NCBI GenBank assembly: GCA_016929395.1 | Contig: JAFGIX010000028.1 | Coordinates: forward strand, 1 to 54,142 | DNA from: Candidatus Zymogenus saltonus | GTDB lineage: Bacteria; Desulfobacterota; Zymogenia; Zymogenales; Zymogenaceae | Length of the DNA: 54,142 bases | Direction of reading: 5' to 3' | Shown: positions 1-54,142 of the stretch, one piece after another | How the letters are laid out: each line of letters opens with the position of its first letter | Position numbering within the stretch: position 1 is the stretch's first letter | Notes under the pieces: model-generated | What the model was told of the DNA's origin: nothing | The model's database searches: none | What the model saw: the letters and a program-made list of their open reading frames with translations, nothing else | Made by a program: the position numbers and the translations under genes

Positions 1-75
1 CCCCCCCCCCCCCCCCCCCCCCCCCCCCTTTCCCCCCCCCCCCCCCCCCCCCTCCCCTACCGACCCCTCCCGATC
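1..75. repeat. Poly-C low-complexity contig end
   Basis: Nearly uninterrupted C with three short T interruptions, grading into C-rich sequence. Nothing elsewhere in the window resembles it. It is most simply a sequencing or assembly artefact at a contig end, so no biological meaning is assigned. Confidence 0.8.
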
Positions 76-118
76 TGCACTTATGCCGCAATCCCCTTAT
101 CGAACTTCGACACCCCCA

Positions 119-931
119 TTATCTATCAAGCTCCGAGCTCATCTTTCTTACCATGATCCGCTCGTACAGCCCGGGGGCCACCTTGTTCAAGAGGTGGGTA
201 AACTTGCCGACGAGGCTCAAAACGAGGAGCCTTTTTCTCTTCACCGCGCCCCTGTAGACTGCTTTGGCTATCTCCTCCGGCTCATACTGCCTGCCGGTGG
301 TCGACTGGGGGTGTTTCGTCACCGTGCCGTCGCCGTCTAAGGCCCTCGTCTGCAGGTTGGTCTTTGTAAATCCGGGACACACTATCATCACATCGACGCC
401 GTATCTTTTCAGCTCCGTCCTTAAAGAGGTAAAGAAACCGTGCATTGCGTGCTTGCTGGCGGCGTAGCCGGTTCGCCCGAGGAGTGGGGCGAGCCCCGCA
501 ATGCTCGTCACGGCGATGATCATACCCTTTCGCTCGACAATGCTTTCAATCGCCGCCTTTGTGCAGATAACCGACCCGAAGAAATTTATATCCATCACCC
601 TTCGGTAAACTGAGACCTCCGTATTCAGAAAACCGCTTCTCTGGGTGATGCCGGCGTTGTTGACGAGGAGATCGATCCCTCCGAAGTTTTCGATTACCTT
701 ACGGACGGCCGCCCTGCATCCCGCCTCGTCTGTCACGTCACAGACCACCCCCATCGCGTCGATTTTGTTCCTCTTAAGCTCTTCTACCTTACCGTCGAGG
801 GTTTTCTTGTCCAGGTCTAGGAGGACTGTCTTGGCGCCGTTTTCGCCGAACTCCCTTGCGATTGCGAGTCCGATTCCGCTGGCCCCGCCCGTTACAACCA
901 CAACCTTACCCTCAAATACACGTATTGCCAT
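119..931 (-). CDS. Short-chain dehydrogenase/reductase (SDR)
   Basis: A classical SDR of about 270 residues that should carry out NAD(P)-dependent oxidation or reduction of an alcohol/ketone; the substrate cannot be read from sequence. The N-terminal Rossmann motif TGGASGIG, the NNAG motif after beta-4, and the catalytic Ser plus YAASK (Tyr-x3-Lys) are all present, and the length is normal. A GTG start nine bases upstream is possible, but the ATG at 931 has AAAGG eight bases before it and is preferred. The gene lies about 50 bp downstream of the multi-PAS kinase on the same strand and may be read through from it. No functional link to the kinase is evident. The family call is secure; the specific role is unknown. 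Confidence 0.85.
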   Translation of the reverse strand: MAIRVFEGKVVVVTGGASGIGLAIAREFGENGAKTVLLDLDKKTLDGKVEELKRNKIDAMGVVCDVTDEAGCRAAVRKVIENFGGIDLLVNNAGITQRSGFLNTEVSVYRRVMDINFFGSVICTKAAIESIVERKGMIIAVTSIAGLAPLLGRTGYAASKHAMHGFFTSLRTELKRYGVDVMIVCPGFTKTNLQTRALDGDGTVTKHPQSTTGRQYEPEEIAKAVYRGAVKRKRLLVLSLVGKFTHLLNKVAPGLYERIMVRKMSSELDR

Positions 932-979
932 TCCAAACACCTTTCACACAATTATTTCAACCGCAAAAGAAAAACTACA

Positions 980-3900
980 TTAATTAAGCACCTTTCTCAT
1001 CGTCTCTAAAAGCTTATCCAAGACAAAGGGCTTTCCTATAAAACCTACCGCCCCATTCTCCAGGAGATCGAGATGTTGATCCTCTTCGTTGAATCCACTG
1101 GAAAGAAGCACTCTGACATCGGGATTGATCTTCATCATCTCATCAAGAACGGCTTTCCCGTCCATATCGGGCATTTTTATGTCGAGAATTATGAGGTCAA
1201 TTTCGTCCTTATTTTCTCTGTAGATTTTTATCCCCTCTTCTCCGGAATTTGCGGAAAATACCTTATAGCCGTAATCCGGCAAAGCGCCCTTAAGCATAGA
1301 TAGTATAGTCTTCTCATCGTCAATTGCAAGGAGGGTTTCGGAACCGCTCTTTGTCCCTACTAATTTTCTATAACGTAAATCCTCCTTCTTTTTAGACGCG
1401 GGGAAATAGACCTTGACCTCGGTTCCCTCGCCCGGCGCACTGCTGATGTCGATGTAACCATCGTGCCCCTTTATTATACCAAAAACAACGCTCATTCCCA
1501 ACCCCGTACCGCCCTTATCTCCCCTCGTTGTGAAATACGGCTCGAAAACCCTCTTGATTATCTCTTCGTCCATCCCAATCCCCGTGTCTACACACTTCAG
1601 GCAGACGTACTCTCCAGGCTTGAGATTAAAATAACGCATTTCGATCTCCTCTTCGACGCTCTCCGAAAATGTCAAGATTTCAAGGAGACCACCGTCGGGC
1701 ATTGCATCCCTTGCGTTGATGGCGAGGTTCATTATGACCTGATTCAACTGGGACTCGTCCCCCTCGACGGCATACAGACCATCTTCCATCTTGATCTTTA
1801 TCTTTATGGACTTATCGAAGGTTTTTACAATGAAGTTATAGACATCCTGTACAATCCTATTGATATTGATCGTTTTTACTTCGATCTTTCCCTTTCTCGA
1901 ATATGCGAGGAGCTGGGAGGTAAGATCAGACGCCCTCAAGGCTGAACTCTCGATGGTGGAAAGCCCCTCGTAAAAGGGATCGGATTTACTTGCCTTATTT
2001 TTCAAAAATGAGGCGTACCCCAAGATCGTGGCGAGGATGTTGTTGAAATCGTGGGCGATACCCCCCGCCAATGTGCCCAGGGCCTCCATCTTCTGGGCCC
2101 TGAACAGCTGTTCTTCTATCCTTTTTCTATCGCTTATATCCCGGATCGATCCCTGAAAACCGACGATCTTTTCTCCCTTACGAATTACATCGACACAACT
2201 CTCTACTATTATTTCCTCACCGTTCTTATCAAATATTTTATAATTGAGATTTTTTATAGGTTCTCCGGTGCGATAGAGAAGATTGTAAGCTTTAGAAACT
2301 TTTTCCACTGTTTCGGCATCTCCGAATTTTCTATAATTTCCCCCTATCATCTCCCCGGCTTTATAACCACACATCTCTTCAAATGCCCTGTTTATCGACG
2401 TAAAATTTCCATCGAGGTCCACGGTAAATACGGGCTCGATAGAGTTCTCAAACAGGTTCCTGTATTTCTCCTCGCTCTCCTTAAGCGCCGCCTCCGCCAG
2501 TTTGCGGCAGGTGATATCAATTATCACGCCCTCTACATAGCCCTTTTCATGGAACAACTTTGCCGATATCAGGACATACTTTTTCAGTCCGTCCTTGAGG
2601 GTGAAATGCGTCTCGAAACCGGATATCTCACCCTTCTCTTTTAGTAATTTAAAGAACTCTTTCCTCTTGTCGGGGGGAAAATAGTCGGACACCTTGTAAT
2701 TTTTCACCAACTCGTCAACCGTTTTCACTCCGACCAATTCCGCACATTTAAGGTTGGAGCGGAGGAACTTGCCGTCCTCAATGTTTACCCTCCAAATGCC
2801 GACGAGGGCGGTCTCGAACAGATTCCTGTAGAGCTCCTCGCTCTCCTTCAGCGCCTCCTCGGCGGCCTTTCGTTTGGTGATATCCAGTATACTGACGATC
2901 TCTCCCTGGCTCGGATCTTTTGGATCAATGGGGCTTATCCTCATATGGCCGTCGAATAAAGTGCCGTTCATCCGCCTCAACTTTGCGTCTATCTCCAAAG
3001 ATACATTCGATCCAAGCTCATCAAGAATCTTGCTTTCAATGCTCCTGTATTCTTCGATCGAGGCGACAAAAAAAGAGGCTTCTCTTCCTAAATATTCCTC
3101 CTCGCTTTTAAATCCGAACATATCCGACATTGCTTCATTTTGCCAGACAATCCTTCTGTCCTTAACATGACCTATGCCTACAGCCGAGGATGAAAGGATA
3201 TTTTTCAGCTGCAGCCCGCTCTTCCTCAAGGCCTCCTCCGCCAATCTCCTCTCAGTTATATCCGTACACGCGCCTATCAGCTTTATCGGTTTTCCCGAAT
3301 CACTCAACATTACAGTCCCGCGGTCTATCCAATACCTCCAGGAGCCGTCCTTTCTCCTTATTCGATACTCCACAGAAAACGACCCCTCCTTTTTTCTGTG
3401 ACGCCTTATCATATCTTCAAGCATTTTAGATTCGTCCGGATTTATCAATTCAAGCCACGCATCGAGGGTCCTTCCGAACTCGCCGCTTTCATAACCCAGC
3501 GCGGCGTCTATATCCCCGTACCAATCCAAGACGTCCGTCAAAACATCCCATTCGTAAATGAGGTCTCCCGTGGATTTGGCGGCAAGCCGAAACCTCTCCT
3601 CGCTCTCTATGAGGGCCTTCTCCGCACGCTTCCTGTCGGTGATATTCCTGCCGATGCCGTGAATCTCGACCACCCTATCATCTTCCCATTCCCATTTCTC
3701 CTTTGTCTCAACCGTAACTATGTTTCCGTCCTTGTCGTAAAACTCCATCTCAAAACTGCCCACATCCTCTCTATTAAGCTGCCTTTTTATCAATTCTGAT
3801 GCCCGCTTGAGGGACTCCGGAGTCATAACCTCTGTGAAATTCTTGCCCATCAATCTTTCCCTCGGCAGCCCCATAATCTTCTCGACGGCGCTGCTTACAA

Positions 3901-4816
3901 ACTTGAAATTCCCCTCGAAATCGGAGATATATATCAAATCATCGCTCTGCTCCACAAGCATCCTGTATCTCTTCTCGGACTCCTTTAGAGCCTCCTCTAC
4001 AATCCTCTGCCCGGTAACATCACGAACGGATCCTTGAACTCCGGTCGGCCTTTTATCCTCGTCATATATAATCCTGATATTTAACTCCGAGGGTACCTCC
4101 CTGCCGTCCTTATGAATGAGGTTGACCGCAATAGTCCTCCCGGCTTTATGCTGCCCCTTGGAGAGCTCTTCTGCCACTATCTCTTCAAACTTTTCGTGGC
4201 ATTCGTCCGAACATAACTCCCAGATCTTCATCCCTATCATCTCATCGGGCGTGTAGCCGATTGTGTGGACGGATGACTCTGTTATAAAAGTCATGCCAAG
4301 CTCCATATCCGTCTTAAAGACATATTCAACGATATTGTCTGCCAAAAGGAGGTTTTCCTCCTCGCTCTCTTTTAACGCCTCTTCAGCCCTCTCTCTTGCC
4401 AGTCGGTCATTGTATTTGTTTACAACTCCCCATAGAACCGGTGTGAGTAATTTTAAATACTCCCCGTCCGGGTCCTTAATGATGTAGTCATCGACCCCCA
4501 TCATCAGCGCCTCGAACACAACATCCTCAGAGCCGACATCCGCCAAGATTACCGAGGGCAGATTGATCCCCTCATTAATAATCTTCTTGCAAACATCGAG
4601 ACCCGACATATTGGGCAAGATGAATTCGGCAACAACAACATCGAATGAAGCAGGATCTTTGCGAAGTAAATTAAGGGCATCGCATGGTGAATTGAATTCG
4701 GTCACTTTAAAGGGAAATTGGCTGTCATTTAACGCCTTGGAAAAGGAGAGCCCATCATCATTATTACCTTCAATAAGCAAAACGTTTAACTGCTTTGATT
4801 GTTCTTCGGCCTTCAT
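980..4816 (-). CDS. Hybrid histidine kinase: REC-like, six PAS, HisKA, HATPase, REC
   Basis: A soluble hybrid sensor kinase of about 1278 residues with no membrane segment. Domain order: receiver-like (about 8-130), six consecutive PAS domains (about 155-905) joined by ALKESEE-type linkers, HisKA with GGIAHDFNN (His near 922), HATPase (N-box NLAINARDAM, DTGIGM, GGTGLGM), and a C-terminal receiver with LDIKMPDMDG. The N-terminal receiver is degenerate: the phospho-acceptor Asp is replaced by Glu (AEFILPNMSG, residue 64), one Asp of the acidic pair is Gly, and the conserved Ser/Thr is Ala, while the Lys is kept. It may therefore be locked or act as a docking domain. The start is the ATG at 4816; a TTG 12 bases upstream is an alternative. 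The signal and partner are unknown. The sixth PAS closely resembles one in the giant kinase at 15.6-22.2 kb. Confidence 0.9.
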   Translation of the reverse strand: MKAEEQSKQLNVLLIEGNNDDGLSFSKALNDSQFPFKVTEFNSPCDALNLLRKDPASFDVVVAEFILPNMSGLDVCKKIINEGINLPSVILADVGSEDVVFEALMMGVDDYIIKDPDGEYLKLLTPVLWGVVNKYNDRLARERAEEALKESEEENLLLADNIVEYVFKTDMELGMTFITESSVHTIGYTPDEMIGMKIWELCSDECHEKFEEIVAEELSKGQHKAGRTIAVNLIHKDGREVPSELNIRIIYDEDKRPTGVQGSVRDVTGQRIVEEALKESEKRYRMLVEQSDDLIYISDFEGNFKFVSSAVEKIMGLPRERLMGKNFTEVMTPESLKRASELIKRQLNREDVGSFEMEFYDKDGNIVTVETKEKWEWEDDRVVEIHGIGRNITDRKRAEKALIESEERFRLAAKSTGDLIYEWDVLTDVLDWYGDIDAALGYESGEFGRTLDAWLELINPDESKMLEDMIRRHRKKEGSFSVEYRIRRKDGSWRYWIDRGTVMLSDSGKPIKLIGACTDITERRLAEEALRKSGLQLKNILSSSAVGIGHVKDRRIVWQNEAMSDMFGFKSEEEYLGREASFFVASIEEYRSIESKILDELGSNVSLEIDAKLRRMNGTLFDGHMRISPIDPKDPSQGEIVSILDITKRKAAEEALKESEELYRNLFETALVGIWRVNIEDGKFLRSNLKCAELVGVKTVDELVKNYKVSDYFPPDKRKEFFKLLKEKGEISGFETHFTLKDGLKKYVLISAKLFHEKGYVEGVIIDITCRKLAEAALKESEEKYRNLFENSIEPVFTVDLDGNFTSINRAFEEMCGYKAGEMIGGNYRKFGDAETVEKVSKAYNLLYRTGEPIKNLNYKIFDKNGEEIIVESCVDVIRKGEKIVGFQGSIRDISDRKRIEEQLFRAQKMEALGTLAGGIAHDFNNILATILGYASFLKNKASKSDPFYEGLSTIESSALRASDLTSQLLAYSRKGKIEVKTININRIVQDVYNFIVKTFDKSIKIKIKMEDGLYAVEGDESQLNQVIMNLAINARDAMPDGGLLEILTFSESVEEEIEMRYFNLKPGEYVCLKCVDTGIGMDEEIIKRVFEPYFTTRGDKGGTGLGMSVVFGIIKGHDGYIDISSAPGEGTEVKVYFPASKKKEDLRYRKLVGTKSGSETLLAIDDEKTILSMLKGALPDYGYKVFSANSGEEGIKIYRENKDEIDLIILDIKMPDMDGKAVLDEMMKINPDVRVLLSSGFNEEDQHLDLLENGAVGFIGKPFVLDKLLETMRKVLN

Positions 4817-5501
4817 GTTATCCGCCAAAAAACCATTTCACTTCATGGAAAAGATACAATGTTGATGGTTTTGTAAAGATCGAGTTCTATTGATAGATAC
4901 TGTTACATACTTAAAATATACATTTTATAAAAGCGCTATAAAGATATTACGATGAATTGCGTTCATGTTACCTTATTATATATTTAAGTACAATTTATGT
5001 CACTATTTGTTTTTAAGCAATTTGGCATACGTGATAATATATTGAAGAATATTAACAATAAATTTGCCAAATATTCCCAATCGCAACAGATTTAAGGAAT
5101 AGAATTCTTGTAACTCTTCTAATGCCTTTTTATCGACCTTATTCTTGAGATTTTTAAATTGAAGTGAGTATTCTTGCGGCCGAATATAATACTAATTATT
5201 ATTATGAGCTATTACAATATACCAAAACAGATAATTATTGTAAAGCCTTTTCCCCAAAAGTGCTAAGGGTGAAAAAAATACGGTACGCAAAGTTGACAGG
5301 ATTTATTCTTGATTAATTCAGAGAAAATATAAAAAGAGGCGACTTATTGGACAAAAGTTGCCTGCATGACAAAGAAAAGAGCAGCAACACCCAACTCATT
5401 TGCCCCACATTACTCCTATATTAATATTGACATTACAACCGTTTTTCTGTATTTATAATACAGCAATTAAATTTATCGCTTCAGTGATAATCGGAGGTCT
5501 T
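4817..5501. other. AT-rich intergenic region between divergent genes
   Basis: About 680 bp of visibly AT-rich sequence between a minus-strand kinase and a plus-strand dehydrogenase. It must hold divergent promoters. A TTGACA at 5293-5298 is the best -35-like hexamer on the plus strand, but no good -10 lies at proper spacing. No RNA gene, terminator or credible short gene was recognised. Confidence 0.5.
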
Positions 5502-6533
5502 TTGGCTCAACAGGTAACAATCGCCCAGATCGGCTGTGGATATTGGGGGCCCAATCTTCTGAGAAACTTCTATAGGATTGAAAATGTCAAGATCAAGTAC
5601 GTGGCCGAAGTGAGTGAAGAGAGGAGGATTTATGTTGCATCAAACTACAAAGATATTAAGGTCATCTCCGACTACACTGAAATATTGAATGACGAAGAGG
5701 TCGATGCAGTAATAATAGCCACTCCGGCCAACGATCATTATAAACACGTAATGAGCGCGCTCTCTTCCGGCAAGCACTGTCTTGTAGAAAAACCCCTCTC
5801 TCTAAAAACCGACGAGGCGGCGGAGATAATATCAATGGCCGAAGAGAGGGATTTGGTCTTGATGGTGGGCCATACATTCCTCTATAACGCCGCCGTTCAC
5901 AAATTGAAAGAGAAGATAGATGAAGGGGAACTTGGCGAAATACACTACATCTACTCACAGAGGCTGAACCTCGGGCGAATAAGGTCGGACATAAACGCAA
6001 TGTGGAACTTCGCCCCGCACGACGTCTCCATCTCCCTTTTCCTGATTGACAGTGAGCCCGAGTGGGTAAGCGCCATCGGGGAGGCATATATACAGGAAGG
6101 AGTTGAAGACGTCGTCTTCTTGACGGTGAAATTCAAAAATGGAACCATATTCAACGTGCACATAAGCTGGCTTGATCCGAATAAGGTTCGCAGGATAACG
6201 GTTGTCGGGAGCAAAAAGATGGTTGTCTACGACGACGTCGCCGATTACAAGATACAGATATTTGACAAGGGGATCGATAAGGTCAACATGGAAAGGTCGC
6301 TCGGGTCATACGATGATTTCGGGAAGTTCCAGCTCATTCACAGGGCCGGCGATCTCTTGATTCCGAGCATCGATTTTACCGAGCCCCTCTCCTTGGAGGC
6401 AAGAGACTTCATCAACTGCATCATAAACAACGGGAAGCCCGTTTCGGACGGCGAAAGCGCGCTTATGGTGACAAAGATACTGGAGGGCGCAACGCGATCG
6501 CTCTCGAACAAGGGAGAGCGGATCTATCTTTGA
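5502..6533 (+). CDS. Gfo/Idh/MocA family sugar dehydrogenase
   Basis: An NAD(P)-dependent oxidoreductase of 343 residues, probably acting on a nucleotide sugar or other sugar in the cytoplasm. The N-terminus carries the Rossmann motif GCGYWGPNLLRNF, followed by the family motif EKPLSL that contains the catalytic-site Lys, then the C-terminal alpha/beta domain. The reading frame is open further upstream, but that extension is AT-rich and hydrophobic and unlike the family. The TTG at 5502 has GGAGG four bases before it and gives a normal N-terminus. It is followed by a DegT-type aminotransferase, a pairing seen in pathways for 3-amino sugars (for example WlbA/WlbE). The exact substrate is inference. 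Confidence 0.85.
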   Translation: MAQQVTIAQIGCGYWGPNLLRNFYRIENVKIKYVAEVSEERRIYVASNYKDIKVISDYTEILNDEEVDAVIIATPANDHYKHVMSALSSGKHCLVEKPLSLKTDEAAEIISMAEERDLVLMVGHTFLYNAAVHKLKEKIDEGELGEIHYIYSQRLNLGRIRSDINAMWNFAPHDVSISLFLIDSEPEWVSAIGEAYIQEGVEDVVFLTVKFKNGTIFNVHISWLDPNKVRRITVVGSKKMVVYDDVADYKIQIFDKGIDKVNMERSLGSYDDFGKFQLIHRAGDLLIPSIDFTEPLSLEARDFINCIINNGKPVSDGESALMVTKILEGATRSLSNKGERIYL

Positions 6534-6574
6534 TTTTACGGCATGAAAAAGCGCTAGGCTTGGGCAACCTATAA

Positions 6575-6595
6575 AGGGCGATCCGTAATCGCCCT
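6575..6595 (+). other. Perfect 8-bp stem-loop between two sugar genes
   Basis: AGGGCGAT and ATCGCCCT form a perfect eight-pair stem around a five-base loop, about 40 bp after the dehydrogenase stop. No T-run follows, so it is not a standard intrinsic terminator. It could protect the upstream mRNA 3' end or be an attenuator between the two genes. Confidence 0.4.
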
Positions 6596-6700
6596 GTCAG
6601 ATGAAAACCATAGCTTGGAAGCCGTTTCGATACCATTTCATTAAACTTTTTAAGCGTCTTTAAGTCTTTAAATATCCCGATGAATCCTACGAAGGGGCAA

Positions 6701-7801
6701 ATGAAAATTCCACTGGTAGACCTGACCGCTCAATACCTGTCGATAAAAACCGAAATTGACGATGCAATCTCAAAAGTCATCAACGATACGGCCTTTATAA
6801 AGGGGAAATACGTAAACGACTTCGAGGAGAACTTTGCGTCCAAAATCGGGGGCAAGCACTGTATCGGCGTCGGGAACGGGACCGACGCCCTCTTCATATC
6901 TATGAAGACGCTGGGAATCGGATCGGGCGACGAGGTGATCACGGCGGCAAACTCCTTTATCGCCACATCGGAATCGATAACGATGACGGGAGCTAAGGTC
7001 GTCTTCGTCGATGTAGATCCACGAAACTACAACATCGACCCGAAGAGGATCGGGGAAAAGATAACGGGAAAGACAAGGGCGATAATGCCGGTACACCTCT
7101 ACGGTCACCCGGCGGATATGGACCCGATAATCGAGATCGCCAAAAAACACGACCTGTTTGTGATAGAGGATGCGTCCCAGGCGCACTTCGCCGAGTACAA
7201 GGGACGAAAGGTGGGGGGCATCGGAGACATGGGCTGTTTCAGCTTCTATCCGGGCAAAAACCTCGGCGCCTACGGCGATGCGGGGGCGATCGTAACCAAC
7301 AGCGACGAGCTGAACGAGAGGGCGAGAAAGACGGCAAACCACGGCCGTATCGGCAAGTACAACCACGAGTTCGAGGGCGTCAACAGCAGGATGGACGGCA
7401 TCCAGGGCGCGGTGCTCGATGTCAAATTGAGGCACCTTGCGGAATGGACCGAAAAGAGGCGGAACATCGCAAGGCTGTATGGAGAGATGCTTAATGATGT
7501 GCCCGACATTATCAGGCCCGTCGAGGAGTATTACGCCAAGCATGTCTATCACGTCTACGTCATCAGGGCCAAGGAGAGGAACGCCTTAAGGGAGCATCTT
7601 AAAAACAACGGCATATCCGCCGGAATCCACTACCCCACGGCCCTTCCCAACCTGCCCGCATACGGCTACCTCGGCCACACTCCCTCGGACTTCCCCGTGG
7701 CAAGCAGGTATCAGGATGAGGTTCTGAGCCTTCCCCTTTATCCCGAACTTTCAGAGGAGCAGGCGGGCGTTATAGTGAGCTGTATCAAGGGTTTTTACTG
7801 A
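6701..7801 (+). CDS. DegT/DnrJ/EryC1 PLP-dependent sugar aminotransferase
   Basis: A type-I fold PLP enzyme of about 366 residues that transfers an amino group to a keto-sugar nucleotide. Visible motifs include PLVDL at the N-terminus, GVGNGTDAL (phosphate-binding region), the IEDASQAHFA segment, and FSFYPGKNLGAYGDAGA with the PLP-binding Lys. The ATG at 6701 has AAGGGG three bases upstream and gives the usual family N-terminus; an ATG at 6680 is in frame but has no ribosome site. The neighbouring dehydrogenase could supply the keto-sugar. Its stop codon overlaps the start of the following glycosyltransferase by one base, so translation is probably coupled. Confidence 0.88.
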   Translation: MKIPLVDLTAQYLSIKTEIDDAISKVINDTAFIKGKYVNDFEENFASKIGGKHCIGVGNGTDALFISMKTLGIGSGDEVITAANSFIATSESITMTGAKVVFVDVDPRNYNIDPKRIGEKITGKTRAIMPVHLYGHPADMDPIIEIAKKHDLFVIEDASQAHFAEYKGRKVGGIGDMGCFSFYPGKNLGAYGDAGAIVTNSDELNERARKTANHGRIGKYNHEFEGVNSRMDGIQGAVLDVKLRHLAEWTEKRRNIARLYGEMLNDVPDIIRPVEEYYAKHVYHVYVIRAKERNALREHLKNNGISAGIHYPTALPNLPAYGYLGHTPSDFPVASRYQDEVLSLPLYPELSEEQAGVIVSCIKGFY

Positions 7802-8757
7802 TGTACAAGGACAAGAAAATATCTCTGGTTATCCCGGCTTACAACGAAGAAAAGCTGATAAGGCCCACCCTTGAGGCCGTTCCGGATATAGTAGACAAGA
7901 TATATGTTGTCGACGACTGCAGCCCGGACAATCAGAACGACGTGGTCATGGAATGCGCGAAGGCCGATCCGAGGATAGATCTTCTACGGCATGAGATCAA
8001 CCAGGGACCCGGCGGGGCCATCATCACGGGTTATCTCAAGTCGTCTCACGACGGCTGTGATATAGCCGTCGTGGTGGGGGGAGACAACCAGATGCCCCTA
8101 AGTGAAATAGAGAATTTTCTGGATCCCATCATCGAGGGAAAGGTGGACTACGCAAAGGGGAACCGGTTTCTATTGAGCCGCCTTGAAGACACCCTGGAAA
8201 AGATGCCGAAGACGAGACTCATCGGGAACTGGATCATCACGGCACTGACAAAGATCGCCTCGGGTTACTATAAAACGATGGACGTGGTCGACGGCTATAC
8301 GGCCATCACCAAAAGGGCCATCGACACAATCGATTGGAATCGGGCCTGGAAAAAGTACGGTTACCCGATGGATTTTCTGATCAGGCTGAACGCATACGGC
8401 TATAAGATCGTGGATGTCCCCAGGACCGCAATATATTTGCCTGGCGAGAGACAGTCGCAGATAAAGGGGCTGAGCTACGCGCTTCGCGTATCCCCCATGT
8501 TGATAAGGAACTTCTTCTGGCGTTTGAAATTCAGGTATATTTTTTTGGACTTTCATCCCCTGGTCTTTTTCTACTATTTCGGATTTATACTGCTCCCGGC
8601 CGGCATTTTAGGCGGTCTTTACCTGATTTTCGACAAGCTCTTTTTAAGCGGGTATCATGTCACCGGGTCCCGGGCGGTCCTTGTGTCCCTTCTTATTATC
8701 ATCGGACTCCAGTTCCTGCTCTTTGCCATGCTTTTTGACATGGAGGAGGGAAAATAA
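7801..8757 (+). CDS. Family 2 glycosyltransferase with C-terminal membrane segments
   Basis: A GT-A fold glycosyltransferase of 318 residues, similar in layout to dolichol/undecaprenyl-phosphate sugar transferases. The start ISLVIPAYNEE, then VVDDCSPD and a GGDNQ metal/nucleotide motif (about residue 98), are typical. Two hydrophobic segments near the C-terminus (about 253-276 and 292-312) should anchor it in the inner membrane. It probably moves a sugar onto a lipid carrier. The start overlaps the aminotransferase stop (TGATG). Donor and acceptor cannot be told from sequence. Confidence 0.85.
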   Translation: MYKDKKISLVIPAYNEEKLIRPTLEAVPDIVDKIYVVDDCSPDNQNDVVMECAKADPRIDLLRHEINQGPGGAIITGYLKSSHDGCDIAVVVGGDNQMPLSEIENFLDPIIEGKVDYAKGNRFLLSRLEDTLEKMPKTRLIGNWIITALTKIASGYYKTMDVVDGYTAITKRAIDTIDWNRAWKKYGYPMDFLIRLNAYGYKIVDVPRTAIYLPGERQSQIKGLSYALRVSPMLIRNFFWRLKFRYIFLDFHPLVFFYYFGFILLPAGILGGLYLIFDKLFLSGYHVTGSRAVLVSLLIIIGLQFLLFAMLFDMEEGK

Positions 8758-8811
8758 CCGATCCCCCCGGGGGTATTGGGAAAAGCCATCCCACTTCAAA
8801 TATTAATCCAC

Positions 8812-8840
8812 TTGATATATTATGTATATCCAACTATAAT
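8812..8840 (+). promoter_or_regulatory. Sigma-70-type promoter for the sulfotransferase gene
   Basis: TTGATA (8812-8817), 17-bp spacer, then a perfect TATAAT (8835-8840). It sits about 75 bp before the sulfotransferase ATG in AT-rich sequence, so that gene may be transcribed separately from the sugar genes before it. Confidence 0.65.
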
Positions 8841-8914
8841 TCAAATCATCAAATCACACAGATATAACAACCGTTTAAAGTAACGAACTAACCTGATTAT
8901 TGAATCGACCGTTT

Positions 8915-9889
8915 ATGATATCACCGTTCTTTATCGTAGGCTGCGGGAGATCGGGCACAACCCTTCTCAGAAATATTCTCAATCGCCACTCCAAGATAGC
9001 GATCCCTCTCGAATCCCTCTTTGTCATCGATTACCTCACGGTCAAGGACCGAAAGCCATTATCGACCTTGAAGGAGCTTATCGTAAGGGAGCACGAAATA
9101 GGCGAGTGGGGGCTTGAAATTACTCCAAACATGTTAAACGATTGCTCCACACCAGAGGGCCTGATCGACAGGATTCACGAGCTCTATATGGAGAAGAACG
9201 GCAAAGTCATATGGGGACAGAAGACCCCCCGCTTCATAAGGCACGGCGAACTCCTTAAAACGGCCTATCCCGATTCAAGGTTTATCCACGTCATAAGAGA
9301 TCCCAGGGCGGTGGTCAACTCCCTAATCAATTCGGATGTGCATAGGAGCAATGCCTATTACGGATCCTTCAGATGGAACAGGGATGTAAACCAGGGGCTT
9401 TCGCTGAAGAAAAGGTACCCGGAGGATACCCTCGAAGTAAGATATGAGAGTCTAATCACTGACCCCGAAGAGACCCTGAAGGGTATCTGCAGATTTATCG
9501 AAGTCAATTTTGAGCGGGAGATATTAGATCAGGATAAGACAAAAACGAAAGAATACAGCAAATTTTACAATAAAATTAACGTAAAAATCGGACAACCGCC
9601 GGATCCGCAAAGGCTGGATGCCTGGCGCTCAGACTTGTCTCGACGGCAGATATCGCTTATAGAATCGCTCTGCGCGGAGACAATGAAGAGACTGGGATAT
9701 GCCCCGTCCGCGAACTACAGGAGTCCAAACGGTATTTATATCTTTTACTTGAGGCTTCAGCGTATCTTCGGATTTATGAGGCAGCTCTTTCATTACGTCT
9801 TGAACAGGCGACAATACATTATCTGCAACATCAGACGAAAGCTGAAGCTTTCGCTGCTGTTCGGGGACATATTCAAGATAAACTACTGA
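8915..9889 (+). CDS. Sulfotransferase (PAPS-dependent, Sulfotransfer family)
   Basis: A cytoplasmic sulfotransferase of about 324 residues expected to move sulfate from PAPS to a hydroxyl group of a glycan or other small acceptor. The 5'-phosphosulfate loop GCGRSGTTLL lies near the N-terminus and the 3'-phosphate-binding segment RDPRAVVNS near residue 130. ATG at 8915 is chosen; a TTG at 8900 is an alternative, and neither has a clear ribosome site. The C-terminus is basic and rich in aromatic residues, perhaps for membrane contact. It follows sugar-modifying genes, so a surface glycan is the likely acceptor, though this is inference. Confidence 0.85.
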   Translation: MISPFFIVGCGRSGTTLLRNILNRHSKIAIPLESLFVIDYLTVKDRKPLSTLKELIVREHEIGEWGLEITPNMLNDCSTPEGLIDRIHELYMEKNGKVIWGQKTPRFIRHGELLKTAYPDSRFIHVIRDPRAVVNSLINSDVHRSNAYYGSFRWNRDVNQGLSLKKRYPEDTLEVRYESLITDPEETLKGICRFIEVNFEREILDQDKTKTKEYSKFYNKINVKIGQPPDPQRLDAWRSDLSRRQISLIESLCAETMKRLGYAPSANYRSPNGIYIFYLRLQRIFGFMRQLFHYVLNRRQYIICNIRRKLKLSLLFGDIFKINY

Positions 9890-10036
9890 AAGTAGTATCT
9901 CTTTATTTTTATGACGATTGCCGCTTCCCATCGATGTAGGGAAAAGACCTCCTTTTGCGCGAGATAGACCGTAGTTTATAAAAAATCGGTTACCCTTTTT
10001 GACTCGATTTTTAACCGCCCGACAACCCGAAATTCC

Positions 10037-10066
10037 TTGACATCCCTGCAAATATTTTGATAATAT
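10037..10066 (+). promoter_or_regulatory. Strong sigma-70-type promoter for the AOR leader
   Basis: A perfect TTGACA (10037-10042), an 18-bp spacer and TAATAT (10061-10066). Transcription would begin near 10073, about 25 bases before the first structured RNA copy and over 400 bases before the AOR start codon. This gives a long leader that carries both RNA elements. Confidence 0.75.
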
Positions 10067-10097
10067 CTCATCAATAGAAATACCACCACAATAGGCA

Positions 10098-10232
10098 CTT
10101 CCGATCCCACCCATCCCACCGGGATATTTGGGACGATAGGGGTATGGGAGCAATTCTCTACCCTGCCGCGTTTGCAAAGGAAGAATCACCGGCATGAGCA
10201 TATTCTCATGCGGATTGTTTCTTCCTTTTTTT
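10098..10232 (+). promoter_or_regulatory. Candidate riboswitch, copy 1, with terminator
   Basis: A structured leader RNA that recurs 202 bp downstream. CTTCC (10098-10102) can pair with GGAAG (10179-10183) to close a junction. Inside is a TCCC/GGGA stem capped by a hairpin whose sequence differs between copies but still pairs (ATCCC/GGGAT here). Next comes a GGGTA...TACCC stem (10140-10163), then a conserved single-stranded run ending in TTGCAAA. The closing GGAAG is also the 5' arm of the terminator, so junction formation and termination exclude each other. This implies that ligand binding would turn the gene on. I do not recognise the class. A molybdenum/tungsten-cofactor sensor is the first guess because AOR and MoaD-like genes follow. 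Confidence 0.7.
10179..10232 (+). terminator. Intrinsic terminator of RNA copy 1
   Basis: GGAAGAA pairs with TTCTTCC, with an inner GCATGAG/CTCATGC stem, followed directly by seven Ts (10226-10232). Its 5' arm is shared with the closing stem of the upstream structure. Confidence 0.8.
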
Positions 10233-10299
10233 ATTGTTTTTTCATAGCGGGAGATGAATCGACACCTATATAACTGACAGTTTTCATTTTATATAGTAT

Positions 10300-10437
10300 C
10301 TTCCGATCCCACGGATCCTCAGTGGATTGACGGGACGATAGGGGTATGGGAGTAATCTTCTACCCTGCCGTGCTTGCAAAGGAAGAATCACCGATGTAAT
10401 CGATTCGATTGCGTCGGTCGTTTCTTCCTTTTTTTTT
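10300..10437 (+). promoter_or_regulatory. Candidate riboswitch, copy 2, with terminator
   Basis: The second copy of the leader RNA. It keeps the CTTCC/GGAAG closing stem (10300-10304 with 10381-10385), the TCCC/GGGA stem, the GGGTA/TACCC stem and the TGCCG...TTGCAAA run. Its apical hairpin is GATCC/GGATT in place of ATCCC/GGGAT, so pairing is kept while sequence changes. In the GAG-capped stem a G-C pair becomes G-U. No well-spaced promoter lies between the copies, so both probably sit in one transcript and act in series. Confidence 0.7.
10381..10437 (+). terminator. Intrinsic terminator of RNA copy 2
   Basis: GGAAGAA (10381-10387) pairs with TTCTTCC (10422-10428), with an inner CCGA/TCGG-containing stem, followed by nine Ts (10429-10437). 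It ends about 67 bases before the AOR start codon, so it can gate AOR expression. Confidence 0.8.
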
Positions 10438-10504
10438 GAGGTCAAAAATGCCAGACGCCAATCGCCAAACAATTTTTGTGTAAATATCTTTCAAGGAGGT
10501 TTTT

Positions 10505-12235
10505 ATGGAAAAGATAGTAAGAGTGAACATGGACGACCTCACCGTAGAGGTGGAGCCGGTCCCGAAGGAATACCAGGGGCTGGGAGGAAGGGGACTTACC
10601 TCGACTATCGTGGCTTCTGAGGTGCCGCCGAAGTGCGATCCCCTCGGGCCGGAGAACAAGCTCGTGATAGCCTCGGGGCTTCTGAACAACACCTCCGCCC
10701 CCAACGCGGGGAGGCTGTCGGTGGGGTGCAAGAGCCCCCTCACCGGCACAATCAAGGAGGCTAACGCCGGCGGCGTTGTCGGCACCAAGTTCGGAAGGAT
10801 GGGAATCGCCGCCGTCATCGTCTCAGGAAAGCCGAAGAAAAAGGGACTCTACAAGCTCGTTCTCACCAAGGACGGCGGGAAGCTTGAGCCGGCCGATGAG
10901 CTGAAGGGCCTCGGTAACTACGACACGGTAGCCAAGCTGACCGAGGAGTACGGGGAGAAGATGGGCTACATCTCCATAGGCCAGGCGGGGGAGATGCTGC
11001 TTAAGGGGTCGTCCATCGCCGTGAACGACCGCGACAACCGCCCCACCAGGCACGCCGGTAGGGGAGGCGTCGGAGCAGTCATGGGCTCGAAGGGGCTCAA
11101 GACCATCGTCGTGGACGACACCGGGGGGAGACTCCCCAAGGCGGTTGACCCTGAGGGATTCAAGAAGGCATCGAAGAAGCTTTTGGACGCCCTCAAGACG
11201 CACTCGGTCACCTCGGAGGGCCTTCCCACGTTCGGCACAAACATCCTCGCCAACATCGTCAACGAGGCGGGCGGCTACCCCACCAGGAACTTCTCCGAGG
11301 GGAGGTTCGAGGGGGTGGAAAAGATCAGCGGCGAGACGCAGCACGACCTGATCCTCGAGCGGGGCGGAAAGATCAAGCACGGCTGTATGCCCGGGTGCGT
11401 CATCCAGTGCTCCAGGAGCTATCACGACAAGGACGGGAACTTCCTCACGAAGGGCCCCGAATACGAGACGATATGGGCAAACGGCGCCAACTGCGGTATC
11501 GACGACCTCGACGCTATAGCCCAGATCGACAGGCTCTGCGACGACTACGGCCTCGACACCATCGAGTGGGGGGATGCGATGGCCGTGGCAATGGAGGGCG
11601 GGGTCCTTGAATTCGGCGACGCCAAGGGAGCCATCAAGCTCCTCAAGGAGGTTCCCAAGGGAACGGAGCTGGCAATGATACTCGGCAACGGAGTGGTCGC
11701 CACCGGAAAGGCCTACAACGTCTCCAGGGTGCCGGCCGTCAAAGGCCAGGGACTTCCGGCATATGACCCAAGGCCGATAATGGGAATCGGCGTGACCTAC
11801 GCCACCTCAACCATGGGGGGAGACCACACGGCCGGATACGCCATAGCCCCCAACGTCCTCAAAGTCGGCGGAGAGGTCGACCCGTTGAAGCCTGAGGGGC
11901 AGGTGGATACCTCCAGGAACCTCCAGATAGCCACCGCGGCCGTGGACACCGCGGGACTGTGTCTCTTCATAGCCTTTGCGGTACTGGACATACCGTCCGG
12001 ATTCGAGGGGGTCTACGAGATGTTAAACGCCCAGTACGGGCTGAACCTCACCGCCGATGACGTGGGCGCCCTGGGGATGAAGATCCTGAAGATCGAGAGG
12101 GAGTTCAACAAGAAGGCCGGATTTACCAGCGCCGACGACCGTCTCCCGGATTTCTTCTACAAGGAAAAGCTGGCCCCCCACAACAAGGTCTTCGAGGTTA
12201 CGGACAAGGAATTGGATCAGGTATACAACTTCTGA
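10505..12235 (+). CDS. aor: Aldehyde:ferredoxin oxidoreductase (tungsten/molybdopterin)
   Basis: An AOR-family enzyme of 576 residues, oxidising an aldehyde to a carboxylate (or running in reverse) with ferredoxin in the cytoplasm of anaerobes. The N-terminal domain (LGGRGL near 26-31, SVGCKSPLTG, EANAGGVVGTKFGR) is typical of the bis-pterin binding fold. RHAGRGGVGAVMGSKGLK lies near 182-199. The Fe4S4 ligands are C294, C298 and C302 (CxxxCxxxC), with C486 in DTAGLC as the fourth. AAGGAGG lies seven bases before the ATG. Two MoaD/ThiS-like genes follow and a tandem RNA element precedes, which points to cofactor-responsive control. Whether W or Mo is used cannot be told. Confidence 0.93.
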   Translation: MEKIVRVNMDDLTVEVEPVPKEYQGLGGRGLTSTIVASEVPPKCDPLGPENKLVIASGLLNNTSAPNAGRLSVGCKSPLTGTIKEANAGGVVGTKFGRMGIAAVIVSGKPKKKGLYKLVLTKDGGKLEPADELKGLGNYDTVAKLTEEYGEKMGYISIGQAGEMLLKGSSIAVNDRDNRPTRHAGRGGVGAVMGSKGLKTIVVDDTGGRLPKAVDPEGFKKASKKLLDALKTHSVTSEGLPTFGTNILANIVNEAGGYPTRNFSEGRFEGVEKISGETQHDLILERGGKIKHGCMPGCVIQCSRSYHDKDGNFLTKGPEYETIWANGANCGIDDLDAIAQIDRLCDDYGLDTIEWGDAMAVAMEGGVLEFGDAKGAIKLLKEVPKGTELAMILGNGVVATGKAYNVSRVPAVKGQGLPAYDPRPIMGIGVTYATSTMGGDHTAGYAIAPNVLKVGGEVDPLKPEGQVDTSRNLQIATAAVDTAGLCLFIAFAVLDIPSGFEGVYEMLNAQYGLNLTADDVGALGMKILKIEREFNKKAGFTSADDRLPDFFYKEKLAPHNKVFEVTDKELDQVYNF

Positions 12236-12317
12236 CCGATTTGAAAGCCCCTTTAAGCCCGTCTCTTTTATGAGGACACGGGCAGGATCGATCGGCCTTT
12301 CATATTCAGGGAAACCG

Positions 12318-12554
12318 ATGAAGGTAGAGGTCAAGCTCTTCGCGGGATTCAGGAAGCACACGCCAGAGGAGGCGCAAAATTCTTTTTTCATGGATGTCCC
12401 TCACGGGTCCACCGTGGGGGACATCGTTGCCTCTCTGGGTCTTCCCGCCGACGTAAAGAAGATCATCTTCGTAAACGGCGTCCACGGGGATTCGACGACA
12501 AGCTTAAAGAGCAACGACCGGGTGGGGATATTTCCGCCCGTGGCGGGCGGATAA
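12318..12554 (+). CDS. MoaD/ThiS-like sulfur carrier with C-terminal GG
   Basis: A beta-grasp protein of 78 residues ending in the FPPVAGG tail required for adenylation and thiocarboxylate formation in MoaD/ThiS. It begins MKVEVKLFAGFRK; the ATG at 12318 has AGGGA five bases upstream and is preferred over an in-frame start at 12270. Sitting directly after aor, it probably supplies sulfur for the pterin dithiolene of the AOR cofactor. This position is common for AOR operons. Confidence 0.85.
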   Translation: MKVEVKLFAGFRKHTPEEAQNSFFMDVPHGSTVGDIVASLGLPADVKKIIFVNGVHGDSTTSLKSNDRVGIFPPVAGG

Positions 12555-12631
12555 AGGGGTCGCTTTCAAGAGACTCGTATGCTCATTTTTAGTTATAGTC
12601 TAAAAAGTGAAGGAGAGATGGAGTAACTGAT

Positions 12632-12910
12632 ATGGCGGATATAACGGTAAGACTGTTCGCATCTTTGAGGAAGTACGGCCCGGGCGACCCCCCGGGCGTC
12701 ATAGAGATGAGCGTTGAAGAGGGTCTTGGGATCGAAGACATCGTATTCAGGCTCGGCATCCCGAAAGAGAGGGTGAAGATGATCATGAGAAACGGGAGGG
12801 TCGCCGTCTTCGAGGACACGGTCAACGAGGGCGACAGGATTGCCCTCTTTCCCCCGGAGGTCGCCTTCAACCTCTACATGGCCTTGAATTTCAGGGAAGA
12901 TATGAGATGA
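12632..12910 (+). CDS. MoaD/ThiS-like protein lacking the C-terminal GG
   Basis: A second beta-grasp protein, 92 residues, beginning MADITVRLFASLRKYGPG. It keeps the family core up to GDRIALFPPE, but instead of ending in GG it runs on for about 16 residues (VAFNLYMALNF region) and stops. It therefore cannot be activated as a standard sulfur carrier unless it is processed. It may be a partner or structural subunit of AOR, or a carrier trimmed by a protease. GGAG lies eight bases before the ATG. It is co-directional with aor and the GG-bearing paralogue. Confidence 0.8.
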   Translation: MADITVRLFASLRKYGPGDPPGVIEMSVEEGLGIEDIVFRLGIPKERVKMIMRNGRVAVFEDTVNEGDRIALFPPEVAFNLYMALNFREDMR

Positions 12911-12989
12911 AAGCCGTAATATTGTTAATATGCATCGTCAGCTCCTTTTGTGACCAGGAAAACTTATGACTGACGCGGTTTTTCCCGTC

Positions 12990-13787
12990 TCAATCCCTGT
13001 CAAGAAAGAGTTTCTTTTCAATGGCACGCTTAACAATCCTTGAAAGTACATAGAGATCCAAAGGCTTCTCAATATAATCATACGCTCCCAGCTTGACTGC
13101 CGTGATCGCCGAGTCTTTGTCCGCATTTGCCGTAATAATGATCACTTGAGTGTTGGGAGAAACCGCCTTTACATGTCGTAACAAATCTATTCCATTTTTT
13201 TTGGGCATCATAATATCGGTGATGATTAAATCATGCCTCTTTTTATCAAATTCCAGTATGGCCTCATCGCCGTCAAGTGCCGTATCCAAACAACAGAATT
13301 TCTCGTCCTCGAGGACAGTAAATATTACATTTATTATTTCCTTTTCATCATCTGCGATGAGGATTTTTGCCTGAGCCAGCTTGTCGGTGTCCAATCCATA
13401 GGGATTTTCATATATAAACTCCAGAGGTCCTCGAATATTCTCATATGCCTTGTTTATCTCTTCGATCTGCTCTACGTCGAAAGGTTTTGTCAGGCTGATG
13501 TACACTCCTTCTTTTGCCGGGGATTCGAGAAGGTCTTCAACCTTATCCCCCGAGATGATCACACCCGATAGCTTTGGATCTATCTCTCGAAGCTTTTTAA
13601 GTGTTTGAAAACCATCAATCCCGGGCAATTTTACGTCAATATATGCAAGGCTGGCCTCATGCTCCCTCAAATAGTCAATAGCGTCATAGCCGTTTTTAAA
13701 GCTGACGACGGAATGCCCCATGAGCTCCATCACTTCCTCCAGGTATTTTCTGACGCCAGGATCATCATCGATTATCAGTATTTTCAT
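12990..13787 (-). CDS. Double-receiver response regulator
   Basis: A protein of 265 residues with two complete receiver domains and no output domain. The first (about 1-120) has the DDD acidic patch, IDVKLPGIDG with the phospho-acceptor near residue 52, and LTKPF. The second (about 140-262) has ADDEKE, TDIMMPKKNG and IEKPLD. It is the last gene of the minus-strand signalling operon and probably passes or stores phosphate in a relay. Its second receiver is a close paralogue of the C-terminal receiver of the preceding gene, sharing the NADK.SAI.AVK.GA.DYIEKP pattern. GAGGTG lies before the ATG. Confidence 0.88.
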   Translation of the reverse strand: MKILIIDDDPGVRKYLEEVMELMGHSVVSFKNGYDAIDYLREHEASLAYIDVKLPGIDGFQTLKKLREIDPKLSGVIISGDKVEDLLESPAKEGVYISLTKPFDVEQIEEINKAYENIRGPLEFIYENPYGLDTDKLAQAKILIADDEKEIINVIFTVLEDEKFCCLDTALDGDEAILEFDKKRHDLIITDIMMPKKNGIDLLRHVKAVSPNTQVIIITANADKDSAITAVKLGAYDYIEKPLDLYVLSRIVKRAIEKKLFLDRD

Positions 13788-13938
13788 CTTTCACCTCAAA
13801 TATCTATTTTCGACTAAAAACAGCCCGGATCAGCTACTTGAACCAACTTATTCATCCCCCAATAAATGAATTTATACATGTATTCTTTCAAACAATCACT
13901 CCTTACCCATCCCTCCAATTTCTTCAGATGCAACCATT

Positions 13939-15525
13939 TCAAGGGATGCTGTTCAACCCGACTCTATCCAATAACAATTTCTTTTCCGATGCTTTCTTTA
14001 CGGCTCTGGAAATTAAGGCATAGTCAAACGGTTTTTCTATATAATCAAAGGCGCCCCATTTTACCGCCGCAATGGCGGAATTTTTATCTGCATTGCCGGT
14101 GATAATGATTACTTGAGAGCCCGGCGATCTTGCTTTTATCTCTCTTAATACTTCGATCCCGTTCTTTTTCGGCATAACAATGTCAACGATAACGACATCA
14201 TGGCCGCTCTCTTCAAATTGTTTTACCGCTTCCTCACCATTTTCAGCGGTATCGATATTTGAGAACCCTTCATCGCCCAGGTAATCCTTGATTGCCTTTC
14301 TTATTTCCGGCTCGTCGTCAACAACCAGGATGTTCATATTAAATACATTTTTTTCACTTTCCGGCAAAAACCTCTCATCCGTCAATAAATAGTTTATTAT
14401 TTCCTCTTCCGCAAAAGTTATCTCTTCCCTTTCAAGAAAAAGTCTCCTGGTCTTTATGACGTTCCAAATGTAATAAGAAATCTCTTCAACAAACAAGTCC
14501 AGATCAGGGTGAGAAACGCCTTTCCCTGAAGACTCCACATCCGGTTTGATAATAAAATAGGATGCTCCAATAAAAAGGCACTTCATCTTTATTTTGGGAT
14601 CATTGATCGAAGCAATTATTACTACAGGTATGTGGGGAAAATTTTCATTAATGCCCTGCAAGAAGTCCATATCCGTATAGCCTTGATTCTCATCTTCGAG
14701 CTCTCTCAAGGAAAGGTCCAATACGACAACGGCGGGAATATTCTTCATTTCAAGTTCTTCTATTCTTTTGAATGCTTCTTGATTATTCCCGTAATTTTCC
14801 ACGTCATAGTTAAATCGTGTAAGTCCATCCGACAAAAAAGCGCTCATTGTTGGATCTTCTTCTATGATAATGACAATCTCCTTCGGCAAAAAGCTGTTGA
14901 TTTTCTTGGACACGTTATCGTATGTTTTCCTGATATTTGAAATATTGTCGATTTCATCGGCCAAATCCAAGACTCTCGTGAAAAGAGTGCTGTGTATTCT
15001 GCTTTCAGATAATTCTCTGCTGACATCTTTTAAATACCGCTCATCCTGTTTTTGAATTGATTTAATGTCAATAAGTAAATCGCTTGGAACATCCGAGAAG
15101 TCTTCATTATAAAACCTGTATATGCCATCCCAATATAACATGTTTTTTAAAACTTTCAGGCTGTTCTCTTTCATTGTATCATATAGGAATTGTTTATCTA
15201 TTTTTCCCGATTTTACAAGTTTCGACTCAAAAATATATTTAGGTTCTCTTTTTTGGAGCTCGAGTATTTCCTTGATATCGCTTTCATCTAAAATATTCTT
15301 TTTTATTAGATCATCCCTGAGGCTCTCATACATTCCGTGTGAAAAAACTACGGCAATGTAACCTTTGTAAAAGACAATAAATCCGTCTCCATCCTTAGAG
15401 CTGACATAAAAGTTTCCAGAAAGCTGGCCATCTCCGAAGCTTTTTAGAAGATCAATGAAATTTCCCCTCTTGAAGCTTCCTGATAATACAGTTTCACTAT
15501 CTTGGACTATATTTAATTGATTCAT
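13939..15525 (-). CDS. PATAN/DUF4388-like protein with two receiver domains
   Basis: A cytoplasmic protein of about 528 residues. The N-terminal ~165 residues resemble the PATAN/DUF4388 region (LSGSFKRGNFIDLLKSFG... and a helical segment), known from PatA-like regulators tied to motility and signalling. A central receiver-like domain (about 215-350) keeps an LDLSL Asp but has an insertion after it and a weak acidic patch. A canonical C-terminal receiver (about 395-515) has VDDEPE, VDIVMPKKNG and IEKPFD. The ATG at 15525 has AAGGA about ten bases upstream; a TTG at 15555 is less likely. The gene begins 31 bases after the giant kinase ends, so the two are co-transcribed. The output is unknown. 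Confidence 0.75.
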   Translation of the reverse strand: MNQLNIVQDSETVLSGSFKRGNFIDLLKSFGDGQLSGNFYVSSKDGDGFIVFYKGYIAVVFSHGMYESLRDDLIKKNILDESDIKEILELQKREPKYIFESKLVKSGKIDKQFLYDTMKENSLKVLKNMLYWDGIYRFYNEDFSDVPSDLLIDIKSIQKQDERYLKDVSRELSESRIHSTLFTRVLDLADEIDNISNIRKTYDNVSKKINSFLPKEIVIIIEEDPTMSAFLSDGLTRFNYDVENYGNNQEAFKRIEELEMKNIPAVVVLDLSLRELEDENQGYTDMDFLQGINENFPHIPVVIIASINDPKIKMKCLFIGASYFIIKPDVESSGKGVSHPDLDLFVEEISYYIWNVIKTRRLFLEREEITFAEEEIINYLLTDERFLPESEKNVFNMNILVVDDEPEIRKAIKDYLGDEGFSNIDTAENGEEAVKQFEESGHDVVIVDIVMPKKNGIEVLREIKARSPGSQVIIITGNADKNSAIAAVKWGAFDYIEKPFDYALISRAVKKASEKKLLLDRVGLNSIP

Positions 15526-15556
15526 AATCTTATTTCCTTCTTTAAATTTTACCAAA

Positions 15557-18500
15557 TCAATGAATATTCCTTTTTTCTACCAACAGCTCTACTAAAACAG
15601 AAAGTAATTCATCAATCTCGAAAGGCTTTTCTATGAATTTCGCATCGGAAACCTTGAAGAAATTCTGTGTCTCTTTTCCAAGTATATCCCCGGTAATGAA
15701 AACCATTCTTTCGGTCAAAGCCTGGTTGGTTTTTTTAACATAATTATAGATGCTCTCGCCGGTTAGACCCGGCATTTTCATGTCGGTGATTATGATATCA
15801 TAGTCTCTGCATTTTATAAGCTCGATCGCCTCTTCACCGCTTTTTGCCATCTCCACAATGTAACCCTCAACCTCCAAGGCCTCGACCAAAAAATCCCTCA
15901 GCGATTCTTCGTCTTCCACTACAAGGACTCTTATCTTCCCCTCCGGTTTTTCTACCGCTTTGGTATATTCCTCCTCTTCTTCTCTTATTATTTCTTGAGT
16001 AATCGGCAGTTGGATAATAAACTTGGTCCCCTTTCCCACCTCGCTCTCTACATCTATGGTCCCGTTATGGTCGGTTATTATCCCGTACACGATGCTCATC
16101 CCAAGGCCCGTTCCCTTCCCCACCTCCTTTGTCGTAAAGAAAGGATCAAATATCTTTTTTAGGTGCTCTTTTGGAATACCAATACCATCGTCCTTGAACT
16201 CGATTACAATCCTGTCTCCCTTGTGAAGAGTAAAGATGTCCAAAGTCCCCCCGTTTTTCTCGACAAGGGCGTCATGGGCATTGTTTATCATGTTAATGAA
16301 AACCTGCTGGAGTTGATAAGGATCGGCCGATGTCTTCGGAATATCCTCGCTGAGATTCAAGTTCATTTTAACATCATCCACCCGAAGCTCATATTCCCTC
16401 AGTCTGTAAGACTCGAAGATTATGTCGTTTATTGCTACCATCTTCTTCTCGGATTTGTGTTCTCTCGCAAAAGCGAGGAGCCCCCCCACGATCTTGGAGG
16501 ATCGGATTGACTCCTTCATTATAACCTCGAGCTTGTCCTTAATATCGGATGGAATGTCCCTTCGCATAAGTATCTGGGCGTTTCCTATTATTGAAGTGAG
16601 GGGATTATTGAGCTCGTGGGCGACCCCGGAGAGAATGCCGCCGAGACTCGATAATTTTTCAGCCTGAATCAGCTGTCCTTCCAGCTTCTTTCTTTCGGTG
16701 ATGTCGGTTATAACTCCGGTCATTCCCATTACCTCGCCGTCTTTTTTGATGAGACGGCTTGAAGAGCGGACAAAAATTATGGCGCCGTCTTTATCAACTA
16801 CCCTGTATTCAAAAGGCTCTATAATACCTTTTTGTGTTCTTTCTCGGCTCTCTAACAACAATGGAAGATCATCGGAATAAATAAAGTCGGAAAAAGGCTT
16901 GTCCATTAGATCTTCCGGATCATATTTTGATATATCGGCAATCCTTGGGCTGATATATGTAAAGTTTCCCTCCGCATCTATGTTGAAAATCACGTCATTG
17001 ACATTTTCCACGAGGGAGCGGTAGCTCTCCTCGCTCTTCTTGAGGGCATCATCCATCTTCTTTTGCTCGGTGACATCGTTTATGATTGCGGTTACACCCA
17101 CTATTTCTCCATCTTTTATTGTGGGACGGCCAGATGAATTGACAAATACTGTATTGCCATCCTTATCAATGGCCCTAAATACAAGAGATGAACTAGCACT
17201 AGTACCCTTCAAGACCTTTTCGCGGTTCTCCAATAAAAGCGGGAGATCATCGGGATGTATGAAGCTATGAAATGATTTGCCCATCAGATCTTCTATGTCG
17301 TATTTTAATACACTTTTCACCCTCGGGCTGATATAAGTGAAATTTCCTTCGACATCTAGATTAAAAATTACACTACTGATATTTTCCACGAGGGAGCGGT
17401 AGCTCTCCTCGCTCTTTTTGAGGGCATCATCTATCCGTTTCTGTTCGGTAATATTCTGGAATATGCCCCGCAAACCAACGCACTCGCCGTCCTTATACAC
17501 GGGCTCGCCGCGGACACGACACCAGATGAGCTTTTTCTTTGAAGTATAAACTTGCAGATCGAGATCAAAGAGCGTTCCATTTTCGATGGCCTTGTTATAT
17601 GCCTCAAAGAGAATCTCCCGATCACGTGAAGGGTAGAAGTCAAGGTGTTCATCAACGCCAGGCGGTTCCTCATCATATGGTATCTCTATTATGTCATAGA
17701 GAGCTTTAGTCCAAACCGCTTTTCCGGTGACGAGATCATGTTCCCATCCACCAATCGCGGCTATCTGCCCGGTTGAATTCAATATCCGCTCGCTCTCCAC
17801 AAGCGTCGCTTCTGCCTTCTTGCGCTCTGTGATGTCGCGGATATCGCATTGCACTACTTTTTTATGGTTGACAGAATAGACGTTGCTGACGAACTCAACA
17901 TGAACTTCCTTACCGCCCTTGGTTTGAAGCAGCTGGTCTTCATAGCGGACATATTTTTTTTCCTGCAGTTCGAGGAAATTCTCTTTATTTGCCGCGATGT
18001 CTTTAAAAACTCCTATCTCCCACAGCTCCTTTCCCAAAAGCTCATCGTGGGAATATCCCAGCAATATTTTTATAAAAGGATTTACATCCTCTATCCTTCC
18101 GGTGTCGGCATTTAGGATCAGTATTCCGTCCTTGGCGGCCTCAAAGAGCCGCCGGTATCGCGTCTCGGAGGCATGCAGGGCTTCTTCGGCCCTCTTTTTT
18201 TCGGTAATGTCTCGCGCTATTCCCCTAAAACCAATCACGTTTCCTTCTTTGTCCATTATGGGGGTAACTGATGTAGAAACAAAAACCCCATTTCCATCCT
18301 TTCTGATCAGTTCCCAATCGAATACCCTCTTTGCTTTTTTAGTCTTGAAAACCTCATTGAATACTTCATAGACTTCCGCGGCCGTCGCTTCATCCATATA
18401 ATCTCTGTTATTCATACCGAGCATCTCGGCTTCGGAATATCCAAGAATCCTGCACATCGAGTCATTGAAGAATGTAAAATTCCCTTTAACATCGACCTCA

Positions 18501-21500
18501 AAGTACCCGTCTTCGATGTTCTCAATTATTGTCCTATACTTCTCTTCGCTTTTTCTAAGCTCCTCCGCCGCCCGATAATGCTCGGTAATGTCCTGGTTGA
18601 CCCCGTAGGTCTTTACCGTGCGACCCTCTCCGTCTTTGACGATGAAGAAGCGCACCGCGATGTGGCCGACTTCCCCGTCGGCATACAGTATTCGATGTTC
18701 GAGCTGACGGCTGAAGTTCGGGTCGGTGGTCTCAATAGCCGCCTTCACCTCCCCGCCTACTATGTCCACATCGTCCGGATGGCAGAACCTGCGCGCATAG
18801 TCGGCCGAAGACAGTCGGTACCCGCCCATTTCTTCGGCCGTGGTGCGGAAAATGGTGTAGAAATTGTCGCTGAAGGTGAAGGTGTCGCCGGCGACGTCGT
18901 ATTCCCAGTTGCCGGCCCGGGCTATACGCAACGCATTGGACAACTGGGCTTCACTGTTTTGCAGCGCCTCCTCGGCCCGTTTTCGATCGGTAATGTCCCT
19001 CAGAATCCCTTGAAATCCCGTTATCTTATTGCCTTCACGAATGAGGTTTAAATACACTTCCAGAGTGCGCGCTTCACCATCTTTTCTTATGGTCTTATAG
19101 ACAAGATTTCTTACCGGCTCGCCCGTGCTATAGAGGTTATTATAGGCATTGAAAACATATTCTATCTCTTCGGGGTCAGCAAACTTCTTGAAGTTGCTCC
19201 CTATAATTTCTTCTCTCTCATAACCCATAACTTCTGCGAGGGCGTCGTTCATCGATGTGAAGTTCCCCTTTAGGTCCACTGTAAAAACAGCTTCTATGGA
19301 GTTCTCAAACAAACCCCTCCATTTCTCCTCGCTCTCCCCGATCTCCTGTTCCGCCCGCTTACGTTCGGTTATGTCTTGAACGATACCAGTGAGGATCGAA
19401 GCGTTGCCTCCATTGTCCAGAATAAGTTCGCCCGCTTCAGCCCAGACTACACGCGCTTTTCCGTCAGGCAAGACGACCCTGTATTCGAGAGGCAACGATT
19501 TTTTATCGTTTATAACGGACATGTTGGCACTCTCGACCGCCGACCTGTCATCCGGATGAATGGCACTTTTAATCACATCTTCGAGATTTCCGGTAAAATT
19601 CTCCTTTTCAATCCCGAAGATTCTATACATTTCATCAGACCACTTGACCCGATCTTCCTTTATATTCCACTCCCAACTACCAACATGTGAGACCTTCTGG
19701 GCTTTATTAAGTGAAGCCTCGCTTTTTTTTAGCGCATCCTCGGCCCGTTTTCGCTCGGTGATGTCCCTCATAATCTCCATCGAGCAGTAGTGTCCTTCAG
19801 GCATAAGAATTGGGGTGGTGTGAATCTCAAATATTGAACCGTCAGGAAGGATCGTTTCCTTTATAAACTGCCTGTGCTCGTTGATGGTCTTCACATTGGT
19901 ACATCCATTGCATGGAGCGTCGATGCCTAAATAGAATTCGTGACAGATATTTCCTTCTCCATTGCCGAAGCGCTCCTTGGCCGCCCGGTTTTGAAAAACA
20001 ATCCTGTAAGATTCGTCGATGATGTCTATTGGATCAACCATGAAGTTGACAACGTTCTCGTTGAACTGCTTGAGATACAATATCTTTTCTTCGGCGGTTT
20101 TCTGCGCGGTGATGTCGTTAATGAAGCCCTCAAGGACTATTTCATCGGACTCCCCCGAAGGGACTCCTACCCCCCTCTCCCATAACCACTTTTCCCGGCC
20201 ATCAGCTGAAATGATTCGATATGTGATCTCATAGGGACGTTTTTCTTTAAGGGCATTTTCGATCTCATCCCGTATGTACTGTTGGTCATCGGGGTGGTTA
20301 AGTGTTTTGCCAAATGAAACATTTTTGTTATCAATGAAATCTTCCGGGCCATAACCCGTAATTTCATAGCATCCTTCGCTGATGAATTCCATCGTCCAAT
20401 ATTCATCAGTTTTGCACCGGTATGCGATACCCGGGAGGTTGCTTATGAGAGTGGAAAGCTTTCGCTGGCTCTCCCTGAGGTCTATCTCCGCCTGTCTTCG
20501 TATCTCCTCCTTATCTATATAAGACAACGCATAGGCAATATCCTGAGCCGCTTCCTCAAGAAGTGCGATTTCATCGCCGCAAAAATAATTAATAGTGTCT
20601 GCATAGACATTCAGCGTGCCATAAAGGGTATCTTGATAAACGAAAGGAACAGAAACAGCTGATTTGTATCCCCTCTTTTCCGCCTCTTCTTTCCAAGGGT
20701 CGTAATCGGGATTATTCATTAGGTCATTAAATACGCACGTCTTTTTAGTTTTAATTGCCGTCCCCGTGGGCCCCTTTGCCGTTACGTCGCCATCCCATGT
20801 AATTGTGATATTATCCAGATATCCATTGTCAAATCCCCACTTAGCGATCGGGACCACCTTCTTGTGCTCTTCATTGATAAAACCTATCCATACAAAGAAA
20901 TACCCTGAAACCTCTACAAGTATCTCACAAACCTTCTTAAGGAGAACATCCTTGTCTTTCTCCTTAACGATAAGCTGGTTGATGTTCCTGATCGAGCTCA
21001 AGAGGCGGTTTAAATGATTTATATGATTTCTTGAATTCTGTAATTGCGTGATATCGGTAAAAGTTGTATATACCTTATAGGGCTCTTTTTCATCCGGACT
21101 GCAAATTGGGACCGCGTTTACATCTATCCATCGATACCCATCATCCGATGGATTGAATACACCCATTATCTGATTTTCAACCGCTTTTCCTGTCTTCAAC
21201 GCCGCCATCGAGGGATGAGTATCTCCCTGGAAATCCGATCCGTCCTCGTGTACAGCCTTCCAGCGGGGGTCTATCGAGGTCCTTCCCGTCATCTGGTCGA
21301 GGGTCAAACCGAGAATTTTTTCCGCGGCGGGATTGGCCGAGGTGATCTTTCCCTCTCTGTCCTGATAAACCACCCCCTGGGCCATGGTCTCGAAGAGCCT
21401 TCGGTGCTTCTCCTCGCTTTTTTTCAACTTATCTTCCGCTCTATTTCGCTCTATGATCCTCCCGATCCGCTCCGAGATGGTCTTTACGAGATTGCGCTCC

Positions 21501-22219
21501 TCCTCCAAAAAAGGCTCTGCGCCTTTTTTGGTCGTATCTTCCAACAAGTGGATCTCTATGCCTCCTAACTGTTCGCCCGATAGTAATATCGGCTCGGACA
21601 ATAAGGATTTGGCTTCCTTAAAATTCCGCGACCTGAACTCCCTGTCTCCAACTTTTATCCTCGCAACGGTGTTTTCCGGATTTAAAAAGGCGGGGGGTAT
21701 TGTATCAACGATTCTTTGGACTAGGTCTTCGACGTCCGCATCTTCCTTTTCGACTATTTTTAATATCTCATGGAGACAATTAAGCTCCTTGACGCGCTCC
21801 CTTAGATTGCTTGCGGTTTTTCTTAATTCCACAAGAAGCCTGCACCGCTCGATGGAGTGTTTGATCGTATCCCTTAAAAAAAACGGATTGATCTTATCCT
21901 TCAAGAGATACGACTGCGCGCCGTCTTTCACCGCTTGGATCGCCAGATTCTCGTCGGAAAGGCCGCTCAGGATAACAAACGGAGTTTGAGGTGCAACAGA
22001 ATACGCTTTGTAAAATGTTTCAAATCCGCTTGAATCGGGGAGACCAAGATCGGTTAAAACCACATCGTACTCTTCGGTGGAAAGCTTTCTTAATCCCTCG
22101 GAGAGGCGGTTTGCGGTCTCAAGGTGAAACTCCCCCGGCGATTCCGACAGCATCTCCCTTGCCAGCCTGACGTCGGCGGGGTTGTCCTCGATGTATAATA
22201 TCCGTATTGGTTTTTTCAT
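15557..22219 (-). CDS. Giant hybrid histidine kinase with 11 PAS domains
   Basis: A soluble kinase of 2220 residues. In order: receiver (6-125, Asp57), GAF-like domain (about 145-262), PAS (275-395), GAF (about 422-565), ten further PAS domains (about 585-1848), HisKA (GVAHELNN, His1868), HATPase (FINMINNAHDAL, DDGIGI, GKGTGLGM; to about 2073) and a C-terminal receiver (2096-2212, Asp2146). The third PAS (about 722-825) has C759-H760, C770 and C773 in a CH...PCxGC pattern that could bind metal or a cofactor. The tenth and eleventh PAS are near-duplicates. No membrane segment is present. It starts one base after the single-domain receiver ends. It is far longer than a typical hybrid kinase and probably integrates many cytoplasmic cues; the ligands are unknown. 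Confidence 0.92.
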   Translation of the reverse strand: MKKPIRILYIEDNPADVRLAREMLSESPGEFHLETANRLSEGLRKLSTEEYDVVLTDLGLPDSSGFETFYKAYSVAPQTPFVILSGLSDENLAIQAVKDGAQSYLLKDKINPFFLRDTIKHSIERCRLLVELRKTASNLRERVKELNCLHEILKIVEKEDADVEDLVQRIVDTIPPAFLNPENTVARIKVGDREFRSRNFKEAKSLLSEPILLSGEQLGGIEIHLLEDTTKKGAEPFLEEERNLVKTISERIGRIIERNRAEDKLKKSEEKHRRLFETMAQGVVYQDREGKITSANPAAEKILGLTLDQMTGRTSIDPRWKAVHEDGSDFQGDTHPSMAALKTGKAVENQIMGVFNPSDDGYRWIDVNAVPICSPDEKEPYKVYTTFTDITQLQNSRNHINHLNRLLSSIRNINQLIVKEKDKDVLLKKVCEILVEVSGYFFVWIGFINEEHKKVVPIAKWGFDNGYLDNITITWDGDVTAKGPTGTAIKTKKTCVFNDLMNNPDYDPWKEEAEKRGYKSAVSVPFVYQDTLYGTLNVYADTINYFCGDEIALLEEAAQDIAYALSYIDKEEIRRQAEIDLRESQRKLSTLISNLPGIAYRCKTDEYWTMEFISEGCYEITGYGPEDFIDNKNVSFGKTLNHPDDQQYIRDEIENALKEKRPYEITYRIISADGREKWLWERGVGVPSGESDEIVLEGFINDITAQKTAEEKILYLKQFNENVVNFMVDPIDIIDESYRIVFQNRAAKERFGNGEGNICHEFYLGIDAPCNGCTNVKTINEHRQFIKETILPDGSIFEIHTTPILMPEGHYCSMEIMRDITERKRAEDALKKSEASLNKAQKVSHVGSWEWNIKEDRVKWSDEMYRIFGIEKENFTGNLEDVIKSAIHPDDRSAVESANMSVINDKKSLPLEYRVVLPDGKARVVWAEAGELILDNGGNASILTGIVQDITERKRAEQEIGESEEKWRGLFENSIEAVFTVDLKGNFTSMNDALAEVMGYEREEIIGSNFKKFADPEEIEYVFNAYNNLYSTGEPVRNLVYKTIRKDGEARTLEVYLNLIREGNKITGFQGILRDITDRKRAEEALQNSEAQLSNALRIARAGNWEYDVAGDTFTFSDNFYTIFRTTAEEMGGYRLSSADYARRFCHPDDVDIVGGEVKAAIETTDPNFSRQLEHRILYADGEVGHIAVRFFIVKDGEGRTVKTYGVNQDITEHYRAAEELRKSEEKYRTIIENIEDGYFEVDVKGNFTFFNDSMCRILGYSEAEMLGMNNRDYMDEATAAEVYEVFNEVFKTKKAKRVFDWELIRKDGNGVFVSTSVTPIMDKEGNVIGFRGIARDITEKKRAEEALHASETRYRRLFEAAKDGILILNADTGRIEDVNPFIKILLGYSHDELLGKELWEIGVFKDIAANKENFLELQEKKYVRYEDQLLQTKGGKEVHVEFVSNVYSVNHKKVVQCDIRDITERKKAEATLVESERILNSTGQIAAIGGWEHDLVTGKAVWTKALYDIIEIPYDEEPPGVDEHLDFYPSRDREILFEAYNKAIENGTLFDLDLQVYTSKKKLIWCRVRGEPVYKDGECVGLRGIFQNITEQKRIDDALKKSEESYRSLVENISSVIFNLDVEGNFTYISPRVKSVLKYDIEDLMGKSFHSFIHPDDLPLLLENREKVLKGTSASSSLVFRAIDKDGNTVFVNSSGRPTIKDGEIVGVTAIINDVTEQKKMDDALKKSEESYRSLVENVNDVIFNIDAEGNFTYISPRIADISKYDPEDLMDKPFSDFIYSDDLPLLLESRERTQKGIIEPFEYRVVDKDGAIIFVRSSSRLIKKDGEVMGMTGVITDITERKKLEGQLIQAEKLSSLGGILSGVAHELNNPLTSIIGNAQILMRRDIPSDIKDKLEVIMKESIRSSKIVGGLLAFAREHKSEKKMVAINDIIFESYRLREYELRVDDVKMNLNLSEDIPKTSADPYQLQQVFINMINNAHDALVEKNGGTLDIFTLHKGDRIVIEFKDDGIGIPKEHLKKIFDPFFTTKEVGKGTGLGMSIVYGIITDHNGTIDVESEVGKGTKFIIQLPITQEIIREEEEEYTKAVEKPEGKIRVLVVEDEESLRDFLVEALEVEGYIVEMAKSGEEAIELIKCRDYDIIITDMKMPGLTGESIYNYVKKTNQALTERMVFITGDILGKETQNFFKVSDAKFIEKPFEIDELLSVLVELLVEKRNIH

Positions 22220-22220
22220 T

Positions 22221-22667
22221 TCATTTTCCGTCCGGCAATACTACTATAGTAAACCAGAAGTCCTCGATGGACTTGACGACCTTGACAAACTGTTCCATAT
22301 CAACCGGTTTTGTAATATAACAGTTTGCATGCAGATCGTAGGTCCTGATAATATCTTCGTCCGCCTTTGAGATGGTCAGGATCACAACCGGGATTCTTTT
22401 CAGTTTGGGGTCTTCCTTTATCTCCTTTAGCACCTCGCGTCCGTCCTTCTTGGGGAGGTTCAGATCAAGGAGAATGAGATCGGGTTTCGGAGATTCGGCA
22501 TGTTTCCCCACTTTTCTTAAAAAATCCAAGGCCTCAACCCCGTCATTTACAATGTTGAGATTATTTTTTATTTTACTCTCCTTAAGCGCCTCAACGGTAA
22601 TCCGCACATCCGCCGGGTTATCCTCGACCAAGAGGATCTCAACAGGTTTGTAGATTACAGTGCTCAT
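22221..22667 (-). CDS. Single-domain response regulator (Rcp1-like)
   Basis: A receiver-only protein of 148 residues with [24 protein letters not shown] (phospho-acceptor in the LDLNLP segment) and TKPVDMEQF, plus a short C-terminal tail. This type commonly pairs with phytochrome-like kinases whose HisKA contains ASHDLQEPLR, which is exactly the kinase encoded immediately upstream. AGGAGG lies before the ATG. It is probably the direct phospho-acceptor of that kinase and a shuttle towards the giant hybrid kinase encoded one base downstream. Confidence 0.92.
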
Positions 22668-22679
22668 GATTTTCCCTCC

Positions 22680-24986
22680 TTACTGGGGTATGGTAAAATG
22701 AAAAGTTGAGCCTTTTTGGGGTTCCGACTCAACCCAAATCTTTCCGCCGTGCCGCTCTATAATTTTTTTACATATTGCAAGGCCGATCCCGGTCCCGGAG
22801 TACTCGTCCTTTCCGTGCAGGCGCTGAAAAATCACGAATATCTTGTCAAAATATTCCTGTTCAATGCCGATCCCGTTGTCCTTGACCGAGAAGACCCAGC
22901 TGCCGTCTTCTTCATAAGCGGAAACATGAATATAGGGGAGATCTCCCCTTTTGAACTTTATAGCGTTTCCAATAAGATTCTGGAAGACCTGGACAAGCTG
23001 AGAGGCATCGGCCATAACGGTCGGCAGTTCTTCGTTGGTGATAATGGCCCTGTTTTCCTCTATCGTGGCAGACAAATTGACCATCGTTTGCCCGAGAACC
23101 GAATTGGCATCGGTCTGCTCTAACGGTTTCCCGCGGGTGCTTACCCGCGAAAATGACAGGAGGTCATTAATCAGCTGTTGCATCCTCACGGAGCCATTCA
23201 CGATGAACCCAATGAACTCCTGGGCGTCTTTATCGAGCCTATCATTGTATCTTTGAGACAAGAGCTGGGAAAAGCTCGACACAGCCCTTAGAGGCTCCTG
23301 GAGGTCGTGGGATGCGACATAGGCGAACTGCTCAAGATCCCTGTTCGACCTGACGAGCTCTTCACTCTTTTTGATAAGCTCTTCGTTCTTGTGTTGAAGC
23401 TCTTTCTCGATTTGTTTTCGCTTGGTGATGTCGTACCCGAACATGACGACATTTTCAACCGCGCCTTCTTCATCAAAAATAGGGTATATGCTGTTAATGC
23501 TGTTTTTCCCAAACCGCTGATCCTCAAAATTTACGGGCTTGCCGGTACGAAACACCTCGTCAATTTTTGATTTTTTCGTCTTTGCAACTCTTTTCGGCAG
23601 AAAATCGTAGATGTAAGATCCCACCAGTTTTTCCCTGGAAACGCCGAGTCTTTCGCATATAGTGTCATTGGCCAAAATTACCTTGCCCTGCCTGTCCAGC
23701 AGCACCGCCGATTCCGTAATCGTGTTAATCATGACGGCGGCCGTCGCTTCTCTCTCCCTTGATTTCTCCTGCTGAATGAGATTCTGCTGGGATTTTCTGA
23801 GATCACGTATCATCCGGTCGAAGGATGAAGCCAGCGATCCTATTTCGCTCTTCAGCCCGGTGAGCGATTTGTCAACCGGCTTGTTCAGGTTTTCAATTGT
23901 CACAGCCCTGGAGAAATCGGTCAATTCCTTGATCGGCCTGGTAACGTAATATGATGCAAATAAAGAGACTACGACGCCAACCAGCAAAGTTAATAACGAG
24001 AAATAAAGCATCTGTCTCTCTAATGCATAAAGAGGCTGTAATACCTCACCTAAATCGGCCTCTATGACAAGAATGAGTTCAATACTTTTTAACGATCCAA
24101 GGCTCTCTCTTTTTATGTAAGAGATTAGAAAATCCCGCTTGGCCTCTCGAAACGTAAAATAGCCTTCTTTTTTGTTCATTGTCTTAAAAAAAAGGCTGTC
24201 CGAAATATCTTCAAAGGGAACAAAAGGTTGGGTTGTGTAGATCACTTTTCCGTCCGTTGTTAATAGTTTAAGCTCCATCGTTTCGTATCGCGATTTTCCC
24301 ACCTCCGTATTATGCGCTATCCCCATAATATCGAGCGCGCCTCTTATAACGCCGATGAAATTGCCTTTACCGTCTTCGATTCGCGTGGCCAGGTAGACAG
24401 TATATTTTTCGATACCCTCGTCGTATACGACGGAGCTTAATGAGAATCCGTTTTCACGCGCGGCAATCCACCAATCATCTTCTTTGTAATCATATTTACC
24501 AAAGCGGGATGTTGAAGCAATTACCGCCCCGTACCTGTTTGTAACGGTGGTCCTTGAAAAAGAGGAGTAGCCGTGGATTTCACTTAGATACTCAATGAGA
24601 TCGGTTCTTAATTGAATGGAGAAATCGCTGTTGATGATCTCTTTTGACAATGGAGAGAGAAAACCATCATTTGATCTCCCGATCTCCTCTTCCCTCCTCT
24701 TAATGAGCGGCTCCACTTTCGGATCGGCGTCAAAGACCTTGTTTGACCGCTCCACTTCATCGCGAAGGTAGTTGCGCCGGGTGTATAATTGGAGCTGTTC
24801 CAGATGAAAATTGATATGGTTGTCGATGTCGTCTAATTTTTCGTCGGCGAAAAACATAAGGTCGGATCCTGCGGAGTTCATAAGCGACCTTCTTGTATTC
24901 GAGATCATATAATAGGAGAGAGCGCCCATGAGGACAAGCAGGATAAGAAATCCGGTAATAATCTGTGCTCTTATGCTGATTCGCAT
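22680..24986 (-). CDS. Membrane sensor kinase: dCache, HAMP, PAS, HisKA, HATPase
   Basis: An inner-membrane histidine kinase of 768 residues. A first membrane helix (about 9-29) precedes a long extracytoplasmic dCache-like region (35-322, with DDWWIAA and YLATRIED...GVIRGALDI). A second helix (326-348), HAMP (about 348-402) and one PAS (about 418-525) follow. HisKA of the ASHDLQEPLR type has His560, and the HATPase has NLIGNAIKF, DNGIGI and GTGIGLAI. It has no receiver of its own, so phosphate should pass to the single-domain regulator next to it. It lies 17 bases after the periplasmic binding-protein gene, which suggests that the binding protein presents a ligand to its dCache domain. Confidence 0.92.
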   Translation of the reverse strand: MRISIRAQIITGFLILLVLMGALSYYMISNTRRSLMNSAGSDLMFFADEKLDDIDNHINFHLEQLQLYTRRNYLRDEVERSNKVFDADPKVEPLIKRREEEIGRSNDGFLSPLSKEIINSDFSIQLRTDLIEYLSEIHGYSSFSRTTVTNRYGAVIASTSRFGKYDYKEDDWWIAARENGFSLSSVVYDEGIEKYTVYLATRIEDGKGNFIGVIRGALDIMGIAHNTEVGKSRYETMELKLLTTDGKVIYTTQPFVPFEDISDSLFFKTMNKKEGYFTFREAKRDFLISYIKRESLGSLKSIELILVIEADLGEVLQPLYALERQMLYFSLLTLLVGVVVSLFASYYVTRPIKELTDFSRAVTIENLNKPVDKSLTGLKSEIGSLASSFDRMIRDLRKSQQNLIQQEKSREREATAAVMINTITESAVLLDRQGKVILANDTICERLGVSREKLVGSYIYDFLPKRVAKTKKSKIDEVFRTGKPVNFEDQRFGKNSINSIYPIFDEEGAVENVVMFGYDITKRKQIEKELQHKNEELIKKSEELVRSNRDLEQFAYVASHDLQEPLRAVSSFSQLLSQRYNDRLDKDAQEFIGFIVNGSVRMQQLINDLLSFSRVSTRGKPLEQTDANSVLGQTMVNLSATIEENRAIITNEELPTVMADASQLVQVFQNLIGNAIKFKRGDLPYIHVSAYEEDGSWVFSVKDNGIGIEQEYFDKIFVIFQRLHGKDEYSGTGIGLAICKKIIERHGGKIWVESEPQKGSTFHFTIPQ

Positions 24987-25003
24987 TAATAAATCCTCAC
25001 TTT

Positions 25004-26104
25004 CTACTGGAGATACTCGATCTTATTGTTCTTCACATACGCAGGAAAAAGAGGGACATATGCATCATTTTCCCCAGGTATGACTTCTATATCGCCAAAC
25101 ACACAGGGAAAGACAAACCCTTTTTCCAATACAGATCTTACATTTTCCCGCGACAGCTCTTTGCCTTCAAGGAGACCCGCTATCAGCTTTATTGCTTCGT
25201 AGCCGGTGGCGACATGATGCGTCAGCTCTCTTTCGTATTGGGACTCGAACTTTTCCTTCAGCTCCATTACATAGCGATAGTCTTCATTGTAAATTGACGG
25301 TGTAACTATGTATACACCGTTAATTTCAGGCCTGGTCTCCGCAAGACCCGCAACACCCGAGGTTCCTATAATTTTACCGGTGTACCCGGACTCTCTGAGC
25401 TTTTCTATTGCTGGAACCATGTTACCCGCATAACCAATAATACATACCGCATCAACATCCATAAGCCTCTCAACCGCTCCCGAAAAATCGGGATTTTTGA
25501 CAGCAAACGGTTCACCTGCCACAATTCCACCCTTTTCCCTGAATTTTTCCTCCAATATTTCTTTTATGGATATTCCATATACTTCGTCCTGATAAAGTAT
25601 CCCGAGTCTTTTGACCTTCAAATATTTCGCGAGAAAAAGTGCGGAGTTTGCCTCGTCCTCCGAGGTAGGGTAAAAACGATAAGTCCATTCTTTGTCTTTT
25701 GTGATGTCGGGCGCCGATACAACAAGCCCCATGAGAACCACCTTATTCTTCTCGGCCAGCGGCGAGATCGCTGTTGAAACGGTGCTGAGCGTTGAGAAAT
25801 ACACTATAGGTCTATCTTGTTTTTCTATATCTTCAAATGCCTTTAGACCAATTTTCGGGTCAGATTCGCTGTCTCGCACAACAAGGCTTATCTTCCTCCC
25901 GTTGATTCCGCCCCGCTTGTTGATCTCGTCAACGGTAAGGAGCATACCGTCCCTGACATCAACGTGGTTTGAAGCCGAGCCGGAAAGGGCGATAATCGCG
26001 CCGAGCTCTACTTTATCGTTTTCCAACGAGCATGTTGTGATAATCAGGCCAATTTCCACCATTATTGTCGACATGAATATGAAAAAAAGAATTTTCCTTT
26101 TCAT
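25004..26104 (-). CDS. LivK-type periplasmic substrate-binding protein
   Basis: A two-lobed binding protein of 366 residues (branched-chain amino acid/amide family) with an N-terminal signal sequence. A Cys at the end of the hydrophobic stretch (ITTC) could be lipidated, although Thr at -1 is not ideal for a lipobox. The mature part opens with GAIIALSGSAS and contains the GGINGRKI segment typical of the family. No permease or ATPase genes lie nearby; instead the downstream genes are kinases and receivers. A sensory rather than transport role is therefore likely. It is the first gene of the operon and has GAGGT before its ATG. The ligand is unknown. Confidence 0.85.
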   Translation of the reverse strand: MKRKILFFIFMSTIMVEIGLIITTCSLENDKVELGAIIALSGSASNHVDVRDGMLLTVDEINKRGGINGRKISLVVRDSESDPKIGLKAFEDIEKQDRPIVYFSTLSTVSTAISPLAEKNKVVLMGLVVSAPDITKDKEWTYRFYPTSEDEANSALFLAKYLKVKRLGILYQDEVYGISIKEILEEKFREKGGIVAGEPFAVKNPDFSGAVERLMDVDAVCIIGYAGNMVPAIEKLRESGYTGKIIGTSGVAGLAETRPEINGVYIVTPSIYNEDYRYVMELKEKFESQYERELTHHVATGYEAIKLIAGLLEGKELSRENVRSVLEKGFVFPCVFGDIEVIPGENDAYVPLFPAYVKNNKIEYLQ

Positions 26105-26190
26105 CGGTAATTACCTCGTCTATTTAGTTTTGAAAAGTTGTGAATATCATTTACTTTTGAACTAATTTTCTCTACGAATCAAATCCCGTA

Positions 26191-26219
26191 TATATAGGCG
26201 TCTTTGAGAAAATAGTTAA
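26191..26219 (-). promoter_or_regulatory. Possible promoter of the signalling operon
   Basis: Read on the minus strand: TTAACT (26219-26214), 17-bp spacer, TATATA (26196-26191), about 85 bp before the binding-protein start. The -35 matches only four of six consensus bases, so this is tentative. Confidence 0.3.
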
Positions 26220-27400
26220 AGAGGATCTTACAGTTCTAGTATTTGATTGGTCGATCTTAAAAAATTTCACGCAGCTAACATAGTGAGCGGTGGAAATTAA
26301 TGGAACTTTGACGCCTCTCTAATATTTTATAATGGAATTGGCAAAAACACAAGCAGTCCTTAAATGAGATTGCTCTTTTTGGCATAGATACTTATACAAA
26401 TGCGATATAAATATTGATTTTTCAGCTAATAAGTTGAGAAATCGCCCGCCTTGCCCATATTTTTGTTATTCAAATTTATACTAATCTTGTAATAAATGAA
26501 TAATTTTGATTGCGGGAGATTTCCGTTTCGGCCTCGGCTTCTTACGCTACAAAGAGTGATAAATCTCCGAAATATAATCAAGGATATGGGAATCAAAAAG
26601 GAAGCGGGAGTTGTGCCGTCCCTACCCGAGTCTTACATAAGCGCCTCCGAGAAGGCTCAAACCTGCGGCCAATTGATTAGCAGTCCGTTTAATCAGAATG
26701 GTAAGGCCGGATGAATATCGATAGAGAAAGTTGAAGCACTATGACTAAAAAACTACAATTAAACTGCCCCGATCATGAAAGTGTTAAAAAGGTGATGAGC
26801 TAATAAACGACGAGTCATGGACTCCTTTTTTAGGCAGATTGGATTCAAGGCATCTTAATTGAAAGAGAAAAAACCATGACTCAAGGATAGTACATCATAC
26901 TTCGGAAATTGAATATAGTGGAATTGGGAGAAAATTCAGGGAACATCGGCTATGCCCGTCTGAAGGAGTGCATCAGTCGTCAACGCTTTTTTGCGACTAA
27001 GACAATTTTATGCAATTTTCACTTCAAACTCCGAACCGAGATTCCTCTTCTTTTTTAGCATTGCCTCTATTTTCTTATCTGGAGAACAGCATCATTTCAT
27101 ATCCAACTATCTCCTTTGTCTACTTTTTAAGGACTCCATTACATTGTAACTGAATTCTGAACAGCCTCTACTATTTTCCCTTTTCTTCTAATAAATTTTT
27201 ATTGACAATTACAATTGAATTAAGTACGATAACCGGGATAAATTTCAACAATTATTATATGTAGTTTTAAGGGTCTATTGTTGATAATATGAAAATAAAT
27301 GATTAGCCTGGAAAGTAATATCGAAAACTATAAGACTATTAGAAAGAGTTATAAACAAATTTCATTGTCAGGATATTCTAATGTTAATAATTATTTGGGG
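26220..27400. other. Decayed AT-rich region with no intact gene
   Basis: More than 1 kb of mostly AT-rich sequence. A more GC-rich island at about 26500-26715 can be read as a 72-codon frame, but it resembles nothing I recognise. The transposase relic at 26778-26990 is listed separately. At about 27010-27075, minus strand, a short frame reading KKKRNLGSEFEVKIA resembles the start of an IS3-type OrfA and then hits a stop. The rest shows no feature. Confidence 0.5.
26778..26990 (+). mobile_element. IS481-like transposase relic, copy A
   Basis: About 210 bp clearly similar to 29096-29305 in the same orientation, beginning at AAAGTGTT and ending at CGTCAACGC. One frame still reads RKLNIVELGE and, further on, CISRQR, matching the helix-turn-helix region of copy B, but it contains a stop codon and many substitutions. 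It is more decayed than copy B and is not functional. Confidence 0.6.
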
Positions 27401-28250
27401 ATGAAAATGACACTTTTTCTGTGCATTTTTTTGTTATTGATTGCAGTTTTATTTTAACTTATATTCTATTTTGGAATAAATACCCTTTTTATAAAGCAGA
27501 AAGATAGTCTTGCCGGTATGGTTAGCTGGGAGGATAAAGGAGCAACCCCCATTGGTGATATGGGCTATACAACTTAAGAAATGACTTGGGTGGATGGGAA
27601 AATTATTTTTGCCAACACCTGGAAAAATAAAAATTCAAGGGTATATGAGATCGATCCGTCTAATATGGAGATCAAAAGGTTTTTTGATATGCCGAAAGGG
27701 GCGGTACTTACAAGCGGTCTGGCATAGGATGGAAAAATATTGTGGGGGGTAGATTATATCAGTAATAAGACTTATTGTATTAGACTGGAAGAATCTCTTG
27801 CCAAAGGAGAAGTAAGTCTCATTGGAAGTTTTGAAACAACTCTTAAGGGGACAAGCGCATGCTGCTTTTTTCCCATGGGAAGGTAAAAAGTACCTTGTCA
27901 TATCCGATTTCATGAATACCAGACGTACAATTTTTATACAGATGGACAACGCCCTTAAAGACGGCACTACCGAGAAATGGATTGTCTTTGAATATAAAAA
28001 TGAAGGATTCAGTCAGGGACTTGAATTTATCGATGGTTTTTTATACGAATCCGAGAATAAGTTCGGAATTGATATACTAAATAAGATTGATTTAGAAAAA
28101 CTTAAGCAAACCAGGAACTCTCGAAAAGCAACAATTCTACAATACCCTGCTCCGGAGAAAGGAGTAGAGGACTTGGCCTGGGACGGAAAAAGTGTATGGA
28201 CATCCGATGAAGCCGTCTTCAACTTCTTTAAAGGAACATTATCTTCTTAA
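27401..28250 (+). pseudogene. Broken secreted beta-propeller-like gene
   Basis: An ATG at 27401 after a GGGG run opens with a hydrophobic signal-like stretch (MKMTLFLCIFLLLIAV). The same frame is then interrupted by TAA at 27455, TAA at 27575 and TAG at 27725, and a frameshift near the T-run at about 27868-27873 moves it into the frame ending at 28250. Joined up, the product would be about 280 residues with repeated units such as TWVDGKIIFANTW, DGKILWGVDY and AWDGKSVWTS. These look like propeller blades of the glutaminyl-cyclotransferase/YncE kind, though the exact family is not certain. Four separate lesions make this a real pseudogene rather than a sequencing slip. Confidence 0.7.
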
Positions 28251-28275
28251 AAGCCCAAATTATTTGAGGTGTAAA

Positions 28276-28872
28276 ATGTCAAAGGACACTTCTTTAAAAC
28301 AAAACTCGAATTTCCTATTGATTCAATTAGTCACATTCGCCAGAGTCCCAATAACCATTGGAGTGTCTTTCATTCTGATTTATACTACTCGATCTGTCTT
28401 TGTCATATTCCTGTGCGCAGCACTGCTCGGAATCGCCGAGCTCTCTGATATTTTTGACGGCATGTTCGCCCGCAAGTTAGAGGTTGTCAGTGAGTGGGGC
28501 TCTATGTTTGATCCATTTGCCGATAGTATATCACGATTGATTATTTATTGGACTTTTGCCGTCATAGGTTTTGTTCTGCCCTTCGTTCCTCTTTCCATGG
28601 CCATACGAGATATAATCGTAGCATACAGCAGGATTATTTTAGCACAGAGAGGCAAGTCGGTCTCCGCCAAGTTAAGCGGAAAAATCAAGGCTATAGTTCA
28701 AGGAACCGGGACCATCATTATAATTATTGGCCCTCTATACTGGGGATTCATCGGGAAGTGGACTGTCTATGCTCTATCATGGATAGTCATCGTAGTCACT
28801 CTTGCATCTGCGGTTGAATATGCTTATTCAGCAATTAATGTTTTATCAAAAGAAGGGGTTCGCCCTAAATAA
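28276..28872 (+). CDS. CDP-alcohol phosphatidyltransferase
   Basis: An integral membrane enzyme of 198 residues with a perfect family signature: DxxDGxxAR followed by GxxxDxxxD, with the catalytic Asp residues in DIFDGMFAR and GSMFDPFAD. Several hydrophobic helices surround the signature. It should join a CDP-activated lipid head group (CDP-diacylglycerol type) to an alcohol such as glycerol phosphate or inositol phosphate. The ATG at 28276 has GAGGTG five bases upstream; the open frame reaches further 5' only because it overlaps the preceding pseudogene. It is the one intact gene between two transposase relics, so it may be foreign. The alcohol substrate cannot be assigned. Confidence 0.85.
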   Translation: MSKDTSLKQNSNFLLIQLVTFARVPITIGVSFILIYTTRSVFVIFLCAALLGIAELSDIFDGMFARKLEVVSEWGSMFDPFADSISRLIIYWTFAVIGFVLPFVPLSMAIRDIIVAYSRIILAQRGKSVSAKLSGKIKAIVQGTGTIIIIIGPLYWGFIGKWTVYALSWIVIVVTLASAVEYAYSAINVLSKEGVRPK

Positions 28873-28899
28873 TACGATTATTTTATTAAGATTGTCGGT

Positions 28900-29097
28900 A
28901 TGTCAATAAATGCAATAATTGGCCTTGATGCCTTAGAAATACAAGAAAAGTTCAGAAAATATCCCATCCCACTCATTGCACCATTTTTTCGTGCAATTAA
29001 TGCCAATCCTAAAAATCTTGGTTGCATTGATTCACTATTAACTGCTTCCTTTGAATCAATGTTAAAATATGTCGCAATTATCTACCATAGTCACTAA
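28900..29097 (+). pseudogene. Truncated ORF, N-terminal fragment of a larger protein
   Basis: A 65-codon frame with the pattern KYPIPLIAPFFRAINAN...LLTASFESMLKYVAIIY. The spacing of Pro, Arg-Ala and the Phe-Glu...Leu-Lys-Tyr block resembles an N-terminal helical segment found on larger multi-domain proteins; I recall the pattern but cannot name the family. It stops exactly where the second transposase relic begins (29096), so it was probably cut by that insertion. Confidence 0.4.
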
Positions 29098-29467
29098 AAG
29101 TGTTGACAGGTGATGTGTTAATAAGTGACAAGTCATGGACTTCCTATTAAGATGGACAATGGGAAAAAACATCTTAACAAAAAGAGGAAGGACCATCACT
29201 CACAGAGAGTATATCATACGTCAGAAGTTGAACATAGTGGAATTGGGAGAAAAGTTAGGAACCATCGGCGATGCCCGTCGGAAACCGGGCATCAGCCGTC
29301 AACACTACTACGACATAAAGAAAGCGATAGATGAGGAAGACTTGGAAGGTCTTCCTGTGAAGAGCCGGAGTGTGCCGAGAGTAGCTAATCGAGTGGCCCC
29401 CGAGATGGATATCGGCATGATCGCGTCTCTTTCAAGCTACCCTTTTTCTTGGAAAAAAAACAGATAG
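29096..29467 (+). mobile_element. IS481-like transposase relic, copy B (5' part)
   Basis: An open frame of about 100 codons reads LTKRGRTITHREYIIRQ, then GISRQHYYDIKKAID, then LEGLPVKSRSVPR and NRVAPEMD. This is the N-terminal helix-turn-helix half of an IS481-type transposase. Downstream, where the RNase-H-like catalytic (DDE) domain should begin, similarity is lost and the frame ends at 29467. The first ~210 bp are duplicated at 26778-26990. It is a dead, truncated element. Confidence 0.65.
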
Positions 29468-29662
29468 GTATGCCCCTATCATAACGGCAAGGGCGTCAAC
29501 GATAGATCGATACAACAGGTCTATTATCGGGACTTGGATAAATATCAGGGCAAACAGGTCAAATATGACCCAGTTGACTCCAAAGACAAGCCCACCGAAG
29601 ACCATGGAAGTATTGTCTCCCGAGCCGATGGGTTATAGCCTGTTGCGCTGTCCGGCCCGATA

Positions 29663-30076
29663 GTGTTATACCCCCTTCGCCATCTCTCTGTAAACACAAT
29701 AACCTCCAATAGTATATCAAAGCTCCTCTCCATTTTCAGAGAGCTAAGCAGAGTGAGAAGCATCAAGCACAGCTTTGTTTTCACCCGCAACAACGGCGAG
29801 CCGGTTAAAGACATCAGGAAGGCCTTCGAAAATGCGTGCAGGCGGGCGGGGATCGAGAACTTCGTCTTTCATGATCTCAGACACACCTTCAACACCAATA
29901 TGCGAAAGGCAGGGGTCGATCTGACGGTGATCATGGACATCACTTGTCACAGGACGACGGAGATGTTCCTCAGATACAACACGGTTGACGATTACGATGT
30001 CAGAAAGGCGATGGAGAGGCTGTCGAACTATCTCGAAGAGGGGTCAGAAAAGGGCCTTCAAGAAAGTGGAACATGA
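29663..30076 (+). pseudogene. Tyrosine recombinase relic, C-terminal half
   Basis: About 110 codons encode the C-terminal catalytic part of a phage-type integrase. FHDLRHTFNTNM supplies the HxxR box, CHRTTEMF replaces the usual GH box, and LRYNTVDD contains the nucleophilic Tyr. The N-terminal arm-binding and core domains and the first catalytic Arg are missing; the sequence before ~29690 does not match the family. Its stop lies 74 bp from the 3' end of the minus-strand tRNA-Leu, the usual place for an integrase that used that tRNA as its target. Confidence 0.75.
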
Positions 30077-30149
30077 CGAAATTTTCAACCAACCCTAAAA
30101 AAAGAAAGGGACTCTCAAGATCACAAGTCCCCGGAATCATTTATAAAAA

Positions 30150-30237
30150 TGGTGCCGGAGGTGGGAATCGAACCCACACGGACGCGAGGCCCGGGGGATT
30201 TTGAGTCCCCTGCGTCTACCAATTTCACCACTCCGGC
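30150..30237 (-). tRNA. tRNA-Leu (anticodon CAA)
   Basis: On the minus strand a full 88-nt class II tRNA can be folded. The acceptor stem is GCCGGAG/CTCCGGC with encoded CCA. The D-arm contains GTGGTGAAATTGGTAGAC, and the seven-base anticodon loop CTCAAAA gives CAA. A long variable arm and a GGTTCGATTCC T-arm complete it. CAA reads UUG. Confidence 0.95.
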
Positions 30238-30323
30238 TTTACAGAATTATATTTTAACATTGCTTTTTATGTCAAGAAAAATACAATAGATTGAATATAA
30301 TATTTCAGATAAAGAATTTTTTA

Positions 30324-30350
30324 TTGACTTTTTTCCCCCTGTATGATAAT
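30324..30350 (+). promoter_or_regulatory. Possible promoter of tRNA-Ala
   Basis: TTGACT (30324-30329) and GATAAT (30345-30350) with a 15-bp spacer, 17 bases before the tRNA-Ala 5' end. The spacing is short, so the call is tentative, but a promoter is expected here because the preceding tRNA is on the other strand. Confidence 0.4.
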
Positions 30351-30366
30351 TTTACCGATATTTTTT

Positions 30367-30442
30367 GGGGCTGTAGCTCAGCTGGGAGAGCGCATGACTG
30401 GCAGTCATGAGGTCGACGGTTCGATCCCGTTCAGCTCCACCA
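30367..30442 (+). tRNA. tRNA-Ala (anticodon GGC)
   Basis: A complete 76-nt tRNA. The acceptor stem is GGGGCTG/CAGCTCC with one G-U pair and encoded CCA. The D-arm contains AGCTCAGCTGGGAGAGC, the anticodon stem is CATGA/TCATG with loop CTGGCAG (GGC), and the T-arm contains GGTTCGATCCC. Its 3' half recurs in degenerate form near 46.5 and 48.15 kb, so it appears to be an integration target. Confidence 0.96.
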
Positions 30443-30452
30443 GTGATTTCAA

Positions 30453-30486
30453 GGGGAGGTCGGTGGTTTTCGGCTCCCCCTTTTTC
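30453..30486 (+). terminator. Intrinsic terminator after tRNA-Ala
   Basis: GGGGAG (30453-30458) pairs with CTCCCC (30474-30479), followed by a T-run from 30481. It lies 11 bases after the tRNA CCA. Confidence 0.7.
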
Positions 30487-30489
30487 CTT

Positions 30490-30741
30490 TAGTAACCGGG
30501 TATTGTTGTTATAGACCATTCTTCTTTCATTGTTTTTAGAGTTTCCTGCCTGCAAAACCTTATTAGCAAAATCAATATCTATACACCTAAGATTGAGAAT
30601 CTCTCTTTTTCTCATTCCTGTGTTAAACGCAACAACCACTATTGATCTTAAAGGCCATTTGCAGCGGGATAAAAGCCTTCCAATCTCCGACATTAATATC
30701 CCGCTTTCTGAGCCGATTTTACTTTGAATTTTAATTCGCAA
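30490..30741 (-). pseudogene. Tyrosine recombinase relic, central catalytic part
   Basis: On the minus strand the translation MSEIGRLLSRCKWPLRSIVV, followed by NTGMRKREILNLRCIDIDF, is the first part of an integrase catalytic domain; the Arg of GMRxxEI is the first catalytic residue. The sequence then fades near 30500 beside the tRNA-Ala terminator. The frame continues across the tRNA only as noise. The N-terminal arm domain and the HxxR...Tyr half are missing. The fragment faces the tRNA-Ala 3' end and looks like the scar of the element that inserted there. It is a separate piece from the relic at 29663-30076, on the opposite strand. Confidence 0.65.
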
Positions 30742-30869
30742 TACTGCCTCGTCTTTAGAGCAAGGTCTTTGCTAAATAGCTTTGAAATGGGGAAAACACA
30801 TGGTATAATTATGCTTTAAGTTGCTTGTCATACGGTAACTCATTTCACGATTATAGCTAAAAAAAGAGT

Positions 30870-31502
30870 GTGAAAGATATTATAATATTTGGAGCCGGCG
30901 GTTTTGCCAGGGAGGTGGCGTTCGTCATCAAAGAGATAAACAGGATCACTCCCGCTTGGCGCATCCTCGGTTTCGCGGAAGCGGACGATAGAAACGTCGG
31001 TAAGAGTGTCGGCGCCTATACCGTTTATTGCTCCGAAGAGGACGTGCATGAAATGGAAGTCGACGCGGTAATTGCCGTCGGGAATCCGGAGATATTGAGG
31101 AAGATTGCGGGAAACTTCCGGGAGCAAAAAAAGGTCTCGTTTCCGAACGTTGTCCATCCCAATACAGTTTATGACAAAGAGCGCATCGTTATGGGAGAGG
31201 GGAATATCGTATGCGCGGGAGTCTATTTTACCACCGATATTCAGATCGGAAACTTTAACCACTTCAATCTATCCACAACTATCGGACATGATGTGGTAAT
31301 TGGAGACTACTGTATTATTAATCCCGGAGTCAATATATCGGGGGGCGTTACCTTTGGCAATAGATGTAATATCGGAACGGGGGCGTCGATACTTCAAAAT
31401 ATAAGTATTGGAGACAGGGTTACAGTAGGAGCCGGCGCCGTGGTGACGAGAGACATTGAAGACGGAGTAACTGCAGTCGGCGTCCCGGCCAAGCCGCTGT
31501 GA
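30870..31502 (+). CDS. NeuD/PglD-like sugar O/N-acyltransferase
   Basis: A left-handed beta-helix acyltransferase of 210 residues. The N-terminal part (IIIFGAGGFAREV) is a Rossmann-like sugar-nucleotide domain. The C-terminal half (about 95-210) carries hexapeptide repeats such as IGNFNHFN, IGDYCIIN and IGDRVTVGAGAVV, and ends at GVPAKPL. The active-site His of the family is probably that in TTIGHDVVIG. The start is GTG at 30870. In legionaminic and related nonulosonic acid pathways such an enzyme acetylates the amino sugar made by the LegC aminotransferase. It is the first intact gene of the long sugar cluster after tRNA-Ala. Confidence 0.85.
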   Translation: MKDIIIFGAGGFAREVAFVIKEINRITPAWRILGFAEADDRNVGKSVGAYTVYCSEEDVHEMEVDAVIAVGNPEILRKIAGNFREQKKVSFPNVVHPNTVYDKERIVMGEGNIVCAGVYFTTDIQIGNFNHFNLSTTIGHDVVIGDYCIINPGVNISGGVTFGNRCNIGTGASILQNISIGDRVTVGAGAVVTRDIEDGVTAVGVPAKPL

Positions 31503-31604
31503 GATAACAAAAGCCCGCTTTTAAGTCAACGAGATTTTTCCGATACGAAATAGAGTTCATCTCATACAGTCTTATTTCGATTCTTCACAACGTAAACAAA
31601 AGAG

Positions 31605-33059
31605 ATGAAAATGGCAAAAGATAAGGATAATAAAAAGAAAATAAACCGAAGGAAGTTTATCCTCTCGGGGGGGCTGACGGCCCTGGCGGCCTATTCCTCT
31701 TACAGAAACTGGGATAAACTACTGCCCTTTATCAAGTTTCCCTACACGCGTTTTTTCGATAAACGGCCCAATATCATGATCATCGCCCTGGATACTCTCC
31801 GGGCCGACCACCTGGGTTGCTACGGGTATGGGCGGGGCATCTCTCCCAATATCGATAATTTCTCGAAAGATGCCACCCTTTACTGGAACACGATGTCCCA
31901 GTCTAACTGGACGCTCCCGGCCTTCAGCTCGCTTTTTACCTCGCTTTATCCCCACCGGCACGCCAACGGGATAGGTTATGACACGAAAAATAAAATAACC
32001 GGAAGTTCACTTCCCAAGAATATCCCGAACCTCGCCGATATACTCTCCCACATGGGATATTATACCAACGCAATAACAGGGGGGTATTACGTATCGGACA
32101 CCGTCGGCTTCGATATAGGCTTCAAAAAATTCCATCAAATGGGCAATCCCACCCAAGGGATACGAAAGGATTTGCCCCTGCAAATTGAAATGGCAAGGGA
32201 CTGGATTACGAGAAACCACAGCTTTACGAAATTCTTCATGTTTTTTCATACATACGAGTGCCACAATCCCTACCGCCCGCCCCAGAAGTATCTGGATATG
32301 ATAGACCCCTTATATAACGGCCCTCCCATTTCGGGAAATGTTACCCACGATTTTGTGCTGAAAAGGACCCCAGGGATTACCGAGGTTACCCCGGAAATAG
32401 TGGAGAGGTATATATCACTGTACGATGCGGAGATCCTCTATACCGATGCGGTTGTGGGGGAATTCTTCGGATTCCTTAAAGAAAAAGGGATCTATGATGA
32501 TTCGTTGATAATTTTATTGAGCGACCACGGAGACGAGTTTTACGAGCGGGGAGGTTGGAACCACGGGCATACAATGTATGATGAGCTTCTCAGGGTGCCG
32601 ATAATCGTCAAATATCCGGGGGGAGAAAAAACGGGAGTCGACAGCCTTCGGCTTGCCCGACTAATAGACGTAATGCCCACGATTCTCTTCGATGTGCTCG
32701 GCGTGGAAAGAGAGGGGTGGTTTATGGAGGGGGTTCCCCTTTCGGAGCCTCTCGACGATCCCATCGGCATCGCCGAGGGGAAAATGACCTGGGACGGGAT
32801 GAACCTTTTCTCCCTTCGACAAGGTGAACTGAAGTATGTATTCGATGAAAACGAAAGACGTACTATGGTTTTTGACCTGAAAGAGGATCCGGGAGAAAAG
32901 AGAAATCTGATCCGGAAAAGGAGAGATGAAGCCCTGAGGATCGAATCCATTGCGAAAGATTACGAGTCGATCTATATGTCGAATTTGAAGAATCTTTTAG
33001 ATCCAAAGTCGGTAGACGATGAAACCATCGAGGTTCTAAAAGACCTCGGCTACCTTTAA
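31605..33059 (+). CDS. Sulfatase-fold enzyme with Thr at the nucleophile position
   Basis: An alkaline phosphatase-superfamily protein of 484 residues. A twin-Arg motif (NRRKFIL, 15-20) followed by a short hydrophobic stretch suggests export or membrane attachment. Metal-binding residues are visible in IIALDTLRADHLGCYGY (Asp63) and LLSDHGDEF. In true sulfatases the nucleophile lies in CxPxR or SxPxR; here the equivalent site reads WTLPAF, with Thr103 and no Arg, so formylglycine cannot form. Thr is the nucleophile in phosphoethanolamine and phosphoglycerol transferases of this fold, so a transferase or phosphodiesterase role on the surface glycan is as likely as sulfatase. It sits in the nonulosonate/export cluster. 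Confidence 0.85.
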   Translation: MKMAKDKDNKKKINRRKFILSGGLTALAAYSSYRNWDKLLPFIKFPYTRFFDKRPNIMIIALDTLRADHLGCYGYGRGISPNIDNFSKDATLYWNTMSQSNWTLPAFSSLFTSLYPHRHANGIGYDTKNKITGSSLPKNIPNLADILSHMGYYTNAITGGYYVSDTVGFDIGFKKFHQMGNPTQGIRKDLPLQIEMARDWITRNHSFTKFFMFFHTYECHNPYRPPQKYLDMIDPLYNGPPISGNVTHDFVLKRTPGITEVTPEIVERYISLYDAEILYTDAVVGEFFGFLKEKGIYDDSLIILLSDHGDEFYERGGWNHGHTMYDELLRVPIIVKYPGGEKTGVDSLRLARLIDVMPTILFDVLGVEREGWFMEGVPLSEPLDDPIGIAEGKMTWDGMNLFSLRQGELKYVFDENERRTMVFDLKEDPGEKRNLIRKRRDEALRIESIAKDYESIYMSNLKNLLDPKSVDDETIEVLKDLGYL

Positions 33060-33289
33060 TCCACAGCCATGATCGAAACTTCGACCCCATCGCCTTAAAG
33101 AAAAACCCGCCATCGGCGATTATGTACGGGAACCGGTTTTCAACGATTTATTGTCCCGGCTAATGCCTTGACAACAAAAGTCTATTCGTGATATTTCTAT
33201 AGGTATGAAAACAAGCGCCCAGTTTCCTATAAATAATTCGCCCTTTCAGGCTGTTGTAAACAAAAGACCTTTTTCGGATTTCCTTTTCC

Positions 33290-34117
33290 ATGAACGATAA
33301 ATCACCGTGTTCAAGGGCTGTTTATATACATGAGGACGCCCGAGAGAACCGTGGTGGGCTCTCCCGCTTTTTTACGCTTTTGAGAATCCTGGTCAACCGC
33401 GAGCTGAAGGGGCGCTATCGCCGTTCGATCTTAGGGCCCGTATGGGCGGTCATTCAACCGCTCCTCTACCTGTTGATCTTCATGTTCATAAGGGGGGTTC
33501 TCGATATTCCGAGCGACGGGATACCCTATCCCCTTTTTGCGTACAGCGCCCTGGTGCCATGGACCCTCTTTTCCGGCGGCATTACCCGCTCGAGCATGAG
33601 CATCACCCAGAACAAGGCGATAATCAACAAGGTCTCCGTCTCAAAAGAGCTCTTTCCGATCATCTCCGTGAGCGCCGTCGTGATAGATTTTCTCATCTCT
33701 CTGGCGCTCCTTTTTTTGATGATGTTTTTCTTTAAAGTCCCGGTCGGCCGCTTCGTGCTCTGGGTCCCGATTATAACGATACTCATCATTCTCCTCAGTG
33801 TCGGCATAAGCCTTGGGTTTACCGCCCTGGGTACATACAAGGACGATTTTCGCTTTGCGCTCCCCTTCTTAATGCAGGTCTGGATGCTGGCAAGCCCCGT
33901 TATATATCCCGTGGGGAAGGTTCCCGCAAAATGGCAGCTTTTTTATAAGCTCAACCCAATGGTGGGACTCATCGAGGGGTTCAGAAACGCGTTGATCAAA
34001 AACGCGGCGCCCGACTTCGGACTGCTTTGGGTATCGCTTGCGGCCATCGTCGGCGTCTGGATTGTGGCCTGGCCCCTTTTTCGCTATTTGTCCAGATATT
34101 TTTCGGATGTCCTATGA
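33290..34117 (+). CDS. wzm: ABC-2 type polysaccharide export permease (Wzm-like)
   Basis: An inner-membrane protein of 275 residues with about six hydrophobic helices. The pre-TM1 block LLRILVNRELKGRYRRSILGPVWAVIQP is the hallmark of the Wzm/KpsM/TagG permeases. Its stop codon overlaps the start of the ATPase gene by four bases (ATGA), so the two are translationally coupled and form one exporter that moves lipid-linked polysaccharide across the inner membrane. No clear ribosome site precedes the ATG at 33290. Confidence 0.9.
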   Translation: MNDKSPCSRAVYIHEDARENRGGLSRFFTLLRILVNRELKGRYRRSILGPVWAVIQPLLYLLIFMFIRGVLDIPSDGIPYPLFAYSALVPWTLFSGGITRSSMSITQNKAIINKVSVSKELFPIISVSAVVIDFLISLALLFLMMFFFKVPVGRFVLWVPIITILIILLSVGISLGFTALGTYKDDFRFALPFLMQVWMLASPVIYPVGKVPAKWQLFYKLNPMVGLIEGFRNALIKNAAPDFGLLWVSLAAIVGVWIVAWPLFRYLSRYFSDVL

Positions 34118-35352
34118 CGAGAGATACAAAAATGGCGGTGACGGTCGAGGGATTGTCAAAACAATACGGCCTTCCGCCGATGCCGACGGCGAAAAAGCTT
34201 TTAGACCTCTTTACCGGCGGTAAAAAAAAGATGGCCCACGCCGTGCGTCCATTGGCCCTCGATAATATCTCATTTGAGGTCAGGCGCGGGGCGATCCTCG
34301 GGGTTATCGGGAAAAACGGCTCCGGGAAGAGCACGCTTTTGAAGGTCCTGGCTGGCGTTACTCCCCATTCCCGGGGATTGATTCGAGTTTCGGGGAGGAT
34401 TTTCCCCATGATAGAGCTCAGTGCCGGAATCCACCCGGAGCTGACGGGAAAGGAAAACGCCGTCATACTGGGGGCTATCATGGGCCTTACAAAATCGGAG
34501 ATAACCGAGAGGCTTTCCGAGATAGAGGATTTTTCGGAACTGGAAGGCTGGTTTTACAAGCCGGTCCGAAAATATTCCAGCGGCATGTACGCCCGCCTCG
34601 GCTTCAGCGTTGCCATGAACGTTGACGCCGACGTGCTTTTGGTCGACGAGGTCCTGGCCGTGGGCGATACCGCCTTTCAGCGAAAGTGCTATGACCGTCT
34701 CTCTCTCCTCGAAAAGAAGGGGGCGACCATCCTTTTTGTCTCCCACAACATCCGCCAGGTGGAGCGGATCTGCTCGTCGGTGATATGGCTTGACGGGGGA
34801 AAGATCATCATGGAGGGAAACCCCACCGAGGTTGTCCAGGCGTACTACAAGCGGGCCGACGAGGAGTTACTGGAGAGGACGAGAAAGGTTTTTGTAAAAG
34901 AGGTCGAAACGAGGCCTGAAAAAACTGAGACGGAGCTGCGAATAATCGACGCCAGACTGCTCGACGAAAGCGGAAAAAAGGTGGACACCGTGGAGATGTT
35001 CAGGCCGATTACCATCGAGCTCGAGTTCGTCTGTTACGAGCGGGTGAAGTCGCCCGGTTTTACGCTGGGATTTCACACCACCGACTTGGTCAACGTGACC
35101 TCTTTCAGCACCGCGTACATGGGAAAGACCCCCGATTTCGAGCCGGGCGCCCATAAAATCCTCTGTCGAATCCCCAGCGTAATACTCAATCCCGGCGTCT
35201 ATGGAATCAGAGCCGGCATAGGGAGCGATACCCAGTGGCGCGCAATGGACAGCGCCTACGGCCTCTCTCTTTTTCAGGTCACTTCCGACGACTTCAGAGT
35301 GATCGAGCAGGGTGTGGGTCTCGTTTTTACAGAGGCCGAATGGCTTTTTTAA
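34114..35352 (+). CDS. wzt: ABC-2 polysaccharide export ATPase (Wzt-like, with C-terminal domain)
   Basis: An ATPase of 412 residues. Walker A is GKNGSGKST, the signature is YSSGMYARLGF and Walker B is VLLVDEVLAVGD, followed by the HNIRQV switch His. A C-terminal domain (about 250-412) like the Wzt carbohydrate-binding domain follows; in O-antigen exporters this domain recognises the non-reducing end of the glycan. The start overlaps the permease stop. The frame is open another 29 codons upstream inside the permease gene, but ATG 34114 is the natural coupled start. The attached domain suggests that the exported chain carries a specific terminal residue, possibly a nonulosonic acid. Confidence 0.92.
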   Translation: MTRDTKMAVTVEGLSKQYGLPPMPTAKKLLDLFTGGKKKMAHAVRPLALDNISFEVRRGAILGVIGKNGSGKSTLLKVLAGVTPHSRGLIRVSGRIFPMIELSAGIHPELTGKENAVILGAIMGLTKSEITERLSEIEDFSELEGWFYKPVRKYSSGMYARLGFSVAMNVDADVLLVDEVLAVGDTAFQRKCYDRLSLLEKKGATILFVSHNIRQVERICSSVIWLDGGKIIMEGNPTEVVQAYYKRADEELLERTRKVFVKEVETRPEKTETELRIIDARLLDESGKKVDTVEMFRPITIELEFVCYERVKSPGFTLGFHTTDLVNVTSFSTAYMGKTPDFEPGAHKILCRIPSVILNPGVYGIRAGIGSDTQWRAMDSAYGLSLFQVTSDDFRVIEQGVGLVFTEAEWLF

Positions 35353-35356
35353 TCCA

Positions 35357-36085
35357 ATGGAAACAGTGAAAACAATGACCGGAAAAACCGTCTTTGCCGT
35401 TATCCCCGCCCGGGGCGGCTCCAGGGGGGTCTTGAAAAAGAACATATCGGCTGTTGCAGGAAAGCCCCTCGTGGCGTGGACAATCCAGGCGGCCCTAAAG
35501 AGCGGGGCGCTTAACCGGGTTGTCGTTACGACGGACGATCCGGCGATCGCTGAGATCTCCAAGGAATACGGGGCGGAGGTTCCCTTTCTTCGCCCGGAGG
35601 CGCTGGCCAGGGACGACACCCCGGGAATCGATCCAATCATCCATGCCGTCCGCTGGCTGGAGGAAAACGAGGGGTACGACCCGGCCTCCGTCATGGCACT
35701 CCAGCCAACGTCCCCCCTGAGGAGCACGAAAGACATAGACCGTTCGGTAAGCATCATGAGAGAAAAAGGAGCCGACTTTGTGGTCAGCGTCACGGAGACG
35801 AAACACCATCCCTACTGGACAAAGACGATCGACCAAAATGGAAGGCTTGGCGATTTCGTTTCATCAAAGGAGATCATTTCATGCCGTCAGGGACTTCCTC
35901 CGGCGTACAGTATCAACGGGGCGATCTACCTTGGTAAAAAAAAGGCCCTGCTCGAAAAAGCGACGTGGTTTACCGACAATACATATCCATACATAATGCC
36001 CCAGGATCGGTCGCTGGACATCGATACGCCATGGGACATATATATCGCCGATCTTGTTTTGAGAAACGCCCATGAAAATAAATGA
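35357..36085 (+). CDS. neuA: Acylneuraminate cytidylyltransferase (NeuA/LegF family)
   Basis: A CMP-sugar synthase of about 242 residues that activates a nonulosonic acid with CTP. The nucleotide-binding motif IPARGGSRGVLKKN lies close to the N-terminus, and LQPTSPLR and DIDTPWD are further family markers. The ATG at 35357 follows the wzt stop by four bases; no clear ribosome site is seen, and an ATG at 35375 is also possible. It overlaps neuB by 14 bases. Whether the sugar is sialic, legionaminic or another nonulosonate cannot be read from this enzyme alone; the LegC-like aminotransferase nearby favours a legionaminic-type product. Confidence 0.9.
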   Translation: METVKTMTGKTVFAVIPARGGSRGVLKKNISAVAGKPLVAWTIQAALKSGALNRVVVTTDDPAIAEISKEYGAEVPFLRPEALARDDTPGIDPIIHAVRWLEENEGYDPASVMALQPTSPLRSTKDIDRSVSIMREKGADFVVSVTETKHHPYWTKTIDQNGRLGDFVSSKEIISCRQGLPPAYSINGAIYLGKKKALLEKATWFTDNTYPYIMPQDRSLDIDTPWDIYIADLVLRNAHENK

Positions 36086-37127
36086 GATAGTAATCGGTGG
36101 GAGAAAGATAGGGCACAAAAACCGGTGCTTCATCATTGCGGAGGCCGGCGTCAACCACAACGGCGAGATGGCGCTGGCAGAGATGCTCATTGACGCCGCC
36201 CTCGATGCGGGGGCCGACGCCGTGAAGTTTCAGACCTTCAAGGCGGAGCGGGTCATAAGCAAGAGCGCGCCCAAGGCGGATTACCAGAAGAAGGCCACCG
36301 ACCCGAACGAGACGCAGCTGGAGATGGCCCGCCGGCTGGAGCTCTCCTTCGACAATTTTCGGGAACTCAAGGCCCTCTGCGACGGGAAGGGGATAATCTT
36401 TTTATCCTCCCCCTTCGATGAGCCGAGCGTAGATTTTCTTGACGAGATCGGCGTTCCCGCCTTCAAGGTCGCGTCTGGGGAGATCACCAACCTCCCCTTT
36501 CTTGAATATATCGCAAAAAAGGGAAAGCCGGTAATCCTCTCCACTGGGATGTCGTATCTGGGTGAGGTCGAGGAGGCGTTGAGGACAATCATGGGGGCCG
36601 GGACAAGGGAGGTTTCACTCCTTCACTGCGTTACGGACTATCCTGCGGACCCGGAAGACTCCAACCTCGCCGCTATCCAGACGATGAAGCGGGCCTTTTC
36701 GGTTCCGATCGGATACTCTGACCACACCCTGGGAACGGCGGTTACGATCGCCGCCGTCGCCCTCGGCGCGTGCATCGTCGAAAAGCATTTCACCCTCGAC
36801 AAGACCATGCCCGGCCCCGACCACACGGCGTCGCTTGAGCCCAGGGAACTCAAGGCGATGGTGGATGAAATCAGGGGCGTCGAGGGCGCGATAGGGGACG
36901 GCGTAAAGGAGCCGAGGGAAAGCGAGGAGAAAAACCGCATCGTGGGACGGCGAAGCGTCGCCGCCGCCGTGAAGATCAAGGAAGGGACGCCCATAACCCA
37001 GGGTATGCTGACGGCGCTTCGCCCCGCCGGCGGGATCTCTCCCAAACACCTTCCGTGGGTGATCGGAAAGAAGGCAAGGCATGACATAGAATCGGGAGAG
37101 ATTATAACGAAGGATATGATATACTAA
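36072..37127 (+). CDS. neuB: Nonulosonic acid synthase (NeuB/LegI family)
   Basis: A synthase of 351 residues that condenses phosphoenolpyruvate with a six-carbon amino sugar (ManNAc type or its 2,4-diacetamido analogue). The TIM-barrel part has AEAGVNHNGE, KFQTF, LSSPFDEPSVDFL, HCVTDYPA, GYSDHTLG and EKHFTLD...GPDH. A C-terminal SAF/antifreeze-like domain (about 290-351) covers the active site in the dimer. It is translationally linked to neuA by overlap. Together with NeuC and NeuA it forms the core of the pathway. Confidence 0.93.
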   Translation: MKINEIVIGGRKIGHKNRCFIIAEAGVNHNGEMALAEMLIDAALDAGADAVKFQTFKAERVISKSAPKADYQKKATDPNETQLEMARRLELSFDNFRELKALCDGKGIIFLSSPFDEPSVDFLDEIGVPAFKVASGEITNLPFLEYIAKKGKPVILSTGMSYLGEVEEALRTIMGAGTREVSLLHCVTDYPADPEDSNLAAIQTMKRAFSVPIGYSDHTLGTAVTIAAVALGACIVEKHFTLDKTMPGPDHTASLEPRELKAMVDEIRGVEGAIGDGVKEPRESEEKNRIVGRRSVAAAVKIKEGTPITQGMLTALRPAGGISPKHLPWVIGKKARHDIESGEIITKDMIY

Positions 37128-37129
37128 AC

Positions 37130-38104
37130 GTGGACGAAAAAGGAAAAAAGCCGGAAAAGAGAGTGGACGTTCTGCCGTACCGTCCGGGAGACGAAAAGAA
37201 TATCCTCTCCCTTTTCAGAGAGGCCTTCGGCAAGGAGATGGCCCCGGAATACTGGCGCTGGCGATTTGTGGAAAATCCCGTCGGCGAGATCATGATAAAC
37301 CTGGCATGGGACGGCGATCTTCTCGCCAGCCACTATCCGGTGTCTCCGGTTAAGATCTCGCTCTTCGGGAAGGAGTATCTCACGGGGCTTTCCCTGACCA
37401 CCATGACCCACCCCGCCTATCGGGGACAAGGGCTCTTCTCCGCCCTCGCCGACGATCTCTACGGCCGGATGGCGAAAAAGGAGATGGTGATGGCATGGGG
37501 CTTTCCGAACAGCCTTATACATCGATCCCGGGTGCGGGAACTGTCGTGGGTCGATATCTATGAAGTGCCGACCTTTCAGAAAGACCTGGCGGATAAAAGG
37601 CCGGTTCCGGAGCCGTCCGACGCCGTAAGGCGGCTCAACGGTTTCGACGAGGGGTTTGACGCCCTGTGGGAGCGGGTCAAAGGCGGACATGCCGTCATCG
37701 CAAAGAGGGACAAAACCGCCCTTGATTGGCGATTCTCAAGAAATCCGGTAAACGACTACACCGTCTTCGGCTGTTACGAAAAGGAGACGCTCAGGGGATA
37801 CGCGGTCTCGAAGGTCTTCTCCGACTGCGTTGACCTCGTCGATATCCTCTGCGAGGATGACGATGTGGGAATGGAGCTCGTCTTCGCCGTCGTCGGGTGG
37901 GCGGGGTCGAAAAATGCAAAGAAAATAAACACCTGGCTCAACGTCAATCTCCCCCTCCACCGGGAGCTGGAAAAGTACGGATTTGTAAACGGCGGGCCGA
38001 TTACCTATCTGGGCGGAAGGCTGCTTCTCCCCGTCTGCGATACGAAGGATATCTACGATTACAGGAACTGGTACATAACCATGGGTGATTCCGATGTCTA
38101 CTGA
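37130..38104 (+). CDS. GNAT-family N-acetyltransferase
   Basis: A GNAT-like protein of 324 residues starting at a GTG two bases after the neuB stop. The acetyl-CoA site is visible as MTHPAYRGQGLFSAL (about 87-101). The length suggests two GNAT-like halves; the second half (about 170-300) is less conserved. Co-expression with neuB and neuC suggests that it N-acylates an amino group of the nonulosonic acid or a precursor, which would give a substituted variant of the sugar. The specific acyl group and position are unknown. Confidence 0.75.
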   Translation: MDEKGKKPEKRVDVLPYRPGDEKNILSLFREAFGKEMAPEYWRWRFVENPVGEIMINLAWDGDLLASHYPVSPVKISLFGKEYLTGLSLTTMTHPAYRGQGLFSALADDLYGRMAKKEMVMAWGFPNSLIHRSRVRELSWVDIYEVPTFQKDLADKRPVPEPSDAVRRLNGFDEGFDALWERVKGGHAVIAKRDKTALDWRFSRNPVNDYTVFGCYEKETLRGYAVSKVFSDCVDLVDILCEDDDVGMELVFAVVGWAGSKNAKKINTWLNVNLPLHRELEKYGFVNGGPITYLGGRLLLPVCDTKDIYDYRNWYITMGDSDVY

Positions 38105-39275
38105 AAGGGCGAAAAAAAAGAGGAGGGTGCTGTTCGTCACGGCCATCCGCTCGGAATACGACATCCTCTATTCCGTCATGCGGGCCGTAGACGAACGTCC
38201 CGAGACCGAAACAAACCTGGTCGTTACGGGGGCGCACCTCTCCGAGCTATACGGAAACACCGCCGACCTGGTCGAGTTGGATGGATTCGAGGTGGTGGGG
38301 CGATTTGAAACGCTCCTCAATTCCGACAGCGCGGCGGGCAGGGTGAAGTCCCTTGCCATCGAGATCATGGGCCTTGTGGACGTTCTTGACCGGGCAAGGC
38401 CCGACATCGTCATCGCCATGGGGGACAGGGAAGACGCCCTGGCCGTGGCGACTACGGCGGCCTACATGAGCATTCCCGTCGCCCACATCGGCGGGGGCGA
38501 TCATGCCGACGACGGGAATATCGACAACTCAATAAGACACGCGGTAACAAAACTTTCCCACCTCCATTTCGCCACAACCGAGAGGAGCGCCAAGAAAATA
38601 CTCGATATGGGCGAAGAGGAGTGGCGGGTCAACGTTGTGGGGGCGCCGGGCCTCGACCGCCTCCTGACCACGAAAGACCTCTCGAAAAAAGAGATAGGGG
38701 ATTATCTTGAATTTGATATCGAGAGCGACAGGCTTCTTGTGGTGATCCAGCATTCCATCAGCGTCGAGATAGAAGAGGCGGGGATGCAGATGCAAAAAAC
38801 ACTGGAGGCGGTTTCTGGGCTGGAAATCCCGACGCTGGTCGGCTATCCCAACTCGGATGCCGGGAGCCACCGGATCATCGATGTCATAAACGACTTTGCC
38901 CGGCGGCATCCGTTCATAAGACCGTATAAAGGGCTCCCGAGGAATATCTTCGTCAACATTCTCCGCCATGCCGACGTACTGGTGGGAAACTCCAGCGCCG
39001 GCATCATCGAGGCGCCCCTCCTGAAGCTTCCGGTTATAAATATCGGCGCCCGGCAGAGAAACCGGGAACATGCGGAAAACGTCATATTCGTCGATTTCGA
39101 TCTCTCCGAAATAAGGGAGGCCCTCAACAGGGCCCTTTCCGACAAGGACTTTCTCGACCGGGTCTCCCGCTGCGAGAACCCCTACGGCGACGGACATGCC
39201 GGTGAAAAGATAGCGAAAGTCCTTGCGGAGACGAAGATCGACCGGAGGCTTATCGAAAAGAAGATAACCTATTAG
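38094..39275 (+). CDS. neuC: Hydrolysing NDP-HexNAc 2-epimerase (NeuC/LegG family)
   Basis: A GT-B fold enzyme of about 393 residues that both epimerises and hydrolyses a nucleotide N-acetylhexosamine to give the ManNAc-type substrate of NeuB. Features include FVTAIRSEYDIL at the N-terminus, AMGDREDALAVA, HIGGGDHADDGNIDNSIRHA and the C-terminal GNSSAGIIEAP. ATG 38094 is preferred; it overlaps the GNAT stop by 11 bases, and a GTG nine bases upstream is possible. NeuC uses UDP-GlcNAc, while LegG uses a 2,4-diacetamido sugar nucleotide; the neighbours favour the latter. Confidence 0.9.
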   Translation: MSTERAKKKRRVLFVTAIRSEYDILYSVMRAVDERPETETNLVVTGAHLSELYGNTADLVELDGFEVVGRFETLLNSDSAAGRVKSLAIEIMGLVDVLDRARPDIVIAMGDREDALAVATTAAYMSIPVAHIGGGDHADDGNIDNSIRHAVTKLSHLHFATTERSAKKILDMGEEEWRVNVVGAPGLDRLLTTKDLSKKEIGDYLEFDIESDRLLVVIQHSISVEIEEAGMQMQKTLEAVSGLEIPTLVGYPNSDAGSHRIIDVINDFARRHPFIRPYKGLPRNIFVNILRHADVLVGNSSAGIIEAPLLKLPVINIGARQRNREHAENVIFVDFDLSEIREALNRALSDKDFLDRVSRCENPYGDGHAGEKIAKVLAETKIDRRLIEKKITY

Positions 39276-39284
39276 GAATAATAT

Positions 39285-39953
39285 ATGCGCGTACTTGTAA
39301 TTTGCGCCCATCCGGACGAAGAGACCCTGGGTGTCGGCGGAACGCTTCTAAAGCATCGCTCCCAGCGAGACGAGCTCTACTGGATAATCGTCACGAGGGC
39401 CCACCAGCCGAAATGGTCAGAGAAGGTCATCGAAGAAAAGGACGCGGAGATAGAGAGGGTCGCCGAAGCCTACGGGATAAAAAAGTATTTTCCCCTCAAG
39501 TTTCCTGCGGCGCTCCTGGACGGCGTACCCTTCGACGAGATCATCAAAAAGATCGACGACGTTGTCGCCGCGGTAAAACCGGACGTTGTCTATGTCGTCA
39601 ACGGGGGCGATATCCACACCGACCATCATGCGGTGTTTCGGGCGGTGCTCTCCGTCCTCAAGCCCTTTCGCCTGAAAGATCTCGGCGTCAAAAGGGTGCT
39701 GACCTTCGAGTCCCTCTCCTCCACCGAAGCAAGCCCCCATGTCATCGCAGGGGCGTTTTCGCCAACCGTATTTATCGATATTACCGGGTATATCGACAAA
39801 AAGATCGAAATAATGGAGTATTACAAAACCGAGTCACAAGAAGACCCCCTTCCCCGGGGCCCGGGAGCCATTCGGGCGCTGGCGAGATTTCGCGGGGCGA
39901 CGATCGGTGTTGACTATGCAGAGGCATTTATGTTATTGTATACCATTGGATAA
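39285..39953 (+). CDS. PIG-L/LmbE-family deacetylase
   Basis: A Zn-dependent deacetylase of 222 residues. The metal site AHPDEETLG is at residues 8-16 and a second His pair is in GGDIHTDHHAVF. AGGAAT lies just before the ATG. In nonulosonate clusters such enzymes remove an N-acetyl group from an amino sugar or from the finished sugar, allowing re-acylation by a partner such as the GNAT two genes upstream. That pairing is inference. Confidence 0.88.
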   Translation: MRVLVICAHPDEETLGVGGTLLKHRSQRDELYWIIVTRAHQPKWSEKVIEEKDAEIERVAEAYGIKKYFPLKFPAALLDGVPFDEIIKKIDDVVAAVKPDVVYVVNGGDIHTDHHAVFRAVLSVLKPFRLKDLGVKRVLTFESLSSTEASPHVIAGAFSPTVFIDITGYIDKKIEIMEYYKTESQEDPLPRGPGAIRALARFRGATIGVDYAEAFMLLYTIG

Positions 39954-40006
39954 AATCCTTTTCATTTGATCGTATTTTTAAGGTTTCAGGGTATACAAAA
40001 CCAAGC

Positions 40007-41080
40007 ATGTCCACGCTGACCGATTTTTTAGTCACTCCCGAAAAAAGCATCCGGGAGGCGATTTCCAAGATAGATAGAAATACAAAAGGGATTGTCTTAA
40101 TCGTAGACGACTCCGCCCATCTCATTGGCACCATCACCGATGGGGATATTCGCCGGGCTATACTCTCGGGATATGATCTCTCCAGTCCGGTCTCTTTGCT
40201 CCTGAAGGAGCGGGAAAGCTCCCCATATCCCAAGCCCGTTACCGCACAGGTCGATACGGTAAAATCAGAACTCCTTGCCCTGATGAATACCCACGGAATT
40301 CGGCAGGTTCCCCTTCTGGACGAGGACGGGCACGTCGTCGACATCGCTTTTCTGACCGATATTGTAAAGGAATACGAGCTTCCCCTCTCCGCCCTCGTCA
40401 TGGCGGGAGGATTCGGGAAAAGGCTTCACCCGTTGACGGAAAAGGTCCCCAAGCCGATGCTCCCCGTGGGAGACCGGCCGATACTGGAGCTTATAATAGA
40501 GCAGCTTAAAAACTCGGGCATTCACCGCGTCAACCTTGCCGTGTACTACAAGGGCGATATGATAGAAGAGCACTTCGGCAGCGGCGAGGACTTCGGCGTC
40601 GAGATAGATTACATAAAGGAGGAGGAGCCTCTGGGCACCGCCGGGGCACTGGGTTTTTTAGATTCTACCGATGAGCCGGTCCTCATCATCAACGGCGATA
40701 TCCTCACCAAGATAGACTTTAGGTCGATGCTGAGATTTCATAAGGAGCAAAGGTCGGAGCTTACCGTGGCGGTAAGCAAATACGATTATCGGGTTCCCTA
40801 CGGCGTTCTGGAATGCGACGGGCCCAAAATAAAACAGATTTTGGAAAAGCCCCTCTACAGCTTCTTCGTCAACGCGGGGATATATCTCCTCCAGTCGTCG
40901 GTCGTGCAGTATATCCCCAGGGGAAAACATTTCGACATGACCGACCTTATCGAGATATTGATACAGAAGAAGCACACGGTCGTCAGCTTCCCTATAGTGG
41001 AGTACTGGCTGGACATAGGGCAGCCCGATGACTACAAAAGGGCGCAACGGGATATAAAAAAGGAGAAAAAAGGGCGATGA
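40007..41080 (+). CDS. CBS-domain sugar-1-phosphate nucleotidyltransferase (PtmE-like)
   Basis: A protein of 357 residues with an N-terminal pair of CBS domains (about 5-120; GTITDGDIRRAIL and IRQVPLLDEDG) fused to a nucleotidyltransferase (about 125-350; LVMAGGFGKRLHPLTEKVPKPMLPVGDRPI). This architecture matches the PtmE guanylyltransferase of the Campylobacter legionaminic acid pathway, which makes a GDP-amino sugar so the pathway is kept apart from UDP-GlcNAc use. It overlaps the next gene by four bases (ATGA). The nucleotide used here is inferred from the family, not visible. Confidence 0.87.
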   Translation: MSTLTDFLVTPEKSIREAISKIDRNTKGIVLIVDDSAHLIGTITDGDIRRAILSGYDLSSPVSLLLKERESSPYPKPVTAQVDTVKSELLALMNTHGIRQVPLLDEDGHVVDIAFLTDIVKEYELPLSALVMAGGFGKRLHPLTEKVPKPMLPVGDRPILELIIEQLKNSGIHRVNLAVYYKGDMIEEHFGSGEDFGVEIDYIKEEEPLGTAGALGFLDSTDEPVLIINGDILTKIDFRSMLRFHKEQRSELTVAVSKYDYRVPYGVLECDGPKIKQILEKPLYSFFVNAGIYLLQSSVVQYIPRGKHFDMTDLIEILIQKKHTVVSFPIVEYWLDIGQPDDYKRAQRDIKKEKKGR

Positions 41081-42045
41081 ACATTCTTGTTACCGGAGGG
41101 GCGGGTTATGTCGGCTCGACGCTGGTGCCGCTTCTCCTCTTTTCAGGCCATCGGGTGAGGGTTCTGGACCTGCTGCAGCACGGGGGCGATTCCCTGCTGG
41201 GGGTCTGGTCGCATCCCGGTTTTGAATTTCTTTACGGAGACATTTGCGACGGCAAAATCATCGAGCGGGGCCTCTCGGGCATGGACGCGGTTGTTCACCT
41301 GGCGGCCATTGTGGGCGATCCCGCCTGCGCTCGAAAAAAAGAGCTTGCAAAAGCGATCAATATCGACGCCTCTCTCTCCCTTATAGATGCCGCAAATGAG
41401 GGAGAAATATCCCGCTTTATATTCGCGTCAACCTGCAGCAACTACGGCAAGATGAAAGACCCAAATCGGCTGGTTGATGAAACTTCTGAGCTTTCCCCTG
41501 TCTCCCTCTACGCGGAAACCAAGGTCGCCATCGAGAAGGCATTGCTTGACTCAGCCGATTCTAACGGTTTTTGCCCCGTCCTGCTTCGGCTCGCCACCGT
41601 TTTCGGCGTCTCTCCCAGGATGCGCTTCGATCTCACCGTAAACGAATTTGCCATGGAAATGTACGTCAAAAAACACCTCGTGGTGTACGGGGAACAATTC
41701 TGGCGGCCCTACATTCACGTCAGGGATGCGGCCCGGGCCATCCTCTCCGTCTTAAAATCGGGCGAGGAAAAGGTCAAGGGGGAGGTATTTAACGTGGGAT
41801 CCTCCGGGGAAAATTACCAGAAACAGCAGCTGGTGGAGCTGATACTTCCATATGCCCCCGACGCCATTGTGGAATATGTCCACAAGGATGAAGACCCCCG
41901 GGATTACCGGGTCTCTTTCGAGAAGATAAAAAACCGGCTTGGATTCACCGTGGAGCATACTGTAAAAGACGGCATAGAGGAGATAATCGGTCTCGCAAAA
42001 GATAATATCATCAAAGATTATCTAAGGGAAGAATACAGAAACTGA
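41077..42045 (+). CDS. NAD-dependent sugar epimerase/dehydratase (extended SDR)
   Basis: An extended SDR of 322 residues acting on a nucleotide sugar. It has TGGAGYVG for NAD binding, HLAAIVGDP, the catalytic region FASTCSNYG and SLYAETK (Tyr-x3-Lys), and a C-terminal substrate domain. It lies exactly where a pathway 4,6-dehydratase (LegB) would be expected, between the nucleotidyltransferase and the LegC-like aminotransferase. However, it does not show the usual LegB N-terminus and resembles epimerases or reductases of the WcaG type at least as well. Its reaction is therefore open. Confidence 0.85.
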   Translation: MNILVTGGAGYVGSTLVPLLLFSGHRVRVLDLLQHGGDSLLGVWSHPGFEFLYGDICDGKIIERGLSGMDAVVHLAAIVGDPACARKKELAKAINIDASLSLIDAANEGEISRFIFASTCSNYGKMKDPNRLVDETSELSPVSLYAETKVAIEKALLDSADSNGFCPVLLRLATVFGVSPRMRFDLTVNEFAMEMYVKKHLVVYGEQFWRPYIHVRDAARAILSVLKSGEEKVKGEVFNVGSSGENYQKQQLVELILPYAPDAIVEYVHKDEDPRDYRVSFEKIKNRLGFTVEHTVKDGIEEIIGLAKDNIIKDYLREEYRN

Positions 42046-42046
42046 G

Positions 42047-43240
42047 ATGAAAGGATTATTTGGAAGAAAAAGGGGAAAAGACGATTTCATCCCGCTGTGC
42101 ATCCCGGAGATGGGCGGGAATGAATGGAAGTACCTGAAGGAGTGCCTCGACACGAATTTCGTCTCGTCGGTCGGCCCGTTTGTGGACCGTTTTGAAGAGG
42201 CGGTGGCGCGATACGTCAAAAGAAAATACGCCGTAGCCACCGTAAACGGAACGGCCGCCCTCCACATATCTCTTCTGGTCTCCGGTATTGTGCCGGATGA
42301 CGAGGTCCTGGTTTCGACCCTAACCTTTATAGCCCCCGTAAACGCCGTCCGGTACGTGGGGGCCTTTCCGGTTTTTATCGACGCCGAAAAGGACTTCTGG
42401 CAGATGGACACCCGGAAGGTCATCGACTTCATAGAAAAAAGGTGCGCCTACAGAAAGGGGGCGCTGATAAACGTGGAGACCGGGAGGACGGTTCGGGCCA
42501 TAATGCCGGTTCATATCCTCGGCCACCCGGTGGATATGGACCCCATTTTGGAAATTGCCGAAAAGTACAACCTGATCGTGATCGAGGACGCCACGGAGTC
42601 TCTGGGCGCACAATACAAGGGGAAGATGACCGGGTCACTGGGGGAGATAGCCTGCTTCAGCTTCAATGGCAACAAGATCATCACCACAGGCGGGGGTGGG
42701 ATGATCGTTACCGACAACGAAAAGTTGGCCCGCAGGGCAAAGTACCTGACCACCCAGGCGAAAGACGACCCGGTCGAGTACATCCACAACGAGATCGGCT
42801 ATAATTTCAGGCTCACCAATATCCAGGCGGCCCTGGGGTGCGCCCAGATGGAGCGGCTCGACCGGTATATTGAAAAGAAAAAATATATCGCCGATATTTA
42901 TACCGGGGCGTTAAAGGATCTCCCCGGGATCACTCCCCTCGGCGAGGCGGACTGGGCATGGAGCATCTTCTGGATGTACACGATCCTCCTCGACGAAGGC
43001 GCCTTCGGAATCGACAGCAGAACGCTTCTAAATCGATTGGCAAAAAAGAACATACAGACGCGACCGCTCTGGCAGCCCATTCACCTTTCGCCTGCGCACC
43101 GGGGAGCCACAGCTTCAGACTGTTCGGTATCTGAATATCTTTACAAAACCGGCCTGACGCTCCCCTGTTCAGTGGCGATTACCGATTCCGAGATCGAAAG
43201 GGTCATCGATCAGATACAATCCCATCACCGCAATAAATAG
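42047..43240 (+). CDS. legC: LegC-type PLP aminotransferase
   Basis: An aminotransferase of 397 residues that places the 4-amino group on a 4-keto-6-deoxy sugar nucleotide. The N-terminal block IPEMGGNEWKYLKECLDTNF, then VSSVGPFVDRFE and ATVNGTAALHI, is the typical opening of the LegC group and differs from the DegT enzyme at 6.7 kb. The PLP-binding Lys is in CFSFNGNKIITTGGGGM. It starts one base after the SDR stop. Its presence is the main reason to favour a legionaminic-type (5,7-diamino) sugar over sialic acid. Confidence 0.88.
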   Translation: MKGLFGRKRGKDDFIPLCIPEMGGNEWKYLKECLDTNFVSSVGPFVDRFEEAVARYVKRKYAVATVNGTAALHISLLVSGIVPDDEVLVSTLTFIAPVNAVRYVGAFPVFIDAEKDFWQMDTRKVIDFIEKRCAYRKGALINVETGRTVRAIMPVHILGHPVDMDPILEIAEKYNLIVIEDATESLGAQYKGKMTGSLGEIACFSFNGNKIITTGGGGMIVTDNEKLARRAKYLTTQAKDDPVEYIHNEIGYNFRLTNIQAALGCAQMERLDRYIEKKKYIADIYTGALKDLPGITPLGEADWAWSIFWMYTILLDEGAFGIDSRTLLNRLAKKNIQTRPLWQPIHLSPAHRGATASDCSVSEYLYKTGLTLPCSVAITDSEIERVIDQIQSHHRNK

Positions 43241-43256
43241 CAGACAAAAAAACAGA

Positions 43257-44669
43257 ATGACCAAGAAACATATCCTCTTTATACCTTTCGACGCCATTGC
43301 CCTTCAGGAGATGATGCCTACGGCAAAAAAGATTCTCGCCGACAGCAATTATGTGCCCCTCTTCTATCTGTGCTGGTCGATATTTCCGATGGAGGTACAA
43401 TTTTTTAAAGAGGAGCATTTTAGGCAGCTTGACGAGGCGGGTATGGAGATCTATGACAGGGAATCGACCATGCCCAGGTACCGGCAGATAAAAGAGACTC
43501 TCTACATTACCATAAAGCGCGCCATTCGAGACAAGATCATGCCGACCACCATCTGGGGGATAATGGCGAATACGAAAAAATTTTTGCAGATGCAAAACAG
43601 GATAAAAAAATTGTTCAATGAGAAGGATGTCGCGGCCGTCGTGCTGATCTCCGACAGGGTCTTGGGATGGGAGGCGGTGGCGGTAAAGCTTGCAAACAAG
43701 CGAAGAATCCCTACGTTCATTGTTCCCTTTTCCCTCTATTCTCCACGGGGGGATGTCAAGAACCGGATGATCAAGGAAAATTTTGAACAGTTTTTCGTCG
43801 GCCGCTCCTTCCAAAAAATAGTCTCTAAAATACTATTCCCCCGGATAATCCATAACTATGAGGGGAGGGATATTTTCTTTTTTCCCTTTCAGGCGGCCGT
43901 TTCGGGGTGGGTACTGGGCCTTTTGCCTGAAAATCCCTGGACCATCGGCGGGGGGCGGGCATCCCGGATGGCGGTGGAAAACGAATTTTTCCGAAACATC
44001 CTTATCGAACAGGGAGTCACCCCATCGAAAATGGTTGTTACAGGGAAGCCCTCTTCAGATTATATATATGAAACGCTAAAACAAGGAGACCCGGACGTAA
44101 TCCGGGGGGAGCTGGGGATTGCCGGCGATAAAAAAATACTCCTTTGCGCCGTCCCACAACTCGCCGAGCATGAGCTAACCTCCTGGGAGAGACACTGGTG
44201 GGAGATCGAATTTCTGCTCTACACGTTTTCCAAACTCCCCAACGTCGCCACGGTGCTGAGTCTCCACCCCAGAAGCCATCCACCCGACTACACGCCCGTG
44301 GCCGAACGGTACGGCGCCGTTATCGCAAGGAGGCGTATTTATGAGCTGTTGCCCATCTCTGACGTTTTTGTCGCCACCTATTCCACGACTGTGATGTTTG
44401 CTGTGGGGATGGCAAAGCCCACCGTGGTCGTGGACTTTTACGGCCTCGATCACGATATTTATAACAGGGCCCCCGGCGTTATGATAGTCAATCGCAGGGA
44501 TCAACTGGGACCTTCCCTCAAAAAGCTTTTTATGGACGATATCTATTACGATTCTCTGGCCGCTTCTCAGAAAAAGTCAGCCGGTCAATGGCTCGTCCTC
44601 GACGGAAAATGCACCGAGCGGGTGGTCGGAGAGATCTATGCCCTTATAGAAGATCGATTTACGACATAG
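43257..44669 (+). CDS. GT-B-like protein, possible nonulosonate transferase, paralogue 1
   Basis: A protein of 470 residues that I cannot place in a named family. It begins HILFIPFDAIALQEMMPTA. The C-terminal half resembles a GT-B nucleotide-binding domain: VVTGKPSSDYIYE, LLCAVPQLAEHE, VLSLHPRSHPPDY with a His-Pro motif, and YELLPISDVFVATYSTTVMF with a Ser/Thr motif. His-Pro and Ser/Thr motifs in this order are also known from bacterial sialyltransferases and CDP-glycerol-type transferases. No membrane helix is obvious. A tandem paralogue follows. The cluster makes CMP-nonulosonate, so this is a candidate transferase; this is inference. Confidence 0.65.
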   Translation: MTKKHILFIPFDAIALQEMMPTAKKILADSNYVPLFYLCWSIFPMEVQFFKEEHFRQLDEAGMEIYDRESTMPRYRQIKETLYITIKRAIRDKIMPTTIWGIMANTKKFLQMQNRIKKLFNEKDVAAVVLISDRVLGWEAVAVKLANKRRIPTFIVPFSLYSPRGDVKNRMIKENFEQFFVGRSFQKIVSKILFPRIIHNYEGRDIFFFPFQAAVSGWVLGLLPENPWTIGGGRASRMAVENEFFRNILIEQGVTPSKMVVTGKPSSDYIYETLKQGDPDVIRGELGIAGDKKILLCAVPQLAEHELTSWERHWWEIEFLLYTFSKLPNVATVLSLHPRSHPPDYTPVAERYGAVIARRRIYELLPISDVFVATYSTTVMFAVGMAKPTVVVDFYGLDHDIYNRAPGVMIVNRRDQLGPSLKKLFMDDIYYDSLAASQKKSAGQWLVLDGKCTERVVGEIYALIEDRFTT

Positions 44670-44706
44670 TCTGTTAAAAAATATAGAAATACTATATTCA
44701 GATGAT

Positions 44707-46134
44707 ATGAAAAAGAGAGCCCACATTCTCTTTATACCCTTCCACAGAATATCCCTTCTGGAAATGATGCCGATCGCTTTGAAGCTTGTGGAAGATGGTA
44801 TTTATGCCCCTCTCTTCCTGTTGCGATCAAGCGCCTTTTCCCGGGATGATGCCGCGATGGTAAAAGAAAGCGGGATGGAGGTATACAGCCTGTGGGACTT
44901 TTTTAGGTTTCGCTTCAAGAACGAAAAAAAAAGGCACGAAAAAAAGGCTGAAGATACCTCAAAAATGGAGTCCTCGCCGCAAGGGAAAAGCGGGCAATTT
45001 AAGAAGAGGATGAAGAGTTTTTTTCGTTTTTTCATGCCGGAAATCTTATGGGAAACCCTTAAATATATTTATCGAATCCTTGAGGCACACCTCTTATACA
45101 GACAAAAAAGGATCTTCGGCCTTGTTGTTATCAGCGATACCCTCCCCGGCGTAGAGCCGCCATTCATCAAGGTGGCCAATAGATATAACATCCCAAGCCT
45201 GATCGTTCCCTTCTCGTTGATTACACCTATGGGCACCGCCAAGATACGTCTGCTGAAAAAGGATTACAAAAGAAACTATTCCTTGAAATCGATAAAGAAC
45301 CGTCTGGCCTCCAGGTTTTTCCCCACCTGGGTGTATGAATACGAGGGGGAAAAAATGCTGGCCCATCCGGTTTCCTGGGCGCTCGCTAGTCGAATTGTGG
45401 GAGTCTTTCCCGATCAACCCTGGTCTATCTGCGGTGGCGAGGCAACGCTTGTCGCCGTGGAAAATGGCTTTGTTTATGACCTGTTCAAAAAACAGGGAGT
45501 GCCCGAGAAAAAGATGGTATTAACGGGAAAACCCTCGATGGACGCTGTATATTGTGCTTCACAAAAGGATAAGAGGGAGGTAATTCTTCGGGAGTTGGGA
45601 CTCTCGGAGAGAGATAAAGTCCTGCTTTGTGCCGTCCCTCAGCTGGCGGAGCATGAGATTATGAGCTGGGAAAAGCACTGGAAGGAGATAGAGTTTCTGC
45701 TCTCTACGTTTATGAAGTTTTCCAACATGTCGGTTGTCCTCTCGCTTCATCCCAGAAGCAATCTCGAAGATTATAGAAAATTGTCCGAAAAGTATCGGGC
45801 GACTATAGCCGGAAGACGCATATACGAGCTTTTGCCCATTGCGGACGTCTTCGTGGCGACTTTTTCCACCACCGTTATGTATGCCGTGGGTATCGGAACG
45901 CCCACGGTGGTTGTGGATTTTTACAGCCTCGGATACGATATATACGATAATCTGCCGGGCGTGAAAATCGTTCGAGAAATAGACAAACTTGCCGCCACCC
46001 TCCACCATCTAAATTCCGGAGTCGGGAAACGGATAAAAATGAAAAAAGAAGACGAGAGGAGATGGATCCTCTTGGATGGGAAATGTACCGATCGGATCGC
46101 CGAAGAACTCTATTGCCTGGCTGAAAAAGAATAA
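44707..46134 (+). CDS. GT-B-like protein, possible nonulosonate transferase, paralogue 2
   Basis: A protein of 475 residues clearly related along its length to the preceding gene product. Both share an opening ILFIPFxxIxLxEMMPxA, the VLTGKPSMDAVY and LLCAVPQLAEHE blocks, LSLHPRS, YELLPIADVFVATFSTTVMY, and GKCTDRIAEE near the C-terminus. It differs in a Lys-rich insertion at about residues 70-105. Two adjacent diverged copies suggest two linkages or two acceptors. Neither copy looks broken. It is the last gene of the cluster before the tRNA-like scar. Confidence 0.65.
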   Translation: MKKRAHILFIPFHRISLLEMMPIALKLVEDGIYAPLFLLRSSAFSRDDAAMVKESGMEVYSLWDFFRFRFKNEKKRHEKKAEDTSKMESSPQGKSGQFKKRMKSFFRFFMPEILWETLKYIYRILEAHLLYRQKRIFGLVVISDTLPGVEPPFIKVANRYNIPSLIVPFSLITPMGTAKIRLLKKDYKRNYSLKSIKNRLASRFFPTWVYEYEGEKMLAHPVSWALASRIVGVFPDQPWSICGGEATLVAVENGFVYDLFKKQGVPEKKMVLTGKPSMDAVYCASQKDKREVILRELGLSERDKVLLCAVPQLAEHEIMSWEKHWKEIEFLLSTFMKFSNMSVVLSLHPRSNLEDYRKLSEKYRATIAGRRIYELLPIADVFVATFSTTVMYAVGIGTPTVVVDFYSLGYDIYDNLPGVKIVREIDKLAATLHHLNSGVGKRIKMKKEDERRWILLDGKCTDRIAEELYCLAEKE

Positions 46135-46462
46135 CAACCACCAAAAAAGAGCAACTCGACCGATTTTAGATACTAAAATTGTTCATTGACAATAATAAGC
46201 CGGATTAGCCCCATTGCCTTTATGAAAAGCGCTAAAAAACGAAATCCCGGCATTCGGAGCGCTGTGCCTTGATAATATCATCAGATTGAACCATGTTGTA
46301 TTTTATGTTTTTTTTCCGTGTGTGACCAAAATGTGACCGGAGCACTTCAAAATAAAGCAAAATAGAGCAAAACAAACCGATACAAATCGAAACGTTTATT
46401 CTGAATAAAGACAGGGGGGTTAGCCTATTTTTAGCGTTATTTAAATAACTTAGGCTGACACC
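46135..46462. other. AT-rich spacer at the end of the sugar cluster
   Basis: No convincing gene. A minus-strand 86-codon frame overlaps it but has no family resemblance or ribosome site. There are short direct repeats of the TGTGACC kind near 46320-46340. No intrinsic terminator for the cluster was recognised. Confidence 0.4.
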
Positions 46463-46520
46463 CCTGCACATGACCGGCGGTCGTGAGGTCACGTGTATCG
46501 ATCCCGCTTAAGCTCCACCA
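46463..46520 (+). repeat. Degenerate tRNA-Ala 3' half (putative att site)
   Basis: A close match to the anticodon arm through CCA of the tRNA-Ala at 30367-30442. It includes a CATGA/TCGTG stem around a GGC-containing loop, GTGAGGTC, TCGATCCCG and AGCTCCACCA. The acceptor 5' strand and D-arm are missing and there are several changes, including loss of U33, so it is not a functional tRNA. It is in the same orientation as the intact tRNA and bounds the sugar cluster, as expected for the far attachment site of an integrated island. Confidence 0.7.
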
Positions 46521-46657
46521 ATGGTTATCAGGGATTACGAGCTTTGGCTTGTGGCCACTTTTGTGTCCGTGACCTTACAGCATTAAAATACGGCATAAAA
46601 TTTTGGACATTTTTAAAAATCCCTAATCACCTCGCGATTCATTTTTTTAATTGACTG

Positions 46658-46688
46658 TTTACATCATTCAGGATATTTTTGGTATAAT
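46658..46688 (+). promoter_or_regulatory. Probable promoter of the lipoprotein gene
   Basis: TTTACA (46658-46663) and a perfect TATAAT (46683-46688) with a 19-bp spacer, ending 25 bases before the lipoprotein ATG. The spacer is on the long side. Confidence 0.45.
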
Positions 46689-46713
46689 TTCACTTAATAT
46701 AAGGAATCACGAT

Positions 46714-48087
46714 ATGAAAAAAATCATTGTCATCTCACTCTGTATATTATTTTTCATCATAATTATACTCGCCGCCGTCGGCTGCGCGCGCCCCATTCTT
46801 CCCGGAAGCTGTGTGGAGATCGTCTATCCGGGACCGGATATGGTCGTGCCGACGGATTTTTCGATTCTCGGCGTGGCGGCGAAATGGTCCTTAGGACTGG
46901 AGGTCAATCCGCTCCTGTTCCTCATCTCCCCAAAATCATACGTCCACATGTCTTCCTCGTCTGCCGAGCTTTTTGTAGACGGAACTCCCTACGCCGTCTC
47001 GAGCGGGGGCAACCACCACCTCTTCAGGCTCACCCTCTCCGAGGGCGATCACACCCTGCTCCTTTACACCCCGTTCGGACAAAAAGAGATCATCGTCCAT
47101 GTGACCAAAACTCCCGCGATATCCTTCGATCCATTTCACGATGCGGATCGAATTGTCAAAACCACCGACCAGCTGAAACTGGCATTGTATGAGTATCTTA
47201 AATCAAATCCATTGAATCCATCGGACAACGAAGGAGGATACGAAATTCAGAGGATATTTCCGATCGACTCCGGCGCCTTCATTGCAACCGGCGTAATGGA
47301 GGGGCAGATACTGAATGAGTGTAAAATAATATATGTTGATCTATCGGGAAGACCTCCGACGGCAAACGCCGTATCCAAAGCCCCCGTCGTCTTCTCCTGG
47401 AATAAAGATAAATGGGATGGAAGAGTTGTCGCCACATCCGAAGGAGCGGCCGGCGATCGCCTTTTCTTAACGGTACTCGACGACGCGTCGCTATCGGTCT
47501 TTTCCATTTTCCCCGACGGCAAGGTTGCAAGCGATAGATTTGAGCTCGGCGACATTTCGCCCGAGTTTTTCGACTCGGTCACGAAGGCGATCTACTCCGA
47601 GATCAGGACGCGCGGCAATCATGACTTCCTGCATATCCGCATAGACGGCTACAGGCCCAATGACTCTCCTCGGAGCTTCGACCTTGTGGTCTCGGGCTCG
47701 ACGGCAAAAGAGATTGACCTTGGCGGTTATGACGTTGAAGGGATCGGTCCGAACGGTGAACTCATCGCTTTTTACCCCGCCCCATTCACCGGCCCTTTTG
47801 ACACCATGCTTTTCGATAAAGGCAAGCCGACGAAGGCCTATTACCCCCTTCCGAGTCTAGGCAAAACATTTTCGTTTTTCGGTGGCTCCGTCCATGACAT
47901 AAACAAGTTTCGCCCCGAGCGTCCCCTCTTCGAGGTCGCGCCTCCTGTGCCGTGCGTTGGCTGCAACAATAATTACATCCCCGCCCACCACGGCGCTTTC
48001 GGGGACATAACGTTCGGCCCCGACGTGCTGAAGACGTCACTTGCGGGAAGGGAGGGATATTTTGTTATGAAATACGGTGGGAAGTAG
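46714..48087 (+). CDS. Lipoprotein of unknown function
   Basis: A protein of 457 residues beginning with a basic, strongly hydrophobic signal peptide that ends in a good lipobox (AVGC), so it should be lipid-anchored. After the anchor there is a beta-rich domain with GPDMVVPTDFSILGVAA and a segment SSSAELFVDGTPYAV resembling Ig-like or carbohydrate-binding modules, then a longer beta-rich region. Two Cys occur as CVGC near the C-terminus. I do not recognise a family. The ATG at 46714 has AAGGA eight bases upstream; the frame is open for another 21 codons but without a ribosome site. It lies alone between two tRNA-Ala-derived scars. Confidence 0.75.
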   Translation: MKKIIVISLCILFFIIIILAAVGCARPILPGSCVEIVYPGPDMVVPTDFSILGVAAKWSLGLEVNPLLFLISPKSYVHMSSSSAELFVDGTPYAVSSGGNHHLFRLTLSEGDHTLLLYTPFGQKEIIVHVTKTPAISFDPFHDADRIVKTTDQLKLALYEYLKSNPLNPSDNEGGYEIQRIFPIDSGAFIATGVMEGQILNECKIIYVDLSGRPPTANAVSKAPVVFSWNKDKWDGRVVATSEGAAGDRLFLTVLDDASLSVFSIFPDGKVASDRFELGDISPEFFDSVTKAIYSEIRTRGNHDFLHIRIDGYRPNDSPRSFDLVVSGSTAKEIDLGGYDVEGIGPNGELIAFYPAPFTGPFDTMLFDKGKPTKAYYPLPSLGKTFSFFGGSVHDINKFRPERPLFEVAPPVPCVGCNNNYIPAHHGAFGDITFGPDVLKTSLAGREGYFVMKYGGK

Positions 48088-48138
48088 CCGTGTGATAAAT
48101 TAATGATGATGCTTGCCCGTCAAGATTTGGCTTTTTAG

Positions 48139-48195
48139 AAACCACGAGATCACAGGCAGCAATCCCGTTCAAGCTCCACCAACGATTTCAAGGGT
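48139..48195 (+). repeat. Second degenerate tRNA-Ala 3' end plus flank
   Basis: ATCCCGTTCAAGCTCCACCA (48162-48181) repeats the T-arm and acceptor end of tRNA-Ala with one inserted base. The next bases (GATTTCAAGGG) repeat the sequence just downstream of the intact tRNA (30444-30456). The segment before it is more decayed. It matches the 3' flank better than the copy at 46463, so it may be the original outer boundary of the element. Confidence 0.65.
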
Positions 48196-48280
48196 GGAAT
48201 TTATTCCCCCCTCCCCTTTTCTTCCCACCAACAATAACATGGCGCGAATCACGAAGGGCGGCCCGGCACCGTCAAAGGCT

Positions 48281-49672
48281 TTACAACCCGCCCCTCTTTA
48301 CGGGGGGGCCGGACACGACCTCGGCCATCTTTTTTATGTGGGCCGGGGTGGTGCCGCAGCAGCCGCCCACTATATTCACCCCAAGATCCCTGAACTGCCG
48401 GGCGTACTCTCTGAAATATTCCGGACTCTCCGAAATCTCGCTGGTGCCGTCCTTATACCGCGGAAGACCGGCGTTCGGCTGAACCGAGATCATCCCTGCA
48501 AACGAAGCGGGAAGGGACTTCAGAAGCTCTAACATTTTTTGCGGTCCGAGAAAGCAGTTCAGGCCGACGACGTCCGCGCCGAGCCTCTCCAGCTCCACGA
48601 ACGCCCCGGCAAGCTCGTCTCCGTAAACGGTCACCCCCTCCTCGGTAAATGTAAGCTGACAGACTATCGGTATATCCGTCATCTCCTTGCAAACGAGAAC
48701 CGCCTCCTTCGCCTCCAGGACGCTCGACATGGTCTCCAGCATCACGACATCGACGCCGCCGTCAATCAAGGCCTGGATTTGATCGCGAAAGGCGTTGTGT
48801 GCCTCGACTAAGGAAAGCCTGCCGTAGGGGCTTATCAGCTCCCCCAGTGGACCCACCGCCCCCGCCACGAAAACCCCGGACGCGGCGGCGGCCCTCTTGG
48901 CGATCTCGGCCGCCGCAAGGTTTATCTTCCTCACCTCCTTGTCCAGGCCGTATCTGGCGAGCTGGTACCTGTTTGCGGCAAAGCTGTTTGTCTCTATGAT
49001 CTTAGCACCAGCCTCTATATACTCCCTGTGCACCTTCTCCACCGTTTCGGGGTCGGTCAGGTTCAGGGATTCTATACAGACTGCGTTGTCGGCAACCTTG
49101 CTCCGTATGTATGTCCCCATTGCGCCGTCGGCAAGGAGGACCTCCTTCTTCAAGACATCCAAGAACCTGAAGTCCCTCTTTTTGCCGGCCTTTTTCTTTG
49201 CCTCCTCGATCTGGTAATACCCCTTTTCAAGATTCTCCCTCCTGACCTTTTCATACTCCCTGTCAACATCGATCTTCCTCTCCCTTAAGATTCTCTCCAT
49301 CATCTCGACGGAGTGCTCAAAATCCACAAACTCGTTGAGCCACATCTCGGGCTTTTCTTCGTTTCCCTTTATATTCGTCCTCAAACCGTTAAACTCCTGA
49401 TCGACCTTGTCAAACTGTTCCCTTATTCCGTAGGCCGTCTTTATCCTCGGGAAGTGGAAGAAATCGGAAAGCCCCTTGCTTAGATGCCTCTTGAAGATTA
49501 ATTTGTCCACGTACCAGAATACACAGGCCAGGCAAAATTGGTTCAAAAGGAACGCCGGGATGGTATGGATGCCGAGAAGGTCGGAGAAGAGGTACTGCAC
49601 CAACGCCCCCGCAATTCCGGACACAATAAGCCATCGCCCGAAAACATATAAAAACCATTCTTTTGAAAACAT
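48281..49672 (-). CDS. Membrane-anchored homocysteine S-methyltransferase fusion
   Basis: A protein of 463 residues. The N-terminal part has two hydrophobic helices (about 6-29 and 38-60), then a charged, coiled-coil-prone linker to about residue 170. From about 178 onward it is a homocysteine S-methyltransferase/BHMT/MetH-N-type barrel. It opens with LLADGAMGTYI and contains ETNSFAANRYQL, and the Zn ligands are Cys in GLNCFLGP and the Cys pair in GGCCGTTP. It should use homocysteine with a methyl donor to make methionine. The membrane anchor is not usual for this enzyme family. The ATG at 49672 has AGGAGG about 11 bases upstream; a GTG at 49684 would overlap that site. Confidence 0.82.
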   Translation of the reverse strand: MFSKEWFLYVFGRWLIVSGIAGALVQYLFSDLLGIHTIPAFLLNQFCLACVFWYVDKLIFKRHLSKGLSDFFHFPRIKTAYGIREQFDKVDQEFNGLRTNIKGNEEKPEMWLNEFVDFEHSVEMMERILRERKIDVDREYEKVRRENLEKGYYQIEEAKKKAGKKRDFRFLDVLKKEVLLADGAMGTYIRSKVADNAVCIESLNLTDPETVEKVHREYIEAGAKIIETNSFAANRYQLARYGLDKEVRKINLAAAEIAKRAAAASGVFVAGAVGPLGELISPYGRLSLVEAHNAFRDQIQALIDGGVDVVMLETMSSVLEAKEAVLVCKEMTDIPIVCQLTFTEEGVTVYGDELAGAFVELERLGADVVGLNCFLGPQKMLELLKSLPASFAGMISVQPNAGLPRYKDGTSEISESPEYFREYARQFRDLGVNIVGGCCGTTPAHIKKMAEVVSGPPVKRGGL

Positions 49673-49731
49673 ATGTCTATTCACCTCCTGATTTTATTAA
49701 GCCCAGGGAAGCCACAGGCACAAGATGGCAT

Positions 49732-49761
49732 AGTTTACCCCCTTTGGACAAGACTTGTCAA
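49732..49761 (-). promoter_or_regulatory. Promoter of the membrane methyltransferase fusion
   Basis: On the minus strand a perfect TTGACA (49761-49756), 18-bp spacer and TAAACT (49737-49732), about 60 bp before the start codon. Confidence 0.45.
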
Positions 49762-50046
49762 TTTGCTTTAGCATGTTTGCGCTTAAAAATTCAACGTACC
49801 GCCGGCCATTTCCTAAAGTGCTTGATATTTCTCTTATCCAAAAAACCCTTGATGCCCTGAAGTCAGCAAGGGTTGCATCCTGTTTTACCTGACTCGATCT
49901 ACGCGGATTTCCCTTTCTGCCCGCAATTTTGGCCTCTCGCGGCTCCTTTTCACGGCCGACACGTTAGTTTTAGATTCTTTTCCCCCGGTTTCTGATGTGA
50001 AACCTCCAGACCATCGGGAAAAAATCTATTTTTTTGCAAAAAAAGC
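49762..50046. other. Intergenic spacer between divergent genes
   Basis: Separates the minus-strand methyltransferase fusion and its promoter from the plus-strand iron regulator promoter. No short gene, RNA or terminator was recognised. Confidence 0.5.
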
Positions 50047-50075
50047 TTGACAAAATATTAGGCATGCCATATATA
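50047..50075 (+). promoter_or_regulatory. Promoter of the dtxR-feoA fusion
   Basis: A perfect TTGACA (50047-50052), 17-bp spacer and TATATA (50070-50075). A TTAGGCATGCC element with the perfect palindrome GGCATGCC (50061-50068) occupies the spacer, so a repressor bound there would block RNA polymerase. Confidence 0.7.
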
Positions 50076-50091
50076 TTTAGGTATTACTAAA
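50076..50091 (+). promoter_or_regulatory. DtxR/MntR-type operator upstream of the regulator
   Basis: An inverted repeat TTTAG-N6-CTAAA immediately after the -10 box, 26 bases before the regulator's own ATG. A similar TTTAG-N6-CTAAT lies in the feoB promoter, and TTAGGCAT occurs near both. The form matches DtxR/IdeR-family operators, which suggests autoregulation by metal. Confidence 0.65.
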
Positions 50092-50116
50092 TTTATGAAA
50101 CATTCGAGGAAATAGT

Positions 50117-50872
50117 ATGTATTCGGGAACGTTGACGGCCAGCATGGAAGATTACCTCGAGGCCATCTTCCATATCATGAAAGAAAAACAGGCGGTGAGG
50201 CCCAAGGAGATCGCAAAGCGGCTCAAGGTCACCAACGCATCGGTGACGGGGGCGCTTCGGTCGCTGGCCGAAAAGAAGCTGATAAACTACGCTCCCTATG
50301 ACGTCATCACCCTTACCAGGGAGGGGAGAGTTGCCGCAAAGGACGTGATCCGTCGCCACGAGGTGCTGCGCGATTTCTTCGTAAATGTCCTGGCTGTGGA
50401 CGAAAAAAACGCCGACAAGGCGGCCTGTCAGATGGAGCACTCGATCCCGAAGATCATACTGGAGCGGTTCATCCAGTTTGCCGATTTTATCGAGCTCTGC
50501 CCGAGGGCCGGCTCAAAATGGATTACCGGATACGGGTACAGCTGTGACTACGGCCGTATCCAGGATAACTGTGACGAGTGCATTGAGCGCACATTGAACG
50601 AAGTCAAGAAAAGAAATTTAAAAGGAGGTGCAAAAACTATGGAAAAGATAAGTCTGAGAGATCTGCAGCCGGGCCAAAAGTGCAAGGTGTTGAGCGTAAA
50701 GTCCGACCATGAGGCGAATAAGCGGATTGTGGAGATGGGGGTTACTCCCGGGGCTGTGATCGAGATAGAGAGGGTGGCCCCCCTGGGCGATCCGATCGAT
50801 ATCAAGGTCAGGGGCTACCATCTCTCGCTTCGCAAGGACGAGGTGGAGGACATCGAAGTTGAGAGCCTGTAG
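50117..50872 (+). CDS. DtxR/MntR-family metal regulator fused to FeoA
   Basis: A fusion of 251 residues. Residues 1-125 are a DtxR/MntR-type winged helix and dimerisation domain, with metal ligands likely in RRHEVL (H81, E82) and CQMEH (C104, E107, H108). A Cys-containing link with C128, C143, C152 and C155 could bind metal or an Fe-S cluster. Residues 175-251 are a complete FeoA SH3-like domain. It should sense intracellular iron (or manganese), repress its own promoter and feoB, and the FeoA part may act on FeoB. A strong internal ribosome site before Met175 suggests that FeoA is also made alone. Confidence 0.88.
   Translation: MYSGTLTASMEDYLEAIFHIMKEKQAVRPKEIAKRLKVTNASVTGALRSLAEKKLINYAPYDVITLTREGRVAAKDVIRRHEVLRDFFVNVLAVDEKNADKAACQMEHSIPKIILERFIQFADFIELCPRAGSKWITGYGYSCDYGRIQDNCDECIERTLNEVKKRNLKGGAKTMEKISLRDLQPGQKCKVLSVKSDHEANKRIVEMGVTPGAVIEIERVAPLGDPIDIKVRGYHLSLRKDEVEDIEVESL
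50639..50872 (+). CDS. feoA: Nested FeoA start inside the regulator gene
   Basis: Within the fusion frame, AAAGGAGGTG (50621-50630) lies before ATG 50639 (GGAGG to ATG is 10 bases). This is a near-perfect anti-16S match in the middle of a coding region. Translation from here gives a 77-residue FeoA, a normal full length, beginning MEKISLRDLQPGQ and ending VEDIEVESL. FeoA is a small cytoplasmic partner of the FeoB ferrous iron transporter. The simplest reading is that separate regulator and feoA genes became fused by loss of the stop codon while the feoA start signal stayed active. Confidence 0.6.
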   Translation: MEKISLRDLQPGQKCKVLSVKSDHEANKRIVEMGVTPGAVIEIERVAPLGDPIDIKVRGYHLSLRKDEVEDIEVESL

Positions 50873-50991
50873 CATTTCATACGGCCGGAGGGCGGCGAAC
50901 CAATGGATAAAGATCAAAGTCACGGGGCCGGTTTCGGTCGCGAATACAGGGGAGCCTTATGGATCTCTTCACAGTCTATGGGGCGTTTTTT

Positions 50992-51020
50992 TTGCAAGAA
51001 AGTTTAGTTATGCCTAATAA
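50992..51020 (+). promoter_or_regulatory. feoB promoter with overlapping DtxR-type operator
   Basis: TTGCAA (50992-50997), 17-bp spacer, TAATAA (51015-51020). The inverted repeat TTTAG-N6-CTAAT (51003-51018) fills the spacer and runs into the -10, and a TACTAAA half-site lies at about 51031-51037. Binding there would prevent transcription, giving iron-dependent repression of feoB by the regulator encoded just upstream. Confidence 0.65.
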
Positions 51021-51085
51021 TTTTTGCTCTTACTAAACTTTTTGCTAAAATATTGATCCTTTAATTACAGGAGGATAAAAGAATC

Positions 51086-53230
51086 ATGAAACGAAAAATC
51101 ACGGTAGCCCTTGTCGGAAACCCGAATTCCGGCAAGACCACCATATTCAACAACCTTACCGGGGCCCGGCAGCATGTCGGCAACTACCCCGGCGTTACCG
51201 TGGAGAGCAAGGACGGCTCTCGTCGTTACGGAGATGTGGAGATGCAGATAGTCGACCTGCCCGGGACATACAGCCTGACCGCGTATTCCGCCGACGAGCT
51301 GGTGGCCAGAAACTACATCATCCACGAGAAGCCGGACGTCATCGTGGACGTGGTCGACTCGTCTAACCTCGAGAGAAACCTCTACCTGGCTGTGCAGCTG
51401 ATGGAGCTGGGGGCGCCCCTGGTCCTCGCCTTTAACATGAGCGACCAGGCCAGAGCCCGCGGGCACGAGATCGACGTCGAAAAGCTCTCCGGTCTCCTCG
51501 GGCTTCAGATCGTCAACACCGTTGGACACAAGGGAAAGGGAATGAAGGAGCTTCTCGACGCAATTGTCAAGAGGGCGGATTCCCCCGATAAAGAGACAGG
51601 TGAGTTTAAGCTCGACTACGGCCGTGAAATCGAAAAGGAGATAGGCCAGTTGGTTTCGATGATCAAGGTTAACGGCACGCGGCCGGAAGGATACAATGCC
51701 CGCTGGCTGGCCATCAAGCTCCTCGAGAACGACGGGGACGTGCGATCGATTATCGACTCGAAGGAAGTCCTCGACCAGGTAGACAAGAGCGTCTCTCGAA
51801 TCAAGAAATTCATCGGGGATCACCCCGAGACCGACATCGCGGGGAGCAGGTACGGGTTCATCTCCGGCGCGTGCCAGGAGGCGGTGCGCTCCACCATCGA
51901 GATCCGCCACACGATGTCGGACAGGATAGACACGGTCGTGGTAAACCGACTCCTCGGGATTCCGATATTTTTTGGCCTGATGTATCTCGTCTTTCAGCTC
52001 ACCTTTACCCTCGGTGATCCCTTCATGGGTTGGATCGATGGATTTTTCGGCTGGCTTTCCGATGTGGTCGTGGGATGGTGGCCGGCGGGCTCCGAGAGCG
52101 TCTTGAAATCGCTTCTCGTGGACGGGATCATCGGGGGCGTCGGCGGCGTGCTGGTCTTTCTCCCGAATATCCTGCTTCTCTTTCTGGCTATAGCGATATT
52201 AGAGGACTCCGGCTACATGGCCAGGGCCGCGTTCATCATGGACCGGCTGATGAACAAGATCGGGCTTCACGGCAAAAGCTTCATCCCGCTTCTCATCGGA
52301 TTCGGATGTACGATTCCGGCGATAATGGCGACCCGGACCATAGAGAACCGCCGCGACCGGCTGACCACGATGCTCGTGGCCCCCCTGATGAGCTGCGGCG
52401 CAAGGCTTCCGATCTACGCCCTTATCATCCCCGCCTTCTTCCCGCAGGTCTGGCACGCCCCGATGCTCTGGATCATCTACGTCACAGGCGTCCTTTTGGC
52501 AATCGTCAGCGCGAAGATACTCAGGAGCACGCTATTTAAGGGGGAATCGGCGCCGTTCGTGATGGAGCTCCCGCCCTACCGGATGCCCACGATAAAGGGC
52601 GTTCTGATTCACATGTGGGAGAGGGCCTGGCTCTACCTGAAAAAGGCGGGCACCATAATCCTCGGCATCTCGATAATCCTCTGGGCCATGACCACGTTTC
52701 CAGGACTCAATGAGAGTGGAGTAGCCCGCTTCGAGGAGGAGCGCCTCGCGGTCGAGGCAGGAGATGCGACCGAAGAGGAGAAGTCTGAGCTTCTGAGGAC
52801 AATCGACAACGAGGAGGCGGAGACCTCGCTGCGCTACAGCATCGCGGGCCGAATAGGACACGGCATGGAGCCTTTCCTGAAGCCTATGGGCTTTGACTGG
52901 AAGATCGGAACGGCCCTTATCGGCGCCTTCGCCGCAAAGGAGGTCTTCGTGGCCCAGATGGGGATCGTCTATTCGATAGGGGAGGCGGATGAGGAATCCG
53001 AAACGCTGAGGGAAAAACTGCAGGGCAACTACAATCCACTGATCGGTTTCTGCATCATGCTGTTTTGCCTCGTCAGCGCGCCTTGCATGGCCACGATCGC
53101 CATCACCAAAAGGGAGGCCAACTCCTGGAAGTGGGCCCTGTTCCAGCTCGCCGCATTGACGGTTCTCGCCTATCTTGTGACCGTGATCGTCTACCAGTTC
53201 GGAATTTTGTTCGGCATCGGGGTTGGATAG
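51086..53230 (+). CDS. feoB: Ferrous iron transporter FeoB
   Basis: The inner-membrane Fe(II) transporter, 714 residues. The N-terminal G domain has G1 GNPNSGKTT (11-19), switch I/G2 around NYPGVTVE, G3 DLPGTYSL and G4 NMSD, followed by a helical GDI-like domain. From about residue 285 there are multiple membrane helices, including the two Gate-type repeats (GVLVFLPNILLLFLAIAILEDSGYMAR and the C-terminal CIMLFCLVSAPCMATIA with its Cys). GGAGG precedes the ATG. The gene has its own iron-box promoter 66 bp upstream and follows the DtxR-FeoA gene on the same strand. Confidence 0.96.
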   Translation: MKRKITVALVGNPNSGKTTIFNNLTGARQHVGNYPGVTVESKDGSRRYGDVEMQIVDLPGTYSLTAYSADELVARNYIIHEKPDVIVDVVDSSNLERNLYLAVQLMELGAPLVLAFNMSDQARARGHEIDVEKLSGLLGLQIVNTVGHKGKGMKELLDAIVKRADSPDKETGEFKLDYGREIEKEIGQLVSMIKVNGTRPEGYNARWLAIKLLENDGDVRSIIDSKEVLDQVDKSVSRIKKFIGDHPETDIAGSRYGFISGACQEAVRSTIEIRHTMSDRIDTVVVNRLLGIPIFFGLMYLVFQLTFTLGDPFMGWIDGFFGWLSDVVVGWWPAGSESVLKSLLVDGIIGGVGGVLVFLPNILLLFLAIAILEDSGYMARAAFIMDRLMNKIGLHGKSFIPLLIGFGCTIPAIMATRTIENRRDRLTTMLVAPLMSCGARLPIYALIIPAFFPQVWHAPMLWIIYVTGVLLAIVSAKILRSTLFKGESAPFVMELPPYRMPTIKGVLIHMWERAWLYLKKAGTIILGISIILWAMTTFPGLNESGVARFEEERLAVEAGDATEEEKSELLRTIDNEEAETSLRYSIAGRIGHGMEPFLKPMGFDWKIGTALIGAFAAKEVFVAQMGIVYSIGEADEESETLREKLQGNYNPLIGFCIMLFCLVSAPCMATIAITKREANSWKWALFQLAALTVLAYLVTVIVYQFGILFGIGVG

Positions 53231-53240
53231 GAGACGTCCA

Positions 53241-53303
53241 ATGATTGAGAGCATAGCTGTTTTTGTCGTTGCAACCGTTGGCAATCTCCGGAAAGGCCTT
53301 TGA
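53241..53303 (+). pseudogene. Possible stub of a FeoB-associated small membrane protein
   Basis: Eleven bases after the feoB stop, an ATG with TAGGAG seven bases before it opens a 20-codon frame, MIESIAVFVVATVGNLRKGL. Position, ribosome site and the single hydrophobic stretch resemble the start of FeoB-associated Cys-rich proteins. The Cys-rich tail is absent and no other frame supplies it. It could be a truncated remnant or chance. Confidence 0.3.
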
Positions 53304-53405
53304 AAGATAGATCGCATCATCGGACATCTCTTTGATAATTAGTTTGCGGCCGTGCCTTTGAAGAGCGACGTTATGTTAGGGTATCTATCGTCGAGCAGTA
53401 TCTGC

Positions 53406-53801
53406 TTATATCTCAAAGCGCACGGCCGCCTTCCCCCCCACAAAAAGTATCCATTCATACGATTCAATAATCTTCTCACGCGCCTTTAGGGCGGACGGAC
53501 TGCGCAGGCAAGTTTTGCCCATCTCGATATTGATCGGGTTTTCGCCGTCCCTGTCGTAGAGCAAGAAGCCCCCCCTCCCCCCATTCCCCACCCTTACGAT
53601 CTTGACTTTCTCGATCGTCTCGTCCACCAGCTTTCTCGGTATAAGGACTTTCTTCTCGTCGTCCATTGTCGCGCCTGCGCTCAAAAAGAGGTCCACAGAC
53701 TCCTCGTGGTCAAGCTTTACGCCGGTCCGCACGAGGACCCTTATCGAGGCCTCGTGGAGCTTCTCCGATTTTTGGGGCGTTAAAAATATAGACCTTGACA
53801 T
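53406..53801 (-). pseudogene. Truncated MttB-family methyltransferase (N-terminal part)
   Basis: A 131-codon frame. The first ~95 codons match the N-terminal region of trimethylamine/glycine-betaine methyltransferases: LHEASIRVLVRTGVKLDHEE, then LFLSAGATMDDEKKVLIPRKLV, then LLYDRDGENPINIE. Full-length members have about 480 residues. After IEMGKTC similarity is lost, and the frame ends in SALKAREKIIESYEW, which could be a joined piece of the C-terminus, leaving the barrel core deleted. The corrinoid-dependent methyl-transfer function is certainly lost. The pyrrolysine position of true MttB is not reached. Confidence 0.6.
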
Positions 53802-54142
53802 TTTAATCCCCCCCCAATCAATTGGACTTTGACCTACACCATCTCAGTTAACGGGAATGTTGTCAATCCTTTTTTGTCGTTATCAAGAATTCATAAATTC
53901 TCTGACAGTATGCTTAAATTTTAAGGGATGGTATTCTCCTATTAGTTTTTATTCGCCACTTGGTAGCGATATCTCTTATATAAAGATTTGGGTCGCAAAA
54001 AAAGTGATTTACTATTTTATATTTGCTATAATTGAAGCGTTAAAAGCTGCTTAAAATTTGGGAATTATAAACGATTTTCCACCAAATTAGTTAGATAAGA
54101 AACTACAATTTCGAATATATCATCATTATAACGGTTATTATA
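53802..54142. other. AT-rich window end without recognisable features
   Basis: About 340 bp, strongly AT-rich. One 65-codon plus-strand frame (53857-54054) has no ribosome site and no family resemblance. Nothing else was seen before the window ends. Confidence 0.5.

Follow-up and report, generated by a model that had tools for sequence, protein, structure and literature searches.

The closest described relatives of the RNAs considered here are members of the RF01055 (Moco/Tuco) riboswitch family that lack stem P3. They track tungsten-cofactor metabolism and were described as probably sensing tungsten cofactor (Regulski et al. 2008, PMC2408646); members with a GCAA loop, four of which were noted, lack the tetraloop receptor (PMC2408646). 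In E. coli, genetic data indicate that the cofactor itself is the signal, and deletion of P3 led to loss of control and did not change specificity (PMC2408646). Ligand binding in vitro has never been achieved for Moco/Tuco RNAs, the cofactors being unstable (Regulski et al., PMC2408646). The role of P3 as a metal discriminator is a correlation. Serial arrangements are known as well. A triple array of P3-less Moco RNAs with terminators was found in Syntrophomonas wolfei (PMC2408646), tandem Moco and Wco riboswitches appear in a review from 2022 (PMC9481103), and tandem TPP riboswitches of Bacillus anthracis are cited in two of the papers (Welz and Breaker 2007, in PMC2408646 and PMC12121620). 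For Eubacterium limosum, a 2026 paper mentions control of iron transporters by tungsten-dependent riboswitches (PMC13390469).

We analysed a 54,142-nucleotide stretch of the Candidatus Zymogenus saltonus genome (contig JAFGIX010000028.1), hereafter the window. It contains an aldehyde:ferredoxin oxidoreductase (AOR) gene (10505..12235, plus strand; PF02730 213.9 bits, PF01314 271.3 bits) with an AAGGAGG motif shortly before its ATG. AOR is a classical tungsten-enzyme family. The operon continues on the same strand with genes for a MoaD/ThiS-like protein (12270..12554; PF02597, 38.2 bits) and a second MoaD-like (Ub-Mut7C/ThiS) protein (12632..12910; PF14451, 38.6 bits), and the order AOR-moaD-moaD is preserved in G003, a genome of the same family. 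The candidate sigma-70-like promoter TTGACA-16-GATAAT (10037..10064, plus strand), which has 11 of 12 matches in a consensus scan, is apparently the sole strong promoter for the leader and the operon, as had been proposed. A possible second promoter for the downstream RNA copy (10274-10302) has 9 of 12 matches and a -10 box overlapping P1, and was rejected.

The leader contains two candidate aptamers on the plus strand. The first (10098..10183; RF01055 match over 10087-10198) consists of P1 (10098-10102/10179-10183), P2 (10105-10133), P4 (10139-10164) with a GCAA loop, and P5 of the form GC/GC (10165-10166/10174-10175). It is followed by terminator 1 (10176..10232, plus strand; -23.7 kcal/mol), an inverted repeat 10176-10188/10216-10228 whose 5' arm, AAAGGAAGAATCA, includes the 3' arm of P1. 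The second aptamer (10300..10385; match over 10289-10400) has P1 at 10300-10304/10381-10385, P4 at 10341-10366 with a GUAA loop, and P5, again GC/GC, at 10367-10368/10376-10377. Terminator 2 (10378..10437, plus strand; -31.0 kcal/mol) begins with the 3' arm of this P1. Both terminators are strong stems ending in at least seven T, and both copies lack P3 and the tetraloop receptor. Thus the original prediction of tandem riboswitches behind one promoter, each with its own terminator, was correct, including the use of the closing GGAAG as the terminator 5' arm.

The copies are spaced by 202 bp and can be aligned without gaps over 101 nt at 81% identity. The identical CTTCC/GGAAG closing stems, the GGGTA/TACCC stem and the TGCCG...TTGCAAA strand noted earlier are all present, and the apical pairs of P2 have changed in sequence and retained pairing (ATCCC/GGGAT and GATCC/GGATT). 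The conserved TTGCAAA is only in part a junction strand, since its GC forms the 3' side of P5 (GC/GC) and its AAA is the P5-P1 joint.

The consensus of these RNAs had not been recognised as that of a known class. The Rfam covariance search assigns both to RF01055, with 39.2 bits for copy 1 and 41.4 bits for copy 2 over the full model (1-135), above the gathering cut-off of 36, and so a new riboswitch class is ruled out. No plausible match to Moco-II or another Rfam family was observed in the window region or in variant elements (defined below) of 15 loci, which rules out a Moco-II identity too. According to the Rfam alignment and pair counts, the conserved junction is surrounded by P1, P2, P4 and P5 in both copies. 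The P3 columns of the model are deleted, a five-nucleotide linker CGATA standing in place of the P3 stem of the Moco subtype. Two usual but not obligatory features of the family are altered. P5 is GC/GC instead of CC/GG, with compensation that leaves the stem intact; and the GAAA tetraloop of P4 with its P2 receptor is replaced by GCAA and GUAA loops with no CCUAAG/UAUGG. The window RNAs are therefore a new member of RF01055; the class, the P3-less subtype and the tandem idea are already known, both tandem Moco/Wco arrays (PMC2408646, PMC9481103) and the P3-less Tuco form having been published. They share with the P3-less RNAs of Regulski et al. 2008 (PMC2408646) the P1-P2-P4-P5 scaffold, the junction nucleotides, the receptor-less GCAA loop and the tungsten-enzyme context. 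They differ in the outer pair of P5, which is G-C rather than C-G, in the P1 3' arm feeding a terminator, and in RF01055 scores near or, for other such elements, under the cut-off.

In both regions the predicted fold is far more stable than those of dinucleotide shuffles (z -4.5 and -4.0), and not one of 200 shuffles equals it. Covarying homologues were found: in 24 homologues, 18 of 28 pairs are changed on both sides, and the covariation score is 0.41, as compared with 0.144 +/- 0.014 for shuffled data and 0.093 or less for slid pairings. This covariation supports the aptamer fold. It also bears on the possibility that leader attenuation depends on a protein or on polymerase kinetics, no ligand being sensed directly. 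Direct binding has never been demonstrated for the Moco/Tuco family; still, a large conserved junction with covariation is typical of aptamers, and the genetic data from E. coli implicate the cofactor itself (PMC2408646), so we regard such attenuation as very improbable.

The proposed Mo/W-cofactor ligand class agrees with membership in RF01055, and the P3-less form suggests the Tuco type. Absence of P3 coincides here with tungsten-related genes, that is, the AOR gene and a gene for a TupA-like tungstate-binding protein, although the latter scores 257-258 bits, under the NCBIfam cut-off of 400. The TupA-like gene is situated behind an ordinary RF01055 element and before moeA. One could suppose that the window RNAs sense Moco instead of the tungsten cofactor, as they are of the same family, and ordinary P3-less elements of the phylum also precede modA. 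On the other hand, P3 is absent, the target is AOR, and the one tungstate-type TupA found in this genome is itself under the same riboswitch family. Moco sensing thus seems quite unlikely.

The genome encodes four AOR-family genes and has at least six RF01055-type elements, namely the two tandem copies, one more of the same variant on contig C17, and three ordinary elements preceding tupABC-moeA, a NiFe hydrogenase and an NAD-type aldehyde dehydrogenase; as read from the sequences, all six lack P3. The C17 element (G000:C17:40508-40606; L098 4009-4107, minus strand) precedes a formate dehydrogenase alpha gene, and its terminator begins in P1. It was found by the variant model and missed by RF01055 at E 10. 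The formate dehydrogenase gene is split by an in-frame UGA, which probably encodes selenocysteine.

The variant is defined by P5. In its signature the outer P5 pair is flipped, giving GC/GC for CC/GG; the receptor is usually missing and P2 is often short. Using RF01055 together with a model derived from five window-like sequences, we collected 110 distinct elements from the phylum of the window (L126, a false parse, was left out). Sorting by P5 alone yielded 21 variant and 89 ordinary elements. GGAAG in P1 was tried as the mark of the variant; it holds in this phylum and fails in Bacillota, where several elements have GGAG, and for this reason P5 was used. Of the 89 ordinary elements, 86 carry a GAAA-type loop and 80 a receptor-like P2, whereas the receptor is absent from 18 of the 21 variant elements. 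The latter are shorter, some only 58-70 nt, and are spread over seven families. Covariation in the variant alignment is strong. Elsewhere in the junction (CCGA, CGAUA, AAAGG) the two forms agree, and they coexist in one genome.

The window copies thus belong to a variant mostly missed by RF01055. Only three of 16 variant elements tested reach its gathering score, and five are not listed at E 0.5; it follows that tungsten-enzyme regulons are under-annotated. The variant model R1 gives 102.9 bits for copy 1 and 100.4 bits for copy 2, both of which were in its training set. Neither the P5-flipped form nor the ON/OFF split discussed below is described in the openly readable papers that were searched. 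Miniature variant aptamers of 58-70 nt, with P2 reduced to a short hairpin, were observed in L121 (1501-1720), L137, L140, L143 and L144, each followed by a terminator beginning in P1. Members of this size would suit structural work.

Covariance-model scanning recovered the flipped-P5 variant before tungsten-enzyme genes in two phyla. In the phylum of the window, an AOR or formate dehydrogenase gene lies downstream of 19 of 20 variant elements with a readable gene and of 5 of 88 ordinary ones (Fisher p about 1e-15). The variant targets are AOR (12 elements at 10 loci), formate dehydrogenase (7), a DsbA-like gene (1) and a contig end (1). Ordinary elements precede moaA (18), porin (14), tupA (13), moeA (9), modA (5), AOR (5), NiFe hydrogenase (4), aldehyde dehydrogenase (3) and other genes. 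Among the best-scoring matches in Bacillota, the corresponding numbers are 15 of 15 variant and 1 of 14 ordinary elements (p about 2e-7), the variant targets being AOR (14), formate dehydrogenase (1) and unknown (4), and the ordinary ones tupA (7), moeA (4), tupB (1), moaA (1), formate dehydrogenase (1) and unknown (11). A few loci in the Bacillota set are from the 16 genomes found by way of AOR homologues, and some are deltaproteobacterial. Downstream genes were called by their similarity to representatives. All P values given here and below overstate independence, because the elements share ancestry, tandem pairs are counted twice and the models that detected the variant had been trained on variant sequences; that the pattern recurs across families and in a second phylum carries more weight. 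The variant-type element of L111 (1501-1601, minus strand), preceding the DsbA-like gene, has no recognisable terminator and is the single exception to the association with tungsten enzymes.

The two forms also differ in their terminators. In a fold-based scan the terminator overlaps P1 in 19 of 21 variant elements, and L107 is a twentieth case seen by eye. That scan also gave 7 overlaps among the 89 ordinary elements, all of them due to weak folds over long distances that disappeared in a strict ungapped scan and were discarded. In the strict scan, terminators using P1 are found in 15 of 21 variant and none of 89 ordinary elements of the phylum (Fisher p about 5e-14), and in 11 of 19 variant and none of 25 ordinary elements in Bacillota (p about 1e-5). 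Bulged stems escape it, copy 1 being an example; most of the cases it misses are of this kind and still overlap P1. In ordinary elements the terminator is separate from P1 or there is none. Their P5 strand pairs with the downstream terminator region above chance (longest match 6.5 nt as opposed to 4.9 nt in shuffled sequences; 4.5 and 4.7 nt, respectively, for the variant), which fits an OFF switch with an antiterminator. In many ordinary elements (L006, L007, L156, L162, L182 and others) the terminator contains CAAACACGGG, complementary to CCCGUGUUUG of P5, and this pairing is likely to be the antiterminator for OFF control. Judged from such pairing alone, the variant would act as an ON switch by antitermination via P1, and the ordinary form would mostly be OFF.

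If so, the flipped P5 would be a sequence rule for both sign and target, with flipped elements turning on tungsten enzymes and ordinary elements controlling uptake and biosynthesis. Single genomes contain both forms, which makes the rule amenable to reporter tests. One possibility is that the flip instead marks a separate aptamer specificity, for a different cofactor form (such as W-bis-MPT as opposed to a dinucleotide form) or another metal-pterin, distinct from what ordinary P3-less RNAs bind. In its favour, every variant element carries the flip in a conserved junction-adjacent pair, ordinary and variant RNAs are present together in one genome, and small core changes altered specificity in the guanine and c-di-GMP classes (PMC7266159). 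However, the remainder of the junction is unchanged, and the variant precedes both AOR and formate dehydrogenase genes. AOR is a bis-MPT enzyme and formate dehydrogenase a bis-MGD enzyme, and hence no single cofactor form fits the targets. Overall, a distinct specificity is rather unlikely. The stronger form of this idea should be given similarly low weight: the P5-flipped RNAs might be a separate subclass, overlooked for the most part, whose aptamer prefers a different ligand (one particular form of tungsten cofactor) and which has its own ON platform, licensing tungsten-enzyme synthesis in Bacillota and the phylum of the window, the members of 58-70 nt being the minimal aptamer.

We consider it likely that the AOR leader carries two RF01055 riboswitches of the P3-less tungsten-cofactor type in series, both of the predicted ON-acting variant. 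The reuse of the P1 3' arm GGAAG by the terminator in both copies agrees with the ON logic suggested originally. Minimum free energy structures of both leaders include the terminator, so the default state would be OFF. With no cofactor, the terminators would form and transcription would end at about 10232 or 10437. Binding of the tungsten cofactor would lock P1 through the junction and deny GGAAG to the terminator, and the polymerase would read through into AOR and the two MoaD-like genes. Apo-enzyme would then be made only when cofactor can be supplied. For copy 1 the aptamer-plus-tail state lies about 11 kcal/mol above the terminator state and for copy 2 about 14 kcal/mol, and thus switching would have to be co-transcriptional. 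In general, the variant may be used chiefly to turn on tungsten enzymes, the window AOR being a putative one, and the ordinary P3-less form before the tungstate uptake and moeA genes of the same genome is predicted to be OFF. However, the five ordinary elements preceding AOR run counter to this split of targets, as does the variant element of L111 before a DsbA-like gene.

Since both terminators must be passed, read-through would be the product of two switches, with a lower (squared) leak and a moderately steeper response. By arithmetic, two identical sites in series reduce the ligand span from 10 to 90% from 81-fold to about 40-fold. By precedent it is plausible that tandem copies sharpen the response, as first suggested; the sharpening would be modest and the gain in dynamic range large. 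The S. wolfei triple (PMC2408646), the arrays of PMC9481103 and the window have in common serial copies, separate expression platforms and proposed digital control. The earlier arrays precede genes for MPT synthesis and transport, or Wco hydrogenase and arsenic-response genes, whereas the window tandem precedes AOR. With the B. anthracis TPP tandem it shares two full riboswitches and two terminators for one gene, and differs in the ligand and in the predicted ON polarity.

The tandem is not an old conserved trait of the family. In G003 a single element precedes an AOR 84% identical to that of the window, and the window copies are more similar to each other (80%) than to this element (71% and 75%), consistent with duplication in the lineage of the window. 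The single copy of G003 could also mean that just one window copy works and the other is a relic of recent duplication, with no special response of the tandem. This is improbable, as both copies keep P1, the junction, P5 and an intact overlap of P1 with the terminator, and sequence changes in the terminator loops and at the apex of P2 have left pairing intact. Moreover, a second variant tandem, of much shorter elements, was found before AOR in a genome of another family (G208, L121), suggesting that the arrangement arose more than once, and two working switches remain the preferred reading. Near 17 AOR homologues of other lineages neither RF01055 nor convincing R1 matches were observed; weak matches near one homologue (L038) are GC-rich low-complexity sequence.

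Ordinary P3-less elements in the family of the window have further targets. One precedes the NiFe hydrogenase small subunit gene in four of four family genomes (G000:C54:103952-104121, in L089; L050; L053; L057). Another precedes the NAD-type aldehyde dehydrogenase gene in three (G000:C3:85413-85556, in L087; L052; L058). Together with the AOR ON switch, the latter suggests a swap between tungsten-free and tungsten-dependent aldehyde oxidation.

Downstream of the AOR operon, an open reading frame on the minus strand (15557-22219) encodes, judging from the translation, a sensor-kinase-like protein of 2220 amino acids with many PAS-like repeats. It is adjoined by two response-regulator genes, one (12990-13787) assigned by PF00072 and the other (13939-15555) judged from its translation.
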